Positions 1 to 64,000 of a DNA stretch of 64,000 nt are shown piece after piece. Location of the stretch: the NCBI GenBank assembly GCA_023666665.1, contig JAMPBN010000001.1, positions 1,177,332 to 1,241,331 on the forward strand, written 5' to 3'. The notes beneath the pieces were generated by a model. That model saw nothing but the letters and a program-made list of their open reading frames with translations, did no database searches and was not told the DNA's origin. The stretch is from Prevotella sp. GTDB lineage: Bacteria; Bacteroidota; Bacteroidia; Bacteroidales; Muribaculaceae. Position numbers and translations under genes: made by a program. Positions within the stretch are counted from its first letter, which is position 1. Each line of letters opens with the position of its first letter.

Positions 1-48
1 GAGTAGACAGATAAGTTGGGTAACCTTTACTTTTTAGAGGAAAGATAC

Positions 49-89
49 AAAAAAGGCCGGGGGCATCAAAATGATTTTGACACACCCGG
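49..89 (-). terminator. Rho-independent-type terminator after fabF
   Basis: On the minus strand, just past the fabF stop, a GC stem CCGG/CCGG encloses a second perfect stem TCAAAAT/ATTTTGA and is followed by six T residues. This is a good intrinsic terminator for acpP-fabF and separates it from whatever lies to the left of the window. Confidence 0.75.
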
Positions 90-108
90 TTAAAATTTTG
101 CGGTCGGA

Positions 109-1374
109 TTATTCAGCGTATTTCTTAACGATGATGGTGGCGTTATGACCGCCGAAGCCGAACACGTTACTCAATGCGGCGTTGACGGTGCGCTTTTGCG
201 CTTCGTTGAACGTCAGGTTGAGACCTTCGGGCAGGTTGGGGTCTACGTCGTCAGCAGCGTGGTTGATGGTCGGGGGAACGATGTCGTTCTCAACGGCCTT
301 GACGCTGAAGATTGCTTCGAGAGCGCCGGTGGCACCGAGCAAGTGACCGGTCATTGACTTGGTCGATGAAATGTTGATGTTCTTGGCGTGGTCGCCGAAA
401 ACTCCAACAACGGCCTTGAGTTCCGAAACGTCACCAACGGGGGTCGAGGTGCCGTGGGCATTGATATAGTCAATGTCTTCGGGCTGCATTCCGGCATCTT
501 CGAGGGCGTTTTTCATCGAGAGCATAGCTCCGAGGCCTTCGGGGTGAGTGGCGGTGATATGGTGGGCATCGGCGCTCATGCCTCCGCCAACGATTTCGGC
601 GTAAATTTTAGCGCCGCGAGCCTTGGCGTGTTCGAGTTCTTCGAGCACCAACACTGCCGAGCCTTCGCCCATCACAAAGCCGTCGCGCGACGCGCTGAAA
701 GGGCGCGATGCGCCCTGCGGGTCGTCGTTGCGGGTGGAAAGGGCGTGCATGGCATTGAAGCCGCCCACACCGGCGGGGAAGATGGCTGCCTCAGCGCCAC
801 CGGTAACGATTGCGTCGGCCTTGCCCAGACGGATAAGGTTGAACGCATCAATAATGGCGTTGTTGGATGAGGCGCAAGCACTTACCGTGCCGTAGTTGGG
901 GCCGTGGAAGCCATACTCCATCGAGATGTGACCCGACGCGATGTCGGCAATCATCTTGGGGATGAAGAAAGGACTGTATTTCGGACCCATTTCGGCACCG
1001 TTGACGGCATAGTAACCGGCTTCCTCCTCAAAGGTGTGGAGGCCGCCGATTCCGGCTGCAACGATTACGCCTACGCGGTTGTTATCAATGCCTTCGCCGT
1101 TAAGGGCGGCATCTTCAACGGCCTGACGCGCAGCCACCAGGGCATATTGCGCGTAGAGGTCGAGCTGACGCACCTTTTTGCGGTCAATCAGTTCGGCACC
1201 ATTGAAGCCCTTGACCTCGCAGGCAAACTGAGTCTTGAACTTCGAGGCATCGAAGTGGGTGATAGGCCCTGCTCCGCTCTTGCCGGCTACGGCATTGGCC
1301 CATGTTGTTTCAACGTCATTGCCTAAGGGAGTGATTGCCCCAAGGCCGGTGACTACAACTCTTTTTAATTCCAT
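109..1374 (-). CDS. fabF: Beta-ketoacyl-ACP synthase II
   Basis: Condensing enzyme of type II fatty acid synthesis: it joins malonyl-ACP to the growing acyl-ACP in the cytoplasm. At 421 aa it has the usual FabF length. The Cys-His-His triad is visible as Cys in SACASSNN (about residue 168), His in NAHGTSTPVGD and His in GHLLGATGA, with the conserved Lys in SSTKSMTGH. It lies 10 bp downstream of acpP, the common acpP-fabF pairing, and is followed at once by a terminator. The usual Bacteroidales third partner, rnc, is not seen on the 108 bases available. Start MELKRVVVTGLG matches the family N terminus. Confidence 0.97.
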   Translation of the reverse strand: MELKRVVVTGLGAITPLGNDVETTWANAVAGKSGAGPITHFDASKFKTQFACEVKGFNGAELIDRKKVRQLDLYAQYALVAARQAVEDAALNGEGIDNNRVGVIVAAGIGGLHTFEEEAGYYAVNGAEMGPKYSPFFIPKMIADIASGHISMEYGFHGPNYGTVSACASSNNAIIDAFNLIRLGKADAIVTGGAEAAIFPAGVGGFNAMHALSTRNDDPQGASRPFSASRDGFVMGEGSAVLVLEELEHAKARGAKIYAEIVGGGMSADAHHITATHPEGLGAMLSMKNALEDAGMQPEDIDYINAHGTSTPVGDVSELKAVVGVFGDHAKNINISSTKSMTGHLLGATGALEAIFSVKAVENDIVPPTINHAADDVDPNLPEGLNLTFNEAQKRTVNAALSNVFGFGGHNATIIVKKYAE

Positions 1375-1384
1375 TAGTTTGGGA

Positions 1385-1621
1385 TTAGCCCTGAACTTTC
1401 TCGATGTATGCGATAGCGTCGCCTACAGTCTGGATGCCGGTAGCTTCTTCTTCGGGGATAGAGATGTTGAATTCTTTCTCAAGAGCCATGATGAGTTCTA
1501 CGGTGTCAAGGCTGTCAGCACCGAGGTCGGTGGTGAAAGAAGCGGTGGGAGTAACTTCGTTTTCGTCAACAGCGAGCTGTTCAACGATGATAGCTTTTAC
1601 GCGATCTGCAATTTCTGCCAT
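1385..1621 (-). CDS. acpP: Acyl carrier protein
   Basis: Carries acyl intermediates on a 4'-phosphopantetheine arm. The attachment Ser37 lies in [12 protein letters not shown]. It is 78 aa and strongly acidic, as usual for AcpP. It is first gene of the acpP-fabF operon; the promoter-like TTACTTTG (1669-1676, minus) lies about 47 bases upstream, giving a normal leader. It supplies the substrate carrier for the adjacent FabF and for the LpxL acyltransferase coded near 43 kb. Confidence 0.97.
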
Positions 1622-1668
1622 AGTTGTGAATTATTAAAATGTTTGGTTAATATGCATAATATCGGGTG

Positions 1669-1676
1669 CAAAGTAA
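1669..1676 (-). promoter_or_regulatory. Bacteroidota -7 element of acpP-fabF
   Basis: TTACTTTG on the minus strand fits the TAnnTTTG consensus except for one base. It sits upstream of acpP after an AT-rich tract. A clear -33 TTG is not obvious, so the call is tentative. Confidence 0.5.
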
Positions 1677-1716
1677 CGAAAAATCTGCGAGAAATGAAAA
1701 CTTTTAGGCAAATTTC

Positions 1717-2646
1717 TTAGTTTTCGATGAGGAAAGCGTCGGCGTCGAGAGCTGCCCGGCACCCCATTCCGGCAGCCGAAATTGCCTGCTGATAGCGCGG
1801 ATCGGCCACGTCGCCGGCGGCAAACACCCCGGGGACGGAGGTCTGCGTGGTGCCGTTGAAAGTCTTGATAAATCCGCGCTCATCGAGCTCAAGATAGAAC
1901 TTGAACAGCTCGGTTTCGGGCTTGTGGCCGATGCCGAGGAAGAAGCCGTCGATGGGCAAATCGTACGTGCGCTCGGCGGTAGTGTCGCGGTTTTCAATCA
2001 GATGGGCACCTTCGAGAAACTCCTCGCCATAAAGCCCAAGGGTATTGGTGTTATAAAGAATCTCAATGTTCTCCTTCTCCATAACGCGCTTCTGCATTAC
2101 TTTGGAGGCGCGCAGCTGAGGTTTGCGCACGAGCATATACACCTTGGTGGCAAGTCCGCTCAGATAGAGGGCTTCTTCGCAGGCGGTGTCGCCTCCACCA
2201 ACTACCGCCACGGTCTTTTTGCGATAGAAAAAGCCGTCGCACGTAGCGCAGGCGCTCACGCCCATACCCATATATTTTTCTTCGTCGGGGAGACCGAGAT
2301 ACATTGCCGAGGCTCCGGTTGCCACGATTACGGTATCGGCCTCAATCCAGTCGCCCGAGTCGAGATGGGCGGTAAAGGGGCGCACGTCGAAGTTCACGGC
2401 ATCAATGCGTCCGGTGTGAATCTCAGCGCCGAAGCGCTCGGCCTGCTTGCGCAGGTCGGCCATCAGCTGCTGGCCGGTAACCCCCTCGGGGTAGCCGGGA
2501 AAGTTTTCAACTTCGGTGGTAGTGGTCAGCTGACCACCGGGCACGTAGCCCTCCACCAATATGGGTTTGAGGTTGGCTCTTGAGGTATAAATTGCGGCCG
2601 TATATCCGGCCGGGCCGCTGCCGATTATCAAACATTTTGTCTTCAT
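1717..2646 (-). CDS. trxB: Thioredoxin-disulfide reductase
   Basis: FAD- and NADPH-dependent flavoprotein that reduces thioredoxin. It is 309 aa, the normal low-Mr TrxB length. Visible motifs are the FAD-binding GSGPAGY near residue 8, the redox CxxC in SACATCDGFF (about 133-136), the NADPH-binding GGGDTACEEA, and the C-terminal FAD motif GVFAAGDVAD. It is a single gene between acpP-fabF and the four-helix-bundle element. No clear promoter is seen in the 45 bp upstream, which instead hold the first repeat unit of that element. Confidence 0.96.
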   Translation of the reverse strand: MKTKCLIIGSGPAGYTAAIYTSRANLKPILVEGYVPGGQLTTTTEVENFPGYPEGVTGQQLMADLRKQAERFGAEIHTGRIDAVNFDVRPFTAHLDSGDWIEADTVIVATGASAMYLGLPDEEKYMGMGVSACATCDGFFYRKKTVAVVGGGDTACEEALYLSGLATKVYMLVRKPQLRASKVMQKRVMEKENIEILYNTNTLGLYGEEFLEGAHLIENRDTTAERTYDLPIDGFFLGIGHKPETELFKFYLELDERGFIKTFNGTTQTSVPGVFAAGDVADPRYQQAISAAGMGCRAALDADAFLIEN

Positions 2647-2655
2647 AACTTCATA

Positions 2656-2716
2656 GTTTAGGGGCGCTTTGCGCCGTTTAGACTTCGTGGTTTAGGGGCG
2701 CTTTGCGCCGTTTAGA
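2656..2716 (+). repeat. Left flank of an inverted repeat pair: two 27-bp hairpin units
   Basis: Two identical 27-bp copies (2656-2682 and 2690-2716), 7 bp apart, of a unit made of GTTTAGGGG, a mini-hairpin GGCGC-TTT-GCGCC and CGTTTAGA. The second copy runs into the 3' end of the four-helix-bundle gene and encodes its last residues (LNGAKRP) and stop. A matching two-unit block lies in opposite orientation at 3098-3154. Confidence 0.9.
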
Positions 2717-3075
2717 ACACTTTTATAACTGTTTTTGAGGTTGGTTAGTTTAAATGAAATATCAAAGTACAGAGGGCGAAGCGCTTCCAGAGTTTCGCGG
2801 TCAATGTAGCCCAATGTTACGGCAATGTCTAGCTGACAGAAGGTTTCAAGCATTGATGCATAGGCAATTTCAATGAAATGAATCTTCTCTTTATATGAAC
2901 ATCGGCCGCAACCTTCGGCAATATTTGACGGCACGGACACTACTGCTCTGCGAATTTGAGCCGACAAACAATATAATTCCTCTTGAGGAAAGAGGTTTAA
3001 TATATTATATACTCGAGCAACCAACTCTTTGGAGAGCTGATAAACTTGTAATTTTTCAAAAGAAAACACATCCAT
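2692..3075 (-). CDS. Four-helix-bundle protein (23S rRNA IVS / Avd-like family)
   Basis: A 127 aa all-alpha protein with the family hallmarks FEKLQVYQLSKELV at the start, IRRAVVSVPSNIAEG in the middle and a helical C terminus. Relatives are encoded in 23S rRNA intervening sequences and resemble the Avd accessory proteins of diversity-generating retroelements; the cellular role of stand-alone members is unknown. The gene is clearly more AT-rich than its surroundings and lies between inverted two-unit repeat blocks, so it looks horizontally acquired. Its last seven codons are supplied by the repeat. No reverse transcriptase or variable repeat is nearby, and no rRNA gene is present. Confidence 0.8.
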   Translation of the reverse strand: MDVFSFEKLQVYQLSKELVARVYNILNLFPQEELYCLSAQIRRAVVSVPSNIAEGCGRCSYKEKIHFIEIAYASMLETFCQLDIAVTLGYIDRETLEALRPLYFDISFKLTNLKNSYKSVLNGAKRP

Positions 3076-3097
3076 CTTTAACTTGGTTAACTTATAC

Positions 3098-3154
3098 TCT
3101 AAACGGTTCGGAGAACCCCTAAACGACAGGATCTAAACGGCACGAAGCGCCCCT
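3098..3154 (-). repeat. Right flank of the inverted repeat pair
   Basis: Read on the minus strand toward the gene, this is AGGGG-GGCGC-type hairpin-CGTTTAGA, a 7-bp spacer, then GTTTAGGGG-hairpin-CGTTTAGA: the same layout and spacer length as 2656-2716. Its hairpins are GGCGC-TTC-GTGCC and GGTTC-TCC-GAACC, so base changes on one side of the stem are matched on the other. Confidence 0.8.
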
Positions 3155-3170
3155 CAACTGTGATTTGCGC

Positions 3171-3755
3171 TTATCTCAGATCGGTAATGGTTGTGCCTTT
3201 GGGGGGATTGAATTGGAAGGAGGAGGCGGGGCGCTTGGTTGCGGAGGGGGAAAAGCGGAGGTTGGTAATTTCGGCGCGACGGCCTCCGGAAATCAGGGTG
3301 ATGTGGGTGGGCCAGCCACTTGTGGGGCTGAATGTTATGGTGGCCTCAGCTATGGGACCGCGAGGATTCTTGGGGGTGAGACGCACTGTGTTGGCCTTGC
3401 CGGTCACTGCAACGCCGTCAAAGTCTTTTTCAAGGCTTGCAAGTATGCCCAACGGGTTGCTTTCGGCCACTTCCTCGGCCGTGGGAGTCAGAAGGGTAAC
3501 TTCTTTGTCGATGGGTGAATAGCTCCATTGCGTAACGCCGTCGTAATACACCTGCGCATTGCCCAGATCAAAGCGGAAGCACTGACCCGATAGGGTCATT
3601 GACGCGGCGCGACCGTTGATGGTGCAGACAACCTCGAGGGCCGGAGCATCTTTCACTTGCTTGACCACGCGGGTGATTGAGGCCGGCACGGCTGCAGTCA
3701 AAGAGATAACAGTGAACAGTGAGCAGATAAGAGATAGGGTAATCAGTCGTTTCAT
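3171..3755 (-). CDS. lolA: LolA-like outer-membrane lipoprotein carrier
   Basis: Periplasmic chaperone expected to ferry lipoproteins from the LolCDE complex to the outer membrane. It is 194 aa with a signal peptide (MKRLITLSLICSLFTVISL), followed by the LolA-type beta pattern with AQVYYDGVTQWSYSPIDKEV and a C-terminal FNPPKGTTITDLR resembling the family end. Its ATG overlaps the ftsK stop (ATGA), so the two are translationally coupled. The signal-peptide codons contain a degenerate heptamer array (3703-3737). Sequence similarity to LolA is distant, as usual in Bacteroidales; assignment also rests on position after ftsK. Confidence 0.75.
   Translation of the reverse strand: MKRLITLSLICSLFTVISLTAAVPASITRVVKQVKDAPALEVVCTINGRAASMTLSGQCFRFDLGNAQVYYDGVTQWSYSPIDKEVTLLTPTAEEVAESNPLGILASLEKDFDGVAVTGKANTVRLTPKNPRGPIAEATITFSPTSGWPTHITLISGGRRAEITNLRFSPSATKRPASSFQFNPPKGTTITDLR
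3703..3737 (-). repeat. Degenerate heptamer array inside the lolA signal peptide
   Basis: Five consecutive 7-mers on the plus strand (GAGATAA, CAGTGAA, CAGTGAG, CAGATAA, GAGATAG). They encode the hydrophobic core of the signal peptide on the minus strand. They resemble the stop-free CACTGCC-type arrays seen inside other genes here. Confidence 0.5.
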
Positions 3756-6232
3756 CAGAACATTGAGTCAAGGGTCATAATATCAACGAGAATATTGCGC
3801 GGCTTGGAGCCATTTACGGGGCCCACGATTCCGGCGGCTTCAAGCTGGTCCATCAGCTTGCCGGCGCGGTTATAGCCGATGCCGAAGCGGCGTTGCAGCG
3901 AGGAGGTTGAGGCGGTGTTGCCCGAGGACACGAGGAAGCGGGCAGCCTCTTCGAGCAGCGGGTCGCGGTCGTTGCCCACGCCATATGCGCCGCCTCCGCC
4001 CAGCGGAACGTCGCTGCCTCCCATCAGGTCGGGCACGTATTCCGGCAGCTCATATGCTATTGGATAGCCTTGCTGCTCGCTGATATACTGACAGATGGCA
4101 TCAACCTCGGGGGTGTCGACAAACGCGCATTGTACGCGCACCATATTGCCGTTGGTCGAGAAGAACATATCGCCTTTACCCACTAGCTGATGCGCACCGG
4201 AGCGGTCAAGAATGGTCTTGGAGTCAACCATCTGGGCAACGCGAAAGGCGATTCGCGCCGGGAACTGCGCCTTAATCAGGCCGGTAACCACGTTAGTTGA
4301 GGGGCGCTGCGTGGCAATAATGGCGTGGATACCTACCGCACGAGCCTTTTGGGCGATACGACAGAGCGGAGTCTCTATCTCCTTGCCGGCCGTCATAATC
4401 AGGTCAGCAAACTCGTCGATTATCAGCACTATATAAGGCAGATAGCGGTGTCCCTTTTCGGGGTTCAGGCGGCGGGCCGTAAACTTGGAGTTATACTCCA
4501 TCAGGGTGCGGCATCCGGCGTTTTTGAGCAGCGTGTAGCGATTGTCCATCTCCACGCAGAGAGAGTTGAGGGTTGCAATCACCTTGTTTGACTCTGTGAT
4601 TACCGCCTCTTCCTCGTCGGGGAGCTTGGCGAGATAATGCTTCTCGAGCACGCGATAGAGCGAAAACTCCACCGACTTGGGGTCAACGAGCACAAACTTC
4701 AGCTCCGCCGGGTGCTTTTTATAGAGCAGCGAGGTGATTATGGCGTTGAGGCCCACAGATTTACCTTGACCGGTAGCGCCGGCCACAAGCAGGTGTGGTG
4801 CCTTGGCTAAGTCAGCAATAAACACCTCGTTAGAGATTGTGGCACCGAGCGCCATCGGCAGCTCATATTTGCATTCCTGGAACTTTTTTGATGCGATGAT
4901 GGAGCGCATACTAACCACCTGCGGGTCGCTGTTTGGCACCTCAATACCGATTGTACCCTTGCCGGGAATCGGCGCTATAATACGGATACCCAGGGCCTTG
5001 AGCGCCAGAGCCAGGTCTTCTTCAACCCTCTTGATTGCGGCAATACGCTGTCCGGGGGCCGGAACAACCTCAAAGAGCGTGATGGTGGGACCCACGGTGG
5101 CTTTGATTGAGCTGATTTGTATGTTGAACTGAGCCAGTGCGTCAATGATGCGCTGCTTGTTGGCTTCCTGCTCCTCGGTGTCGACGGTCACTTTCGAGCC
5201 GGTGCGGTCTTCGAGCAGATCGAGCGGCGGGAAATGGTAGCGCGAAAGTTCTGCCGTGGGGTCGTAAGTGTCGGTCTGGATATGGTCGGCCTCCTCAATC
5301 TCGTTGGCCACTACCTCAAACTCCTCCTCAAATGGTTCGGCAGGCTCTGCCGGAGCAACTTCGGGCTGATCGTCATCGTCGGCCGGGTCGAAATATTCGT
5401 TGATATCCTGTTCCTCTTTAATGGAATCCTCTTCTTCAACCGGAGTATATTCCTCAAGCGACTGACTCGGCTGCGGCTCGTCGTTTACTTGCACATCGCG
5501 GTGTTTTCGTTCATAATATTCGCGAATCTTAGCAATAGCTTTGCCGATTTGAGCTGAGAAAATCAAAATCACGAGCGAGGCCAGGGCAATGCTCACGCAA
5601 ATCGCTCCGATGGGCGAAGCAATGTCAATGAGCCAGCGGTTTACGTAGTAGCCGTGGAAGCCGCCGTAGACTATCGGAGCCGACACGGCAAAAGTAATCA
5701 GCCCGACAATGATGCTTAGCGAAATGGCCAGCACAAGGCACTTGAGGGTCAGGGGCAATACGCGTACATTTGACATCCCCACGAGCTTCAGGCCAATCAT
5801 CATCATATAGAAAATCAACACGAAAGAGCCAACGCCCAGGGTGTTGGTCAGCAGCACTTTGCCAATCCACGCTCCGGCAGGGCCCGCAATATTGCTGACC
5901 TCGCGCCCTGAAGCGCGGATTTCTTCGGGCGACATATTTTGCAGCAACGTCTGGTCGGCTCCGGAGGTCATAATCATTGATATGGCCGCAATGAGCGAGT
6001 ATGCCGCAAAAAGGAGCACCACGATACCGAAAAACATCTTGACGTTCTCGTTGGTGAGCCACGCCGGGAGCTGCAGCGGCTCGCTCTGCTTCTTTCTCTT
6101 GGCCGATTTCTTGTCGGGAGTCTTGGCGCGGGGTTTGCGGGGAGCCGAAGCTGCAGCCGGTTGCGACGGCCTGGGTTCGACAGTCGGTTGCTCGTCAACC
6201 TCGTTGGCGTATGGGTCGTAGTAGTTTGACAT
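3755..6232 (-). CDS. ftsK: DNA translocase FtsK/SpoIIIE
   Basis: Septum-associated motor that pumps chromosomal DNA during division. About 825 aa from MSNYYDPYANE, preferred over an in-frame Met six codons upstream because it leaves a 1-bp gap to smpB. Order: acidic/basic linker, four or so membrane segments (about 70-230), an acidic linker, then the RecA-like motor with Walker A GATGQGKSVGLN and Walker B IVLIIDEFADL. A C-terminal winged-helix gamma domain (LLEEAARFLVSSGNTAS to the end) reads KOPS-type sites. Member of the Yip1-smpB-ftsK-lolA operon. Confidence 0.95.
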   Translation of the reverse strand: MSNYYDPYANEVDEQPTVEPRPSQPAAASAPRKPRAKTPDKKSAKRKKQSEPLQLPAWLTNENVKMFFGIVVLLFAAYSLIAAISMIMTSGADQTLLQNMSPEEIRASGREVSNIAGPAGAWIGKVLLTNTLGVGSFVLIFYMMMIGLKLVGMSNVRVLPLTLKCLVLAISLSIIVGLITFAVSAPIVYGGFHGYYVNRWLIDIASPIGAICVSIALASLVILIFSAQIGKAIAKIREYYERKHRDVQVNDEPQPSQSLEEYTPVEEEDSIKEEQDINEYFDPADDDDQPEVAPAEPAEPFEEEFEVVANEIEEADHIQTDTYDPTAELSRYHFPPLDLLEDRTGSKVTVDTEEQEANKQRIIDALAQFNIQISSIKATVGPTITLFEVVPAPGQRIAAIKRVEEDLALALKALGIRIIAPIPGKGTIGIEVPNSDPQVVSMRSIIASKKFQECKYELPMALGATISNEVFIADLAKAPHLLVAGATGQGKSVGLNAIITSLLYKKHPAELKFVLVDPKSVEFSLYRVLEKHYLAKLPDEEEAVITESNKVIATLNSLCVEMDNRYTLLKNAGCRTLMEYNSKFTARRLNPEKGHRYLPYIVLIIDEFADLIMTAGKEIETPLCRIAQKARAVGIHAIIATQRPSTNVVTGLIKAQFPARIAFRVAQMVDSKTILDRSGAHQLVGKGDMFFSTNGNMVRVQCAFVDTPEVDAICQYISEQQGYPIAYELPEYVPDLMGGSDVPLGGGGAYGVGNDRDPLLEEAARFLVSSGNTASTSSLQRRFGIGYNRAGKLMDQLEAAGIVGPVNGSKPRNILVDIMTLDSMF

Positions 6233-6233
6233 A

Positions 6234-6686
6234 TTATTTACGGAACGCACGCGCCATGTCTCTCTTGTCGTCGCGCTCTTTTATTGATTGACGTTTATCG
6301 TATTCTTTTTTGCCCCGGCCAATGCCGATGAGGAGCTTGGCGAGTCCGCGTTCGTTGATATACAGCTTCAGCGGCACTATGGTGTTGCCCGGCACTTGAC
6401 TTTCCTTTCCGAGTTGTCGAATCTCCTTGCGGGTCAGCAGCAGTTTGCGCTCGCGGCGCTCGGTGTGGTTATTGTAAGAGCCGTAGAAGTATTCGGCGAT
6501 ATACATGTTTTTCACCCACACTTCACCGCGGTCAACGTAGCAGAACGTATCTACCAGCGAAGCCTTGCCGAGGCGAATGCTCTTGATTTCCGTTCCGGTG
6601 AGCACTATGCCGGCCGTAAATGTGTCGCCAATGGCGTAGTCGAAACGCGCACGGCGATTTTGTATGTTTATTTCCTTGAATTTCAT
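6234..6686 (-). CDS. smpB: SsrA-binding protein
   Basis: Partner of tmRNA in trans-translation, rescuing stalled ribosomes. It is 150 aa from [17 protein letters not shown]; a longer frame upstream is not used because the family begins at this Met, whose ATG overlaps the Yip1 stop. The OB-fold motifs [14 protein letters not shown] and [18 protein letters not shown] and the basic C-terminal tail ([18 protein letters not shown]) are present. The tmRNA gene itself is not seen in the window. Confidence 0.95.
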
Positions 6687-7228
6687 TAGGGTAGAAGGAG
6701 TCGGTCGATTAAGAATACGGGCAGGATAATGCCGCAGATTGCACACGCGGCGTAGCGAAACAGGCAGCTGTCGTCAACGTCAACAAACCAGCGACTCTGA
6801 ATTATCACCACCACAACGTAGAGGGGCAGAAACTGCAGCAGCGGAATCTCCATGGGCAAAACATTCTCCAGAATGCCAATCAGCGCCATCATTCCCACGC
6901 AATATGCCGAGAGAAGTTCCACGCGCTCACGAGCCACAACGCCGTCGAACGTCAGCCGGGGCAGAGCGTAAACCAGCAGCCCCACGGCAACGAAATACGT
7001 CAGCATATAGCGCACAAACGTCACCACCGCCTTGATTATCAGTTGCCCTGTCTGCGGATGATTCTGATACAGAAAGCTCATGCCCACGGTCAGAGCCGCC
7101 AGCAGCGACAATGGCATCAGCCCGCGAAGAAGCACCTCGCGAGGCGATTGACCGTCGGCAAGCACATCTTCCCATCCGCGTTTTGGCGACATGAGAAGCT
7201 GAAGAATCAGTTTCAAGTAGTGGAGCAT
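6686..7228 (-). CDS. Yip1-family membrane protein
   Basis: A 180 aa integral membrane protein with about five hydrophobic segments and the N-terminal pattern [20 protein letters not shown], typical of bacterial Yip1-domain proteins placed before smpB/ftsK in Bacteroidales. Function is unknown. It is first gene of the operon, behind the promoter at 7249-7279, and its stop overlaps the smpB ATG. Confidence 0.75.
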
Positions 7229-7248
7229 TGCTGCAAAATTTACGTTTG

Positions 7249-7279
7249 CAAATTTACAAACTTAAATTAAATCTTGCAA
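7249..7279 (-). promoter_or_regulatory. Promoter of the Yip1-smpB-ftsK-lolA operon
   Basis: Minus strand: TTG (7279-7277), 20-nt spacer, TAAATTTG (7256-7249). This is an exact match to the Bacteroidota -33/-7 arrangement, 20 bases upstream of the Yip1 ATG. It separates this operon from the genes to its right. Confidence 0.8.
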
Positions 7280-7289
7280 AATTTTTCCG

Positions 7290-7742
7290 CTATAAATATT
7301 TTAGCGCCAAATTTACGCTGACTTTCACGCTGTAAGGCGTTGACTGGCGGCGTTGTGGAGCCGGCGACTTCTCGTAGTGAAAAGAATTGTTGCAATCCCA
7401 CGATGGCACGGCCACATTACGGGTCTCGCCCGGCGGCAATGTAACCTTAACGGTGTGCGTGGCTTGGTGCAACTGCCGCCCGGCAGTGTCGTAATATTTG
7501 ATTGTCAGATTGAGAGCGTCAATCGAGTCGGCAGAATTGTTGGTGAGGAAAAAAGTTTCGCGGGTTGCGGGGTTCGGCTTGTCGTAGCCGGCAATGCGGA
7601 TTGAGCCTGAGGGAGGAATTATAGTGTCGTAAACCGCTGCAATAGCCGCAGATTTCTTGAGCCTCGCGGGGCCGACAGATTGCTTTTTGGCACTCATCGG
7701 CAATGCCAACAGCAGCATTATCAGCAGAATAAACTTTTTCAT
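7290..7742 (-). CDS. Secreted protein of unknown function
   Basis: A 150 aa protein with a clear signal peptide (MKKFILLIMLLLALPMSAK). The mature part is predicted beta-rich, with DTIIPPSGSIRIAGYDKP and a central LTIKYYDTAGRQLHQ that looks like an Ig/FixG-like strand pattern. I recognise no family. It is the last gene of a six-gene minus-strand run and overlaps its upstream neighbour by 4 bp, so co-translation is likely. Confidence 0.7.
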   Translation of the reverse strand: MKKFILLIMLLLALPMSAKKQSVGPARLKKSAAIAAVYDTIIPPSGSIRIAGYDKPNPATRETFFLTNNSADSIDALNLTIKYYDTAGRQLHQATHTVKVTLPPGETRNVAVPSWDCNNSFHYEKSPAPQRRQSTPYSVKVSVNLALKYL

Positions 7743-8338
7743 AGATACACCGGGCTTAGAGGATGACCGTCGCCGCGAGGAGCGATTTTCACCGCTCCGT
7801 TCAATCCCTCGGGACGTGAGCGCTGAAGCTGCACAACCCGGCGATACATATAGGGCAACAGCTTGAACAAGTTGAATTTAAGCGGAGATTTAAACGGCTC
7901 GAAAGTAACCACCGTAGCATCGTCGTTTAGCTTCAGCGTGAACGGTCGCGGCAAATTCAAGCCGGTGCGCTGTGCAAAGCCCGAGTAAATCCGCGCCTCA
8001 TATACTCCCGCTTTGGCAGTAGGTTCCAGATGCCCAAGCAGAGTTCCGGGGCGGATTGAGCGCCACGGCGATTTCACCATTATTATTCTCAGCCGCGAGG
8101 GGGCAACGTCGGTCGATGATTCCTCGCGCTCTATGGCAAACGTGGCACCATCGGCCGCCGTCATTTGCCATACGCCCTCAATCGGTGCAGCCGGCGAGGC
8201 GGCTATGCGCTGCTCTACCGAATCGCGGTCGTTATATCCCGGCAACACTGTCGACACCGTCGGCATCCGCAGCAAAAAGTCGCTTGCCCCAGCCTGCAAA
8301 CAACAAACAAAAACCAAAAATCCAGAAAACTTTTTCAT
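7739..8338 (-). CDS. Secreted protein of unknown function
   Basis: A 199 aa protein starting with a signal peptide (MKKFSGFLVFVCCLQAGA). It contains IEGVWQMTAADGATFAIER and a later TFEPFKSPLKFNLFKLLP stretch, suggesting a small beta-barrel or lipocalin-like fold; this is a guess from pattern only. Overlaps the nucleotidyltransferase upstream and the 150 aa gene downstream by 4 bp each, so it belongs to the same operon. Confidence 0.7.
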   Translation of the reverse strand: MKKFSGFLVFVCCLQAGASDFLLRMPTVSTVLPGYNDRDSVEQRIAASPAAPIEGVWQMTAADGATFAIEREESSTDVAPSRLRIIMVKSPWRSIRPGTLLGHLEPTAKAGVYEARIYSGFAQRTGLNLPRPFTLKLNDDATVVTFEPFKSPLKFNLFKLLPYMYRRVVQLQRSRPEGLNGAVKIAPRGDGHPLSPVYL

Positions 8339-9051
8339 TTATTTTTGAAGTCGGAGGTGGCGGCGGAGAGTTTGGCGAGGGTGCCGATGTCGTGCCAGCG
8401 GTAGCCGAGAAGTTCGCTGCCGTAGATGCGCAGGCGGTCGGCTTTGGCTACGTAGAATGGCGTGAGTGAGAAAATGTCCGAGCCGATTTGCTGCGCATAG
8501 TCTTGCAGAGCAAAGAATATCGAGGGGCTGACAACGTGGATGCCCTGAAAGGCGCGGCGCTCTCCCGCTGCGTTGCCTTTGGTCTGACCGTTGGTCTCGT
8601 TGACCCAACCGGTGAGCTGCATCGAACCGGGGCGGAACACGAGCTTGCGCGAGCTCTCGCGGTCGGCCACAAGCAGCGTGGCATCGTCGCGCAGGTTGAG
8701 GCGGCGCAGGTCCAGGTCGGTAATAATGTCGGCATTGTGGAGCAGAATCGGCTCGTTGCCTTGCAGAAATCGCCGTGCGGCAAGGAGTCCGCCCCCGGTA
8801 TCGAGCAGCCTGGCGCGTTCGTCGGCAATGTCAATGCGCATTCCCCAGTCGCGGCTGTGCAGGAAGTCAATTACCTGCTGCCCGAGATAGCAAACGTTGA
8901 CAACCGTATGGCGCACTCCGGCGTCGCGTAGCGACCGAAGCACACGCCCCAGCATAGGCTCTCCGGCAACTTCAACCAGCGCCTTGGGGACGGTTTCGGT
9001 CAGCGGGCGCAGGCGTGTGCCCTCGCCGGCGGCAAAGACCATTGCTTTCAT
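8335..9051 (-). CDS. Sugar-1-phosphate nucleotidyltransferase (MurU-like)
   Basis: A 238 aa NTP-transferase with the signature AAGEGTRLRPLTETVPKAL at the N terminus and a metal/sugar-binding HNADIITDLDL near residue 107. Short proteins of this type activate sugar-1-phosphates; MurU makes UDP-MurNAc in peptidoglycan recycling, working after the kinase AmgK. It overlaps the RapZ C-terminal-domain gene by 4 bp. In Bacteroides the equivalent neighbour usually carries a kinase domain fused to RapZ-C, which supports a MurU-type or related role, but the substrate cannot be read from sequence. Confidence 0.8.
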   Translation of the reverse strand: MKAMVFAAGEGTRLRPLTETVPKALVEVAGEPMLGRVLRSLRDAGVRHTVVNVCYLGQQVIDFLHSRDWGMRIDIADERARLLDTGGGLLAARRFLQGNEPILLHNADIITDLDLRRLNLRDDATLLVADRESSRKLVFRPGSMQLTGWVNETNGQTKGNAAGERRAFQGIHVVSPSIFFALQDYAQQIGSDIFSLTPFYVAKADRLRIYGSELLGYRWHDIGTLAKLSAATSDFKNK

Positions 9052-9440
9052 CGGCGCTCGCGGTGATAGAGGTTAACTCCGATTTCCGGGCCGAACTTCT
9101 CCATAAGGTGCGCGGCCATAGCTTCAGCACAATAAACCGAGCGATGCTGCCCGCCGGTGCACCCGAAAGCAACCTGCAGGTCGGTGAATCCGCGCTTCAT
9201 ATAACGCTCAACCGAGGCATCAACCAAAGCATAACAGTGGCTTAGGAAGGTAAGAATCTCGCCGTCATCTTCAAGAAATTGCTTGACGGGCGCATCGCGT
9301 CCGTCAAGCAATTTATAAGGTTCATATCTTCCGGGGTTATGAATGGCGCGGCAGTCAAAAACGAAGCCGCCGCCGTTGCCCGAGGGGTCATCGGGCAATC
9401 CCCGGCGATAGGAAAAAGACAATACCGTTACGGTCAGCAT
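9048..9440 (-). CDS. Stand-alone RapZ C-terminal domain protein
   Basis: A 130 aa protein from MLTVTVLSFSYRRG whose body matches the C-terminal domain of RapZ/YvcJ: DCRAIHNPGRYEPYKLLDG, DAPVKQFLEDD and the ligand loop GCTGGQHRSVYCAEA. The N-terminal P-loop (in RapZ) or aminoglycoside-phosphotransferase-like kinase (in the Bacteroides fusion protein I know) is absent. The ATG shares one base with the stop of the secreted SGNH protein upstream. RapZ-C binds GlcN6P and a small RNA in E. coli; its role in Bacteroidota is unknown. Confidence 0.8.
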   Translation of the reverse strand: MLTVTVLSFSYRRGLPDDPSGNGGGFVFDCRAIHNPGRYEPYKLLDGRDAPVKQFLEDDGEILTFLSHCYALVDASVERYMKRGFTDLQVAFGCTGGQHRSVYCAEAMAAHLMEKFGPEIGVNLYHRERR

Positions 9441-12400
9441 CAGAGGCGAACTTTTTGACCGTTGACAATGTAGAGGCCGTGGCGCGGAGAACGCACGCGA
9501 CGACCCCACAGGTCGAAGGCTTCAATGGGCAGTGGGGAGTAGTCAGTGGAGAGTTCTTCAATGCCCATCTGCACCTGTGAGTAGTCTACGGTGATGACGT
9601 TGTTGGCAACTTCAACGAGGGGGTTGGCGTTGCCGGCGTGTTCGGGGACAACAACCTGACTTGCGGAGATTTCCGCACCCTTGGTAACGAAGAATGAGCC
9701 GCCGTTGTAAACTGACTGCAGGCCCTTGTTGTCAGGAGTGTTGAGAGTCACCTTAACGTCGTCGCGGATGGTGTCGGCGGGAGTCTCACCAACAATGTTG
9801 AGCGTGTAAACGTCGTAAGTGTCAACTTTGGCGGCTTGGATTGACCAGTCGGTGTACACTCCGGAGTTGGAGCCGATGAGGTCGTGGGCGGTACAGCCGA
9901 GGTTATTGTTGGTGTAGATGTTGATTGGCAGAGTTGCCTTGCCTCGGTTGGTCAGGTCACTGACGGAGATATTCGTGGCGGTGCGGCCTGCGGTGCCGTT
10001 TGCAAGGATGTGGTGGCCGTTTTGTGAGCGGATTTGCATAGTGGTCAGCGAGGGCTGCTCAACGTAGAAGTAAGTAACTGCTTCAGAGGGCACTTCAGCG
10101 GCCTTGGCCACGCCGACATGATAGTAATAGTGACCGCCATTGATGCTCTGGTGATATTCCGTGTCGGCGGCAAATGCGGTGTTGATGCCTGAAGAGATTG
10201 CGGTGTTCATGCTTTCAACGAGAGCGGCGCGGTTATCCTGCGAAGATTTGGCGCTGAGCAGGGTCATCGTGTACCAGCCGCCGGCCAGGGGTTCGGTGGC
10301 GGGTTCTTCCGGGGGAATGTAGCCCTCAGGTTCGCCGTTGTAGTAAACGCGGATTTGCTTGTGGTCGGCATCAATCTGCACTACCGGGGTGGTGCGTTCC
10401 TGCTCCACGCCCTCAGGGGCGGTGCAGGTAAGGTCGGCCTCGGAGATTACCGTGCCGGGGGCAAGGAAGAAAGTGCCGTTGTTGTAGACCGTGGGGATGC
10501 TGCGGAGGCCGTCGGAGGTAAGGGTTACGTGGGTGTCGTAATACTCTTCTGCGGCATTGGTGGCGTTGATTATAACGGTCCAAACGTCGTAAGCGGCGAG
10601 TTCAGAGGGCTGAACATGGCGAAAGGCGTGAGGGGTGTTCGCACCGGAGCTGCGGCCAATGAGGTCGGGCAGCTCGGGGTGAGCCGAACGGGTAAAATTA
10701 GTCCAATATTGGATGTTATGCACGTTGGCATCCGTAGACGATGCTGTAATCGAGCGGTTTGATTTGGTGCGGGCATTGGTGGTGAATTCACTGATATAGA
10801 AGCCATTTTGAGCCTGCATATAGTGATTGCTGCCGTCTACTTCAATGTAGAGCCAGTTTTTGGGTGTGGTGGTTTCTGCTGCCTGATATTGCAGAGGGTA
10901 GGAATACACCTGAGTGTCGCGATAGGTTTCGTCAAGGTTGGTAACATACTTGTCGAGAGCGATATGTTTGAGCTCGTACCAGCCGGATTGGATAGGCGAC
11001 TTCTCGGGGTCGAACACCAGGCCGTCGTATTCGGCCAGGGCGTATGCGCAGCCCTGGTCGGCTCGGTCGGGGACTGCGGCGTTGGGATTATACCAGTTGT
11101 AGACCTGATAGTTTTGGGCGTTACCGGTTTGGTTGAGCTGCGAGTTGGAGGTGTAGATCACAAAGTTGCCCGCTCCATTTTCGGAGTAGCTGAGCGAGAA
11201 GCCACGGTCGGGAACGGTGGTGGTAACGGTCATCTGAGTATTGAACTCAGCCGAGGGATTGATGTATTCGCCGTTGGCATTGCGGATGTCGTAAGTGTCA
11301 TCGCCGCGGTTAATGAATTGCCAAACGTCAGAGCCGTAGCTCACAGCTCCGGGTTTTGTGCCGCCAACGAGAGCGCCATCGGCTGAAACAGCAGTTTTAG
11401 ACTCGCGGGCGGAAGTCAGGGTGTACCAAATCGGAGCGTCTACGGTAGATGCTGTGGGATAGTTGAGGTCTGTGCGTGATTGGAGAATCACGGCGTTGAT
11501 GGCGTTTCTCTTCGCGGTAGCCTGCTCGGCGGTGAGGTCGGGATTGTTGATGATGCTTGCGGCGTCGGCGGCAGCTGCGAGGATGGCGGCGCGGTGTGCT
11601 TCCTTGATTTGGCCGGGTTGGTCACCATATTCGAGCATAAACACGTCGGTCAGCGCGTCGCCGATGATTTTGCGGTTATCGCGGCGGGCGGTAACTTCAG
11701 CATACTGCTCAAGGCTGATGGGCTCGGTTGCAACGTCGGGCATAGCTGCTGCGATAGCGTTGGCCACAACTACGTAGCCACGACCGCTGAGGTAGAAGTT
11801 GTCTGAAATATTGAGGGCGCGGTCGGCAGCCAAGGGGGTGTAGATGTCGATAAGAGTGCAGCCGGTTTCTTCAGCGATATTTGCAATCGAAGCGTTGAAC
11901 TCCGTGGGGTCGTTGTCGGCATTCACACGCGGGGGTAGGTTCATCAGGTAAATCTTGGCGTTGGGCGCAAGAGTCTTGGCCTCGGTGATGAGAGCGCGAT
12001 AGTTTGTGAGATCAGTGCCGCCTTCGCCGTAGTTGATGACGATTTTGGCGGGTTTGTTTTCCTGGTCTCTCAGAGCTATGTTAATGATAGTCTTGGCTTG
12101 CGGAAGGTTATATGATGCGTAGCCCCAGCTGCTGCCGCGGTCTTTGAAGTTGGCGGAACCCATAAGTTCGTGCCATTCGCCGCCGTGGATGAGTTCGTCG
12201 CCAAACAGAAGCACGTCGTTGGGCTGAACCTTATAGAAAGCGAATTGAGCGGGGCGCATGTCGTAGGAGCGGCCCTTGCCGTTAGTGCGCTGCATATCGG
12301 CTGTGATGTCTGCGCCGGCGGGGTATACGCTGTTGTGGCCCACGAGGTTTTCAATAATGTGGGTCCATGTGGCATAGCCCTTGGGCTGGGGGTGGAGCTG

Positions 12401-12976
12401 GTCGAGCGACCACACGTCTTCCGTGGCCATACCGATCATTGCGTCGGTAAGGTCAACGAGGGTAACGGTTTCGTCGTTGTCATACATCTCGTGAAGCAGA
12501 GCATTGCAAGCGGCCCAAGCCGTGTTGGGGAAGTTTGCGTTACCTCGCGGCAGAATTGTCTGCACGTGGATTTTCGTTTCAGGCGATTCGAGCTTTACGC
12601 GCTGCACTATTGCGTTGATGCGCTTGGCGGTAACTTCTGCCGACTCGCCGCCGCTGATGTCGTTGGTGCCAATCATCAAGAAGAACTTTTCGGGCTTGGA
12701 GTCAATGAAGTTTTCGAGTTCGGGGAGGATTTCGGTAACCTTGCCGCCGGAGTTGCCGCGGCCAATGATTGAGTGGGTGTTGCCGAAGGCTTCCCACCAT
12801 TCGTGCATGTGGGTGATAGAGTTGCCGACGAATGCGATCTGACCGGGTTTGGTCGGAGTTGCATAGAACGAGTCATAGCGGTGAGCGCGGAATGCACCTC
12901 CGAGGTGTGATGCGGCCCAAGCTCCGGTTACTGATGCGGCGCAAAGCGCTGCAACGAGGAGTTTTTTGAAGTTCAT
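9440..12976 (-). CDS. Large secreted tandem SGNH/GDSL hydrolase with C-terminal sorting-like tail
   Basis: An 1178 aa exported protein (signal peptide up to AWA). SGNH domain 1 (about 45-210) has the nucleophile block VGNSITHMHEW, GTND and DQLHP. SGNH domain 2 (about 245-420) has GDELIHGGEWHEL, where Ser is replaced by Glu. A helical region (about 430-500) and several beta-rich, ricin-like carbohydrate-binding-type repeats follow, then FDLWGRRV...GLYIVNGQKVRL, a short type IX-style tail. Likely esterase/deacetylase on a glycan; substrate unknown. Paralogue of the next gene upstream, 14 bp away. Confidence 0.8.
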   Translation of the reverse strand: MNFKKLLVAALCAASVTGAWAASHLGGAFRAHRYDSFYATPTKPGQIAFVGNSITHMHEWWEAFGNTHSIIGRGNSGGKVTEILPELENFIDSKPEKFFLMIGTNDISGGESAEVTAKRINAIVQRVKLESPETKIHVQTILPRGNANFPNTAWAACNALLHEMYDNDETVTLVDLTDAMIGMATEDVWSLDQLHPQPKGYATWTHIIENLVGHNSVYPAGADITADMQRTNGKGRSYDMRPAQFAFYKVQPNDVLLFGDELIHGGEWHELMGSANFKDRGSSWGYASYNLPQAKTIINIALRDQENKPAKIVINYGEGGTDLTNYRALITEAKTLAPNAKIYLMNLPPRVNADNDPTEFNASIANIAEETGCTLIDIYTPLAADRALNISDNFYLSGRGYVVVANAIAAAMPDVATEPISLEQYAEVTARRDNRKIIGDALTDVFMLEYGDQPGQIKEAHRAAILAAAADAASIINNPDLTAEQATAKRNAINAVILQSRTDLNYPTASTVDAPIWYTLTSARESKTAVSADGALVGGTKPGAVSYGSDVWQFINRGDDTYDIRNANGEYINPSAEFNTQMTVTTTVPDRGFSLSYSENGAGNFVIYTSNSQLNQTGNAQNYQVYNWYNPNAAVPDRADQGCAYALAEYDGLVFDPEKSPIQSGWYELKHIALDKYVTNLDETYRDTQVYSYPLQYQAAETTTPKNWLYIEVDGSNHYMQAQNGFYISEFTTNARTKSNRSITASSTDANVHNIQYWTNFTRSAHPELPDLIGRSSGANTPHAFRHVQPSELAAYDVWTVIINATNAAEEYYDTHVTLTSDGLRSIPTVYNNGTFFLAPGTVISEADLTCTAPEGVEQERTTPVVQIDADHKQIRVYYNGEPEGYIPPEEPATEPLAGGWYTMTLLSAKSSQDNRAALVESMNTAISSGINTAFAADTEYHQSINGGHYYYHVGVAKAAEVPSEAVTYFYVEQPSLTTMQIRSQNGHHILANGTAGRTATNISVSDLTNRGKATLPINIYTNNNLGCTAHDLIGSNSGVYTDWSIQAAKVDTYDVYTLNIVGETPADTIRDDVKVTLNTPDNKGLQSVYNGGSFFVTKGAEISASQVVVPEHAGNANPLVEVANNVITVDYSQVQMGIEELSTDYSPLPIEAFDLWGRRVRSPRHGLYIVNGQKVRL
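9521..9548 (-). repeat. In-frame heptamer array before the C-terminal tail
   Basis: Four 7-mers on the minus strand (CACTGAC, TACTCCC, CACTGCC, CATTGAA) encode the STDYSPLPIEA linker directly before FDLWGRR. The same position in the paralogue carries a related array (13072-13106). Confidence 0.6.
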
Positions 12977-12990
12977 ATGTTATTGATTGG

Positions 12991-15900
12991 TTAGTTGATT
13001 TTCACTTTTCCGTTTTGGATATACAGACCCTTGACGGGTTTGGCAATGCGGCGACCTTGCAGGTCGTAAAGCTCAGTGGGCAGCGGGCAGTGGACAGTAG
13101 ACAGTTCCTCAACAGAGGTTTGTACTTGGGAGTAGTCAACGGTGAGGACGTTGTGGGAGAGGGTCATGAGCGGACGGCTGTTGCCGCCATGTTCGGGGAC
13201 GGTAAAAGAATCGGTGCTGACGGGCGTGCCCTTGGCAATGAAGAATGTGCCGCCGTTGTAAACCGAGGGGATGCCGACATTACCCTCGCCGACGTAAGTA
13301 ATCTGCACGTCATTCTCGAGCGAGGAGGCGAGGGTCTCGCCGAGAATGTTGACGGTGTAAACGTCGTAGTCGTCAACCGGCGCGTTGGCAAACACGAAGG
13401 TGCTCTGCTCGGTGCCGAACTGGCCGAGGGCGTAGGTATTGTCAGTGGGTTTGTTGGTGAGGTTGGAGGCGTTCCAGGCCACCCAGGCGATGTTGCGCTT
13501 CATGGGGTGGTCGGTGGTGGCTGCGGGAGCGGCGTATTCGTTGCGCACGCCGCTGCCGGCACCGCTGATGTAGTGGCCGTTGATGGTGCGGACTTTGACG
13601 GTATTTCCGGCAACTTCAACGTTGAAGAACGCTGCGGCAGGCTTCTGCTCATCAACCTCGGCCATCATGATGTGGTAGCGGCGCTGCTGTCCGGTCTGTG
13701 GCATATAAGCGTCGGCAACCACCAGGTGGTTGCGGCCATCGCCGAGCACAGTGTTGGTCCAGCCGGCAACGTCGCTGCGCGTGCCGATATATTGCTCGAT
13801 AGCCATTGTTCGCCAGCCTGATGTGAGCACCGGAACGTAGCTCACCGTAATGGTCTTGGCTGCGGCATCAATGGTGATTATGGGGCTGTCAAGCTCCTGC
13901 TCAACGCCCTCGGCGGCAGTCACGGTAATGTCGGCCTCGGCGGGTACGGTGCCTTTGGCAAGGAAGAGCGTGCCGCCGTTGTAAACGGTGATGCCGTTGT
14001 AAGTCATATGCGTGTGGTCGCGGAATTCATTGGTGGGATTATTGGCGTTGATGGTCACGGTCCAAAGGTCGTAGCCGTTGAGGCGCACGTCGTTCACGCG
14101 GGTAAAATCGTGGATGCGCTCAGCGCTGGTGCCGGATGCGCCGATGTAGGGAGACTCCGTGTTGAGGGGGTCGTTGGCGAGTCCGCTCCATTCAGCCCAA
14201 CGTTGCATAATATATTCGCCGTTGTTCACCACCAGACCGGGGGTGCCACCGCTGTAAAGGTTTTCGCCGTTAAGGGAGTTCACGCAGTTACCGCAAACGT
14301 AGAAGCCGTTTGAGGCGCGGAAGTAGGTGTTGGAGCCCTGCACGTCAATATAGATCCAGCTGCGAGTTTCGTCGGCGGGCGCATCAACGGTATATTTCAG
14401 CGAGTAGGAATTAGCAGCTGTTTGACGGTACACTTTGTCGACCGTAACGACATATTTGCCGGTTTGTCGCGACCGGATTTCATACCAGCCGGACTCCACC
14501 GGGGCGTGCATCGGGTCGATGGTGGTGCCGGTGTATTCAATGATGTCGAAGGCGCAGCCGCCGTCGGTCTTGTTGGGCGCGCCGTTGCTGTAGCCGTAGT
14601 TGGTAACATTGCCGCCAACGAGAATGTGGAGCTGACAGTTCTGCTCGGGGCAGTAAATGTTATAGTAGCTGCCGGAGCGATAGTCGGTCGGGGTGATGGT
14701 CCAGCCGTTGGCAGGAGCGGTAGCCGAGAGGGTCAACGTACTGCCCGGCACTATGTATTGCTCGGAGCGGGGGTTGCGGATGTTGAATGTGCCGTCGCCG
14801 CGCGAGGTTATCTCCCAAAGGTCGCGACCAAGCGAGGAAGTGGGGTCGGCGTTAACGGAGCCAAGTGTTGTGCCGTCGACTGTGAGAGACAGTCCGCAGC
14901 GGTTTGTTTTACTTTCGGAAGTATTGGAGACGGTGATGCGATAAGTTTTCGTTTCGTCGAGAGCAAACGGCACTGCGGCCAGGGTGGTTGCGGCGAGCTG
15001 CTGCGCGGCGACAACGTCGTCGGCCGTAAATGTCTTGGTCAGGCCGAGGTAGCCGTCTTCAAGCTGCTTGAGGGCAGCTGCGCCGGCGGTGGAGTTGCGC
15101 ACGTAAGCACGCTGATAGAGCGAGTTATAGGCGCGGGCAATGTCAATGCGGAGGTTGCGGTTGGCATAATATGCTTCAAAGTCTGATTGCTCGGGAGTGG
15201 TTGCCGTGCCGTTGCCATATTTGGCGTTGAGGGTTTTGGCCAGAGCCTTGGCAACCCACAGCGCGCCCTGAGCCTTGAGGTTGAGACTTGCGTCAGCGCC
15301 CTGCGACCATACGGAGCCGGTGTAGCCGGCCTCGGCAATGTCAACCACCGGATATTCAGTAATTTCGGCGAGCTTGGCGTTGGCGGTAGCTACCGGAGTA
15401 GCAGAGGCCGCATTCAGCGGCGGAACCTGACAGAGAATAATATCGGTGCCGGGGGCGAGCTGCTTGGCGTAGTCGGCCAAGTCAAGAACGTGCTGCTTGT
15501 AAGTGTCGGCATTGAAGCCCGAGGAGTAAACCTCGTTGATGCCCCATGCCAGAACTATGGCGCGAGGAGTCTTCTGAATTTCGGGGCTATGGGTCAGCGA
15601 GAGATTGAGCCACGTTTTTGCTTGGTCAAACGAGAGGTTGCCCGAGCCGGTGGAGCGGTTTTTGACGTTGTGGTTGCCAACGAGTTCGTGCCAGAGTACC
15701 CCATCGCCCCAAGCATCGCCGACAACGAGGATGTCGTCTTCCTCAACCGGCATGATGCTGAACTGGTTTGCGCGAACCACCGGTACGCAGCCGGTCAATG
15801 GGCCGTTAACCTGCGTGCCGTCGCCATACATACAGTCAAGACCTACTTGCGGCGCGATATATTGCGACCATACGCGATAGCCGTGACCCTTGGGATGCAA

Positions 15901-16485
15901 TCCGTCGTGGCTCCATTGGCCGCCGGAGGGGAGATTTTTGAGCGTTTCGGTGGTGTTGATGAAGTTCACGCCCATCTCGGCAGCTATCGGTTCGAGCAGG
16001 GCGTTGCAAATATTTACCCGCGCATTGGTTGCGCCGCTGCGGGGCGGAATGGTTTCGAGATAAATTTCAGTTTCGGGAGCGGCAACCTGCACGTGGCGCA
16101 CTATGGCGCGGATGTCGTTGGCCACTGTTGCCGGGGCAATGTTGAGGTTCAAGTCGTTGGTGCCGATGCAGATAAAGAGCTTTTTGGGCTTTACGGGACC
16201 GTCAAGAATCACCTGCACGTTTTCTTTCCACTGATATGCGCGACCGTCGCTAACGCCACGGTTGCCGATAAGGCTTTCGCCAAGAGCGGCACCCTCGGGG
16301 CGGGCAAATGCCTCGTTCCAGTTATGGAAGTTGGTGATCGAATTACCAAGGAAGATTATTTCTCCTTCTGAGATAGGAGCGGACTTAAAAATCTCAAATC
16401 TGTGGGCAATAAACTCAGGAGAGGCAATCGCTGAAATTGATGCCGATGCAGCTATCAAAAGTGAAAGAATCCTACTTTTTTTCAT
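12991..16485 (-). CDS. Large secreted tandem SGNH/GDSL hydrolase, paralogue
   Basis: About 1164 aa from MKKSRILSLLIAASASISAIA (signal peptide); an upstream in-frame Met would put a non-signal stretch in front. SGNH domain 1 has FLGNSITNFHNW, CIGTNDLN and HDGLHPKG, a complete Ser-Asp-His set. Domain 2 has VVGDAWGDGVLWHEL with Ala in place of the Ser nucleophile. Helical and ricin-like repeats follow, and the end is LYDLQGRRIAKPVKGLYIQN plus a basic tip. First gene of a six-gene operon; promoter at 16513-16542. Probably exported by the type IX system and active on host or dietary glycans (inference). Confidence 0.8.
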   Translation of the reverse strand: MKKSRILSLLIAASASISAIASPEFIAHRFEIFKSAPISEGEIIFLGNSITNFHNWNEAFARPEGAALGESLIGNRGVSDGRAYQWKENVQVILDGPVKPKKLFICIGTNDLNLNIAPATVANDIRAIVRHVQVAAPETEIYLETIPPRSGATNARVNICNALLEPIAAEMGVNFINTTETLKNLPSGGQWSHDGLHPKGHGYRVWSQYIAPQVGLDCMYGDGTQVNGPLTGCVPVVRANQFSIMPVEEDDILVVGDAWGDGVLWHELVGNHNVKNRSTGSGNLSFDQAKTWLNLSLTHSPEIQKTPRAIVLAWGINEVYSSGFNADTYKQHVLDLADYAKQLAPGTDIILCQVPPLNAASATPVATANAKLAEITEYPVVDIAEAGYTGSVWSQGADASLNLKAQGALWVAKALAKTLNAKYGNGTATTPEQSDFEAYYANRNLRIDIARAYNSLYQRAYVRNSTAGAAALKQLEDGYLGLTKTFTADDVVAAQQLAATTLAAVPFALDETKTYRITVSNTSESKTNRCGLSLTVDGTTLGSVNADPTSSLGRDLWEITSRGDGTFNIRNPRSEQYIVPGSTLTLSATAPANGWTITPTDYRSGSYYNIYCPEQNCQLHILVGGNVTNYGYSNGAPNKTDGGCAFDIIEYTGTTIDPMHAPVESGWYEIRSRQTGKYVVTVDKVYRQTAANSYSLKYTVDAPADETRSWIYIDVQGSNTYFRASNGFYVCGNCVNSLNGENLYSGGTPGLVVNNGEYIMQRWAEWSGLANDPLNTESPYIGASGTSAERIHDFTRVNDVRLNGYDLWTVTINANNPTNEFRDHTHMTYNGITVYNGGTLFLAKGTVPAEADITVTAAEGVEQELDSPIITIDAAAKTITVSYVPVLTSGWRTMAIEQYIGTRSDVAGWTNTVLGDGRNHLVVADAYMPQTGQQRRYHIMMAEVDEQKPAAAFFNVEVAGNTVKVRTINGHYISGAGSGVRNEYAAPAATTDHPMKRNIAWVAWNASNLTNKPTDNTYALGQFGTEQSTFVFANAPVDDYDVYTVNILGETLASSLENDVQITYVGEGNVGIPSVYNGGTFFIAKGTPVSTDSFTVPEHGGNSRPLMTLSHNVLTVDYSQVQTSVEELSTVHCPLPTELYDLQGRRIAKPVKGLYIQNGKVKIN
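13072..13106 (-). repeat. In-frame heptamer array before the C-terminal tail
   Basis: Five 7-mers on the minus strand (AACTGTC, TACTGTC, CACTGCC, CGCTGCC, CACTGAG) encode STVHCPLPTE in front of LYDLQGRR. The same peptide appears in the WbqC-family protein near 49.5 kb, from an unrelated array. Confidence 0.7.
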
Positions 16486-16512
16486 GATAATGATTAGGTT
16501 CAAATTATTCTG

Positions 16513-16542
16513 CAAATATAGGAAAAATAACCCTGACGACAA
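16513..16542 (-). promoter_or_regulatory. Promoter of the SGNH operon
   Basis: Minus strand: TTG (16542-16540), 19-nt spacer, TATATTTG (16520-16513), 27 bases upstream of the ATG. Divergent from the tRNA-Cys promoter next to it. Confidence 0.75.
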
Positions 16543-16558
16543 AATTTTCGGTCAGAAT

Positions 16559-16589
16559 TTGCAAAATCCGAAATTTTCGCGTAACTTTG
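16559..16589 (+). promoter_or_regulatory. Promoter of tRNA-Cys
   Basis: TTG (16559-16561), 20-nt spacer, TAACTTTG (16582-16589), 23 bases upstream of the mature tRNA 5' end. Confidence 0.8.
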
Positions 16590-16612
16590 CGGCGCAAATA
16601 ACGGAAAAATCC

Positions 16613-16683
16613 GGTTCCATGGCCGAGAGGTTAGGCAACGGTCTGCAAAACCGTGTACAGCAGTTCGAATCTGCTTGGGACCT
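16613..16683 (+). tRNA. tRNA-Cys (anticodon GCA)
   Basis: A 71-base cloverleaf without encoded CCA. Acceptor GGTTCCA pairs with TGGGACC (one G-T), D stem GCC/GGC, anticodon stem ACGGT/ACCGT around loop CTGCAAA, and T arm AGCAG-TTCGAAT-CTGCT; discriminator T. The anticodon GCA reads Cys UGC/UGU. A promoter precedes it and a perfect hairpin follows. Confidence 0.95.
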
Positions 16684-16694
16684 CAACAAACGCA

Positions 16695-16721
16695 CAGCGG
16701 CGGACTTTTTGTCCGCCGCTG
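16695..16721. terminator. Perfect 11-bp hairpin between tRNA-Cys and hsdS
   Basis: CAGCGGCGGAC, loop TTTTT, then the exact reverse complement. It lies between convergent genes (tRNA-Cys on plus, hsdS on minus) and may serve both. There is no T tract after the stem on either strand, so it could act as a processing or protective structure rather than a classic terminator. Confidence 0.55.
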
Positions 16722-16746
16722 CTACATTATGGAGGGTGCGGGGGGC

Positions 16747-17904
16747 TTACTCCCTGAAGCTGAGCAGGCGGTTGCGGTAGTAAGCGTACTGCTCGCGGCG
16801 GGCGGCGATTTCTGCCGGAAGACCCCAATTACGGTCGTTAATCAACTCCTCAAATGGGTCAAGCATCCTCACAATCCGCTCCTGCTCCTCCAACGGCGGT
16901 ATGGGAATTACGAGCGGAGAAACGACAGTCCAATGACGATTATATCCCCTATCTTCTATGGCGAGCGTTTTCATAGAGTAAAATAAGAATTTTGGCAAAA
17001 TCGAAGAATCGGTTTTAATAATTTTAAGGCCATCCGCACCTTGTATGAATCTTCCTTTGAAATATTTTATGATTCTTGTATGGTCTCCAAAAAGGACGTA
17101 TTCACCATCAGGCAAAAGTGCTTCTTCTATATCTGAATAGCCGGCTATATAATCCTGACCTTGGTCTATAATTGGATATTTTCCTACAATACAGTAATCT
17201 TTTCGATTTAACTTTTTAGGAGCAGATACGATTTGCACAACCTCACCTAACGCTTTCCAAACTATATTTTCACGGTCAGTGTCGAAGTCGAGCAGGCGGT
17301 TGCGGTAGTAAGCGTATTGCTCGCGGCGGGCGGCGAGCTCGTCTTGCAACCCGGCAATATATTCTTCAAACCGGTCAAGAATCTCCACAATCTGTTCCTG
17401 CAACTCCACCGGCGGTATGGGAATTACGATTTTGGCTAAATCTTCGGTTTTTATGTCAATAACTTTTGCACCATATGCGTATTTCTTTTTCTGTATGAAA
17501 AAAGAATCGGTTTGAAAGAAATAAGAAACGTATTTTGGATTTAAATGGTGTCTAAAAACTACGCTGTGTCCACCGGTTACTACATTGCAATCACCCAACC
17601 ACGCCACTGCTTTACCAACGTCTTCAACATTCTCACTTGTACAAGCAATTACAAGATTTCCGGGTTCTACGGCGAGCAGTTTTTTTGCGAGTTCTTCGGA
17701 AACGAAGCTTTTGGTTTGGGTGGCGGAGGTGCCGTAGTGGGTGTAGATTTGCCCATAGTGGATGCAGCCGACTCCGCTGTTGGTGAAGTCTTTTTTCTGC
17801 AGGCCATTGCCGCGAACAAACGTGCCAATCTCCCCAAGGGTTTTCCATTGGAGGGGGTAGGTGTGGCCGCGAAAGGTTGTGGTGGTGGGTAGCTGATTTG
17901 TCAT
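16747..17904 (-). CDS. hsdS: Orphan type I restriction-modification specificity subunit
   Basis: A 385 aa HsdS with two target-recognition domains (about 15-155 and 205-340), each followed by a conserved helical spacer: IPPVELQEQIVEILDRFEEY and IPPLEEQERIVRMLDPFEEL, both leading into REQYAYYRNRLL. It would direct an HsdM methylase (and HsdR) to a bipartite DNA site. No hsdM or hsdR lies near, so it must work with subunits coded elsewhere or act as a silent reservoir of recognition domains. The two spacers share a 47-bp near-identical DNA repeat. Recognition-domain DNA is more AT-rich than its surroundings. Confidence 0.9.
   Translation of the reverse strand: MTNQLPTTTTFRGHTYPLQWKTLGEIGTFVRGNGLQKKDFTNSGVGCIHYGQIYTHYGTSATQTKSFVSEELAKKLLAVEPGNLVIACTSENVEDVGKAVAWLGDCNVVTGGHSVVFRHHLNPKYVSYFFQTDSFFIQKKKYAYGAKVIDIKTEDLAKIVIPIPPVELQEQIVEILDRFEEYIAGLQDELAARREQYAYYRNRLLDFDTDRENIVWKALGEVVQIVSAPKKLNRKDYCIVGKYPIIDQGQDYIAGYSDIEEALLPDGEYVLFGDHTRIIKYFKGRFIQGADGLKIIKTDSSILPKFLFYSMKTLAIEDRGYNRHWTVVSPLVIPIPPLEEQERIVRMLDPFEELINDRNWGLPAEIAARREQYAYYRNRLLSFRE
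16762..16808 (-). repeat. 47-bp direct repeat, copy 1 (hsdS 3' conserved region)
   Basis: Matches 17290-17336 with a single mismatch and in the same orientation; 528 bp (176 codons) apart, so recombination between copies keeps the frame. Confidence 0.9.
17290..17336 (-). repeat. 47-bp direct repeat, copy 2 (hsdS central conserved region)
   Basis: Encodes the ARREQYAYYRNRLL segment after recognition domain 1; partner of 16762-16808. Confidence 0.9.
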
Positions 17905-17911
17905 ACCGGGG

Positions 17912-17919
17912 CAAAGTTA
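17912..17919 (-). promoter_or_regulatory. -7 element of hsdS, almost at the start codon
   Basis: TAACTTTG on the minus strand ends seven bases before the hsdS ATG, so the transcript would have almost no leader. Confidence 0.65.
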
Positions 17920-17960
17920 CGCATTTTTCGCGAAATATAATACCTCCCGCTCCGTGGAAA

Positions 17961-18043
17961 AACAGGAGCCGGCCGTCTTCAGACGGTCGGGGGAGGAGGC
18001 GTTCAGCGGCAGCGCGTCGGTCTGAAGACCACCGCCTCCTGTT
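17961..18043. repeat. Nested palindromic intergenic element
   Basis: An outer inverted repeat (AACAGGAG / CTCCTGTT) encloses two hairpins: CCGTC-TTCA-GACGG (17973-17986) and GGTC-TGAA-GACC (18019-18030). It occupies most of the SemiSWEET-hsdS gap. A related core (GCGGTCT...AGACCGC) recurs at 30841-30859. Confidence 0.6.
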
Positions 18044-18058
18044 GTTGCCACCCCCGTT

Positions 18059-18325
18059 TTATTTCTTTTTCTTTTGGGAGTCGTTGTGGAGCTTGATACC
18101 GAAGATGATTACCGAGCAGATGGTGGTGACTACGTTGGTGAGAACCAACGGTATGTTGTTGAGCATAATGCCTTGAACGACAAAGAAAATGGAGCCGGCT
18201 CCGAGGGCGAGGAACGTGGGGAGGGCAATGCCGTCGGTATCGCGGGTCTTCATTGTGGTGATTGCTTGCGGCAGGTAGCCGCAAATCATGCATATAGATG
18301 CTAAGTATCCGATAATTGTGACCAT
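18059..18325 (-). CDS. SemiSWEET-type sugar transporter
   Basis: An 88 aa membrane protein with three transmembrane helices and the PQ-loop motif in GYLPQAITTMKTRDT, followed by a helix beginning LPTFLALGAGS. SemiSWEETs work as dimers, moving small sugars down a gradient across the inner membrane. The length and the single PQ repeat fit the bacterial half-size class. It ends in a Lys-rich tail. Single gene between a repeat array upstream and the nested palindrome downstream. Confidence 0.85.
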   Translation of the reverse strand: MVTIIGYLASICMICGYLPQAITTMKTRDTDGIALPTFLALGAGSIFFVVQGIMLNNIPLVLTNVVTTICSVIIFGIKLHNDSQKKKK

Positions 18326-18330
18326 ATTGA

Positions 18331-18380
18331 GAGTTAAGAGTTGGGCTTTAGGCGTTAGGCCTTTGGCATTAGGTGGTTTA
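18331..18380 (+). repeat. Heptamer array upstream of the SemiSWEET gene
   Basis: Consecutive imperfect 7-mers such as TTAAGAG, TTGGGCT, TTTAGGC, GTTAGGC and ATTAGGT. Stops appear on both strands. Part of the family of junction arrays in this window. Confidence 0.65.
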
Positions 18381-18414
18381 TATTTTTAAACGTTGTTGTT
18401 AGATGAATTGTTTG

Positions 18415-18454
18415 CGAAAAAGAGGGGCGCAGCGACATCGCGTCGACACGCCCC
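18415..18454 (-). terminator. Terminator after the PpiD-like gene
   Basis: Minus strand stem GGGGCG/CGCCCC with an inner CGAC/GTCG stem, followed by a TCTTTTT tract. About 40 bases past the stop. Confidence 0.7.
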
Positions 18455-18490
18455 GGATAGGGATGTTTGGGGAAATTAATATCTTCAGTT

Positions 18491-20518
18491 TTATCGGCGG
18501 GTGAAGCGGAGCATTTGGTACTTCACGTTGCCGTTGCCAAGAAGCAGGGCATCGGGGTTCTGGCCGAGTACAAGACTCTGGGCCTGACGCTCGAATTGCA
18601 TCTTGGAGCTTTGTTCGTCGTAAGGCATAGTGCCTTCGGTTGCATCAACCACGGTGTAGACCACCACGTTGCTGTTCCAACGCACGGGACCGACAACTTC
18701 GCCTTGCTTTGCGCCGGCGAGGCCGCCGAGCATTGCGTAGTAGTTGCTGCTGAGGTTAACGCCGCGCAGAGTGTCGATGCGCTGGGCTTCGAGGAGCTTC
18801 TGATAGTCGGCCAGAGTGCTGCCCTTGCCCTTGACGTCGTTGATGATGAGGTTGGCGTTCTTTTCTGACTGCGCACCCTGGGTGAGCATATTGTTCAGGC
18901 CGGGGTAGGTATAAGGCAGATAGTCTTTGTATTCGTCGACCAGGGCAATTGCTGCCAGGCGGGTGTTCTTGCTGTCGGTGTAGAGGCGGCTCACTTCGCC
19001 TTTCTTGGCATCTTCCATTGCCCAGGCTACCATTTCGCGGCTGTCGTCGAGCTGGTCAAGGTCGAAGTTGGAGGCGTCGATGAGGGTTTCCTGAACCATC
19101 AGGCCCTGAGCCATAGCGTTTTCGTTATTGAAAGCGGCGGCGGTGGGGGCGGAGATGAGGAAGTCGCGCATGCGGGTGTTGAGCTGGTCAATGGTTTCGC
19201 GCGAGGGTTCTACGGCATAGGTTGCGGTGTAGTATTCAACCATGGGCTCGGCTTTGCCCCAGCTTTCAACGGCGATTGCGGCCTGGCCGAGGTTGAGGTA
19301 CTTGCCGGCGCCAATGGTCTGCAGGGTGTCAATGACGTTGGTGAGCTGCTCGTAGGTGAAGTCGGTGGCGGGAACTACCTGGGCAATGCCCTCGATTGAG
19401 TCGGCGGCAACGCCGGCGTTGAGCCGGGCAATAATGGTGTCGGCATTGACGGTGCCGTCATAAACCACCTGGGCGATTTTTGCTTTGTTGACTTTGTTTT
19501 CGCGGCTCACGATGCGGGCAATCACGAGTTCGGGATTGGTGGGGATGTAAGCGCCGTTGACGTTGAGGATTTCGGCGGTGCCGGCTTCGGCGTTTTCAAG
19601 GAAGTTCTTGAGGCCGTTGACCTTAACGCCGGCAACAGCTGCGGAGTCGGCGGTCTGGTGTTCAACGATGAACGCACCGTTGCCGAGCAGGGAGTTCATA
19701 TCGCCGGATTCCTGAATCCGGGCGAGAGCGGTCTGAACGGTTTCAACGGCTTTTTGACGATCGGCTGCGCTGGGAGCGATGGGCAGGGTGACGTAGCGTA
19801 CGTAGCGGGCTTTGCCGTCGCCGGTGAGCTTATAGCCTTCGCGGTGTTCCTTGTAGTATTTTTCAACTTCGGCGGGAGTCACCGAGTCAGTGGTCTGATA
19901 GATGTTTTTGCTTACCGAGGCAAGGGTGTAAGTGGTGTTGCCACGGTCGAAGATTGCCCTTGCATCGAGCTTGTTGGCATTGATGGTACCCTGCATCAGC
20001 TTGAGGAGCTTTTGGGTCAGGAGCTGGTCTTCGAGGTTCTGCTCAAAGTCGGCGTAGCCTTTGGTGAGCTGGCTCACCTGCTCGGCGGTGAGGCCGGCGG
20101 CATCGGGGTCGTTGATGGCGTTGAGTACATCGGCGGGCGCTGCGCCAAACTGCTGATAGAACTGAGCCATTACCTGATAGGGAGCGTTATTGCCCACCAT
20201 CAGAGCGGAAATTTCTGCGGGAGTAACAGCGAGGCCGAGTTTTTTAAATTCCTGCTTGTAGAGGGCTTCGGTGACGAGGCTGCTCAGGGCCTGCTGGTCG
20301 GCGTTTGGGGCCTGGGGGTTCTGTTCACGAACGAGGTTTGCGCGTTCGGTGTACTTTTCATAGTCAATCTTCTCGCCCTTGACGTTGGCCACTGTGGTTT
20401 GGTCAATGAAGAGGCTCAGAGGATTGTCGATAATCGTGATAATGAACAGAAAGAGTGCAACGAAGATGATGCTCACAAGAAGCACCGATTTGCTGCGAAT
20501 TTTTTCAAGTGTTGCCAT
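18491..20518 (-). CDS. PpiD-like periplasmic folding factor (SurA N-terminal domain)
   Basis: A 675 aa inner-membrane-anchored protein: one N-terminal transmembrane helix (SVLLVSIIFVALFLFIITII) then a SurA-type helical chaperone region (EKIDYEKYTERANLV... to about residue 180). The remaining periplasmic part should hold one or two parvulin-like PPIase domains, but I cannot pick out clear catalytic motifs, so isomerase activity is uncertain. Likely assists outer-membrane protein folding at the Sec exit. Own promoter at 20558-20588 and own terminator. Confidence 0.8.
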   Translation of the reverse strand: MATLEKIRSKSVLLVSIIFVALFLFIITIIDNPLSLFIDQTTVANVKGEKIDYEKYTERANLVREQNPQAPNADQQALSSLVTEALYKQEFKKLGLAVTPAEISALMVGNNAPYQVMAQFYQQFGAAPADVLNAINDPDAAGLTAEQVSQLTKGYADFEQNLEDQLLTQKLLKLMQGTINANKLDARAIFDRGNTTYTLASVSKNIYQTTDSVTPAEVEKYYKEHREGYKLTGDGKARYVRYVTLPIAPSAADRQKAVETVQTALARIQESGDMNSLLGNGAFIVEHQTADSAAVAGVKVNGLKNFLENAEAGTAEILNVNGAYIPTNPELVIARIVSRENKVNKAKIAQVVYDGTVNADTIIARLNAGVAADSIEGIAQVVPATDFTYEQLTNVIDTLQTIGAGKYLNLGQAAIAVESWGKAEPMVEYYTATYAVEPSRETIDQLNTRMRDFLISAPTAAAFNNENAMAQGLMVQETLIDASNFDLDQLDDSREMVAWAMEDAKKGEVSRLYTDSKNTRLAAIALVDEYKDYLPYTYPGLNNMLTQGAQSEKNANLIINDVKGKGSTLADYQKLLEAQRIDTLRGVNLSSNYYAMLGGLAGAKQGEVVGPVRWNSNVVVYTVVDATEGTMPYDEQSSKMQFERQAQSLVLGQNPDALLLGNGNVKYQMLRFTRR

Positions 20519-20557
20519 TTATGGTTGATTTTATTATTTTTCTTGGGTTTCAGCGCG

Positions 20558-20588
20558 CAAAGTTAGCTAAAAATTTCGAGATTCACAA
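20558..20588 (-). promoter_or_regulatory. Promoter of the PpiD-like gene
   Basis: Minus strand: TTG (20588-20586), 20-nt spacer, TAACTTTG (20565-20558). It lies in the 73-bp gap after prfB, so the gene is transcribed independently. Confidence 0.8.
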
Positions 20589-20591
20589 ACA

Positions 20592-21711
20592 TTATTGTTC
20601 CGTTTGACCGCCAAACTCCATAAGATAGGACTTGATAAAGGCATCTATATCGCCATCCATCACTGCGCCAACGTCGCTGGTCTGAAAGTTGGTGCGGTGG
20701 TCTTTGACGCGGCGGTCGTCGAACACGTATGAGCGAATCTGACTGCCCCACTCTATCTTCATCTTGCCGGCTTCTACCTTGGCCTGCTCGGCCAGGCGGT
20801 GTTGCAGCTCCTTGTCGTAGAGAATTGAACGCAGCTGACGCATGGCGTTCTCTTTGTTCTTGGGCTGGTCGCGGGTTTCGGTGTTTTCAATCAGAATCTC
20901 CTCTTTTTCGCCGGTGTAGGGGTCGGTGTACTGGTAGCGCAGGCGCACGCCCGATTCTACCTTGTTGACGTTCTGACCGCCGGCACCACCGGAGCGGAAG
21001 GTGTCCCAGCTCAGCAACGCGGGTTCCACTTTCACCTCGATGGTGTCGTCGACCAGCGGGGTCACAAACACCGAGGCAAACGAGGTCATTCGCTTGCCCT
21101 GGGCGTTATATGGGCTGACGCGCACCAGGCGGTGCACTCCGTTTTCGCTCTTGAGGTAGCCGTAGGCAAAGTCACCCTCAATGTTGATGGTCACCGACTT
21201 GATGCCGGCTTCTTCGCCGTCGAGGATGTTGGCAATGGAGGTTTTGTAGCCGTTGCGCTCGGCCCAACGCAGATACATACGCATCAGCATCGAGGCCCAG
21301 TCCTGGCTCTCGGTGCCGCCGGCTCCGGAGTTGATTTTCAGCACCACGTCCATCTTGTCTTCCTCGCGGCGCAACATATTGCGCAGCTCGAGAGCCTCGA
21401 TTTTGGCTATGGTGTCGGCATATTGGGCGTCGACTTCCTCTTCGGTGACGAGTTCTTCCTTGACGAAGTCAACCGCGAGCTGAAGTTCTTCAACGGCCTT
21501 TTCAACCTCCTCGTAGCCGTCAATCCAGGCCTGGAGGTCTTTGATTTTCTTCATTTGCGCCTGTGCCTCCTTGGGGTGTTCCCAAAAGTCGGGCACGTGG
21601 GTGCGGAGTTCTTCTTCTTCGACTTCTATTTTCTTGCTGTCGATGTCAAAGATACCTCCTCAGCGCCAACTTGCGCTCTAAAGTCTCTTTTAGCTGTTCC
21701 TGAGTAATCAC
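20592..21711 (-). CDS. prfB: Peptide chain release factor 2, with programmed +1 frameshift
   Basis: Terminates translation at UGA and UAA. The first 21 codons start at GTG (VITQEQLKETLERK...) and run to an in-frame TGA at 21648-21646. A +1 shift at CTT-TGA continues as DIDSKKIEVEEEEL and on to the stop, 372 aa in all. The catalytic GGQ sits in SGGAGGQNVNKVESG. The stop-reading tripeptide reads SPY (RVSPYNAQGKR) where E. coli has SPF. The start is chosen because relatives begin MITx and no ATG lies upstream in frame. Upstream lies a heptamer array, then secG. Confidence 0.95.
21645..21660 (-). promoter_or_regulatory. prfB autoregulatory frameshift site
   Basis: Minus strand AGGAGG (21660-21655), then TAT CTT TGA C. 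An internal Shine-Dalgarno-like hexamer three bases before CTT and the slow UGA stop are the known elements of RF2 autoregulation: low RF2 favours the +1 slip onto GAC. Confidence 0.95.
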
Positions 21712-21718
21712 CTTTACC

Positions 21719-21746
21719 GAGTTAGGAGTTAGGAATTAGGAGTTAA
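21719..21746 (+). repeat. TTAGGAG heptamer array at the secG 3' end
   Basis: TTAGGAG, TTAGGAA, TTAGGAG, TTAA in tandem. The secG stop (TAA, minus strand) is the last unit. Both strands carry stops in every frame. Confidence 0.8.
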
Positions 21747-22075
21747 TCTTCAGCGAGAGCTTCCTGGGCGGGAGCGGGAATTTCAACGTCGACGGCGGGA
21801 GCGGCGGTGGGCTGCTCAAGCTGAGAGCGGATTTGAGTGCTCTTGGTGAGCTCGGGAGCTACGAAGACGCTGAGCACTGAGAGCACGCAGATGATGCCGG
21901 CGAGCCACCAGGTTACTTTCTCAATCACATCGTTGGTGCGCTTAACGCCGAGAATGGAGTTGGAGCTGGCAAAGGTTGAACCTAAGCCGCCGCCCTTGGA
22001 TTTCTGAATCAGCACTACGCCAATTAGCAGAATGGCGGCGAGGATAGTCAGGATTATTACCAGAGTGTAAATCAT
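21743..22075 (-). CDS. secG: Preprotein translocase subunit SecG
   Basis: A 110 aa inner-membrane protein of the SecYEG channel with two helices, the conserved IQKSKGGGLGSTFASSNS cytoplasmic loop, and an acidic Pro/Ala-rich tail. Follows the TPR-like gene by 17 bp, in the lptE gene row. Its stop codon lies in a heptamer array. Confidence 0.93.
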   Translation of the reverse strand: MIYTLVIILTILAAILLIGVVLIQKSKGGGLGSTFASSNSILGVKRTNDVIEKVTWWLAGIICVLSVLSVFVAPELTKSTQIRSQLEQPTAAPAVDVEIPAPAQEALAED

Positions 22076-22092
22076 AATCGTTTGGTTTATTG

Positions 22093-22872
22093 TTAGTTAT
22101 TATTTTCGTTAGTAGACGCACTTTTACGCTCCTCGATGGCAATGAGCTTTTCAAGGAAGCGTAATTGGTCTGCAAAGTAAATACTTTTTTGCGGAAAATT
22201 CAAATTTAAGTGCGTAATAATTTCGTGAGCCTTGCGATAATTATGCCTGCGGATATATACTTTTGCCAGGCTTTCGGAGAGCATGGAGTCATCAGTGGGG
22301 GCGGGTTTCTGCACCTCGCTTTGAGGCGACGGCGGAGCCGACGGTCGCACCGGCGACGACTCGGAGGGGAAATGCCCCTCGGCCGCTTTACTCTTGATTA
22401 TAAACGAGTTAATAAGGTCATCTTGCGAACCTGCGGGAGCCTCGTCGGGGCGCGGAGTGCTTTGTTCCTCCTCCCGGGCAAGTATCTGCGCATAGTCGGG
22501 AGTGGGGTTGAAAATGAGGCGTTCAAGCAGTTCATCTTCACCCTTTTCGGCATGGCCGTAGGTGGAGAGAAATTTTTCTATGGTGTTCTCAGTGTCGGGG
22601 GTCTCGGGACGCTCAATCGGGTAGAAACGCCCGAGGTCAACCGCTAGATTGGCATTGACCGCCATTGACATCTGCGCCAGGTCGGGCGCACCGACTGCCA
22701 CGCGGGTCAGCAGCGCCTTGCGTTCCTCGGCATCCACGTCGGCACCGTTGCGCAGACGCATTACTGCCGGCAGCAGCCACCAGGGCATCTGCCGGGCCAG
22801 GGTGTCGACCTCCTCCTTAAAAGGAGCCTCGCCACCCAACCATTTATCTATTGTCTGACAATTCATTTCCAT
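22093..22872 (-). CDS. TPR-like protein conserved beside lptE/secG
   Basis: A 259 aa protein, probably cytoplasmic: no signal peptide. The N-terminal part contains WWLLPAVMRLRNG; a Pro/Ser-rich, low-complexity linker spans about 140-205; the C terminus (SLAKVYIRRHNYRKAHEII...) has the helix pattern of one tetratricopeptide unit. Function is unknown. Its place between lptE and secG suggests a link to envelope biogenesis (inference). Confidence 0.65.
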   Translation of the reverse strand: MEMNCQTIDKWLGGEAPFKEEVDTLARQMPWWLLPAVMRLRNGADVDAEERKALLTRVAVGAPDLAQMSMAVNANLAVDLGRFYPIERPETPDTENTIEKFLSTYGHAEKGEDELLERLIFNPTPDYAQILAREEEQSTPRPDEAPAGSQDDLINSFIIKSKAAEGHFPSESSPVRPSAPPSPQSEVQKPAPTDDSMLSESLAKVYIRRHNYRKAHEIITHLNLNFPQKSIYFADQLRFLEKLIAIEERKSASTNENNN

Positions 22873-22920
22873 CTAATACCTAAAACCTAACGCCCAACGC
22901 CCAATCACCAATTCCCCAAC
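22872..22920 (+). repeat. Heptamer array at the lptE 3' end
   Basis: Units such as CTAATAC, CTAAAAC, CTAACGC, CCAACGC, CCAATCA and CCAATTC. On the minus strand they encode the last lptE residues (TLGNW) and its TGA stop. Confidence 0.75.
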
Positions 22921-23414
22921 GTTGCGTTAAAAATCAGTTCAACAAGCTCCTGCGAAATCTCGGTGCAAAGCTGATCCTGCACGTCGGTGAGCATTTCGTT
23001 GGCGTCGAAGTTACGATATACCGAGAAACTCTGGTCAATGTCTTTACCCTCAGCCTTATTGTCGATATATTTCACCCTGACGGTGATGGTGAGTCGCGTC
23101 TGCGCGGCATATGCGTCGGCCCCAACGCCCATTGGAGTGAGGTTATAGCCGGTGATTTCCCCCTCAAGGCGCAGATCCGCGTTATTATTGCCCACAGAGG
23201 TCTGCAAGCGGGTGTTGCGCTCAATGTAGTCAACCAAGGTATTCTCAAAAGTGACCTGCAGGGGCGGATACACCAGCGCGGCGCGAATCGGGAAGTTCTC
23301 TATGCTGATGGTCTTATAAACCGAATAGTCAATGGCCGAGCCGTTCAGCTTATATGACGGCACACACGCCGTGAGCGCCAGCATCACGAAAGCAATAATC
23401 TTATTCCAGCCCAT
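22905..23414 (-). CDS. lptE: LPS-assembly lipoprotein LptE family
   Basis: A 169 aa lipoprotein: the signal peptide ends at a lipobox-like LTAC. The mature part has the Bacteroidota LptE pattern YKLNGSAIDYSVYKTISIEN and a GEITGYNLTPMGV strand pair. LptE plugs the LptD barrel and helps insert LPS into the outer membrane. The ATG overlaps the end of the sigma-54 activator gene by 14 bp, so the two are co-transcribed. lptD is not in the window. Confidence 0.85.
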   Translation of the reverse strand: MGWNKIIAFVMLALTACVPSYKLNGSAIDYSVYKTISIENFPIRAALVYPPLQVTFENTLVDYIERNTRLQTSVGNNNADLRLEGEITGYNLTPMGVGADAYAAQTRLTITVRVKYIDNKAEGKDIDQSFSVYRNFDANEMLTDVQDQLCTEISQELVELIFNATLGNW

Positions 23415-24579
23415 AGTCGCGGATTTTGCGGTAAAGAGTTCGTTCGCTGATGTTCAGTTCCTGAGCGGTTTGCTTGCGGCGGCCGCCGTTGCGCTCAAGG
23501 CTCTCGCGAATCATTTCGCGCTCGTTGTCTTCGAGCGACCGTGGCGACGCGGCGCTCTCGGCAATGGCCTTGGGTTCCTCAACGTAGGGAGTAAACGTTG
23601 GCGTAAGCTCCTTGGCATCAGAAAAATGCACCAAGGGTTCGCCTTGCTGCTTGCCGAGTTTCTGACGCAGCTCGTCAACCTCCGAGCGCAGCGAAAAAAT
23701 GAGGTTGAAAAGCATATCGCGCTCGCGGGCATACCCGCGGTCGTCGCCCGCCGGGGCAGAGGCCACGGTCGGCGCATAAATCATCTGCGGCAGATATTGC
23801 TCGAGGCGTTCGCGCCCCACGGCTCTGTCGGCCTCAAAAAGAGCCAGCTGCTCAACCACGTTTTTGAGCTGCCTGACGTTGCCCGGCCAGCGATATGCCT
23901 GAAGCAGCGCCCGGGCCGAGTCGGTGAGTTCCAGTTCGGGGGTGGAATATTTTTCGGCAAAGTCGGCGGCAAACTTCTTGGCCAGCAGCAGAATATCTGA
24001 GCCGCGCTCGCGCAGCGGCGGCACGTTGATTTGCACGGTTGAGAGGCGGTAATACAGGTCCTCGCGGAAGCGGCCGTCGGCAACCGCCTTGGCCATGTCA
24101 ACATTGGTGGCAGCCACGATGCGGATGTTGGTTTTCTGCACCTGCGAGGAGCCCACTTTCATAAATTCGCCGGTTTCGAGCACGCGGAGCAAGCGCGCCT
24201 GAGTGGTGAGCGGGAGTTCAGCAACCTCGTCAAGAAAAATCGTACCGCCGTTGGCCTCCTCAAAGTACCCCTTACGCGAGGCAACAGCGCCGGTAAACGC
24301 GCCTTTCTCGTGGCCAAAAAGCTCGGAGTCAATCGTCCCCTCGGGAATTGCGCCGCAGTTCACTGCGATATACGGCGAATGTTTGCGCGCCCCGGCCGAG
24401 TGTATCAGCTTGGGAAAGAACTCCTTGCCGGTGCCGCTCTCGCCGATTACCAGCACCGACAAGTCAATGGGAGCAACGCGCAGCGCACGCCCCACCGCCT
24501 CGAGCAGAGCCGGCGAGGTGCCCACAATGCCAAGACGCTGCTTGGCGGCCTGTATGTCGGATTGTGTTATGCGGTTCAC
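23401..24579 (-). CDS. Sigma-54-dependent transcriptional activator
   Basis: About 392 aa from GTG at 24579. It has no receiver domain: a short N terminus leads directly into the AAA+ domain with Walker A GESGTGKE, the sigma-54-contacting loop GAFTGA, and Walker B GGTIFLDEVAEL. A Fis-type helix-turn-helix ends the protein (RRKQTAQELNISERTLYRK). It activates RpoN promoters by ATP-driven open-complex formation. A longer frame exists from GTG 24705, but relatives begin near VNRITQSDIQ, and a promoter sits between the two. Operon with lptE. Confidence 0.88.
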   Translation of the reverse strand: MNRITQSDIQAAKQRLGIVGTSPALLEAVGRALRVAPIDLSVLVIGESGTGKEFFPKLIHSAGARKHSPYIAVNCGAIPEGTIDSELFGHEKGAFTGAVASRKGYFEEANGGTIFLDEVAELPLTTQARLLRVLETGEFMKVGSSQVQKTNIRIVAATNVDMAKAVADGRFREDLYYRLSTVQINVPPLRERGSDILLLAKKFAADFAEKYSTPELELTDSARALLQAYRWPGNVRQLKNVVEQLALFEADRAVGRERLEQYLPQMIYAPTVASAPAGDDRGYARERDMLFNLIFSLRSEVDELRQKLGKQQGEPLVHFSDAKELTPTFTPYVEEPKAIAESAASPRSLEDNEREMIRESLERNGGRRKQTAQELNISERTLYRKIRDYGLE

Positions 24580-24894
24580 GAGGGCAAAGTTACGAATTTT
24601 TTCCGCAACTCGCAAAAAAGGCGACCGGAGTTGTCGGCCGCCATCATTGATGGATAAGAGAACTTGTTGGTGTTTGAGATTTTTTATGTATGTGTGTTGT
24701 TTCACCGATGCCTTGCGCCCGCGTCGCTTTCAGACGCGATGGCAACCGCCTTCATTTCGTTGCCGTAGATTTCAATCTCCCATCAAAGCATCACAGTAGT
24801 AGAGAGAATTTCTTCGTTTTTATATCATCATAACGCCCCGATTCCGCAAAAGGTTCACAATAATTCACTATATTTGCGCGTTATTTTCATACTT
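24580..24894. other. Divergent 315-bp intergenic region
   Basis: Between the sigma-54 activator (minus) and porU (plus). It holds the activator promoter, a TATATTTG -7 element for porU (24869-24876, plus), and a GCGTC/GACGC hairpin near 24728. A short minus-strand frame (IYGNEMKAVAIASESD, then stop) is present but too small to call a gene. No RpoN -24/-12 site (GG-N10-GC) stood out by eye. Confidence 0.5.
24585..24615 (-). promoter_or_regulatory. Promoter of the sigma-54 activator, nearly leaderless
   Basis: Minus strand: TTG (24615-24613), 20-nt spacer, TAACTTTG (24592-24585), ending five bases before GTG 24579. Either translation starts on the first bases of the mRNA or the real start lies further in. 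Confidence 0.75.
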
Positions 24895-27800
24895 ATGAAG
24901 CGAATATTCCATATCATATACCTCATTTCTTTCCTTTTGCTCACCCGGTCGAGCGCCGCAGCGTTCAGCCTTGACAGCTACACGCTGAAGTCTGTCCTGG
25001 CCTCGGGCAAGTGGGTAAAAATCAGCGTGGAGCAGAGCGGAATGCACTGCATCACGCCGCAAACTCTCTCCAAGTGGGGCTTCTCCGACCCCGCCCGCGT
25101 GCGCGTCTATGGCTATGGCGGCGCAATGCTCTCCGACGTGCTGAATCCCGACGAATACGTTGACGATTTGCCTCAGGTAGCCTCGCAGGTAACCTCCAAG
25201 GGCCTGGTTTTCTACGCCACCGGTCCGCAGCAGGTCAACCTCGACAAGGAGGGAACCCTTTCGCACGCCATAAACCCCTACAGCTCATACGGTTTCTACT
25301 TCCTCACCGAGGGCGAGGCCGCAACCCCCGCTCCCCAAAAGGGAGGCTCGGAGGCAACCTCCGGAACATATTTTTCGCGGTGGATGGCCTACTACGACCC
25401 CCAGGATGTGAACATCGGCAACTCGGGGCGCATGATGGTAGGCGACGACTTCAAAACCCAGCGCGAACGCACTTACTCGGTTCAGCTCCCCGGAATAATG
25501 GAGGGAGTGTCGGCATCGGTCAACGTCTGCATGGTGGCCAACGCAAGCTCGCGCACCGACATTCGCCTGAGCATTGACGGCACGGCGCTTCCGGTGGCCA
25601 ACGGCGACTATATCAACCTGTCGTCCGATGACTCCGGAGTCTACGGAATGATGTCCACGATCTCCAAAAAAGACGTAAGGATTTCCGGCAACGAAACCAA
25701 GCTCAACATCCGCATTTCCAACTCGGGTATTGTGCGCTCGGCGTGGCTCAACTACTTTGAAATCATATATTCGCGCACCCACTCCGGCTCGCAGGAGATT
25801 CTCACCTCGCAAAACCCGGTTCAGTCCGACGGAGCCAAGGGCACAGGCCGCCACGTCTGGGACGTTACCGACCCGCGCAACCAATATGAACTCACCGTCG
25901 GCGACTCGGGAGCCTGGAGCAATGACCGCGCCGGCATACGCCGCTACATCGTGTGGGGCGAAACCGACAATATGCCCGAGCCCCGCTTCGTTGAAAACGT
26001 TGCAAACCAAAACCTCCACGGCCTGGCCATAGCCCCCGACATGATCATCATAACCCCGCAAGCTTACAGCTCCGCCGCAACCACCATTGCCGACATTCAC
26101 CGCAACCACGCCACCGAGAAACTTGTGGTCGAAGTGGTTGACCTCAACGAGATTCTCAACGAGTTCGGCTCCGGAGCGTTCGACCCCGGAGCGCTGCGCC
26201 GCTTCCTGAAAATGGTTTATGACCGCGGCCTCGCCCCCGAAGCCGAGCGCCCCCTGCGCTACGCCCTGCTCATGGGCAAGGGAACGTTCGACAACCGCGC
26301 CCTCACCGGCGTGGGGCGCTCGCTGTCGTCGCCCATGCCTCTGTGGGTCAGCGAAGCGTCGCTCAATGACTCGCAGTCATTCTCAACCGACGACTACTTT
26401 GCCCTGCTCGACGACTACGACGGCACACGCCCGGGAGCCGAAACGCTCAACATTGCCGTGGGCCGCATTCCCGCAACGAGCCTTTCAGAGGCTAAAACTG
26501 CCGCCGAAAAGATTCAGCAATACATCTACTCGATGCCCACCGGGCGCTGGAGAGCCACAATGTCGATTCTCGCCGACGATGAAAACCAGGGACAGCACAC
26601 CACCCAAAGCGAAACTTTGGTGCGTAACCTCATGAGCGGAGCTTCGGGGCAGCGCATCATCGTCGACAAAATCTATTGCGACGCTTACGTGCGCCAGAAC
26701 TCCACCTACCCCAAAGTGCGCGAAGACCTCTTCCGCAACTTCAGCGACGGCATGGGCATCTTCGCTTTCGTGGGCCACGGCTCACCAACGGCGCTGGGGT
26801 CCAAAAGCATCATCCAGCCGGCCGATTTCCGCAAATACTTCTACCTACGCCGGTTGCCGTTCTTCTATGCTGCCACGTGTTCGTTCCTGAAGTGGGACAA
26901 CGACTCGCAGTCGCAGGCCGAGCAACTGATGTTCCAGTCCGATGGCGGCTTTATCGGCTGCATTTCGGCACTCCGACCCGTGTATATCACCTACAACGGC
27001 AACCTCACCGCCTCGCTGGGCAAGGTTCTCGCCCAATATGACTCCGACGGCAACGTGCCCACCATCGGCGAGATTTACCGCCTGACCAAAAACGGCGTGG
27101 GCAACGACACCAACAAGATGCGCTACGTGCTGATGTCTGACCCGGCGCTGCGCCTCGCTCTCCCCTCCAACGAGGTGACCCTCGACGAAGTCAACGGCCA
27201 TACCGTCACCGCCGATGACCCCGCAACGCTCATGGCGCGCCAGGAAGTCACCCTGCGCGGCCGCGTCACCAACTCCGCCGGCGAGCTACTCAGCGACTTC
27301 AACGGCACCGTGACCGCCACCTTCTACGATGCCGAATTCTCAACCACCACCTACGGCTACGGCGAGGGCGGCCAGGAAATCCCCTTTGAGGAAATCGGTG
27401 CAATCCTCTTTGTCGGCTCCGGCCAGGCCACCAACGGCGAATATGAAATCACCGTGCGCATGCCCGCCAACATCTCCGACAACTATCGCCCCGCTACTAT
27501 GAGCCTCTATGCCATCTCATCGGCCTCCGACCGCACCGATGCCCTCGGGGTGAGCCGCAATCTCTACGCCTTCGGCTATGACGAGAACGCCGCCGAAGAC
27601 TCCGAGCGCCCCAAGATTCACTCGCTGACACTCAACGGCGAAGAATTCAAGTCGGGCGACGCGGTCAACGACTCCCCCCTGCTCATTGCCCGCATCAGCG
27701 ACAACTCGGGGCTGAATATGTCAACCGCCGGAGTCGGACAGCGTATGTCGCTCAACATTGACGGCAGCGACATTCTTTCCGACCTCTCGTCATATTTCAC

Positions 27801-28272
27801 CCCCGATGCCATCCCCTTTGAGGGGAAAATGAGCGGCACGCTCTATTATCCGCTCGAGAGCCTCGATGCCGGAGACCACACTATGACGCTGCGCGTCTGG
27901 GACGTTGACGGCAACTATGCCGATGCCTCGATTGACTGCGAGGTGAAGCCCGGCCTTGCTCCCGAAATCTACGAGGTCTACACCGACGCGATGCCCGCCC
28001 GCTCCGAGGCACGCTTCTTTGTGCGCCACAATCGCCCCGACCAGGTAGTCCGCCTAACCGTCAGCGTCTACGACCTGATGGGTCGACACGTGTGGAGCGG
28101 CGAAACCGAAGCGCGCTCCGATATGGAAACCACCAACCCGCTGACCTGGGACCTCCGCAACTCCGGGGGCCAGAGAGTGCCGCGAGGCATTTACCTCTAT
28201 CGTGCCGAACTGGCTTCCGGCCAGAGCGATTCGGCCTCCAAAACAAAAAAACTTGCCGTAGCAAATGAATAA
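24895..28272 (+). CDS. porU: Type IX secretion system sortase PorU (gingipain-like C25 peptidase)
   Basis: About 1125 aa from MKRIFHIIYLISFLLL (signal peptide). The N-terminal beta region precedes a C25 peptidase domain (about 380-770) with His in AFVGHGSPTALGS and Cys in FYAATCSFLKWD. Ig-like domains follow, ending in a YDLMGRHVWSGET...GIYLYRAEL module like a type IX C-terminal domain. PorU cleaves client C-terminal signals at the cell surface and attaches the proteins to A-LPS. Usually next to porV, which is absent here; it is instead followed, with 8 bp overlap, by a LOG-family gene. Confidence 0.9.
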   Translation: MKRIFHIIYLISFLLLTRSSAAAFSLDSYTLKSVLASGKWVKISVEQSGMHCITPQTLSKWGFSDPARVRVYGYGGAMLSDVLNPDEYVDDLPQVASQVTSKGLVFYATGPQQVNLDKEGTLSHAINPYSSYGFYFLTEGEAATPAPQKGGSEATSGTYFSRWMAYYDPQDVNIGNSGRMMVGDDFKTQRERTYSVQLPGIMEGVSASVNVCMVANASSRTDIRLSIDGTALPVANGDYINLSSDDSGVYGMMSTISKKDVRISGNETKLNIRISNSGIVRSAWLNYFEIIYSRTHSGSQEILTSQNPVQSDGAKGTGRHVWDVTDPRNQYELTVGDSGAWSNDRAGIRRYIVWGETDNMPEPRFVENVANQNLHGLAIAPDMIIITPQAYSSAATTIADIHRNHATEKLVVEVVDLNEILNEFGSGAFDPGALRRFLKMVYDRGLAPEAERPLRYALLMGKGTFDNRALTGVGRSLSSPMPLWVSEASLNDSQSFSTDDYFALLDDYDGTRPGAETLNIAVGRIPATSLSEAKTAAEKIQQYIYSMPTGRWRATMSILADDENQGQHTTQSETLVRNLMSGASGQRIIVDKIYCDAYVRQNSTYPKVREDLFRNFSDGMGIFAFVGHGSPTALGSKSIIQPADFRKYFYLRRLPFFYAATCSFLKWDNDSQSQAEQLMFQSDGGFIGCISALRPVYITYNGNLTASLGKVLAQYDSDGNVPTIGEIYRLTKNGVGNDTNKMRYVLMSDPALRLALPSNEVTLDEVNGHTVTADDPATLMARQEVTLRGRVTNSAGELLSDFNGTVTATFYDAEFSTTTYGYGEGGQEIPFEEIGAILFVGSGQATNGEYEITVRMPANISDNYRPATMSLYAISSASDRTDALGVSRNLYAFGYDENAAEDSERPKIHSLTLNGEEFKSGDAVNDSPLLIARISDNSGLNMSTAGVGQRMSLNIDGSDILSDLSSYFTPDAIPFEGKMSGTLYYPLESLDAGDHTMTLRVWDVDGNYADASIDCEVKPGLAPEIYEVYTDAMPARSEARFFVRHNRPDQVVRLTVSVYDLMGRHVWSGETEARSDMETTNPLTWDLRNSGGQRVPRGIYLYRAELASGQSDSASKTKKLAVANE

Positions 28273-28822
28273 AGCAGTAACCATTTATTGCGCATCGAGC
28301 CCCGACGCTCCCGCAAACTTTCTTAACGCCGCCCGCGAGCTTGGCCGCGAGGCATCTCGCGCCGGACTGGCCACAATCACCGGAGCCGGCACCCTCGGAC
28401 TCATGGGAGCCGTGGTCGACGGCACCCTCGACATTGCCGGAGGACGCGCCATCGGCGTGATTCCCCAATTCATGGTTGACCGCGGATGGGCTAACCCCCG
28501 CATGACCGAACTCCACGTCACCGCCGATATGGCCGAGCGCAAACACCTGCTCGCCTCCCTTGGCAACGGCGCCATAGCCCTGCCCGGCGGCATCGGCACC
28601 CTCGACGAGCTGATGGACCTGCTGGCTCAGTGCCAGTTAGGCATATATAACAACCCCGTGGTGATTCTCAACACCGACGGCTTCTACGACAATCTGCTCG
28701 CCCATCTGCGCCACGTTGACGACTGCCGGATGATGCGCCACCTCGGCCTGCCCGGCGACCTCTGGAAAGTTGCCCACACCCCTGCCGAGGCAATTGAATT
28801 GGTATTAGGCGTTAGGCATTAG
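28265..28822 (+). CDS. LOG-family Rossmann-fold protein (TIGR00730)
   Basis: 185 aa with the signature PGGIGTLDELMDLLAQ and GAGTLGLMGAVVDG. The family includes cytokinin riboside 5'-monophosphate phosphoribohydrolases; many bacterial members hydrolyse AMP or GMP N-glycosidic bonds. The start overlaps the porU stop. The last codons (LVLGVRH) and the stop come from a TTAGGCA heptamer array. Confidence 0.88.
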   Translation: MNKAVTIYCASSPDAPANFLNAARELGREASRAGLATITGAGTLGLMGAVVDGTLDIAGGRAIGVIPQFMVDRGWANPRMTELHVTADMAERKHLLASLGNGAIALPGGIGTLDELMDLLAQCQLGIYNNPVVILNTDGFYDNLLAHLRHVDDCRMMRHLGLPGDLWKVAHTPAEAIELVLGVRH

Positions 28823-28828
28823 GCATTG
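28798..28828 (+). repeat. TTAGGCA heptamer array at the LOG gene 3' end
   Basis: TTAGGCG, TTAGGCA, TTAGGCA, TTGG in tandem, giving the stop of the LOG gene. The DUF4271 ATG follows two bases later. Confidence 0.8.
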
Positions 28829-28829
28829 G

Positions 28830-29495
28830 ATGGAACCGACCGTCAGAATAATATCCGCAGCAAATGATTCAGCGCTTCAGCTGGCGCTGATCATAGTCTT
28901 AGCCGTCAATTTACTGGCGGCTCCCATTATGGCACGCTCAGCCCATACCTTCTTCAAGCAGCTGTTCAGCACCCACCGCGAAGCCATACCCGGCGAAAAG
29001 ACCCTCGGCGAGCGCCTTGTGGTAGTGTTCGGAGTGATTCAAACTCTGGTATTCGAGGCGTTGCTACTCTACTGCGCCTGCGGAGCCGACGTAATGCCCC
29101 CTCTGGCCTCTGTGGCCGGACTCGCGCTGCTCACTATGCTGCTCTTTGCCATGCAATATTGCGGATATGCCGTTACCGGATTCACCTTCTCCTCGGGCGA
29201 GAATACCCGCTTGTGGCTCTCGGCCTTTATGATTACCCAGGCGTGCGCCGGACTCCCCATGGCCGCAACCGCTTTAGGCTCACTCTTTTACCCCCGCTAT
29301 ATCACACTTTTCATTGTTATTGGCCTCATAATCTATATAGCAGCGCGCATACCGCTGTATATCAGAGAGTTTAGAATTTTTTACTCATCGCCCGCCTCAA
29401 TTTTCTACTTTTTTTTGTATCTTTGCACCCTGGAAATTGTACCTTTTATCGGCGCACTCGCCTTTACTAACTTCTTTTCCAAGTTGTTCTGTTAA
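28830..29495 (+). CDS. DUF4271 membrane protein
   Basis: A 221 aa protein with about five to six transmembrane segments (for example IVLAVNLLAAPIM and LFIVIGLIIYIAARI). It matches the Bacteroidota DUF4271 family, regularly placed just before hemD; function unknown. Its stop overlaps the hemD start. A TATCTTTG element near 29418 inside it could give hemD an extra promoter. Confidence 0.75.
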   Translation: MEPTVRIISAANDSALQLALIIVLAVNLLAAPIMARSAHTFFKQLFSTHREAIPGEKTLGERLVVVFGVIQTLVFEALLLYCACGADVMPPLASVAGLALLTMLLFAMQYCGYAVTGFTFSSGENTRLWLSAFMITQACAGLPMAATALGSLFYPRYITLFIVIGLIIYIAARIPLYIREFRIFYSSPASIFYFFLYLCTLEIVPFIGALAFTNFFSKLFC

Positions 29496-30277
29496 TGAAG
29501 CCAATTAAAAAAATCCTCATATCCCAACCCCGCCCGCAAGCCGACAAGTCTCCCTACTTCGACATCGAAAAAAAACGCGGCGTTGAGTTGGTTTTCCGTC
29601 CTTTCATCAAGGTTGAGGGGCTTACCTCACGCGAATTTCGCCAGCAAAAGATTTCGCTCAACGACTTCTCCGCAGTAATCTTCACGGCTCGCACAGCCGT
29701 TGACCATTTTTTCCGCCTTGCCGAAGAACAGCGCTTCAACGTGCCCGAAACCATGAAATACTTCTGCTCGTCAGAGAGCATTGCCCTCTATCTGCAAAAG
29801 TACATCCCCTTCCGCAAACGCAAAATCTTCAACTCCCCAACAGGAAAGTTTGAAGACCTCATCCCCATTCTCCAAAAACACCACAAAGAGAAATACCTCT
29901 TTGCGGTCAGCGACGTCAACAAAGACGTCCTGGCAAACCTTGAAAAATCCAAGCTGCAATACACCCGCGCGGTAATGTATCGCACCGTGCCCAACAACTT
30001 TGGTACCGACGAGCCCTTTGACTACGACATGCTCGTATTCTTCTCGCCCGAGGGAATCAAAGCCCTCCAAAGCAACTTCCCCAACTTTGAGCAAGGCGAC
30101 ATTCGCATCGCCACTTTCGGCCTCACCACCGCAAAAGCCGTTGTCGATGCCGGCCTGCGCCTCGACCTCGACGGCTCCAAGAGCGCCAACAAATCCATTG
30201 CAGCCACCATTGACTCATTTATACTCGAAACAAATGGAGAGCCCGACCAAGAGGCAGAAACTGCCAAAAAAGATTAA
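29495..30277 (+). CDS. hemD: Uroporphyrinogen-III synthase
   Basis: 260 aa; closes and isomerises hydroxymethylbilane to uroporphyrinogen III for heme/corrinoid synthesis. It shows the two-lobe HemD pattern, with ILISQPRP at the N terminus, FTARTAVDHFF, and MLVFFSPEGIKAL before IATFGLTTAKAV. Sequence conservation in this family is low, so the call rests on these patterns and on the DUF4271 neighbour. Its 3' end overlaps rnpA by 44 bp. Confidence 0.82.
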   Translation: MKPIKKILISQPRPQADKSPYFDIEKKRGVELVFRPFIKVEGLTSREFRQQKISLNDFSAVIFTARTAVDHFFRLAEEQRFNVPETMKYFCSSESIALYLQKYIPFRKRKIFNSPTGKFEDLIPILQKHHKEKYLFAVSDVNKDVLANLEKSKLQYTRAVMYRTVPNNFGTDEPFDYDMLVFFSPEGIKALQSNFPNFEQGDIRIATFGLTTAKAVVDAGLRLDLDGSKSANKSIAATIDSFILETNGEPDQEAETAKKD

Positions 30278-30593
30278 ACTCTGCTCTCTGACGGCCATCG
30301 ACGCGCTCTTTGCCTCAGGCAAGGGCGCGCTTGCATATCCGGTGCGTATGATTTCCGCGCCCTCCGCCACCGAGGGCATCCACTTCCTGGTCAGCATTCC
30401 CAAAAAACGACTACGCCACGCCGTAGACCGCGTGCTTATGCGCCGCCGCATCCGCGAAGCCTTCCGCCGCATCCGCCCCGAGCTCCCTGCCGGGCTCAAC
30501 CTCGACATCGCCTTTATCTACGTCGGCAACCGCCTCGAACCCTACTCCAAAATATCAGTCGCCCTCAAAAAATTACTAATTACCAATTGCTAA
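30234..30593 (+). CDS. rnpA: Ribonuclease P protein component
   Basis: 119 aa from MESPTKRQKLPKK, overlapping hemD by 44 bp in another frame. The RnpA RNR-type motif appears as RHAVDRVLMRRRIREAFRR, with KLCSLTAIDALFASGKG at the N terminus. It binds the RNase P RNA and helps 5' maturation of tRNAs. The tail KKLLITNC and the stop are encoded by an AATTACT-type heptamer array. rpmH is not adjacent, unlike the classic rpmH-rnpA-yidD order. Confidence 0.9.
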   Translation: MESPTKRQKLPKKIKLCSLTAIDALFASGKGALAYPVRMISAPSATEGIHFLVSIPKKRLRHAVDRVLMRRRIREAFRRIRPELPAGLNLDIAFIYVGNRLEPYSKISVALKKLLITNC

Positions 30594-30620
30594 TCACTAA
30601 TTGCCAATTTCCAACCTAAT
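30570..30620 (+). repeat. AATTACT heptamer array bridging rnpA and yidD
   Basis: Seven units such as AATTACT, AATTACC, AATTGCT, AATCACT, AATTGCC and AATTTCC. They supply the rnpA C terminus and stop and also the yidD TTG start and first codons (PISN). Confidence 0.8.
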
Positions 30621-30828
30621 ATCCGAGCTGCTGATATTGCCCATCAAGCTCTATCGTGCCTGCATATCCCCGCTGCTACCCCCCGGCTGCCGCTTCACCC
30701 CCACCTGCTCCCAATACGCCATTGAAGCCCTCCGCAAGCACGGCCCACTCAAAGGCCTCTACCTCACCACCCGCCGCCTGCTCCGCTGCCACCCCTGGGG
30801 CGGCTCCGGCTACGACCCCGTCCCCTAA
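30601..30828 (+). CDS. yidD: Membrane protein insertion efficiency factor YidD
   Basis: 75 aa with the family core [28 protein letters not shown] and [12 protein letters not shown]. It helps YidC-dependent membrane insertion. The TTG start at 30601 gives [11 protein letters not shown], a good match; this start lies within the heptamer array shared with rnpA. Confidence 0.92.
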
Positions 30829-30840
30829 AAACATGAGGCT

Positions 30841-30859
30841 GCGGTCTTCTTCAGACCGC
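30841..30859. terminator. Hairpin between convergent yidD and lolD-like genes
   Basis: GCGGTCT-TCTTC-AGACCGC, a perfect 7-bp stem, overlapping the last codons of the lolD-like gene. Convergent position fits a shared terminator, but no T tract follows. Confidence 0.45.
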
Positions 30860-31507
30860 CGCGCAGGTGCCGTCGAGGAGGGGGATGGTGCGGTCGGCAG
30901 AGGCAGCGAGGGAGTCGTCGTGGGTCACGATGACGAAGCTTTGACCCATATCGCGGCGCAGGTCAAAGAAGAGGCGATGTAGCTCGGCGCGGTTGGCCGA
31001 GTCGAGCGAGCCGCTGGGTTCGTCGGCAAGTATGACCTCGGGGTTGTTGATAAGTGCGCGGGCCACTGCGCCGCGCTGACGCTCGCCGCCGGATAGTTGT
31101 GCGGGCTTGTGGTTGAGTCGCGCCGTCAGACCCATGTAGTCCAAGAGCTTGCGTGCGCGCTCCATGGCATCATCGCGCCTTGAGCCGCCAATCAGTGCCG
31201 GCAGGGCAACGTTTTCCTGCAGCGAAAATTCGGGGAGCAGAGAGTGAAATTGAAACACGAAGCCGATATGGCGGTTGCGAAAGGCTGCGAGCTTGCGGTC
31301 GGAGAGGCGGAAAATGTCGGTGCCGTCATACAGCACCGTGCCGGAGTCAGGACGCTCGAGCGACCCCATAATCTGCAGCAGGGTGGTTTTGCCCGCTCCG
31401 CTGGGACCCACTATGGCAACTATCTCGGAGTTGTCAATCTTCAGCGAAATTCCCTTGAGCACCTCGAGCTTGTCGAAGCGCTTGTGGATGTTGTTAACTT
31501 CAATCAT
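30851..31507 (-). CDS. lolD: ABC transporter ATPase, LolD type
   Basis: 218 aa with Walker [13 protein letters not shown], signature [15 protein letters not shown], Walker [13 protein letters not shown] and the H-loop VTHDDSL. This is the MacB/LolD subfamily; with LolC/E-type permeases it would extract lipoproteins for LolA. The permease genes are not here, so a related MacB-type role is possible. It ends the lptG-ribBA-lolD operon, overlapping ribBA by 4 bp. Confidence 0.82.
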
Positions 31508-32712
31508 ACGTGGAGGTTATGGCCCATGCGGGTGGCCTTGGTGCGGAGATAGCGGCGGTTGTATTCGTTGGGTTCGGTTTCGATGGGCACGGTTTCCACG
31601 ATTTCGAGCCCATAGCCCTGAAGGCCGATGCGCTTGGTGGGGTTGTTGCTCATCAGGCGCATGCGACTCACTCCGATTGCGCGGAGAATCTGTGCCCCCA
31701 CGCCGTAGTCGCGCTCGTCGGCTTTGTGGCCGAGGCAGATGTTGGCATCCACGGTGTCCATGCCCTCTTCCTGCAGCTTGTAAGCTTTCATTTTCTCCAT
31801 CAGGCCGATTCCGCGACCCTCCTGCATAAGGTAGACAATGGCACCGCGTCCCTCTTTTTCCACGGCTTCCATGGCGCGATGGAGCTGCTCGCCGCAGTCG
31901 CAGCGGCAGGAGGAGAAGATGTCGCCGGTAGCACACGAGGAGTGCACGCGCACCAGCGCGGGTTCGTCGCCGCTGAGGTCGCCCTTGACCAGGGCAATGT
32001 GTTCCAGACCGTTTGACTTCTGGCGGAAAGGAATTGCGCGGAAGTGACCCCAGCGGGTGGGGAGGTCTACCTCCACGCCCTGCTCAATGAGCGACTCCGT
32101 GCGGTTGCGATAGGCCACGAGGTCGGCAATCGAAATGAGCTTGATGCCCCACAGGTCGGCCTTTTGGCGCAGCTCGGGGAGGCGAGCCATTGTGCCGTCG
32201 TCGCTCATTATCTCCATCAGCGCGGCCACGGGTTGCAGTCCGGCCAGGCGCGCAAGGTCTACTCCTGCTTCGGTGTGGCCGGTGCGCTGGAGCACGCCGA
32301 AATCCTGGGCATAGAGCGGGTTGATGTGACCCGGGCGGCCAAAGGTTGCCGGCGTGGAAGCCGGGTCGGCAAGGGCGCGGATCGTGGCGCAGCGGTCGTG
32401 AATGCTCACTCCGGTGGAGCAGCCCTCGAGCTTGTCTACTGTGACGGTAAACGGAGTGCCCAGCACCGAGGTGTTGACCTGCACCTGGCGATCGAGGTCA
32501 AGTTCGCGGGCGCGGCTCATGGTGAGCGGAGCGCAGAGTACCCCTCGGGCGTTTTTAAGCATAAAATTCACTTGCTCGGGGGTGATTTTCTCGGCGGCAA
32601 CTATGAGGTCGCCCTCGTTTTCGCGGTCTTCGTCGTCGACCACGATGAGGAACTTGCCTTGGCGAAAGTCTTCAATAGCGTCTTCTATGGAGTCGAGTTT
32701 AATGCTGCTCAT
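31504..32712 (-). CDS. ribBA: Bifunctional DHBP synthase / GTP cyclohydrolase II
   Basis: 402 aa. RibB domain (1-205) with [12 protein letters not shown] makes 3,4-dihydroxy-2-butanone 4-phosphate; RibA domain (210-402) with the zinc cysteines in [17 protein letters not shown] opens GTP. Both feed riboflavin synthesis and meet at lumazine synthase (ribH, 48620-49084). No FMN riboswitch is possible at the start, because it overlaps the lptG gene by 14 bp. Confidence 0.96.
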
Positions 32713-34453
32713 GGATGTTAATTGTTTGGATTTCAGGAATTAAGGATTCAATTTTACGGAGTCTGTTGCGTAGCCGCAAGCGCAGCAGCGGCGACTGAAA
32801 CCAGGGTTCGATAATCGGAATGTCGTTGAGCTTGTTCATCAGCGTCTGCGAGCGGGTATTGGCCATATAGCTGACAGCCGGCTCAAGTATGGCGTTGAAT
32901 GCCACCACATTGGTGAAATTGCGCAGCGCCTCGCCCACGGCGGCGAGCTGCTCGGCGGCGACTGCGGGGTCGTAGTCTTCAATCACCACCTCTTTCACCG
33001 TCAGGGCGCGTTGGTTCTTGCCGGTGATGGCTCGCAGCAGGCGCATGTAGCTGTCGGCGTTAAATACCGATGAGTCTTTTACCGCCTTGTAGGTCACGAA
33101 GATACCCAGCGGCAGCAACACCGCCGAACTGAGCCATACGCCCTCGATAACCGGGATTTTGCCGTCGCGGGCAAGGCGGTAGCCCATATTGTCGATTATA
33201 TAGTAGAAAATAAACAGGAACACACTGATAACCAGCGGAGTTCCCAATCCGCCCTTGCGAATTATCGCGCCGAGCGGAGCGCCGATAAAGAAGAATATCA
33301 GGCACGCCAGCGATAGCGTGAAGCGCCGGTTCAGCTCAATGCCGTGGCGACGCAGCAGCTCGTGTTGGCTCTCAAGGAAGTGATAGTGACCCTGATAGTC
33401 CCAGCGCATGCGGTCAATGTCGTTGCGGGCGCTAATCATTATGGAGCGGTGCTGTTCGGGCGACACGCGGGCAAAAATCGAGTCGATGTTAACAACCTGC
33501 CGGGGCCGCGCATCGGCGCGCTTGGCCTCGGCGGGAAGCGATGCCGGGCTTACGCTCACCAGGTTGAGGTTGGCGAGTTCGTTGCCAAACTTCTGCCCCA
33601 CGGAGTCCACGCCGTGCTGCAGCGAGTCAATGGAGTGGCGCAGCTGCGAAACGTTTTTGCCGGCGTAGGTATTGCTGATTTCGCTCTCGTCCATCATGTT
33701 GAGGTTCATGTCGAACGCCACCGTGATGAGTTTGTTTGAGAACTGCTCACTGCGATAGAGCGAGTTGCGCGCCGACGACATCCCCCCCTGGCCCTCGCGC
33801 AGGTTCTCAAAAAGTTCGCCGCGGTGCAGGTCAAGGAGCATGTGAGTCTTGTCGGGCGAGGTGCGCAGCGTGGCGCTGTCGGCAAGTATTACGCGGGAGC
33901 GGTCAAACCCCTGGCGGAAGTCATAAATCATCACCGCGTAGAGCATTCCCGACTCGCGGTTTTTTGACTCCACGTAGATGTTGATGTTGGGCAGCTGATA
34001 GTTGAATTCCCCCTCGGCAATGTCGAGCTCGGGGGTTTTCTGGCGTACGGATTTCAGCAGGGTCCACATCTTTGTCTGCGCAAGGGGCAACACGTCGTTT
34101 TGAAAGAAAAAAGCCCCGATGCTCACGAACACTATCAACACGATAAGCGGCGACATAACGCGAAACAGAGATATGCCGCCGGCTTTCAGGGCGGTGAGTT
34201 CCATACTCTCGCCGATGTTGCCAAAGGTCATCAGCGAGGCCAACAGCACCGCCAAAGGCAGTGCCATAGGCACCATTGACAGCGCGGCGTAGAAAAACAG
34301 TTCGGCCAACACTCCTATACTCACACCTTTGCCCACAAGATCCTGAAGGTGAAGCCACAAGAACTGCATCAGCACGATAAACGTGCAGATGAAAAAAGTC
34401 ATCACAAAAAGCGGCAGAAACTGCCGCAACATGAAGCGGTCGAGCGTTTTCAT
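32699..34453 (-). CDS. LptF/LptG-family permease (YjgP/YjgQ)
   Basis: 584 aa, much longer than the about 360 aa of E. coli LptF or LptG. N-terminal membrane helices start [20 protein letters not shown]; a large periplasmic beta-jellyroll-like part (about 130-400) and three further helices follow, with [14 protein letters not shown] typical of the family. The last 150 or so residues are an extra C-terminal extension of unknown function. It acts in the LPS exporter with LptB and links to lptE in this window. Promoter -7 TACCTTTG at 34468-34475. Confidence 0.88.
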
Positions 34454-34467
34454 TTCTTTACCACCCG

Positions 34468-34475
34468 CAAAGGTA
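34468..34475 (-). promoter_or_regulatory. -7 element of the lptG-ribBA-lolD operon
   Basis: TACCTTTG on the minus strand, 14 bases before the ATG, following an A/T homopolymer. Confidence 0.65.
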
Positions 34476-34486
34476 CGAATTTTTTT

Positions 34487-34526
34487 TTAGTTAGGAGTTA
34501 GAAGTAAGAAGTTAGAAGTTAGAAGT
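34487..34526 (+). repeat. TTAGAAG heptamer array
   Basis: TTAGGAG, TTAGAAG, TAAGAAG, TTAGAAG, TTAGAAG in tandem between the lptG operon promoter and the terminator of the capsid cassette. Stops occur in all frames of both strands. Confidence 0.8.
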
Positions 34527-34568
34527 AAAATATGGAGAGGCGGATTTTAAGCCGCCCCTCCATATTTT
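34527..34568 (-). terminator. Terminator of the capsid-portal cassette
   Basis: A 17-bp stem with one A-C mismatch (AAAATATGGAGAGGCGG against CCGCCCCTCCATATTTT) around a 7-base ATTTTAA loop, placed 25 bases beyond the portal stop. On the minus strand the stem ends in a TTTT tract. Confidence 0.75.
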
Positions 34569-34596
34569 CACTGCCCACTGCCCACTGCCCACTTAA
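34569..34596 (-). repeat. CACTGCC heptamer array at the portal gene 3' end
   Basis: CACTGCC three times and CACTTAA once on the plus strand. Its last unit supplies the portal TAA stop on the minus strand. Confidence 0.8.
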
Positions 34597-35885
34597 AGCA
34601 GCTTGCTGCGCGAGGCGCGGAAATCGTCGAAGCTGCGGAAGATGTCGGCCAACGCAGCCATTGAATTGCGCGTCTGCGCATCATAGAGCGTCGCCGAATT
34701 GCCGTTGCCCGTCTGATTGCGTCCCTGCAGAGTGTCGCTCACCCCGCCGGCTTTCTCAAACAGCTTCATCTCCAGGTTTACCAGCTCATAAGCCCCCGAG
34801 GTTGCCGGATTCGTCACCACCTGCTGCGGCCCGGGGCTACCAGGCTGCGGATTGTAGGGAATCACGCCGTCATACGATGCCCAGAGGTTCCTGATGTCGT
34901 TCCACGAATAGTCCTCACAAATCTGATTCTCCGGAAAGAGCAACACACCCTTGGCCGACGACGACATCATATTGTCAATAAGCGTAATGAGGCGGTTTAC
35001 GTGTTTTTGTTGGTCAATCAGCCCCTCAACAAAGGGGTGAATCTCGCCGTCCATCAGCGGATAAAACTTCACCACAAACGGATGTCGCCCGGCCTCGTCA
35101 ATGCGCAGCAATATCCCCTCGGGAGTGAGAAAACGCCCCTGCCAAATCGTGGAATACTCCAGGCGGGTGTGTATGCGCGGCTGCCCCTTTTTGGCGCGTT
35201 TGCGGTTGGTGGCGGTAACCTCGGCGCTTCGGCTCTCCGGCAGGTAATAGAGCGTGGAGCTGAGAGTGTCGTGGCAGCGCAAACGCCCGGCGGCCTCGAG
35301 GGTCCACACCTCTATCACCCGGCAGCGCTCCGCCCCGCCATAGAGGCGCTTAATCTCCTCGGCCTTCTCCTTTGAGCCTCTCGCAAAGCGCCCAACCGTC
35401 TCCGCAAGGCTCCAGTCGTGAAACATCCCCACCAGCTCCATATCAAGGCCACGGGGGTCGCGAATCTCCGAGCAGAAAAAGTCGTCGGGGTTCACGTTGT
35501 CAACCCACACGCCGTCGCCCTCCGGACGGCGCTCGTTGACGATTCTCTGCACCGCGCACCCGCTGATTAGAAACTCCTCGAGCATCCGCGCGTCGAGTTC
35601 GCCGAGGTGGTTGTGGTCAACCGGCGCGTTAGCCTGGTCCTCGCGTGAGCGGAAGTGGCCCACAATCGTCGTCACCAGGCGGTGAATCATATTGTTGGTA
35701 ATGGGCGGCCGGCCGTTGAGCGAGGCATATTCCCCCTCGGTGAGCCGCGAGCCGTCGGGCAGGATGATTATGTCGCCCCACTGGTGGCCATAAGTAAAGA
35801 GCTTGAAGCGCTGCCGCGCCGCGCGAAAGGGTGCAAGGCGATCATACTCGCGCCTTGCGCGTTCAAGATAGTCTGTTTCCATCAT
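34593..35885 (-). CDS. Phage portal protein (P22/SPP1-like), last gene of the capsid cassette
   Basis: 430 aa with portal features: ITNNMIHRLVTTIVGHFRSR near residue 80, DNVNPDDFFCSEIRDPRGLD, then HPFVEGLIDQQKHVNRLITL with DNMMSSSAKGVLLFPE, the stem and clip region, and QGRNQTGNGNSATLYDAQTR. Portals form the dodecameric DNA gate of a virion. It is shorter than P22-type portals (600-700 aa) and lacks a long C-terminal crown. No terminase gene is nearby to dock on it. Starts with ATGA overlap to the upstream 167 aa gene. Composition matches the host. Confidence 0.78.
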   Translation of the reverse strand: MMETDYLERARREYDRLAPFRAARQRFKLFTYGHQWGDIIILPDGSRLTEGEYASLNGRPPITNNMIHRLVTTIVGHFRSREDQANAPVDHNHLGELDARMLEEFLISGCAVQRIVNERRPEGDGVWVDNVNPDDFFCSEIRDPRGLDMELVGMFHDWSLAETVGRFARGSKEKAEEIKRLYGGAERCRVIEVWTLEAAGRLRCHDTLSSTLYYLPESRSAEVTATNRKRAKKGQPRIHTRLEYSTIWQGRFLTPEGILLRIDEAGRHPFVVKFYPLMDGEIHPFVEGLIDQQKHVNRLITLIDNMMSSSAKGVLLFPENQICEDYSWNDIRNLWASYDGVIPYNPQPGSPGPQQVVTNPATSGAYELVNLEMKLFEKAGGVSDTLQGRNQTGNGNSATLYDAQTRNSMAALADIFRSFDDFRASRSKLL

Positions 35886-36385
35886 TCTGTTGCTACTAAA
35901 AGTCGGTCGTCAAAAATGTAAGTTTCGCTCCCGGGGTCGGTTATGGCAATAACCGAGCTCAACGAGCCTCTCGGAGCGCACACAATCAGCTCCCGCGGCG
36001 AAATGCGTGCCGCCATGGGGCGCTGGCAGTAGGGATTTGCCGCAAGGCGGCGCAAGGTTGCGGGATTCTCGTCGGGAACCACCGCGCCGGGCCACTCCGA
36101 GAAGCGCACCCGCAAAATGCGCCTCACCCTCTGGGGCAGCTTCACGTGAGTAACGCCGTAAACCCCCGAAACCTGCGCTTCCGAAGCCAATTCTTCGGGC
36201 GCAAGCAGCTCCTCGGGAGCCTCATCGAGTTGCGTGAGATACCAGGCCCGCATCTCCTCGGTGAGCATGGCGTCAAAATCCGCGCCCTCGGTGCGCGCCA
36301 CCGTGCAGTCGAGCCGCAGGGGCTCGGCTGTACGGGCGTAGCGCCACAGGGTCAACATTTCGGCCTTGGTCAGCGTGCGCTTCAT
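35882..36385 (-). CDS. Unknown protein between capsid and portal genes (possible head completion/adaptor)
   Basis: 167 aa. N-terminal half helical (TKAEMLTLWRYARTAE ... MLTEEMRAWYLTQLDEA), C-terminal half beta-rich (THVKLPQRVRRILRVRFSEW ... SETYIFDDRLL). I do not recognise a family with certainty. Its 4-bp overlaps with both the capsid and the portal gene show it belongs to the module; position and two-part fold suggest a head-to-tail adaptor or portal/capsid assembly factor (inference). Confidence 0.65.
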   Translation of the reverse strand: MKRTLTKAEMLTLWRYARTAEPLRLDCTVARTEGADFDAMLTEEMRAWYLTQLDEAPEELLAPEELASEAQVSGVYGVTHVKLPQRVRRILRVRFSEWPGAVVPDENPATLRRLAANPYCQRPMAARISPRELIVCAPRGSLSSVIAITDPGSETYIFDDRLLVATE

Positions 36386-37575
36386 GCTTTCGTGGCGGTA
36401 ACGCGGACGTGGGCTTCAGGATAACGCAATACCAGGCAGCTCACCTCGGTCATCACTACGGCCTCGGTGTTGCGCTGTCCCGAAGTGCGCAGGTCAAGGG
36501 TTGTGGCCGAGAAAGGCACGTGAACGTACTTGGTCAGGAACTCCGGGTCTATGATAAGACCGTCGGCCGAATGGCCGCAGGAATCGAGTACCTCGGAGTG
36601 AATCACGTAGAGAGTGCCGAACTTGGAGTGCATCTCCGTGAAGTCCAGACCCCAGCGGCTCACCACGTCGCCCGGAAGCATCACGCGCTGATTGCCGTCA
36701 AGCAGCGAAAGCTGCTCAATCAGCTCCGTGCCGGCAACGAGGATTTTGCGCGCCGAACCGGCGTGGCCCGTAAAGGCCGTCGACATCACCTTGAGCCAGT
36801 CGGCCGACTTCAGTGCTCCGGCAGGATAGGTGGCATCCTTGCCCGCCTGATTCCATATGCCTCCGGTCAGGAATACCTCGCATTTCTTCTCCGTGTCGGT
36901 AAAGCGGGCCTTGGTGCCGAACAGGAACGTGCGCTCCATGGCAAGGCGCATGTCGTAGAGCGCCACCTCCTCCTGGTCGGAGAATGTCCAGCCCACCTCC
37001 TTGTTGGCGGCGCGCATTAGGGTTGATTGCTCAATCTGCGTCTTGAAAATCTGGCAGTAGTTCTGCATCTTTTCGGGCAGAGCCTCATATTGCGCGGTCT
37101 GCACGTCGAGTTCGCCGGCAGCGCGACCCATGCGCACCACTTTGGCTCCGGCGGGAATGTCAAAGAGGTCATCGGCCGTGACGTTTACGGGCTTCACGCG
37201 GACGCTCTGACCGTTCACCTCCATCACGTAGGCAATCAGCGCCTCCGAGGCCGAGGTTTTTACATCGGGCAGCATAATGGTTTCCGATTGGTCAAAAGCC
37301 TTGTCCTCGTTAAGGGTCAGCGAAACCACGCTGTCGCCGGCAATCATGGCCTGGGCCTTCAGCGTTGCCGACTGCGGGCGCGTTGCCACTGCGTAATAGT
37401 CTACTGTCATACTCTTGCAGGGCCGTGACGCGGCATAGCGGCTCAGCTGGTCAATGGGCGTGGCCATAGGGCGCAGCTTGGTGATTTTACGGTCTACGTC
37501 GTTGCGCAGAAGTTCGGGGGTCTGTTGGTTTGCGAGCGTGGTTGTCAGGGGCTCGCCGGTAATCTGTTTGCTCAT
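36382..37575 (-). CDS. SU10-type major capsid protein (HK97 fold, DUF5309-like)
   Basis: 397 aa. N-terminal region PELLRNDVDRKITKLRPMAT and a central EALPEKMQNYCQIFKTQIEQ ... SDQEEVALYDMRLAMERTFL, the spine-helix pattern of SU10-like capsid proteins. A C-terminal part with RKILVAGTELIEQLSLL and a GLDFTEMHSKFGTLYVIHSE stretch resembles an A-domain end. It would self-assemble into a shell. No maturation protease or long scaffold is next to it; the 69 aa upstream gene may replace one. Encapsulin is less likely because of the adjoining portal. Confidence 0.75.
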   Translation of the reverse strand: MSKQITGEPLTTTLANQQTPELLRNDVDRKITKLRPMATPIDQLSRYAASRPCKSMTVDYYAVATRPQSATLKAQAMIAGDSVVSLTLNEDKAFDQSETIMLPDVKTSASEALIAYVMEVNGQSVRVKPVNVTADDLFDIPAGAKVVRMGRAAGELDVQTAQYEALPEKMQNYCQIFKTQIEQSTLMRAANKEVGWTFSDQEEVALYDMRLAMERTFLFGTKARFTDTEKKCEVFLTGGIWNQAGKDATYPAGALKSADWLKVMSTAFTGHAGSARKILVAGTELIEQLSLLDGNQRVMLPGDVVSRWGLDFTEMHSKFGTLYVIHSEVLDSCGHSADGLIIDPEFLTKYVHVPFSATTLDLRTSGQRNTEAVVMTEVSCLVLRYPEAHVRVTATKA

Positions 37576-37595
37576 AGTCTTTTCTTGTTGTTTAA

Positions 37596-37634
37596 AGGTT
37601 TAGGGGTTTAAGGGTTTAGGGGTTTAGGGGTTTA
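37596..37634 (+). repeat. TTTAGGGG octamer array at the 69 aa gene 3' end
   Basis: Four to five imperfect copies of GTTTAGGG between the capsid gene and the small gene; it supplies the small gene's stop codon (minus strand TAA). Confidence 0.75.
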
Positions 37635-37841
37635 CTCCCAGATTGATTTATGGATTGTGTTGAGAATCTCAAAGCCTTGCTGAGGCTCCTCGGCCGCTTT
37701 CTGCCCGGGACTCTCCCAGAGCGACGGCTCCTGCATTCTTTTCTCAATCTGTTCGTTCAAGCCTCGGCGATAGCCGCGCTCTTCGGCTTCGGCAAGCTGC
37801 TGCTCAAAGCCGGCGGGGGTGGGGTTCTGATTCTGTTCCAT
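37632..37841 (-). CDS. Small acidic coiled-coil-like protein, first gene of the capsid cassette (possible scaffold)
   Basis: 69 aa: MEQNQNPTPAGFEQQLAEAE then ERGYRRGLNEQIEKRMQEPS, Gln/Glu-rich and predicted helical. No family recognised. Short helical proteins just upstream of a capsid gene are often scaffolding or assembly factors, which is the only basis for that suggestion. A TAACTTTG element (37851-37858) lies 9 bases from its ATG. Its stop comes from an octamer array. Confidence 0.6.
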   Translation of the reverse strand: MEQNQNPTPAGFEQQLAEAEERGYRRGLNEQIEKRMQEPSLWESPGQKAAEEPQQGFEILNTIHKSIWE

Positions 37842-37850
37842 AATGACGCT

Positions 37851-37858
37851 GCAAAGTT
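37851..37858 (-). promoter_or_regulatory. -7 element of the capsid-portal cassette
   Basis: TAACTTTG on the minus strand, just upstream of the 69 aa gene. The upstream spacer is GC-rich and no TTG is found at the right distance, so it may be weak or need an activator. It is divergent from the ilvE promoter. Confidence 0.55.
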
Positions 37859-37900
37859 ACGCCCGCCCCTCGCCGCTGAACCGTAGAATTTGTCCGATTG

Positions 37901-37930
37901 TTGAAAATTAAAAAAAATTACGTAAATTTG
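37901..37930 (+). promoter_or_regulatory. Promoter of ilvE
   Basis: TTG (37901-37903), 19-nt spacer, TAAATTTG (37923-37930), nine bases before the ATG at 37940. Confidence 0.8.
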
Positions 37931-37939
37931 CAGCCCATT

Positions 37940-38977
37940 ATGAACACTGATATGGCATCAAACGATTTAGACTGGAGTACATTGCCGTTTGGCTACGTAC
38001 CCACCGACATCAACGTCCGCTCGACGTTTCGCAACGGCGTTTGGGGCCCCATTGAAGAGACCTCATCAGAATATATTAATATGCACATGGCCGCAACCGC
38101 GCTGCACTACGGCCAGGAAATCTTTGAAGGACTGAAAGCTTTTCGCGGCAAAGACGGCAAAATACGCATTTTCCGCCTCCACGACAATGCCAAGCGCATA
38201 ATCGAATCCGCCAAAGGCCTGCTCATGGAGCCGGTGCCCGAAGAACTCTTCTGCGAAATGTGCATTCGCGCCGTCAAGGCCAACGAACGCTTCATTCCCC
38301 CCTACGGCTCAGGCGCTTCGCTCTATATCCGCCCCCTCGAAATCGGTATGACCGCCCAGGTTGGCGTGAAACGCGCCACCGAATATACATTCATCGTCTT
38401 CGTGTCGCCCGTGGGTCCTTACTTCAAAGAGGGCTTCAAGCCCACCAACATCTGCATTATGCGCGAATATGACCGCGTGGCACCCAAGGGCACCGGACGC
38501 TGGAAAGTCGGAGGCAACTACGCCGCATCAATCGCCGCCGGAGCCAAAGCCCACGACATGGGCTACAGCGCAGTGCTCTACCTCGACCCCAAAGAAAAAA
38601 AATACCTCGACGAATGCGGACCCGCAAACTTCTTTGCCATCAAAGACGGCAAATACATAACCCCCGCATCCGAATCCATACTCCCCTCAATCACCAACAT
38701 GAGCTTCATGACCCTGGCCCGCGACATGGGCCTCGAAGTGGAACAGCGCCATATCACCGTCGACGAACTCGCCGACGTCAGCGAAGCCGCAGCCTGCGGC
38801 ACCGCAGCAGTGGCCTCTCCCGTAGGCGAGGTTCATGACCTCGACACCGGCATTCACTACGTCATTGCCAAAGACGCACAACCCGGCCCCGTCACCACCG
38901 AACTCTACAACCGCCTCCGCGCAATTCAATACGGCGAGGCTCCCGACTCTCACGGCTGGACAACTCTCGTAGAATGA
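37940..38977 (+). CDS. ilvE: Branched-chain amino acid aminotransferase
   Basis: 345 aa from MNTDMASNDLDWS; a longer frame would start inside the promoter. Fold type IV PLP enzyme with YINMHMAATALHYGQEIFEG, the PLP lysine region GRWKVGGNYAAS and the C-terminal EAAACGTAAVASPVG. It catalyses the last step of Val, Leu and Ile synthesis. Overlaps the HD-domain gene by 4 bp. Confidence 0.95.
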   Translation: MNTDMASNDLDWSTLPFGYVPTDINVRSTFRNGVWGPIEETSSEYINMHMAATALHYGQEIFEGLKAFRGKDGKIRIFRLHDNAKRIIESAKGLLMEPVPEELFCEMCIRAVKANERFIPPYGSGASLYIRPLEIGMTAQVGVKRATEYTFIVFVSPVGPYFKEGFKPTNICIMREYDRVAPKGTGRWKVGGNYAASIAAGAKAHDMGYSAVLYLDPKEKKYLDECGPANFFAIKDGKYITPASESILPSITNMSFMTLARDMGLEVEQRHITVDELADVSEAAACGTAAVASPVGEVHDLDTGIHYVIAKDAQPGPVTTELYNRLRAIQYGEAPDSHGWTTLVE

Positions 38978-39480
38978 TTAACTACCAGGAAATCATCAAC
39001 AAATACTATCCCGAGGGCACGCGCCTTCGGGATATTTATATGCGCCACGCCCTCGACGTTGCCGCTATGGCCGAAGAACTCCGCGCCAAGTATCACCCCG
39101 ACCTCGACCCCGCCGAGGTCCGCGCCGCCTCCATGACCCACGACATCGGCATCTTCCTGACCGATGCCCCCGGTATTGAATGCCACGGCTCAGCGCCTTA
39201 TATTCAGCACGGCCCCCTAGGCGCCGACCTGCTGCGCCGCGAGGGCGCTCCCGAATGGATGGCCCGCGTGGCCGAGCGCCACACCGGAGTCGGCATCGGC
39301 AACCTCGTGCCCGAAACTATGTTGGAAAAACTCGTGTGCTACGCCGACAAGTTCTATTCCAAATCCGGCGATATGAAGCGCAAATCACTTGACCGCGTCG
39401 AAGCCTCCATGGCACGCTACGGAGCCCAAAATCTTGAGGCTTTTCACCGGCTGCGCCTTCAGGTGCTTCAAATATTATGA
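38974..39480 (+). CDS. HD-domain hydrolase
   Basis: 168 aa metal-dependent phosphohydrolase of the HD superfamily: His in YMRHALDVAAMAEEL, the HD doublet in SMTHDIGIF, then HGPLGADLL and ERHTGVG, and Asp in YADKFYS. Similar small HDIG proteins act on nucleotides or are uncharacterised; substrate unknown. Co-transcribed with ilvE. Confidence 0.85.
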   Translation: MINYQEIINKYYPEGTRLRDIYMRHALDVAAMAEELRAKYHPDLDPAEVRAASMTHDIGIFLTDAPGIECHGSAPYIQHGPLGADLLRREGAPEWMARVAERHTGVGIGNLVPETMLEKLVCYADKFYSKSGDMKRKSLDRVEASMARYGAQNLEAFHRLRLQVLQIL

Positions 39481-39511
39481 CTTTCTACGCCCAAAATCCA
39501 ACTTTAATTCG

Positions 39512-39519
39512 TAACTTTG
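39512..39519 (+). promoter_or_regulatory. -7 element of hisS
   Basis: TAACTTTG 25 bases before the hisS ATG; no clear -33 TTG. Confidence 0.55.
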
Positions 39520-39544
39520 CGGAAATAAACACAATCATACTGAA

Positions 39545-40915
39545 ATGAAGCCCTCAATTCCTAAAGGAACTCGCGATTTCACGCCCGCCGAGATGGCGCG
39601 GCGCAACTATATTTTCGACACCATCCGCACGGTGTTCCGACTCTACGGTTTCGCACCCATCGAAACCCCCGCGCTCGAAAACCTCTCAACCCTCATGGGC
39701 AAATATGGCGAGGAGGGCGACAAGCTCCTCTTCAAGGTACTCAACTCCGGCGACTTTCTGCACGGCGTTGACCCCGCCCTGCTCCAGAACCCCGAGGGGC
39801 AGTGGGGCAAGCTCACCGCACAACTCTGCGAAAAAGGTCTGCGCTACGACCTCACCGTGCCCTTTGCCCGCTTCGTCGTTATGCACCGCAACGACCTGCA
39901 GATGCCCTTCAAGCGCTATCAGATTCAACCCGTGTGGCGCGCCGACCGACCCCAAAAAGGTCGCTACCGCGAATTTTACCAGTGCGATGCCGACATTGTC
40001 GGCTCCGACTCCCTCATCAACGAAGTTGAGCTGCTGCAGCTCATCGACGAAGTCTTTGCACGCCTGGGAATACGCATCGCCATCAAGCTCAACAACCGCA
40101 AGGTCCTCGCCGGAATCGCCACCCTCATCGGGTTCCCCGACAAGATGGTCGACATCACCGTGGCCATTGACAAACTCGATAAAATCGGCCTCGAAGCCGT
40201 CAATGCCGAACTCCGCGAGCGCGGACTCACCCCCGAAGCCGTCAGCGCCCTCGAACCCATCCTGAAAATCGACGGCACCGTCAGCGAGCGCCTCAACAAG
40301 CTCGCCGAGCTGCTCAAAGATGTTCCCGAAGGAGCTCTCGGAGTTGCCGAACTCCGCGAAATCGTTGCCGGAGTCGAAGCCCTCGGACTCCGCGCACAGC
40401 TCGACCTCGACGTGAGCCTGGCCCGAGGACTCAACTACTACACCGGAGCCATCATCGAAGTTAAGGCCCTCGACGTAGCCATCGGCTCCATAACCGGCGG
40501 CGGACGCTACGACAACCTCACCGGAGTATTCGGCATGCCCGGCCTCTCCGGCGTGGGCATCAGCTTCGGTGCCGACCGCATCTACGATGTCCTAAACCAG
40601 CTCAACCTCTACCCCGCCGACCTCCTAACCGGAGCCAAAGTACTCTTCCTCAACATGGGCACCGCCGAAGCCGCCGAATCGCTCAAAATGGTCAAGGAAC
40701 TCCGCGCCGCCGGAATCTCCGCAGAACTCTACCCCGATGCCGCCAAGATGAAAAAGCAGATGAGCTATGCCGACGCCAAAGGCATCCCCTACGTAGCTAT
40801 CATCGGCGAAAGCGAACTCGCCTCCGGCCAACTCACCCTCAAAAATATGTCAACAGGCGAACAGCAGCTCCTCACCCCCTCCTCCGCCGCCCAATTATTA
40901 ATTACTAATTACTAA
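39545..40915 (+). CDS. hisS: Histidyl-tRNA synthetase
   Basis: 456 aa class II synthetase. N terminus [18 protein letters not shown]; motif 2 around [20 protein letters not shown]; the histidine-specific loops [14 protein letters not shown] and GGGRYDNL (motif 3 near [12 protein letters not shown]); and a C-terminal anticodon-binding domain from about 365. The end QLLITNY and stop are encoded by a TAATTAC heptamer array. Confidence 0.96.
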
Positions 40916-40920
40916 TTAAT
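40892..40920 (+). repeat. TAATTAC heptamer array at the hisS 3' end
   Basis: CAATTAT, TAATTAC, TAATTAC, TAATTAA. It gives the hisS tail and stop and abuts the ATG of the next gene. Confidence 0.85.
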
Positions 40921-41440
40921 GACACTATCGGAAGTTCGTCGCCAATTCTTTACCTTTCGCAACGGTCTGCTCGCCGACATGCTCCGCAAGCAGGCCCAAC
41001 TGCCCCAAAAGGTAATCTTCGGCCTCAATCTGCCCCAGCTGCGCGAAATCGCCGCCCGCTGCGGTCAAGATGACGCCCTGGCCTGCGAACTCTGGGCCGA
41101 CACCGACTGCCGCGAGGCCCGACTCCTCGCCCCGATGATTCACTCTGCCTCGGCCGAGGTCCTCGCCTGGCTCGACCAAGTCATCACCATTGAAGAGGCC
41201 GACGTGGTGTGTCACCGCCTGCTGCGCCGCTGCCCCGGAGCCGCCGACAAGGCTCGCCAAGCGCTCCGCAGCGACAACCCCCTGGTATGCTATGCCGCCA
41301 TTCGCTTGATTATCAACCTCCTCCCCGATAGCCGCGAACTCGCCCTCCAAGCCCTCCAAACCGTAGAATTTCACTCCCTGACCGACGGCATCATGCGCCA
41401 GCTGCGCCGTCAACTCGCCAATGAAGAAGAAGCTCTATAA
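40919..41440 (+). CDS. AlkD-like DNA alkylation repair protein (HEAT repeats)
   Basis: 173 aa, helical throughout; pattern FGLNLPQLREIAARCG and LWADTDCREARLLAPMIHS resembles AlkD/HEAT-like DNA glycosylases, which remove positively charged alkyl bases. It is shorter than full AlkD (about 235 aa), so it may be a distant or minimal form; catalytic Asp/Trp residues cannot be placed with confidence. Overlaps waaA by 20 bp. Confidence 0.65.
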   Translation: MTLSEVRRQFFTFRNGLLADMLRKQAQLPQKVIFGLNLPQLREIAARCGQDDALACELWADTDCREARLLAPMIHSASAEVLAWLDQVITIEEADVVCHRLLRRCPGAADKARQALRSDNPLVCYAAIRLIINLLPDSRELALQALQTVEFHSLTDGIMRQLRRQLANEEEAL

Positions 41441-42686
41441 CTCAGCGCTGAGCCTCACCAAAGGCCTACTCTCCACTGTCAGGGTCATACCCTCGCCGGC
41501 GCTGAGCAAAACCCGCCGGTTCGTCGACGGCCAGGCTCGGGCGCTCAAAAACGCCTGCCAATTCCAGCCGGCAGCCGAAAACTTCTGGTTCCACTGCGCC
41601 TCGCTCGGCGAATATGCCATTGCCCGGCCCCTTATGGCCGAACTCAAACGCCGCAAGCCCGACTGCCGCATTGCCCTAACCTTCTTCTCCTCAACCGGAG
41701 TAATGGCGCTGCGCCGCCGACCCAACCCCGATGCCGACTATGTCGGCTTCCTGCCCCTCGACACCGCCGCAAACGCCTACTCGCTGCTCGACGCTTTCCG
41801 CCCCTCGGCAGCACTCTTTATGGTCAGCGAATACTGGCCCAACTACCTCGCCGAACTCAAGCGCCGCAACATACCCACCTTCCTGGTGAGCTGCATCTTC
41901 ACCGAAAACACCCCTCATTTCAAGCCGGTCATCGGCTCCATTTTCCGCGACTCGCTCCAAACCTACACCCGCATCTACTGCCTCAACCACGCCTCGGTAG
42001 ACGTTCTCAACCGTCTTGGCTACGACCGCGCCGTAGTCGAGGGCGACCCCCTGGTCGACAACGCCCTGCGCATTGCCGACACCAAATGGGACAGCCCCGC
42101 CCTGCGCCAGTTCTGCCACAAGGCCCCAACGCTCATATGCGGCTCTATCCACAACGGCGACGACATTGACCTCATTGCCCGCGAAATCAACTCCCACCCC
42201 TCGCGCCGCTACCTCCTGGTGCCCCACGAGGTCGACGAAGCCAGCCTCCAGGACGTTGAAGAAGCCCTCGACGTGCATTCACGCCGACTCTCGCGCTACA
42301 CCCCCACCATGGACGAAAACGTGCTGATTGTCGACAACATCGGCCAGCTCGCCTACCTCTACCGCTACGGCACTATGGCCTACGTGGGCGGCGGATTCAC
42401 CCGTCAGCTCCACTCCATCATCGAACCCGCCGTCTATGGCCTACCCATTGCCTTCGGGCCGCGCACCGAGCGCAAAGTCCTCGCCAAACTCCTGCTCAAA
42501 CTCGGAGTGGCAACCACCACGGCAACCCCCGCGCAATTCGCCGAATGGGCCGACCGACTCTTCAACGCCCCGCGCACGCAGCTCGAAGAAATACGCGCAA
42601 CCGCCCGCAAGTTCTGCGACGAACAGGCCGGCGCAACCCGACGCATAATATCCAACGTTCTCGAATGTCTAAAACCGACCGACTGA
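41421..42686 (+). CDS. waaA: 3-deoxy-D-manno-octulosonic acid (Kdo) transferase
   Basis: 421 aa GT30 enzyme: ASLGEYAIARPLMAELKRRK near the N terminus and, in the C-terminal lobe, LVPHEVDEASL and YVGGGFTRQLHSIIEPAVYG. It adds Kdo to the lipid A precursor on the inner membrane face. It opens the Kdo/lipid A cluster and overlaps lpxL. Confidence 0.94.
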   Translation: MKKKLYNSALSLTKGLLSTVRVIPSPALSKTRRFVDGQARALKNACQFQPAAENFWFHCASLGEYAIARPLMAELKRRKPDCRIALTFFSSTGVMALRRRPNPDADYVGFLPLDTAANAYSLLDAFRPSAALFMVSEYWPNYLAELKRRNIPTFLVSCIFTENTPHFKPVIGSIFRDSLQTYTRIYCLNHASVDVLNRLGYDRAVVEGDPLVDNALRIADTKWDSPALRQFCHKAPTLICGSIHNGDDIDLIAREINSHPSRRYLLVPHEVDEASLQDVEEALDVHSRRLSRYTPTMDENVLIVDNIGQLAYLYRYGTMAYVGGGFTRQLHSIIEPAVYGLPIAFGPRTERKVLAKLLLKLGVATTTATPAQFAEWADRLFNAPRTQLEEIRATARKFCDEQAGATRRIISNVLECLKPTD

Positions 42687-43546
42687 TATACCTCGCCTGC
42701 AGCGCTCTGAGCCGACTGCCATGGTGGATGCTCTACGCCCTGAGCAGCTTCCTGGCCTGGCTCTGCTACACATTCCGCCTCTACCGCTACAAGGTGGTCA
42801 TAGAAAACCTGCGCCTCGCATTCCCCGACATGTCGCCGCGCCAACGCCGGCGCATTGCCAGGCGCTTCTACCGCCACCTCGGCGACTCGCTCGTAGAGTC
42901 CGTCAAGCTACTCCACGTTTCCGACGAATCGCTGCGCCGCAAGGTGGAATTTGTCGGCTGGAACCAACTCGACCGCCAGCGCCGGGAGCACCGCTCCGTA
43001 GTCCTCTACCTCGGCCACTACGGCAACTGGGAGCTCGTCCCCACCATTGTTTGGGCCATCCCCGACGACTTTATCAAAGGCCAAATCTACAAGCCCGCAC
43101 ACCACCCCACCGGAGTCGCCGTAATGGAAAAAATCCGCTCGCGTTTCGGAGCCGAAAACATCAACCAGGAACACGCCTTCCTCCACCTCATCCGCCAGAA
43201 CCGCGCCGGACACCTCACCTGCACCGGATTCATCGCCGACCAGCGGCCCAACGGCAACTTCAACCACTGGACCACCTTTCTCGGACTCCCTACCGCTTAC
43301 ACCCCCGGAGGCGAAGAAATCGGCCGCCGAATCAACGCCGACTACTACTATATCGACCTCGAGGAAACCCGCCGGGGACACACGCGCCTCACCCTTATAC
43401 CCATTACCCCCGACCCCGACGAACCCGACTACCCCATGACCGTCGGCTACCTCCGCCTACTCGAAAAAACCATACGCCGCGACCCCGCCCTCTGGCTCTG
43501 GACCCACAAACGCTGGTCCGGCCAACTCCCCCCGCCAACCCCATAA
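42665..43546 (+). CDS. lpxL: Lipid A acyltransferase, LpxL/HtrB family
   Basis: 293 aa from MSKTDRLIYLACSALSRLPW. One N-terminal membrane segment, then the catalytic HX4E motif in YLGHYGNWEL and FIADQRPNGNFNHW further on. It transfers an acyl chain from ACP to Kdo-lipid A. Translationally coupled to waaA (22 bp overlap). The stop is the first TAA of a CCCCATAA array. Confidence 0.9.
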   Translation: MSKTDRLIYLACSALSRLPWWMLYALSSFLAWLCYTFRLYRYKVVIENLRLAFPDMSPRQRRRIARRFYRHLGDSLVESVKLLHVSDESLRRKVEFVGWNQLDRQRREHRSVVLYLGHYGNWELVPTIVWAIPDDFIKGQIYKPAHHPTGVAVMEKIRSRFGAENINQEHAFLHLIRQNRAGHLTCTGFIADQRPNGNFNHWTTFLGLPTAYTPGGEEIGRRINADYYYIDLEETRRGHTRLTLIPITPDPDEPDYPMTVGYLRLLEKTIRRDPALWLWTHKRWSGQLPPPTP

Positions 43547-43580
43547 CCCCATAACCCCATAACCCTCGGGCAAAGCCCGA
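43538..43580 (+). repeat. CCCCATAA array joined to hairpin TCGGGC-AAA-GCCCGA
   Basis: Three to four octamers followed by a perfect 6-bp hairpin (43566-43580), six bases before the kdsB ATG. The same join (AACCC + hairpin + AAT) occurs before yebC at 60183-60197. Confidence 0.85.
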
Positions 43581-43586
43581 ATAACC

Positions 43587-44315
43587 ATGAAAATAGTTTG
43601 TGTTATACCCGCCCGCGCCGAAAGCAGTCGCTTCTTTGAAAAACCCCTGGCTCTAATTCTCGGCAAACCCATGATTCAATGGGTCTACACCCACTGCGCC
43701 GAAGTAAAAGTGTTCAGCGAAGTCTACGTTGCCACCGACTCCGAAAAGATTGCCAAAGTCTGCAAATCTTTCGGCGCTCCCGTCATCATGACCCGCTCCG
43801 ACCACGACACCGCCACCGAGCGACTTTACGAAGTCTCCACCAAGGTGCCCGCCGACCTCTACGTCATGGTCAACGGCGACGAACCCCTCCTCTCCGAAGA
43901 GGCCATCGTTCAATGTATTCCCGCTGACCTCAACCCCGACGAACTCTTTGTCAGCAACCTGATGACCGACTTCACCAACCCCGTGGAAGTCGTTGATGCC
44001 ACCAACCTCAAAATCGTCACCGCTGCCGATAATCGCTGCCTCTTCATCTCACGCAGTCCCATACCCTACCCCAAAGGCTCCCTCGACGTTATCTACCACA
44101 AATTCGTCGGCGTCGGCGCGTTCACCCGCAAGGCCCTCGACTTCTACCACAATACCCCCCGCGGACCCATCGAAAAAGTCGAAGAGAACGACTCTTTCCG
44201 CTTCATCGAAAACCACGTCCCCATCTACTACTACAACTGCCACTGCAAAAGCCTCAGCGTTGACAACCGCAAAGACATCGCCGGCGTTGAAGCCTATCTA
44301 ACCTCCAACACCTAA
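43587..44315 (+). CDS. kdsB: CMP-Kdo synthetase
   Basis: 242 aa; activates Kdo with CTP. Signature IPARAESSRFFEKPLALILG, ATDSEKI and NGDEPLLSEEAI, with SRSPIPYPKG in the Kdo-binding part. Provides the donor for WaaA. Preceded closely by a hairpin that could hide the ribosome-binding region. Stop lies in a CTAACGC array. Confidence 0.95.
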   Translation: MKIVCVIPARAESSRFFEKPLALILGKPMIQWVYTHCAEVKVFSEVYVATDSEKIAKVCKSFGAPVIMTRSDHDTATERLYEVSTKVPADLYVMVNGDEPLLSEEAIVQCIPADLNPDELFVSNLMTDFTNPVEVVDATNLKIVTAADNRCLFISRSPIPYPKGSLDVIYHKFVGVGAFTRKALDFYHNTPRGPIEKVEENDSFRFIENHVPIYYYNCHCKSLSVDNRKDIAGVEAYLTSNT

Positions 44316-44340
44316 CGCCTAACGCCTAATGCCCAACCTC
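44298..44340 (+). repeat. CTAACGC heptamer array bridging kdsB and the heptosyltransferase gene
   Basis: CTAACCT, CCAACAC, CTAACGC, CTAACGC, CTAATGC, CCAACCT. It contains both the kdsB stop and the start codon (ATGCCCAACC) of the next gene. Confidence 0.85.
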
Positions 44341-45306
44341 CTCATCTTCCGACTCTCCGCCCTTGGCGACGTAGCTATGACTATTCCGGTCATCTACTCC
44401 GTTGCCAAACAATACCCCGACCTGCAGCTAACGGTCGTCACCCGGCCGTTCTTCCGCCGCATCTTCATCAATCCCCCCGCCAACATCAGCTTCATTGACT
44501 TCAACGCCAAGACCCTACGCGAACTCTTCGTCTTCATCAAGGCACTGAAAGCCAAACAATACTCCGCCGTGGCCGACCTCCACGACGTTATCCGCACCCG
44601 CGTCATTCGCTACGCCCTGCGCCTGAGGAGCCTCCCCATGGCCTCGGTCAATAAAGACCGCCGCGCACGCAAGCGCCTCACCAACGACAAGGAACGCACC
44701 TTCCAGCGCAACTACGTCGACCGCTACGCCGACGTGTTTGCCAGCCTCGGCTACCCCGTCAACGTCGACTTCAAGGGCTTCGGCGCCCCCCAAGACCAAC
44801 GCGCCGGAGTCGGACTCGCGCCCTTTGCCCGCTACCAAACCAAAACCTACCCCCCGGAGCTAATGGAAGAAGTAGCCCGCGAACTCACCGACCGCAACAT
44901 CCCCGTCTACCTTTTCGGCGCTCGCGGAGCCGAAGAAGAGCAGCTCAGTGAGTGGGTGCAGCGCAACCCCAAGCTCACCCTGATGGCCGGAAAACTCCCC
45001 CTCGAAGAAGAACTTCAAGCCATTGGCCGCCTCAAACTTATGGTCAGCATGGACTCTGCAAATATGCACCTGGCCTCACTCATGGGAACCCCGGTAGTCA
45101 GCATCTGGGGCTCCACGATTCCGCAATGCGGATTCCTCGGCTACGGCCAAAGCGCCGACAACGCCATCTGGCTCGACCTCGAATGCCAGCCATGCTCCGT
45201 GGCCGGACTACCCGAATGCCCCATCGGCCACTACGCCTGCCTTGAACGCCTCTCTCCCCAATCCATCACCAAAAAAATCCTCCAATTACTAATTACTAAT
45301 TACTAA
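44329..45306 (+). CDS. Glycosyltransferase family 9 (heptosyltransferase-like)
   Basis: 325 aa GT-B protein: FRLSALGDVAMTIPVIYSVA at the N terminus, VGLAPFARYQTKTYP and, in the donor site, MVSMDSANMHLASLMGTPVV followed by ECQPCSV. This is the ADP-heptose:LPS heptosyltransferase family; the real donor in Bacteroidales core oligosaccharide is uncertain. The tail QLLITNY and stop derive from a TAATTAC array, identical to the hisS tail. Confidence 0.87.
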   Translation: MPNLLIFRLSALGDVAMTIPVIYSVAKQYPDLQLTVVTRPFFRRIFINPPANISFIDFNAKTLRELFVFIKALKAKQYSAVADLHDVIRTRVIRYALRLRSLPMASVNKDRRARKRLTNDKERTFQRNYVDRYADVFASLGYPVNVDFKGFGAPQDQRAGVGLAPFARYQTKTYPPELMEEVARELTDRNIPVYLFGARGAEEEQLSEWVQRNPKLTLMAGKLPLEEELQAIGRLKLMVSMDSANMHLASLMGTPVVSIWGSTIPQCGFLGYGQSADNAIWLDLECQPCSVAGLPECPIGHYACLERLSPQSITKKILQLLITNY

Positions 45307-45310
45307 TTAC
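45283..45310 (+). repeat. TAATTAC heptamer array at the heptosyltransferase 3' end
   Basis: CAATTAC then three TAATTAC units. Encodes LLITNY and the stop; mutS starts six bases later. Confidence 0.85.
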
Positions 45311-45315
45311 CTAAG

Positions 45316-47937
45316 ATGGCCAAAAAAGTAGAAACCCCGCTGATGAAGCAATACTACGAAATGAAGCAGAAACACCCCGACGCAGTGTTGCTGTTTCGCG
45401 TCGGCGACTTCTACGAAACCTACGACACCGATGCCGTCGTAGCCGCCGAAATCCTCGGCATCACGCTCACCCACCGCTCCAACGGTGCCGCCGCAGCCAC
45501 CGAAATGGCCGGATTCCCCCACCACGCCCTCGACACCTACCTCCCCAAGCTCGTCCGCGCAGGCAAGCGAGTGGCCATCTGCGAGCAACTTGAAGACCCC
45601 AAACTCGCCAAAAACAAAATCGTCAAGCGAGGCATCACCGAACTCGTCACCCCCGGCGTCAGCCTCAGCGATAACTGCCTTGACCACCGCGAAAACAACT
45701 TCCTCGCCGCAATCCACATCATGGATCGCAAGCTCTGGGGCATGGCGCTGCTCGACATCTCTACCGGCGAATTTCTCTGCGCACAGGGTTCTCCCGAATA
45801 CGTCGACAAACTCCTGGGCGGTTTCGCCCCCAAAGAACTCCTCCTTGAGCGCGGCCGACGCGCCGAAGCCGAAAGCGAACTCTCCACAAAATACCTCACT
45901 TTTGACCTCGACGACTGGATTTTCACCGCCGACTCAGCCAACTCGCGCCTGCTCAAGCAGTTTGAAACCGGCTCTCTCAAAGGTTTCGGAGTCGACGGCA
46001 TGCCCGCCGCAATTATCGCCGCCGGAGCCATTCTACACTACCTCGACATCACCCAACACACCCTCCTGGGCCACATAACCTCCCTGCGACGCATCGAAGA
46101 GGAACGCTACGTACGCCTCGACAAGTTCACCATACGCAACCTCGAACTCGTCGCCCCCATGACCCCCGAGGGCAAGAGCCTCCGCGCCGTACTCGACCGC
46201 ACCGTAACCCCCATGGGCGCCCGCACACTCCACCGCTGGCTCCTCTTCCCCCTGCGCGACCCCGCAGCAATCAACCGCCGCCTCGACGTCGTTGAACACT
46301 TCTTCCGCGACCCCGATGCCCGCGACAACATCCGCCGCCTCATCGAGCAGGTCGGCGACCTCGAACGCCTCGTCTCCAAAGTCGCCGTTGGGCGCATCTC
46401 CCCCCGCGAAGTCGTGCAGCTGCGCAACGCCCTCGATGCCATCGAACCCGTCAAGGCCCTATGCTCCGCATCCGCCCAGCCAACCCTCGCCGGCTACGGC
46501 GACCAGCTCAACCCCTGCCCCGTAATCCGTAAACGCATTGCCCGCGAAATCGTCGACGATGCCCCCATCTCCGTCCAAAAAGGCTCCGTAATCCGCTCCG
46601 GCGTATCCGCCGAACTCGACGAGCTGCGCCAAATCGCCTTCCAGGGCAAAGACTACCTCCTCAAAATCCAGCAACGCGAAATCGCCGCCACAGGCATCCC
46701 CTCCCTCAAAATCGCCTACAACAACGTCTTCGGCTACTACATCGAAGTCACCAACACACACCGCGACAAAGTCCCCGCCGACTGGATTCGCAAGCAAACC
46801 CTCGTCAACGCCGAGCGCTACATCACCCAGGAACTCAAAGAATACGAAGAGAAAATCCTCACCGCCCAAGACCGCATTCTCATCCTCGAGCAGCAACTCT
46901 TCAACGACGTTGTCAGCGCCCTGACCGAATACATTCCCGCCATTCAACTCAACGCCCGACTCATTGCCCGGCTTGACTGCCTGCTGTCGTTCACCCTCGT
47001 GGCCAAAGACTATAAATACACCCGCCCCATCGTCGACGACTCCCTCGAACTCTCCATCACCGAGGGCCGCCACCCCGTCATCGAGCGACAGCTGCCCATC
47101 GGCGAACCATACATCACCAACTCAGTAACCCTCAGCAACGACTCTCAGCAAATCATGATGATTACCGGACCCAACATGTCCGGCAAATCCGCCCTGCTGC
47201 GCCAAACCGCCCTCAACGTCATCATGGCCCAGATGGGATGCTTCGTCGCCGCACAATCCGCCCGCATCGGAGTAGTCGACAAAGTCTTCACCCGCGTCGG
47301 AGCCTCCGACAATATCTCCCTGGGCGAATCAACCTTCATGGTCGAAATGAACGAAGCCGCCTCCATACTCAACAACCTCTCCCAACGCTCACTCATCCTC
47401 TTCGACGAACTCGGGCGCGGCACCTCAACCTACGACGGCATCTCCATTGCCTGGGCCATCGTTGAATACCTCCACCAGCACGGCACCCTCCACCCCAAAA
47501 CCCTCTTCGCCACCCACTACCACGAACTCAACGAAATGGAGCAAACTTTCCCCCGCGTGGTCAACTACAACGTCTCCGTCAAAGAAATCGATGGCCGGGT
47601 AGTCTTTCTCCGCAAGCTCGCCCGAGGAGGCTCCGAACACTCCTTCGGCATCCACGTAGCCAAACTCGCCGGCATGCCCGCAGCCATCGTCAAGCGAGCC
47701 AACGAAGTGCTCCGCCAGCTCGAAGACAACCTCCGAGGCGACCGCAAAATCGCAGACATCCAACCCGCCGCCCCAACCCAATCGCAAGACGGCGTGCAAC
47801 TCACCTTCTTCCAGCTCGACGACCCCGTCCTCACCCAGATTCGCGACATGATTCTCAACATCGACATTGACCGCCTCACCCCCCTCGACGCCCTCAACAA
47901 ACTCCACGACATCCGCTCCGCCCTCACCGGCAAATAA
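45316..47937 (+). CDS. mutS: DNA mismatch repair protein MutS
   Basis: 873 aa MutS1. Mismatch-reading Phe-x-Glu in [10 protein letters not shown] (about residue 36), connector and lever domains, clamp, then the ABC ATPase with Walker [15 protein letters not shown], Walker [14 protein letters not shown] and [10 protein letters not shown]. The C terminus has the beta-clamp/tetramer tail region. It sits between Kdo genes without a functional link; spacing suggests transcription with the upstream cluster. Confidence 0.97.
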
Positions 47938-47980
47938 TCCACATCCCCACATTAAATTTCCACATTCCAACATTTTTTCG

Positions 47981-47988
47981 TAACTTTG
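47981..47988 (+). promoter_or_regulatory. -7 element of kdsD-ribH-wbqC
   Basis: TAACTTTG 26 bases before the kdsD ATG, with a TTC about 20 nt further upstream. Confidence 0.65.
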
Positions 47989-48014
47989 CGCCCGAAAATC
48001 TTTAGCATTCACAC

Positions 48015-48623
48015 ATGGACGAACTCCGGAATCTTCAAAAAATACTCGCTGCTGAGTCTCAAGCAATTGCAAAAGTACCCCTGACTGCCGAATACTCCGC
48101 AGCCCTGGATCTGATTCAACACCACGTTTGCGACCTCGGAGGCAAGGTCGTGGCTTCCGGTATGGGCAAAGCCGGACAAATCGCCTCCAACATCGCCTCA
48201 ACATTCGCATCTACCGGCATCCCCGCAGTCAACATCAACCCCGCCGAAGCTCAACACGGCGACCTCGGAGTACTCCAGCCCAACGACGTTATGCTACTGA
48301 TTTCCAACTCCGGGCGCACCGACGAAATTCTCCGGCTCTACGAAATTGCCCGCATGCTCTACCCCAAGATGCGAGCCATCGTAATCACCGCCGAACCCTC
48401 CTGCCCCCTCGCCCAGATGCCCGACACCGTCAGCATCTTCACCGGACACCCCGCCGAAGTCTGCCCCCTCGGAGTCACTCCAACCACCTCAATCACCGCA
48501 ATGACCGTGATTGGCCACCTCCTCATCATCGGCATGATGCTACGCACCGGATTCACTCGCGAACAATACGCCGTACGCCACCAAGGAGGCTCACTCGGCG
48601 AAAAACTACGCTCCGAACTATGA
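48015..48623 (+). CDS. kdsD: Arabinose-5-phosphate isomerase, single SIS domain
   Basis: 202 aa. Only the SIS domain is present, without the two CBS domains of E. coli KdsD. Motifs KVVASGMGKAGQIASNIAST, HGDLGVLQPNDVMLLISNSG and the catalytic-type His in ALGVTP region (GHPAEVCPLGVTPTTS). It makes arabinose 5-phosphate, the first step toward Kdo. SIS-only homologues are the rule in Bacteroides. Overlaps ribH by 4 bp. Confidence 0.85.
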   Translation: MDELRNLQKILAAESQAIAKVPLTAEYSAALDLIQHHVCDLGGKVVASGMGKAGQIASNIASTFASTGIPAVNINPAEAQHGDLGVLQPNDVMLLISNSGRTDEILRLYEIARMLYPKMRAIVITAEPSCPLAQMPDTVSIFTGHPAEVCPLGVTPTTSITAMTVIGHLLIIGMMLRTGFTREQYAVRHQGGSLGEKLRSEL

Positions 48624-49084
48624 CCGGTGGCTACAACCCCTCCCGGCTCGATGCCCGAGGCATGCGCATAGCCATTGTGTGCACCCAGTGGAACGAACAC
48701 ATCACCACCCTCCTCGCCGACGGTGCCAACCAAACCCTCGCCGATGCCGGAGCCGACACCGAAACATTCATCGTACCCGGAGCCATTGAACTCACCTACG
48801 CCGCCCAACGCATCATCGACTCCCGGCAATTCGATGCCGTCATTGTCTTCGGCTGCGTCATCAAAGGCGAAACCCCACACTTTGACTACGTCTGCCAAAG
48901 CGTCACCCAAGGCATTACCGCCCTCAACGCCGACGGCCCCATACCCGTGATATTCGGAGTCCTCACCGTGCTCAACCTCCAGCAAGCACTTGACCGCTGC
49001 GGAGGCCCCGCAGGCCACAAAGGCATCGAGGCAGCCCAAACCGCCATATCAATGGTCGACTTTTCGCGCCGATTCGATGACTGA
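48620..49084 (+). CDS. ribH: 6,7-dimethyl-8-ribityllumazine synthase
   Basis: 154 aa from MTGGYNPSRLDARGMRI. Lumazine synthase condenses the products of RibBA and of the RibD branch; the family forms pentamers or icosahedral shells. Substrate loops FIVPGAIELTYAAQ, GCVIKGETPHFDYV (catalytic His) and GGPAGHKGIEAAQTA are intact. Start chosen by ATGA overlap with kdsD. Confidence 0.95.
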   Translation: MTGGYNPSRLDARGMRIAIVCTQWNEHITTLLADGANQTLADAGADTETFIVPGAIELTYAAQRIIDSRQFDAVIVFGCVIKGETPHFDYVCQSVTQGITALNADGPIPVIFGVLTVLNLQQALDRCGGPAGHKGIEAAQTAISMVDFSRRFDD

Positions 49085-49679
49085 CCCCGAGCAGCTCATT
49101 CTACCCTGTCGGCTCGCACCCCCTATTCCATACTACCGCGCCATGGCTCTCCACCCCGGACCCGTGGCCGTCAACCTTGCCGAACGCTTCGACAAACGCT
49201 GCAAAGCCGCCCACCGGTTCACCATTGCCGACACCCGAGGCCCCCTCGACCTCACCGTTCCCATCGAAAAACCCTACGGAGCAACCTGGGCCGACACCCG
49301 CATCAGCCTCCACGGAAACTGGTGGGAACTTATGACTCGCGCCCTCGAAAGCGCCTACGGCCGCACCCCCTACTTTGAATTCTACGCCGACGACTTCCTC
49401 CCCCTCCTCTCCAACCCCGACCACTTCACCACCGTCGCCGTCCTCGTCGCAGACTTCGACCGCGCCATCCGCCGCGCCCTCTTTCTCCCCACCCAAGTAA
49501 CCTACATCCACTCCCCACTGTCCACCGTCCACTGCCCACTGCCCACTGCCCACTGCCCCACCTACTGGCAGGTGCGCGCCCAAACACTCGGCTTCATCCC
49601 CGGCCTCAGCATCCTCGACCTCATCTTCAACCTCGGCCCCGAATCCCTGGCAATTTTAACCAAAGACAACGGCGCATAG
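49077..49679 (+). CDS. WbqC-like family protein with repeat-encoded insert
   Basis: 200 aa from MTDPEQLILPCRLAPPIPYY, overlapping ribH by 8 bp. Matches the WbqC-like family (N-terminal half with FDKRCKAAHRFTIADTRGPL, LTVPIEKP and HGNWWELMTRALESAYGRTP), proteins often near surface-glycan genes and of unknown catalytic role. A seven-unit heptamer array lies in the reading frame and encodes SPLSTVHCPLPTAHCP about residue 145-160, probably a surface loop. Confidence 0.8.
   Translation: MTDPEQLILPCRLAPPIPYYRAMALHPGPVAVNLAERFDKRCKAAHRFTIADTRGPLDLTVPIEKPYGATWADTRISLHGNWWELMTRALESAYGRTPYFEFYADDFLPLLSNPDHFTTVAVLVADFDRAIRRALFLPTQVTYIHSPLSTVHCPLPTAHCPTYWQVRAQTLGFIPGLSILDLIFNLGPESLAILTKDNGA
49509..49557 (+). 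repeat. CACTGCC heptamer array inside the WbqC-like gene
   Basis: Seven units: CACTCCC, CACTGTC, CACCGTC and four CACTGCC. CACTGCC has no stop in any of six frames, so the gene stays open. Confidence 0.9.
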
Positions 49680-49703
49680 CACCCAAAACTTATTACTTGG
49701 TAA

Positions 49704-51179
49704 TCAGGTGCGGAACTGCTTGCGGGCGGAGTCGAGGCGCAGCAGTATGGCCATAAGTAGCGTAAATCCCCAGAGCGACGAGCCGCCGTAGGAGAAGAAC
49801 GGCAGCGGAATGCCTATAACGGGGCATAGGCCAATGACCATGCCGAGGTTGATGCAGAAGTGGAAAATCAGAATCGAGGCCACGCAGTAGGCGTAGACGC
49901 GCACAAACGTGGAGGGCTGGCGCTCGGCAATGGTGATGATGCGCAAAATCAGCATCAGAAAGAGCAGAACCACCGCCGAGGTGCCGAGAAATCCCTGCTC
50001 TTCACCAATGGTGCAAAAAATGAAGTCGGTGTGCTGCTCGGGCACGTATTTGAGCTTGGTCTGAGTGCCGTTGAGGAACCCCTTGCCGGTAATGCCGCCC
50101 GAGCCGATGGCTATCATGCTCTGGTTGACGTTGTAGCCGGCACCGCGAGGGTCGGCCTTGATACCGAGCGAAACCAGGATGCGGTTCTGCTGGTGGGGAG
50201 CAAGGTGTTCAAAGAGCATATTGACTGAAAACGAGAACACCAGCGCCCCGAGGGCAAAAATGGCGCAGACGTAGAGTTTCTTCAGGTGGTCTTTGATGGC
50301 CATAAAGACGAAGTAGAGGGCCACCAGTGCAATGGCTCCGACGTAGATCCATTTCCAAGGGAGTTCCACTCCCATTCCGCCGAGCAGGAACGTGAGACCC
50401 ACAAGGCCGAGAAAGGCCAGACCAACATTGCGCATCACCTCGAGCGAGCGGGCATAGAGGCCGGCCATGAGGGTGGAGGTAATCATTATCAGCACCATAA
50501 CAATGAAGTCGCCCTTGAGCATTCCGGCGGCGAGCATCGGGTCGGGATACTTTACGCTGACCACGAAGATTACCACCGCCGCCAGGGCTCCGAGCAGAAC
50601 CATACCGCTCATTCCCTCGCGATACAGTACGAAGAAGAGCGACAGATAAACCAGCGCGGAGCCGGTTTCGCTCTCAAGGATGATGAGGGCAATGGGGAGC
50701 AGGATAATGCCGACGGCTTTGGCATAGCTCTTGAGGTTGTTGAGCTTGAAGTTGTAGGAGTTGAACAGCTTGGCCAGGGCCAGAGCGGTGGCGCATTTGG
50801 CAAACTCGGCGGGCTGAAGACTCACAGGCCCCAGTCTGAGCCAGGAGTGAGAGCCCTTGATGTCGGGGGCTATGACGGCCGTGACCGCCAACACCACCAT
50901 CATCACGACATAGAAGGGGTAGGCGTAGGTTTCGTAGATGCGGTAGTCGCTGATAAGGATTATGAGGCCCAACACGAGGCCGAGGCCAATCCAACGCAGC
51001 TGTTTGCCGGAGAACTCGTCAAACGACAGGATGGAGGCGTGGTCGAAGTCATAGCTCGCGGCATAGATGCTCACCACTCCCGCCAGCACCAGCAGCAGGT
51101 AGAGAATCACCGTGAACCAGTCGAGCGAGCGAAAGGCCGATGGGTCGGAGTTAGTTTTTCGGTTTAATACGAATGGCAC
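49704..51179 (-). CDS. rodA: Rod-shape SEDS glycosyltransferase RodA
   Basis: 491 aa, ten or so transmembrane helices. SEDS motifs KGSHSWLRLGPVSLQPAEFA and, near the end, NLGMVIGLCPVIGIPLPFFS-YGGSS. It polymerises peptidoglycan with PBP2 during elongation. It is longer than E. coli RodA (370 aa), with an enlarged central loop region as in other Bacteroidales. Overlaps mrdA by 29 bp. Confidence 0.94.
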   Translation of the reverse strand: MPFVLNRKTNSDPSAFRSLDWFTVILYLLLVLAGVVSIYAASYDFDHASILSFDEFSGKQLRWIGLGLVLGLIILISDYRIYETYAYPFYVVMMVVLAVTAVIAPDIKGSHSWLRLGPVSLQPAEFAKCATALALAKLFNSYNFKLNNLKSYAKAVGIILLPIALIILESETGSALVYLSLFFVLYREGMSGMVLLGALAAVVIFVVSVKYPDPMLAAGMLKGDFIVMVLIMITSTLMAGLYARSLEVMRNVGLAFLGLVGLTFLLGGMGVELPWKWIYVGAIALVALYFVFMAIKDHLKKLYVCAIFALGALVFSFSVNMLFEHLAPHQQNRILVSLGIKADPRGAGYNVNQSMIAIGSGGITGKGFLNGTQTKLKYVPEQHTDFIFCTIGEEQGFLGTSAVVLLFLMLILRIITIAERQPSTFVRVYAYCVASILIFHFCINLGMVIGLCPVIGIPLPFFSYGGSSLWGFTLLMAILLRLDSARKQFRT

Positions 51180-53025
51180 GGAATTGCTTGGTGTTGGAGT
51201 TCAACATGTTTTGCTCTATGTACTTGCGCTCGGGTCTGATTTTCCCGGTCATATACTTTTCGATAATCAGCGAGCCGATAGGCACGCCGTGGGCGGCTCC
51301 GAAGCCGCCGTTTTCAACGTAGACGGCCACGGCAATCTGCGGGTCATCGTACGGCGCGAAGCCCATAAAGGCGGAGTGGTCTTTGCCGTGGGGGTTTTGC
51401 GCGGTGCCGGTTTTGCCGGCCACTTCAATGTCGGGGAGGTTGGCAAGGTGGCAGGTGCCGCCGGTTACGGCCATACGCATACCTTCGGCCACTTCGTGAT
51501 ACCAGCGCTCGTCGATGTCGGGCCGACGCTCGGCCAGGAGTTCCGCAGGCATGACGGTGTCCTGTATGGCCTTGACAGCGTGGGGGGTGATGAAGTGCCC
51601 GCGGTTGGCTATGGTGGCGCAGAGGTTGGCAATTTGCAGGGGGGTGGCGAGGACTTCGCCCTGGCCGATGCTGACGCTGACTATGGTGTTGGCGCTCCAG
51701 TGGCCTTCGCCGTAGAATTTGTCGTAATATTTAGCATTGGGGAGGAATCCGCGGCTCTCGTGGGGGAGGTCTACGCCGAGCTTATATCCGTAGCCCATGC
51801 TGACGAGGTGGTTTTTCCATACCTCAAAAGCCTTGTCGGGGCTGCCGTATTTGCTGCGGCGGTCAATCATATTTTTGAATCCCCAGCAGAAGAAGGCGTT
51901 ACATGACGTTTGCAGAGCGGGCTTCACCGGCAGCGGCGAGGCGTGGCCGTGGCAACCCACTTTAAGGCCGCCGTTAATGTAGCCTTGGTAGCAGGGATAT
52001 GCGGTGTTCAGATTAATGATGCCCTCCTGGAGCAGAATGAGCGCCTGGCTGGGCTTGAATGTTGAGCCGGGCGGGTAATAACCCTGCAGGGCGCGGTCAT
52101 ACATCGGGCGGTCAATATTGTCGGGGTCGGTGAGCTTGAGGTAGTTTTTGCCACGCTCGCGGCCTATGAGCAGAGTGGGGTCGTAGGTAGGAGCCGACAC
52201 CATGCAGAGAATCTCGCCGGTTTTGGGCTCGATGGCTACCACGGCACCGATTTTATTGACCATCAGGCTCTCGGCATACTCCTGAAGCTTGATGTCGAGG
52301 CTGAGCGTAAGGTTGCGGCCCGAATGGGGGTCAACGTCGAGCGCGCCATCTTCATAGCGCCCCTGTATGCGGCCGTTGGCATCGCGCATAAGTATCTCCA
52401 CGCCCTTGTCGCCGCGCAGATATTCCTCGTAGCTGCGCTCCACTCCGAGGTCGCCGATGTAGTCGCCGGCGCGGTAGTAGCCCTGCTCGTCTTTTTCAAG
52501 GTCACTCTGGTTCACCTCGCGTATGTTGCCCAACACGTTGGCCGCGGCCTTATAGTTATACTGGCGGAGAATGCGTTTTTGGGTAAAGAATCCGGGGTAG
52601 CGGTAGAGTTTTTCCTGCAGGCGGCCATAGTCGCGGGCGCTCAGGTGCGACATGAAGCGCTGGGGAGTGTATACGCTGTAGCCGGCAGATTTTTTCACGT
52701 CGGCCATGCGCTGGTCAAAGTTTTCGCGGGTGATTCCCAGGGTGTTGCAGAAGTCGAGGGTATCGAGGCCCTTGATATCGCGGGGAATCATCATCACGTC
52801 GTAGGCCGGCTGGTTGTAGACCACCAGCTCGCCGTTGCGGTCATACATAAGTCCGCGGCTGGGGAATTGCACTTTGCGCAAAAAAGCGTTGTTCTCGGCA
52901 AAGGCTTTGTATTTATCGTCTGCCACTTGCAGGCCGAAGAGCCTGAAGAGGTAAACGAAAGCAATCAAAACGATGAAACCGCCGATTATCCAGCGGCGCT
53001 TTTCGAGGTTATAGTCTTTTCTCAC
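51151..53025 (-). CDS. mrdA: Penicillin-binding protein 2 (transpeptidase)
   Basis: 624 aa. N-terminal membrane anchor, PBP dimerisation part, and transpeptidase with SxxK in PGSTFKPSQALILLQ, SxN in LQTSCNAFFCWG and KTG in VAGKTGTAQNPHGKD. Crosslinks peptidoglycan for elongation with RodA. Overlaps mreD by 17 bp. Confidence 0.95.
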   Translation of the reverse strand: MRKDYNLEKRRWIIGGFIVLIAFVYLFRLFGLQVADDKYKAFAENNAFLRKVQFPSRGLMYDRNGELVVYNQPAYDVMMIPRDIKGLDTLDFCNTLGITRENFDQRMADVKKSAGYSVYTPQRFMSHLSARDYGRLQEKLYRYPGFFTQKRILRQYNYKAAANVLGNIREVNQSDLEKDEQGYYRAGDYIGDLGVERSYEEYLRGDKGVEILMRDANGRIQGRYEDGALDVDPHSGRNLTLSLDIKLQEYAESLMVNKIGAVVAIEPKTGEILCMVSAPTYDPTLLIGRERGKNYLKLTDPDNIDRPMYDRALQGYYPPGSTFKPSQALILLQEGIINLNTAYPCYQGYINGGLKVGCHGHASPLPVKPALQTSCNAFFCWGFKNMIDRRSKYGSPDKAFEVWKNHLVSMGYGYKLGVDLPHESRGFLPNAKYYDKFYGEGHWSANTIVSVSIGQGEVLATPLQIANLCATIANRGHFITPHAVKAIQDTVMPAELLAERRPDIDERWYHEVAEGMRMAVTGGTCHLANLPDIEVAGKTGTAQNPHGKDHSAFMGFAPYDDPQIAVAVYVENGGFGAAHGVPIGSLIIEKYMTGKIRPERKYIEQNMLNSNTKQFRAIRIKPKN

Positions 53026-53533
53026 TGCGGGAGGGGAGGGCTAAGGAATCTAAGGCAATGAGCAGCACTGAGGTGAGGAGCGTGGAGGCCACAACCCTGG
53101 CAATCAGAATCATGGGATTGAAAAAGGTAAATGCCTCGATAAGAAAGAGGAGCAGGCAGTAGACAAAGGTCATCGTCAGTACGTACTTGGCATAAACGCC
53201 GGCTCCGAGGGTGCGGATTGAGGGTATGGAGTGCTGGATGTCTTCTTCGCGGGGAATGTAGAGACGCATAATGGTGCGCCGCGCTCCGCCAAGGCAGGTG
53301 CAGGCCAGGGCGTTGACTCCGGGGGTGTCTTGAAAAATGTCGATAACCAGGCCAAGAAGAAACGACAGGGCGATGACCTTGGCGGGCGAGAGGTTAACGG
53401 GGAGCTTGATAATGAAGTAGATAAACACGAAAGCAAGCCCTATGGAGAATAGGACGATATGGTTGAAGATGACCACCTGGGTCAGCACCAACACAATAAA
53501 GAGCAGCGCAAGCTGCAAAAAGGTCTTCGACAT
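53009..53533 (-). CDS. mreD: Rod shape-determining protein MreD
   Basis: 174 aa from MSKTFLQLALLFIVLVLTQV, five hydrophobic segments, and the MreD-like LGLVIDIFQDTPGVNALACT. It belongs to the elongasome with RodA and PBP2. The usual upstream genes mreB and mreC are not here: the operon begins with mreD at its own promoter. Confidence 0.85.
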   Translation of the reverse strand: MSKTFLQLALLFIVLVLTQVVIFNHIVLFSIGLAFVFIYFIIKLPVNLSPAKVIALSFLLGLVIDIFQDTPGVNALACTCLGGARRTIMRLYIPREEDIQHSIPSIRTLGAGVYAKYVLTMTFVYCLLLFLIEAFTFFNPMILIARVVASTLLTSVLLIALDSLALPSRSEKRL

Positions 53534-53542
53534 ATCTACCCG

Positions 53543-53573
53543 CAAAGTTAAGCAAAAACTGTCAAACCGCCAA
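53543..53573 (-). promoter_or_regulatory. Promoter of mreD-mrdA-rodA
   Basis: Minus strand: TTG (53573-53571), 20-nt spacer, TAACTTTG (53550-53543), nine bases before the mreD ATG. Confidence 0.8.
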
Positions 53574-53604
53574 GCGGCAAAGTGACGGAACACCAAAGTA
53601 TTTG

Positions 53605-53638
53605 AAAAAAAAAGAGCCGACAACGAAGCCGGCTCTTT
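53605..53638 (-). terminator. Terminator of the large secreted protein gene
   Basis: Minus strand stem AAGAGCCGGC / GTCGGCTCTT followed by a run of T residues, about 20 bases beyond the stop. Confidence 0.85.
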
Positions 53639-53659
53639 CAAATGAGGGTTTGGGTGGGA

Positions 53660-56600
53660 TTAGTAGCGCTTGGTGGCGTGGCCGTTGGCGAGGCGGATGT
53701 GGACCTGGCCGGGGGTTACGCGGTTGATGCGCTCGCCGCGGAGGTTGTAGTAGATGGCCTCGGAGTCAGCGGCAGCCTCGACGGAGGAGATTGCCGAGGT
53801 GGTGGCGGTGCCTCCAACCACGATGGAGGTTGTTGGAGCGCCGGTGCTTGAGAGGTTGACGTAGACGGCGTGTTCGCCCTCTTCGGCGGGTGAGTAGTTC
53901 ACGGTCAGAGTGCCGCCTTGAGCGGGCAGTTCGTTGGCGCTTAGGGTGAAATGGGCTTTATGTGCACCCTCGAATGCCACGGCAATGGGCTCGGTGAGGT
54001 TGAGGCCGGTAACGGTGAAGTCGTCGACCTTGACGCTTTCGCCAACCACTCCGGCAACTTGGGCTTCATATTTGTCAACGCGGATGAATGGGGTGTCTTC
54101 GCAGCCCCAGCTGAAGTCGTCGACGTAGTAAACCGTGGAGGTGTTTCTGCCGCGAGTGCTCAGGAAGTGGAATCCGATAAAGAATGTATCGGCAATGTCA
54201 AGACCCTCGAGGTCAACGATAAAGGGTCGCCATTCGCCGTTGGCGTCAGAGCCTACCGGCACGTCAATGCCGCCGATTACCTGGTAGCGTTCGCTTTCGG
54301 GCAGGGTGGGGTCGATGTAAAGCACTGAGAATTGGTCGGTCATAGCGTCGGTCATAAAGTCGCCCATCAGCGAGAACCGGAGCAGGCGGGTGGTGGAGTT
54401 TTTGAAGTCGAGCGCGGGGGAGAGGAGCAGCATTTCGGCGGGAACGTCTTCGTTGATGTCCATCTGCGAGTCGTAGGCGGTAACTTTTGCCATAGTGTTA
54501 TTGTCGTCGTCGGTGTATGCCCAGAATGCGCGTGTGCCGTCAATGGCCACGTTTTTCCAGCCGTCGAGGCTCAGAGGCTTGTTGCGCTCGCCGCAGCCGG
54601 TGAAGTCGGTGACGTATTTGGCTTTAGGCGCGGAGGTGTCGAAGCTGAGTTCATCGCCCTGTTTCTCTTCAATGGGGCGTTCTCCCTCGCAGGTGCCGGA
54701 GACCTGAACGGTTATGGTTTCTGCCTTGGGAGTCGAGAACTCAATGGTCTCGGCGTAGGTGCCTTCGGAGAGGGGTTTGAAGGTTACTTTCAGAGAGGTT
54801 TCGCCCTCTTTGAGGAAGGTGGTGGAGTTGAGCAGGAATGCGCCCTGGCCTTGGCCGAGCACGCGCACTGTGCCGTAGTCAAGCAGATTTTTGGCCGTGA
54901 TGGTGAGGGTTTGTTCTGCGATTTCGCCGGGTTTTGCGGTAAATTCGGTCAGTGCGGAGCTGTAGACGCTGAACTCGGGCATATTCTGCGGGTCGTAGGC
55001 GAGGCACGACATCGAAACCGAGCTTGACAGTTCCGTAGGCGAGGCATCGAAGGTCAGAGTGGCTTCGTTGCGGCCGGTCTGAGTGGGGTTGAACGTAACG
55101 TTGATGGTGTATGTGCCTGAGCCGGCGGGAATCTCGTCGAGGTCGGCACTGAAAGAGTCGCGCTGCTTGCCACCAAACCATACCTGTGCGGGCTTGGGGA
55201 GGTTGGTTGCCGTTACGGTGAGCTTGGCAAACGGAGTGGTCTGCCCCATGGGGTAGTATTCTTTGGTGTCGACGAGGATCTCCTTTTCGATTTCGAGGGC
55301 GGGCTCGGCCTGGGGAGCGACAACGTCGGCAGCGCGGCGCACTGTCAGCACTGCTGCGTTCATCGAGGTGGAAATGCCGGTAACGGTGGCGCTTTCGGGA
55401 ATGGTCTGGCCAATGAGGTCGGAGCCGGAGAATGCGCGGACGTTGCCCATAGCGCTACCCGAAGTCACTGCGGTAGAGGCGGTTGAGAATGTTTCGCCGG
55501 CCTTGGCAAAGGTGAGGTCGCTTACCGTGACGAGTCGGCTGATATAGTCTTCGGGGCTTTCCTTGAGGTCGGCAAGGGTAGCCTCAATAGGGGTCTTGAC
55601 ATTGTTTTCCGACACGAGGGTTGCAATGCCCAAATCGCCCGAGGGGGTATAGTAACCGTTAAGTTGGAATACGGGAACGCCAAACGAGGGTTCATCGCAC
55701 ATCATCCAGAACTTGCTGATTTTATCGCCCTCTTTATAAGGAGGTTCGTCAAGATAGAGATATTCGTATTTCAGAGCCAGACCGCCAACCTGGTCTTCAA
55801 CGTAGAGGGTCTCGTTGGCCGCATCGACGTAGGTCACGGTGACGTTGCCGTTGTAGTAGTATGTGTTCCACGCGGTTGCCGTTTGGGTGAAGCGCAGGTT
55901 CATAAGCTGAGAGGCCTCTAACACAGCAACTTTTACAGGGAGGGTTGCCGTTGCGGTTCCGGCAGTGAAAGTAACGGTTTCGTCAATCTCTTCCATTGCC
56001 GTTGTGGGGTTGAGGGTCAGTGTAAGGTCATAGCCCTCGGCACTCATTGCCTGCGCTGCCGGTATGGTGGTTGCAGAGGCCTTGATTGAGGAACCGAGAT
56101 TGCCCACGGCGATGTCGGCGGCGAGGTCTTTGGCCTTGACATTTACAGTGACGGGATATGATTGATACTGATAGAGAGCCAATTGCGAGAAGTCGGGGCC
56201 GGCCACGGAGATTTCGCCGTCCTCGGCGGGAGTGGGGTCGGGGTCTTCGCCGCCCTGGCTGCCGCCCTGTCCGTCAAAAAGCTCTGCCCAGGTGGTAGCC
56301 ACCTTAATCGGACCCACGAGCATCTCCTGACAGTTTATGTCAGCTGTTGGTTGCTGATACAGGCCAATGCCGATATGGCCAAAGGTCGGGTCGGCGTTTT
56401 TAGTCATAGTGATTGTTGAGGAAGTTTGAGTCGATGTGGGGTTAACCCAAATCTCAAAAACATCGTTGCCTGTGCCTTCAACATATCCCCAGTGGGCCAC
56501 AATCAGGTATGTGGTGTTCAAGTCAAGTTCCTGACTTTCTGCAACAACGCTTGCATAGGTGGTCTTGTTGAGGCCGAGCGTGAATTTGCCGTTGTCGGTT

Positions 56601-57040
56601 TGTTTGCTAATGCAAATGTAGCCGTAGTTTCCGGGGGCATTCTTTTTGTCTTCAATGACTTTCTTTGATGAAGTGGCTGAAATAAAGCTGAAAAATGGCT
56701 TGTATTTATCGGGCAGGGCTTTTACGTTTATGAGCATTGCGGCATAGAGGTCGCCGGAGGTCAACGGTTCTTGCGTAATCTGATGCAGGAGGTCTTGTGC
56801 CTGAAGATTATTGGAAACCATTTTTACGCCGTTGCCCTCGAGGAATCCCTCGTAGCTAAGCTTCTCGCCGGTTACCTGAATGGGGTCGGCGGTGTTGGTT
56901 GTTTGTACCCATCCGCCTTTGCCGTAGAGGTTGCCGGCTGGGTAGTTGAATGTCTCGGTCAGGAGCGTTTCAGCTGCGGCGCCGAGCGGGAGCCAAGCAG
57001 CTGCCAATAGCGCCAACGATTTAAGTGTTTTTTTAATCAT
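53660..57040 (-). CDS. Large secreted multidomain protein (choice-of-anchor/Ig-like), probable type IX client
   Basis: 1126 aa with a signal peptide (SLALLAAAWLPLGAAA). Order: lectin/LamG-like domain (25-250), a Gly/Asp/Pro linker, Ig-like strand region (270-390), an OB-like region (about 395-600), Ig-like repeats (610-830), a choice-of-anchor or MAM-like domain (about 845-1000) with VYYVDDFSWGCE, another Ig-like domain, and the tail YYNLRGERINRVTPGQVHIR ending in TKRY. No catalytic motif seen; adhesion or glycan binding is plausible. Single-gene unit with -7 TATCTTTG at 57081-57088. Confidence 0.75.
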   Translation of the reverse strand: MIKKTLKSLALLAAAWLPLGAAAETLLTETFNYPAGNLYGKGGWVQTTNTADPIQVTGEKLSYEGFLEGNGVKMVSNNLQAQDLLHQITQEPLTSGDLYAAMLINVKALPDKYKPFFSFISATSSKKVIEDKKNAPGNYGYICISKQTDNGKFTLGLNKTTYASVVAESQELDLNTTYLIVAHWGYVEGTGNDVFEIWVNPTSTQTSSTITMTKNADPTFGHIGIGLYQQPTADINCQEMLVGPIKVATTWAELFDGQGGSQGGEDPDPTPAEDGEISVAGPDFSQLALYQYQSYPVTVNVKAKDLAADIAVGNLGSSIKASATTIPAAQAMSAEGYDLTLTLNPTTAMEEIDETVTFTAGTATATLPVKVAVLEASQLMNLRFTQTATAWNTYYYNGNVTVTYVDAANETLYVEDQVGGLALKYEYLYLDEPPYKEGDKISKFWMMCDEPSFGVPVFQLNGYYTPSGDLGIATLVSENNVKTPIEATLADLKESPEDYISRLVTVSDLTFAKAGETFSTASTAVTSGSAMGNVRAFSGSDLIGQTIPESATVTGISTSMNAAVLTVRRAADVVAPQAEPALEIEKEILVDTKEYYPMGQTTPFAKLTVTATNLPKPAQVWFGGKQRDSFSADLDEIPAGSGTYTINVTFNPTQTGRNEATLTFDASPTELSSSVSMSCLAYDPQNMPEFSVYSSALTEFTAKPGEIAEQTLTITAKNLLDYGTVRVLGQGQGAFLLNSTTFLKEGETSLKVTFKPLSEGTYAETIEFSTPKAETITVQVSGTCEGERPIEEKQGDELSFDTSAPKAKYVTDFTGCGERNKPLSLDGWKNVAIDGTRAFWAYTDDDNNTMAKVTAYDSQMDINEDVPAEMLLLSPALDFKNSTTRLLRFSLMGDFMTDAMTDQFSVLYIDPTLPESERYQVIGGIDVPVGSDANGEWRPFIVDLEGLDIADTFFIGFHFLSTRGRNTSTVYYVDDFSWGCEDTPFIRVDKYEAQVAGVVGESVKVDDFTVTGLNLTEPIAVAFEGAHKAHFTLSANELPAQGGTLTVNYSPAEEGEHAVYVNLSSTGAPTTSIVVGGTATTSAISSVEAAADSEAIYYNLRGERINRVTPGQVHIRLANGHATKRY

Positions 57041-57080
57041 TCTTTTTCTTTTTAAGTGAAAACATGCGTGAATTTGCGTC

Positions 57081-57088
57081 CAAAGATA
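57081..57088 (-). promoter_or_regulatory. -7 element of the large secreted protein gene
   Basis: TATCTTTG on the minus strand, 40 bases upstream of the ATG; no clear -33 TTG. Confidence 0.55.
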
Positions 57089-57116
57089 CGAAAAATTTTT
57101 CTTTTTTATGTTGTGA

Positions 57117-57383
57117 CTAAATTATAAATTCGTTGTACTTATTTTTTTCTTCTTCCGTTAAATACCGACCTGTAGTAGATCTTTTATATTTGCCATTTTT
57201 ATCCTTGTACCATTCGTGAACGTGAATGGCTCCTTTTTTTAAAGACTTCACCACTTTTTTTGTTGACGTGTTCGTGATTAAAGTCAATGTCTACTTCTGG
57301 CAGACGGTCTTTAAATACACGGATTTGAACAATATCACCTAATGAATCGGTTTTTAGATAATATTCACTTGAATTTGAAATTT
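57117..57383 (-). pseudogene. Frameshifted small gene remnant, possibly a toxin C-terminal domain
   Basis: Frame one reads SSEYYLKTDSLGDIVQIRVF ... HEHVNKKSGEVFKK, then meets a run of seven A (57240-57234). Skipping one base continues as GAIHVHEWYKDKNGKYKRST ... YNEFII and a stop at 57117. Both halves look like one small His-rich, charged domain, similar in style to C-terminal domains of polymorphic toxins, though I cannot name a family. No ATG is found at a sensible position, so the 5' end is missing or uses another start. Very AT-rich, so probably acquired. Confidence 0.55.
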
Positions 57384-57457
57384 TGGCAAAGTTACAACTT
57401 TTAAACAGAATGAAACCGTAGAATTTAATCAAAATTCCGTATTCAAAATTATTTTCG

Positions 57458-57465
57458 TACCTTTG
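57458..57465 (+). promoter_or_regulatory. -7 element of pheT
   Basis: TACCTTTG with a TTC about 20 nt upstream, 32 bases before the pheT ATG. Confidence 0.6.
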
Positions 57466-57497
57466 TGGGCGTAAAACAGATAAGTCCAATTCATGTT

Positions 57498-59987
57498 ATG
57501 AACATTTCTTATAACTGGCTGCGCGACTACGTCGACGGACTTCCCGCCCCGAAAGAGCTCGCCGCAGTGCTTACCTCAACGGGTCTGGAGTGTGACACCG
57601 TAGAGGAGGTGGAATCAATTCGCGGAGGTTTGCGCGGCCTTGTTGTGGGCCGTGTGCTGACGTGTGAGGCCCACCCCGACAGCGACCACCTGCACGTAAC
57701 CACCGTAGACCTCGGTTTCGCCGACGGCCCGGTACAGATAGTTTGCGGCGCACCCAACGTTGCCGCCGGACAAAACGTAATAGTAGCAACCGTAGGCACC
57801 ACGCTCTACGACGGCGACAAGGAATTTAAAATCAAGAAGAGCAAAATCCGCGGCGTTGAATCGTTCGGTATGATATGCGCCGAAGATGAAATAGGCGTCG
57901 GCACGAGCCACGACGGCATCATCGTAATTCCCGATGACGAAGCCCCCGCGCCCGGAACTCCGGCAGCGGAATATTTCGGCCTGGAGAGCGACTACGTGCT
58001 CGAAGTAGACCTTACCCCAAACCGCATTGACGGCGCCGGACATTATGGTGTGGCTCGCGACTGGGCGGCGAAAGCCTCAGTTGAAGGCGCTACCCCCAAT
58101 CTCCACCGCCCCGAGCAGTTGAACCCCGCGACGCTTCCCGCCGGAAAGGGCGTGAAAGTTACAGTTGCCGACCCGACCGACTGTCCGCGCTATGCCGGGC
58201 TGACAATTCGCGGTGTCAAAGTAGGCGAATCGCCCAAATGGCTGCGCGACCGCCTGACGGCTATCGGTCAGCGCCCCATCAACAACATCGTCGACATCAC
58301 CAACTATATACTCCACTCGTTCTGTCAGCCGCTCCACTGCTTTGACCTTGCAAAGGTGAAGGGTGAAGAGGTAATAGTTAAGACAATGCCTGCGGGAACG
58401 AAGTTCGTTACGCTCGACGGTGTGGAACGTACGCTCCACGAGCGCGACCTGATGATTTGCAACTCTGAGGAGCCGATGTGTTTGGCCGGAGTGTTTGGCG
58501 GCCTTGACTCGGGCGTTACGGAGAGCGCTGTCGACATCTTCCTGGAGAGCGCCTGCTTCAACCCCACAACTATTCGCAAGGCTGCGCGTCGCCACGGACT
58601 CAACACCGACGCCTCGTTCCGCTTTGAGCGCGGCGTTGACCCCAACGGCTGTATGTATGCCCTGATGGTTGCCGCCAAGATGGTGGTAGAACTTGCCGGC
58701 GGCGAAATCTGCGGCCCGGTGGTCGACATTTATCCCAACCCGGTAGAGCGCCCGGTAGTGGAACTCAGCTTCAAGCAGATCAACGACCTTATCGGCGCGG
58801 AGATTCCCGCCGAAACCGTACGCCGCATTCTCGCAGCCCTCGAAATTGAAATCGAGAGCGAGGAACAGGGCACTATGGTGTTGCGCATCCCCACGTATCG
58901 CGTCGACGTTACCCGCCCCTGCGATGTTATCGAAGAGATTCTGCGCATCTACGGCTACAACAACGTCGGCTTTACCGACCACGTAAACTCCTCGCTGAGC
59001 TACAAGACGCGCACCGACCTTGCAAACTCTCTGACCCGCAAGCTGATGAACCGCCTCACGGCTCAGGGCTTCTATGAGATACTCAACAACTCTCTGACCT
59101 CTACCTCTTATTATCCCGAGGCCGGCGAGGGCGTTACCTATCCGATAGAAAACTGCGTCAAGCTGCTCAACCCGCTGAGCTCCGACCTCGGCGTGATGCG
59201 TCAGACGCTCCTCTTTGGCGGACTGGAGGTTATAAGCCATAACGTTAACCGCAAAAACGGCGACCTGATGCTCGTGGAGTCTGGCAATGTTTATCACTTC
59301 AACCCCGACGTACAGTCAACCCTTGAGCAGCCGTTGGCACCCTACAGTGAGGCATCGCGCATAGCGCTGTGGCTCACCGGCAACGTCCGCAGCGCTTCGT
59401 GGCTCGGAGCTGCCGAACCCGCTACCATATATCATCTGCGCGCATACGTTGAGGGAGCGTTGCAAACCCTCGGCCTCGATGGCTCCAAGTTGCAGATTGC
59501 CGTAGCTGCCGACCGCAAAGACATCTATTCTACCGCGTTGACCCTCTCTACCCGCTCGGGCAAGTTGCTCGGCTATATGGGCATATTGAACCCCGCGCTG
59601 ACTGCCAAGTTCGATATTGAGCGCCCGGTAATGTTTGCCGAACTCGACCGCGACGCCATAATCAAGCTCGTGGAGAAACACAACGTAACGTTTACCCCGG
59701 TGGCCAAGACTCAGCCCGTGCGCCGTGACCTCGCGCTGCTACTCGACTCCGCAGTGAGCTTCGCGCAGGTTCAAGACGTGGTAAGCAAGAGCGAACGCAA
59801 GCTGCTTCAGAGCGTTGAACTCTTCGACGTCTATGAGGGCAAAAATCTCCCCGCCGGAAAGAAGAGTTATGCCATAAGCCTGACCCTTCAAGACCCCGAA
59901 AAGACCCTCCAAGACAAGCAGATTGACGCCGTTATGACCAAAGTCATCGCCAACCTCAAAAAAGAGCTTGGCGCCGAATTGAGATAA
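57498..59987 (+). CDS. pheT: Phenylalanyl-tRNA synthetase beta subunit
   Basis: 829 aa from MNISYNWLRDYVDGLPAPKE. Includes the EMAPII-like tRNA-binding domain (about 40-155), the B3/B4 editing domain (region with GLTIRGVKVGESPKWL), B5, a catalytic-like core, and the C-terminal anticodon-binding domain (VRRDLALLLDSAVSFAQVQD). It pairs with PheS, which is not in the window. pheS and pheT are separate, as is common in Bacteroidota. Codon choice appears less C-rich than in the cluster at 38-49 kb. Confidence 0.97.
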   Translation: MNISYNWLRDYVDGLPAPKELAAVLTSTGLECDTVEEVESIRGGLRGLVVGRVLTCEAHPDSDHLHVTTVDLGFADGPVQIVCGAPNVAAGQNVIVATVGTTLYDGDKEFKIKKSKIRGVESFGMICAEDEIGVGTSHDGIIVIPDDEAPAPGTPAAEYFGLESDYVLEVDLTPNRIDGAGHYGVARDWAAKASVEGATPNLHRPEQLNPATLPAGKGVKVTVADPTDCPRYAGLTIRGVKVGESPKWLRDRLTAIGQRPINNIVDITNYILHSFCQPLHCFDLAKVKGEEVIVKTMPAGTKFVTLDGVERTLHERDLMICNSEEPMCLAGVFGGLDSGVTESAVDIFLESACFNPTTIRKAARRHGLNTDASFRFERGVDPNGCMYALMVAAKMVVELAGGEICGPVVDIYPNPVERPVVELSFKQINDLIGAEIPAETVRRILAALEIEIESEEQGTMVLRIPTYRVDVTRPCDVIEEILRIYGYNNVGFTDHVNSSLSYKTRTDLANSLTRKLMNRLTAQGFYEILNNSLTSTSYYPEAGEGVTYPIENCVKLLNPLSSDLGVMRQTLLFGGLEVISHNVNRKNGDLMLVESGNVYHFNPDVQSTLEQPLAPYSEASRIALWLTGNVRSASWLGAAEPATIYHLRAYVEGALQTLGLDGSKLQIAVAADRKDIYSTALTLSTRSGKLLGYMGILNPALTAKFDIERPVMFAELDRDAIIKLVEKHNVTFTPVAKTQPVRRDLALLLDSAVSFAQVQDVVSKSERKLLQSVELFDVYEGKNLPAGKKSYAISLTLQDPEKTLQDKQIDAVMTKVIANLKKELGAELR

Positions 59988-59991
59988 AACG

Positions 59992-60008
59992 CGGGGCTTT
60001 GCCCCGCA
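59992..60008 (+). terminator. Hairpin after pheT
   Basis: GCGGGGC-TTT-GCCCCGC, a perfect 7-bp stem right after the stop, with a second small stem GCGGC-TTC-GCCGC following near 60016. No T tract, so it is also a member of the three-base-loop hairpin family seen here. Confidence 0.5.
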
Positions 60009-60030
60009 GGTTAACGCGGCTTCGCCGCTG

Positions 60031-60183
60031 GTTAAGGGTTAGGGGTTAAAGAAGTGAAAGGTAGAAAGTTAAAAGTGAAGATATTACTTTCACCTAACCA
60101 TAACCTTAACCCCTAACCCCTAACCCCTAACCCCTAACCCGGAATAATTAACCCTTAACCCCTAACCCCTAACCCCTAACCCT
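60031..60183 (+). repeat. Inverted telomere-like heptamer arrays between pheT and yebC
   Basis: A short TTAAGGG/TTAGGGG array (60032-60048) faces two longer CCCCTAA arrays (about 60104-60140 and 60148-60183) in the opposite sense. The arms can pair to form a large cruciform. The last array joins the TCGGGC-AAA-GCCCGA hairpin (60183-60197) before yebC. Confidence 0.85.
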
Positions 60184-60197
60184 CGGGCAAAGCCCGA
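60183..60197 (+). repeat. TCGGGC-AAA-GCCCGA hairpin before yebC
   Basis: Identical to 43566-43580 before kdsB, again after an AACCC array end and a few bases before a start codon. Confidence 0.85.
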
Positions 60198-60208
60198 ATT
60201 AAAGAAAA

Positions 60209-60940
60209 ATGGGAAGAGCATTTGAATACCGCAAAGCCCGCAAGCTGAAACGCTGGGGCAATATGTCAAGAACCTTTACCCGCATCGGTAAGGAAATCAC
60301 CATCGCCGCAAAAGCCGGCGGCCCGGATCCGGACACTAACCCGCGTCTGCGCGCACTTATGGCCAACGCCAAGGCTGCCAACATGCCTAAGGACACCGTA
60401 GAACGCGCAATCAAAAAAGCTACCGACAAGGATGCCGGCGACTATAAGGAGATAGTATACGAAGGATACGGCCCCTTCGGCATTGCCATTGTAGTGGAAA
60501 CCGCTACCAACAACAACACCCGCACCGTGGCCAACGTGCGCTCCTACTTCACCAAACACGGCGGCTCGCTCGGCACGTCAGGCTCGCTGAGCTTCCTTTT
60601 CGACCACAAGTGCGTGTTTAAAATCAAAGCCCCCGAAGGCGTAGAACTCGAAGACCTCGAACTGGAACTGATAGACTGCGGCGTTGACGAACTCGAAGCC
60701 GGCGACGAAGGCGAAATCATTCTCTACGGCGCCTTTGAGAGCAACTCTGCCATTCAGCACTATCTCGAAGAAAACGGCTATGAAATCATCTCATCCGAGT
60801 TTGAACGCATACCCAACGACCTGAAAGACGTTACCCCCGAACAGCGCGCAACGCTCGAAAAACTCCTCGACAAATTTGAGGAAGACGAAGACGTGCAGAA
60901 CGTGTTCCACAATATGCGCGAAGACGACTCGGAAGAATAA
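60209..60940 (+). CDS. yebC: YebC/PmpR-family protein
   Basis: 243 aa: MGRAFEYRKARKLKRWGNMS, FTRIGKEITIAAKAGGPDPD and YEGYGPFGIAIVVET are the family core. Members are called transcriptional regulators; recent work ties some to translation of proline stretches. A single-gene unit behind the arrays and hairpin. Confidence 0.95.
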   Translation: MGRAFEYRKARKLKRWGNMSRTFTRIGKEITIAAKAGGPDPDTNPRLRALMANAKAANMPKDTVERAIKKATDKDAGDYKEIVYEGYGPFGIAIVVETATNNNTRTVANVRSYFTKHGGSLGTSGSLSFLFDHKCVFKIKAPEGVELEDLELELIDCGVDELEAGDEGEIILYGAFESNSAIQHYLEENGYEIISSEFERIPNDLKDVTPEQRATLEKLLDKFEEDEDVQNVFHNMREDDSEE

Positions 60941-60946
60941 GCACGA

Positions 60947-62191
60947 TTATTTCCGACGGTAACCACCGCGACGGCGGCGGCGACGCTTGGGGCGCTCACC
61001 CCCGGCTTCGACGCCGTCTTTATTTTTGTTGGCTTTGCCGCTCTTTTCCGTTGCGAAGCCGCTTTTGCGTTCGCGAACAAGGCGGTTGCTCTCGTTGCGC
61101 AGCCGTGCGGCCTCGTCTGTGCGACCCAGGTCAATCATAAAGCCGCAGAGAAAGTCGAGTCGCCGCTGCGTAACGGCAAGATTCTGAAGCATGCGCACCT
61201 GCCGCCAATTGTCGAGAATGTTGCTCCCTATGTTGGCAAACCTTACGAGATATACAACGTCGGAAACAATCGGGCGGTCAAAGCGCAGGGCTATCATCAC
61301 CGTGCGGGTAATGCGTGCGGCCTCGTCGGCCTTGGGGGCCAGCCCCATAAACAGGGCGGCCAGACGGTAGCGTGTGCGGGCCTCCGTGTCGGCCGACAGG
61401 ATTGTGCGCAAGCGGGTCATAGCCTCGTTCCATAGCGCCTTGTTGCGCACTATGGTGTCCATCTGCGGAATCATAATGCTCAGCGCGCCGGTTTCGCGCA
61501 GACTCTCCATCGCGCCGACAGGGTCGGGGCCGTTGAGCATCTTGCACAGCTCGGAGTGTACGCGCTCACGCGACACGATTTCAAGCCTGTGGATATGTCG
61601 GAGCAGTGCCTGATACACCGGCGGGTCTATGCGCCAGTTAAAACGGTTAGCAAAGCGCAGACCGCGCAATATGCGCACCGGGTCGTCGTTAAACGTCATA
61701 TCCGGATCCAGCGGAGTGCGCAGCAGGCCGGAGTGCATATCCTCGATGCCCTTTCCGGTGATGTCGACCGTGAGGCGGCGGGTTATGTCGTAGTAGAGGG
61801 AATTGACCGTAAAATCGCGGCGAAAGCAATCTTCCTCAATTGTTCCATAGCAGACTTCGGGGCAGCGAGAAGTCTCTTTGGTATACTGTTCGCGGCGGGT
61901 CTGAACGAGTTCTATTTCATCGTCGGGGAAGCGGCGAAGTCTGATTTTTGCCGTACCGTATTTAAGGAAAAAAATGGGGCGGCCAAGGGTCTGATGCTGC
62001 TTTATGAGCCAGCGGGCAAACTTCACCCCGCCGTCGGGAAGGTCAACGGCCAGGTCAAGGTCTTTGATTTCATGGCCGGTAATTTCGTCGCGACAGCAAC
62101 CGCCCACAGCAAAAACGTGACCCTCCCATTGAGTGCCCTCAATGAGGTCGCGCAGCCACTCGCGCACAATATGATACAACTTCGTTGTCAT
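60947..62191 (-). CDS. cca: CCA-adding/poly(A)-polymerase-type tRNA nucleotidyltransferase
   Basis: 414 aa. Head domain with VFAVGGCCRDEITGHEIKDL and the DLDLAVD metal site, DPVRILRGLRFANRF in the neck, and RRDFTVNSLYYD. Unlike Bacteroides CCA enzymes of about 470 aa there is no obvious HD domain, and the C terminus is an Arg/Lys/Gly-rich tail (RPKRRRRRRGGYRRK) suggesting RNA binding. It may be the CCA enzyme (the tRNA-Cys here lacks CCA) or a second relative. Confidence 0.8.
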   Translation of the reverse strand: MTTKLYHIVREWLRDLIEGTQWEGHVFAVGGCCRDEITGHEIKDLDLAVDLPDGGVKFARWLIKQHQTLGRPIFFLKYGTAKIRLRRFPDDEIELVQTRREQYTKETSRCPEVCYGTIEEDCFRRDFTVNSLYYDITRRLTVDITGKGIEDMHSGLLRTPLDPDMTFNDDPVRILRGLRFANRFNWRIDPPVYQALLRHIHRLEIVSRERVHSELCKMLNGPDPVGAMESLRETGALSIMIPQMDTIVRNKALWNEAMTRLRTILSADTEARTRYRLAALFMGLAPKADEAARITRTVMIALRFDRPIVSDVVYLVRFANIGSNILDNWRQVRMLQNLAVTQRRLDFLCGFMIDLGRTDEAARLRNESNRLVRERKSGFATEKSGKANKNKDGVEAGGERPKRRRRRRGGYRRK

Positions 62192-62205
62192 CTTTGCCGT
62201 TTTTG

Positions 62206-62478
62206 TTATCCGAATAATTCAGAATGACTTCCAACTCGGACAAGTTTAATCAAATTTGAGGTTTCATCAACCCAAATCAAAAGAAAATCTCCCTCGATAT
62301 GACACTCCATATATCTGCAATATTCGCCGATGAGCATATGAGCGTGGTAGGAGGGAGGGAGTTCTTCTTCTTTTCGCAAGAGATCTATGAAGTCGAATAA
62401 TTTACGTAGCTTTTTGGATTGATTGGCAAAGCGCTTCAAGTCCTTTTTGAAACTTTTGGAAGCTTTAATCTCTTTCAT
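62206..62478 (-). CDS. YafQ/RelE-type mRNA interferase toxin
   Basis: 90 aa. SFKKDLKRFANQSKKL near the start, PPSYHAHMLIGEY and the C-terminal VRVGSHSELFG with the catalytic His typical of YafQ toxins. Such toxins cut mRNA in the ribosome when the antitoxin is degraded. Translated from the same mRNA as the antitoxin (4 bp overlap). Confidence 0.88.
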   Translation of the reverse strand: MKEIKASKSFKKDLKRFANQSKKLRKLFDFIDLLRKEEELPPSYHAHMLIGEYCRYMECHIEGDFLLIWVDETSNLIKLVRVGSHSELFG

Positions 62479-62729
62479 TTAAGATCAAGAGACTTTAGGA
62501 ATGAATCATAGTTTGTCATATCAACCGACGTGAGGTTCGAATCATCTTGCGCCTCGGCCATAGCTCTGCGTGTCTTATTATTAGGCGTGTTATACGCCAC
62601 ATCCATAAGAATGGTTTCAACGTAGTTGTTGAGACTGCGATTATCTCTCGCTGCCAATTGTCTTAACCGTTCTAAAAGCTCCTCGCGAAGCCGGAACATT
62701 GCCGATTTTCTGTTGATTGCTATTTCCAT
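62475..62729 (-). CDS. Antitoxin, ribbon-helix-helix type
   Basis: 84 aa; N-terminal AINRKSAMFRLREELLERLR with RSLNNYVETILMD fits an RHH DNA-binding dimer, and the C-terminal part (VDMTNYDSFLKSLDLK) would wrap the toxin. It precedes the toxin and likely represses the shared promoter (62749-62779). Confidence 0.82.
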   Translation of the reverse strand: MEIAINRKSAMFRLREELLERLRQLAARDNRSLNNYVETILMDVAYNTPNNKTRRAMAEAQDDSNLTSVDMTNYDSFLKSLDLK

Positions 62730-62748
62730 AGTGCTATCATTTATACTG

Positions 62749-62779
62749 CAAAGTTATATATTTTTTATTTCAAAAACAA
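62749..62779 (-). promoter_or_regulatory. Promoter of the toxin-antitoxin operon
   Basis: Minus strand: TTG (62779-62777), 20-nt spacer, TAACTTTG (62756-62749). The AT-rich TATATAACTTT surroundings are a likely target of RHH autorepression. Confidence 0.75.
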
Positions 62780-62840
62780 ATTAGTCCCGAAAAAGTTAAA
62801 TGTATCAGGATTCTACGGTAGGCATATCAAAAAAAAATCG

Positions 62841-62848
62841 TAACTTTG
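62841..62848 (+). promoter_or_regulatory. -7 element, nearly leaderless, of the final gene
   Basis: TAACTTTG seven bases before the ATG at 62856, preceded by a run of A. Confidence 0.6.
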
Positions 62849-62855
62849 CCGCAAT

Positions 62856-64000
62856 ATGAAGAAGTATGAAAAATGGATTGTGGCCGCAGTGATGTTTCTG
62901 ACATTTATGGCTATGTATCTCTGCGTGTATCGCCACGTATTGATTTTCCATGAGCAGCATCATCTGTTCCGCTTTTCGTGGAGTTACCTGAGCGAATTGA
63001 TTCATCAGAAGGGCATTGTTGAGCCGGCGGTTGAGTTTATGGCTCAGTTCGGCTACTGGCCGTGGCTCGGTGCGGCGATATGGTCGGCACTGTTGGTCGG
63101 CGTCTATCTGATGACGCGCTCCATAATCAAGCAACTTTCCGGACTCACCGACTACTTGCAGCTGAGCGCCATACTCCCCTGCTGGATGTTTTTCAACTCC
63201 GTAGAGATTGACAAGACTCTCACCGCCCCCTGCGCAGCCTTTCTGATAGTATTCGGCATATGGATTTTGGCGCTGATCTTCGGGCGGTTCATTCCCAAGA
63301 AGAAATTCAGGCAGTGGAACTCCCCGCTGCAGTTCATTACCGGGCCGGTAATCTTCCTGTCCATATTCTTCGGATTCTACTATCAGTCGTTTAAGGCTAT
63401 CGACGTGGTTATCAACAATAAGGAGCGCCACTTTACCCGCGAGCAGGTCAAGAATCAGAAATATAACGAAAAGCTGATGATTAAGGCCGACCAGGCTATG
63501 AGACGCAAAGACTGGGACGAGGTCATTGCCCTGGCCGAGCAACAAGCCGCTACCGGAACCAAAAACCACCTGATGGCATATTTCCGCTCAATGGCGCTGT
63601 TCCATAAGGGTCAGTTGCTTGACAGCATCTTTGAACTGCCGCAATATTTCGGGCCGCGAACTCTCTTCTTCCCCTGGAAGCCCGATAAGAACCAGGCCGA
63701 ATATGGCGGCTACGTCTACGAGCAGCTCGGCGCTCTCAACTCCGCGACCCATTGGGAGTTCGAGGCTCTTGTAGGATGGGGCGAAACTTCGCAGCATCTC
63801 ATCAACCTCAGCCGCTATTACATTAAAGCCGGAAAGCCCGAACAGGCCAAAAAGTTTATTGCCCCGCTGCATCAGACGCTCTTCTATCGCTCTACGGCAA
63901 AACAACTTGACCGCTATTTGGCACAGGGCGACGTTGACGACCTCAAGAGTTCCCTACCCATAGGTGAGCAAAAAGAGTTTCGCGCCGACAACGTGCTTAA
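62856..64000 (+). CDS. DUF6057-like membrane protein, 3' end beyond window
   Basis: At least 381 aa with no stop before the window ends. Signal-anchor KYEKWIVAAVMFLTFMAMYL, a second hydrophobic segment (WPWLGAAIWSALLVGVYL), two more membrane segments to about 180, then a long soluble helical part (KLMIKADQAMRRKDWDEVIA...) that resembles TPR units. It matches my memory of a Bacteroidota DUF6057 family; function unknown. Confidence 0.7.
   Translation, partial: MKKYEKWIVAAVMFLTFMAMYLCVYRHVLIFHEQHHLFRFSWSYLSELIHQKGIVEPAVEFMAQFGYWPWLGAAIWSALLVGVYLMTRSIIKQLSGLTDYLQLSAILPCWMFFNSVEIDKTLTAPCAAFLIVFGIWILALIFGRFIPKKKFRQWNSPLQFITGPVIFLSIFFGFYYQSFKAIDVVINNKERHFTREQVKNQKYNEKLMIKADQAMRRKDWDEVIALAEQQAATGTKNHLMAYFRSMALFHKGQLLDSIFELPQYFGPRTLFFPWKPDKNQAEYGGYVYEQLGALNSATHWEFEALVGWGETSQHLINLSRYYIKAGKPEQAKKFIAPLHQTLFYRSTAKQLDRYLAQGDVDDLKSSLPIGEQKEFRADNVL

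Follow-up and report, generated by a model that had tools for sequence, protein, structure and literature searches.

Gene transfer agents (GTAs) are defined by caudoviricete-derived proteins, by a fully endogenised genome, often spread over multiple loci, and by mostly vertical inheritance with co-diversification with the hosts; the definition also requires random host DNA in the particles, own genes that are not fully packaged, and delivery (PMC9662315). RcGTA of Rhodobacter capsulatus (Rhodogtaviriformidae) is endogenised and vertically inherited, occupies several loci under common control, includes lysis genes and has a 49-nm tail (PMC9662315). FpGTA of the gut anaerobe Faecalibacterium prausnitzii (phylum Bacillota) has two operons with genes homologous to short-tailed phages. 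Its structural operon measures about 10.5 kb, a second locus carries structural and lysis genes, fibre and receptor-binding genes are known, and GTA-like random packaging and particles are proven (PMC12946183, Nat Commun 2026). The GTA classification paper names none in Bacteroidota.

The window, a stretch of 64,000 nucleotides from a Prevotella sp. of the Muribaculaceae, contains a four-gene cassette that is probably the operon for the head of a short-tailed, domesticated GTA whose genes are co-regulated and whose particles leave the cell by lysis. Like FpGTA, the system belongs to a gut anaerobe, its genes are homologous to those of short-tailed phages, and where the set is contiguous (genome G022) eight core genes lie together in about 10.5 kb of chromosome; its scattered loci can be likened to the second FpGTA locus, the whole comparison being one of descriptions and not of sequences. 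It differs from FpGTA in its host phylum, in its up to five unlinked loci, in being known from genes alone, and in that the set yielded neither a tail fibre nor a receptor-binding protein. With RcGTA it shares endogenisation, vertical inheritance, several loci, common control and lysis genes, but it has a short-tail nozzle and an SU10-type capsid from a Bacteroidales phage, and its origin is presumably independent. It looks like a new GTA lineage, in a phylum without a reported GTA in the literature searched.

As the sequence-only reading had described, the four genes are intact and lie in one direction (Table 1), with ATGA overlaps at 36382-36385 (capsid/P3) and 35882-35885 (P3/portal), and have core genes as neighbours, lptG at one end and an ilvE-like gene at the opposite end. 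Its assignment of an SU10-type capsid (SU10_MCP, E 6.7e-50) and of a portal (P22_portal, E 1.7e-16; phrog_156, E 1.1e-30) was confirmed, and the 17-bp stem terminator that it had placed downstream forms a strong stem, in a stretch that matches its own reverse complement at 86%. The promoter-like TAACTTTG noticed just upstream of the first gene belongs to a longer, specific element, of which it makes up one half. The ORF lists showed no recognisable integrase next to the cassette, and no att sites were seen. The absence of terminase, tail and lysis genes holds for the surroundings of the cassette in the window, but not for the genome, and the cassette is not isolated as had been proposed, since terminase, nozzle and lysis genes that share the cassette's promoter are encoded elsewhere in the same genome.

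Table 1. Features of the cassette, with positions in the window
Feature	Position	Strand	Basis
P1, 69 aa, scaffold-like protein, directly 5' of capsid	37632-37841	-	
Major capsid protein, 397 aa, HK97-fold, SU10 type	36382-37575	-	PF17236 and phrog_26635
P3, 167 aa, putative portal-tail adaptor (head-to-tail connector)	35882-36385	-	Fold comparison and profile
Portal protein, 430 aa, P22 type	34593-35885	-	PF16510 and phrog_156
Shared promoter element TCTACG-N22-TAACTTTG, upstream of cassette	37852-37887	-	Exact genome-wide pattern match
Intrinsic terminator: stem of 17-base arms around an 8-base loop, followed by a U run	34528-34569	-	Fold

Among the PHROGs the capsid matched phrog_26635 with an E-value of 2.9e-82. 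The portal has a shorter C-terminus than phage portals (430 aa vs 644-673 aa). P1 may be a scaffold, judging by its position: homologues of 68-170 aa lie 5' of the capsid in other genera, and its HMM also matches a 261-aa protein 5' of a phage capsid (E 7e-5). For P3 (AlphaFold model pLDDT 90.8), Foldseek alone gave no match under 0.001, and phage adaptors were set apart only with VIA. The best 11 VIA matches (Z 4.8-7.2), including SU10 7z47 (Z 6.6) and crAss001 (Z 6.2), are all portal-tail or adaptor chains of short-tailed phages, with all other matches at Z <=4.2. A P3 profile built without phages recovers phage homologues (E 3e-10 to 7e-5), and the predicted structure folds like a portal-tail adaptor of the short-tailed phage type.

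In the source genome (G000), the large terminase gene (TerL) lies 742 kb from the cassette and encodes every catalytic motif intact; the Walker A, Walker B, motif III and nuclease acidic residues are kept in TerL throughout. The nozzle gene is 58 kb away, and two small conserved genes, a phage lysozyme and spanin-like genes are also present. These loci (C11:1.212-1.215 Mb, C11:1.2727 Mb, C11:0.470 Mb, C11:0.4-1.2 kb and C28:78 kb) have no adjoining integrase, and the set stretches over 1.2 Mb and two contigs, far beyond the capacity of any such head. An intact prophage would be one continuous phage genome that includes an integrase as well as replication and regulatory genes. This was rejected, as host genes flank the cassette and the distance to the other parts ranges from 58 kb to about 1.2 Mb.

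Capsid, portal, TerL, adaptor, nozzle and endolysin were assigned by HMM or fold. The modelled nozzle folds like a tail-nozzle protein, resembling P22 gp10 and T7 gp12; PDB sequence searches with the nozzle, P3 and P5 profiles gave no match, and fold comparison alone worked. P5, P6 and the holin-like and spanin-like proteins are unnamed by Pfam and PHROGs, and the labels holin and spanin were given by eye from position, transmembrane segments and lipobox. No holin lies next to the promoter-linked lysozyme in the source genome. A phage origin of P6, assumed at first, is not supported by a profile without phage sequences, which finds nothing significant in phages (best E 0.19).

The element TCTACG-N22-TAANTTTG, in which TAANTTTG is read as the -7 part of the promoter, has six exact matches in the genome, compared with 0.03 expected and none for its backwards control, and four of the six sit at the cassette, terminase, nozzle and lysozyme genes. 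Further members of the regulon were sought by pattern search. With the shared element as a probe in one genus, holin, lysozyme and spanin-like genes were found; in another genus a different element, also with fixed spacing, marks capsid, terminase, holin and GH108 endolysin genes. The putative control element appears to differ between genera and to be common to unlinked operons within each genus. At P5-P6 it is absent in the genomes examined. A motif 5' of hisS in the window is absent in four relatives and was therefore read as chance or an ordinary promoter. The system is a clear test case for what keeps dispersed GTA genes under joint regulation.

Co-control of lysis and structural genes would also suit a cellular device without transfer, such as programmed lysis that sets DNA free, or a decoy used in phage defence, but a complete packaging motor and the predicted adaptor and nozzle are needless for lysis alone, and we regard such a device as improbable. 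Of the options listed in the sequence-only reading, a gene-transfer-agent component is the best, and satellite, nanocompartment and decayed prophage are not sustained. A helper-dependent satellite, for which the cassette would give the capsid and the terminase of another phage would package it, could account for a capsid-portal cassette without an adjoining terminase in the window, and some genomes (L105, L107) do carry prophages that are true relatives of the ancestor phage. However, phage satellites of the PICI type are mobile elements with integrase and att sites, packaged with a helper, whereas neither was seen beside the cassette, integrase being judged from ORF lists, and the cassette is mostly in single copy per genome, in nearly all genera at differing sites, with a dedicated, intact and conserved terminase that carries the same promoter. 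No helper terminase is therefore needed, and a satellite is very unlikely. The genome's own terminase, nozzle and lysis genes under the cassette's promoter also speak against a nanocompartment. An encapsulin is an HK97 shell without portal and packaging motor and with a cargo enzyme; here portal, adaptor and TerL are conserved with the capsid and the operon has no enzyme cargo.

The capsid was found in 355 of 397 family genomes (E <=1e-3), and TerL, nozzle and P5 in 32, 34 and 33 of the 37 sampled Muribaculaceae genomes, respectively. The genome of the cultured Heminiphilus faecis AM35 (L236) likewise has the capsid. The set occurs in nearly all Muribaculaceae genera; in the chromosome of nearly every one the cassette either stands by itself or is accompanied by partner genes of its own. 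In genus g30 most species have weak capsid matches (E 1e-4 to 1e-12), and the system may therefore be lost there. The capsid is also present in six more Bacteroidales families, with TerL in every sampled member of those. Gene order in the cassette is kept, whereas the lptG/ilvE flanks vary by genus.

Reading frames are intact across hundreds of species. With dN/dS of 0.02-0.10 for the capsid, 0.05-0.11 for the portal (0.02-0.11 for the two together) and 0.18-0.26 for P1, the set is, by these ratios, under strong purifying selection. Temperate phages resembling Bacteroides phages BF1-TP2 and BKO1-TP3 are clearly the source of the genes, and such an origin would fit a decayed prophage remnant without function. 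Such a remnant is, however, scarcely tenable against the intact frames, the low dN/dS, the kept catalytic residues and the shared promoter at unlinked sites. The genes are not confined to full prophages or under relaxed selection, and the proposal of a domesticated virion module is upheld by conservation, selection and a capsid clade of its own.

In the capsid tree the domesticated sequences group in a single clade (98/95) that excludes the five capsids tested from phages and prophages. The TerL tree gives no resolution on whether domesticated TerLs form one clade against phages, and the single origin therefore rests on the capsid tree. Bacteroides temperate phages BKO1-TP3 (PQ571269), BS-TP4 (PQ571277) and BF1-TP2 (PQ571263), whose capsids (38-39% identical) fall outside that clade and whose portals are 32-35% identical, have homologous TerL, P3 and P5 (in two phages examined) and, in BKO1-TP3, a homologous nozzle; they differ in being full phages of 64-68 kb with integrase, repressor, very large proteins and a longer portal. 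Family clades are monophyletic in the trees. Measured against one host gene, HisS, distances correlate with r 0.64 for the capsid and r 0.63 for TerL (0/2000 permutations), and capsid and TerL distances correlate with each other at 0.79. Inheritance appears to be mostly vertical, with co-diversification with the hosts.

From sequence evidence on the parts, their intactness, conservation and selection, one capsid origin and a shared promoter, we infer particle assembly, random host-DNA packaging, control and delivery as follows. A dedicated regulator would act on the upstream element that the unlinked operons have in common and so switch them on in some of the cells; one candidate for this role is P5, which is phage-derived and may instead be a small terminase. 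Scaffold-like P1 and the capsid would build a small prohead on the portal, TerL would package chromosomal DNA by a headful mechanism, and adaptor P3 and the nozzle would seal the head and make a short tail. The cell would then be lysed through the holin, endolysin and spanin-like genes, releasing the particles, whose DNA would be received by neighbouring cells.

A particle like PBSX of Bacillus subtilis, a contiguous, long-tailed defective phage, would need the same gene set; it would be DNA-filled and lysis-released, and would kill or inhibit competitors without usable gene delivery. PBSX packages random 13-kb host DNA that is not transferred, and its action is bacteriocin-like (PMC7667829). 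The lack of a receptor-binding protein among the genes found, with delivery only presumed, would agree with this, but the predicted nozzle and adaptor would form a DNA conduit and not a contractile or long tail, and one capsid lineage over seven families is more readily explained by cooperation among relatives than by toxin-like turnover. We consider a killing particle unlikely, though it is the chief competing explanation. The available text of a mouse-consortium VLP study gives no predicted prophage in Muribaculum intestinale, where prophage finders detect nothing, and mentions no packaging signal for it (PMC10197239), which was counted against a GTA; random packaging would not show up as an induced region.

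On balance we favour, somewhat less firmly than the GTA reading of the cassette itself, a family-wide GTA of Muribaculaceae and related Bacteroidales families, with <=5 unlinked loci under one rapidly changing, genus-specific element. It would be a principal channel for exchanging genes in the animal gut, and would add another independent case in which a tailed phage was domesticated for DNA transfer. Muribaculaceae are a dominant mouse-gut family and are common in other animals. If true, a domesticated virus would ship host DNA between their cells. In mouse-gut particle sequencing, many contigs with packaged host DNA were from Bacteroidetes, patterns like those of generalised transduction or GTAs were seen in 46 contigs, and roughly one pattern in four was unexplained (PMC7667829); the Muribaculaceae system is a concrete candidate for these. 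Four IMG/VR contigs (L318-L321), with capsids 51-53% identical, carry the same clusters; in our judgement these are GTA loci of the host that were catalogued as viral.

The four cassette genes, encoding P1 (69 aa, scaffold-like), the capsid (397 aa), P3 (167 aa) and the portal (430 aa), lie where the sequence-only reading had placed them, on the minus strand of a 2.16-Mb genome (99.97% complete), with intact frames and ATGA overlaps. Its calls of an SU10-type capsid (PF17236, E 6.7e-50) and of a portal, which is of P22 type (PF16510, E 1.7e-16), were confirmed, and folding gave a strong hairpin for the downstream terminator. All top fold matches of the P3 model (pLDDT 90.8) are portal-tail adaptors of short-tailed phages (Z 7.2 for cyanophage A4, 7.1 for Pa223, 6.6 for SU10 and GP4, 6.2 for crAss001), the best match outside these phages having Z 4.2; as the values are middling, the weight of the assignment lies in this separation from other folds and in the operon position.

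The capsid was present in 355 of 397 Muribaculaceae genomes (E<=1e-3), mostly in single copy, with 48-78% identity among the best matches listed and frame breaks almost absent in the family-wide search. Relatives recovered through the capsid carry names such as Muribaculaceae, Heminiphilus faecis and Paramuribaculum, which places the host in the family Muribaculaceae. Weak matches (E 1e-4 to 1e-12) were concentrated mostly in one genus, g30, in most species of which the capsid gene seems to have been lost or replaced. Of 20 loci in other genomes, 18 keep the order P1-capsid-P3-portal; L053 has P1 and capsid only, and at L050 the portal is split over two frames and no P1 was called. Constant flanks, in contrast, were not found, the neighbours changing from genus to genus. 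Among 393 sampled Bacteroidales genomes, 33 carried the capsid (E 1e-164 to 1e-205); besides host-family genomes, these include more than one member of each of six other families (f22, f28, f60, f68, f88, f109). Four further matches were weaker (1e-60 to 1e-107), two being second copies and at least one lying inside a true prophage. True prophages related to the ancestor were seen at L105 (G157:C44), L107 (G002:C3) and L120 (G415:C81), and in genomes G157 and G002 they coexist with the domesticated set.

In pairs with mostly unsaturated synonymous change, dN/dS was 0.02-0.10 for the capsid, 0.05-0.11 for the portal, mostly 0.07-0.18 for P3 (0.30 in one very close pair) and 0.18-0.26 for P1. 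In the capsid tree, the sequences from all seven families group as a single clade (support 98/95), apart from the five phage and prophage capsids included, and within it the host family and likewise the other families are each monophyletic. Distances were correlated between capsid and HisS (r 0.64), terminase and HisS (0.63) and capsid and terminase (0.79; 0 of 2000 permutations); the terminase tree left the relation to phage terminases unsettled.

Among phage records, temperate Bacteroides phages come closest, with 38-39% identity in the capsid and 32-35% in the portal. With a profile built from their large terminase, 32 of 37 family genomes proved to have a terminase, our own among them (phrog_2, E 8.4e-29). 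The terminases compared retain the Walker A, Walker B and ESTANG motifs and the D, E and DD residues of the nuclease, with minor changes around catalytic residues. In own-lineage terminases (L121; G147, G041, G157) the Walker A sequence LKARQWGGST has become LKSRQWGCST, the catalytic residues being kept. Comparison of neighbourhoods revealed a protein of 620-930 aa adjoining the terminase in many genera and present in 34 of 37 family genomes. The model of the 623-aa protein (pLDDT 89.2) was matched along its full length by tail nozzles (Z 16.4 for Pan3, over 376 residues; 15.8 for SU10; 14.9 for P22 gp10; 13.8 for T7 gp12), and across about 250 residues only by other propeller proteins. Downstream of the portal, many genera have two small genes, P5 and P6, which in others are placed elsewhere; in the Bacteroides phages, P5 homologues lie near the terminase gene. 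P5 is conserved, phage-derived and, in the genomes read, outside the shared promoter, and may therefore be an activator or a small terminase. In one genome (G022), P6-P5-portal-P3-capsid-P1-terminase-nozzle are contiguous within 10.5 kb. Short viral contigs in IMG/VR (L318-L321) carry runs of nozzle-TerL-P1-capsid-P3-portal(-P5-P6) and are probably host gene transfer agent loci classed as viruses. In the deposited phage records PQ571269 and PQ571263, the capsid is annotated as a DUF2951/DUF5309 protein.

Positions of features (G000, own genome; C, contig; L, locus)
Feature	Position	Strand	Remark
Window	G000 C11:1177332-1241331		
Large terminase	G000 C11:470490-472049		
Nozzle	G000 C11:1272661-1274532		
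Lysozyme	G000 C11:380-814		
P5, P6	G000 C28, near 78 kb		
Shared element	window 39484-39519	+	25 bp upstream of hisS; not conserved in four relatives
Shared element	window 57387-57422	-	no long ORF downstream
Phage large terminase	L059 21873-23987		PQ571269; called 'tail spike protein'
Phage large terminase	L060 20118-22145		PQ571263; called 'tail spike protein'
Own-lineage terminase	L121 9350-11122		
RecA-like ATPase	L449, G003:C13:48909		227 aa

A single element at constant spacing, TCTACG-N22-TAANTTTG, lies upstream of unlinked operons; in Bacteroidales the -7 box usually reads TAnnTTTG. Our genome has six exact matches (0.03 expected by chance; 0 in the backwards control), five of them before the cassette, the terminase, the nozzle, a lysozyme gene and hisS, and one without a clear gene. 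The lysozyme is of phage type (PF00959, E 2e-39; phrog_7 endolysin, E 3.7e-49) and is followed by a spanin-like lipoprotein with a C-terminal membrane segment. In G147, the element stands only before the cassette, the nozzle, the terminase and an operon of holin-like, lysozyme and spanin-like genes; in G157, before exactly the first three; in G123, the cassette, nozzle, lysis operon and one other site. The lysis operon of G041 again carries it, among many copies. Five other genomes of the genus had no exact match, and the element is thus lineage-specific.

Other genera have different elements, yet each is common to its own unlinked operons at fixed spacing (G010, G007, G013, G003); the background chance of an identical run at the same offset is 0.002 for 8 bases and 0.0005 for 10 or more. 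Used as a probe, the G007 element, CGGGTTCAGCG-N14-TANNTTTG, gave five matches, of which two lie at the cassette and the terminase, two at genes for a holin homologue and for a GH108 endolysin (PF05838, E 8.8e-17; phrog_315, E 3e-32), and one at no gene. Lysis genes were thus reached on two occasions by probes taken from head and packaging genes, in two genera that differ both in their element and in their endolysin. All 11 own-genus genomes have a member of the holin family, as do 10 others among the 37 searched.

A shell with portal, adaptor and short tail, a packaging motor and a lysis cassette would thereby stand under single control, in a set that appears to be inherited vertically, with no integrase recognised beside its genes in the ORF lists; this predicted parts list matches the needs of a gene transfer agent. 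As the main rival stands a particle killing other cells instead of transferring DNA. The parts of the set include no fibre or receptor-binding protein, no proven small terminase and no assigned regulator. Regarding a gene transfer agent, three of the six features of the published definition (PMC9662315) were found in this system from its sequence, and the closest known system in style is FpGTA of Faecalibacterium. The open-access literature searched yielded no paper joining gene transfer agents with Muribaculaceae and no such agent described for Bacteroidales or Bacteroidetes, although publications outside it are possible.

The only third match of the G003 element precedes the RecA-like ATPase, which could have a role in DNA uptake or packaging. 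In G041, element copies lie in a similar repeated stretch, TCTACGCTTTCACCCTCTGTTCCCTTCGTAACTTTGCAACATC (L400, L410, L417, L419, L421, L425, L426), as if it were a mobile or amplified promoter repeat. Three paralogues in this genome (L414, L424, L427), of about 200-235 aa and sharing a conserved GLGIYMCVLEALFDE core, each lie 22-29 bp after the element and are possible extra members of the regulon.
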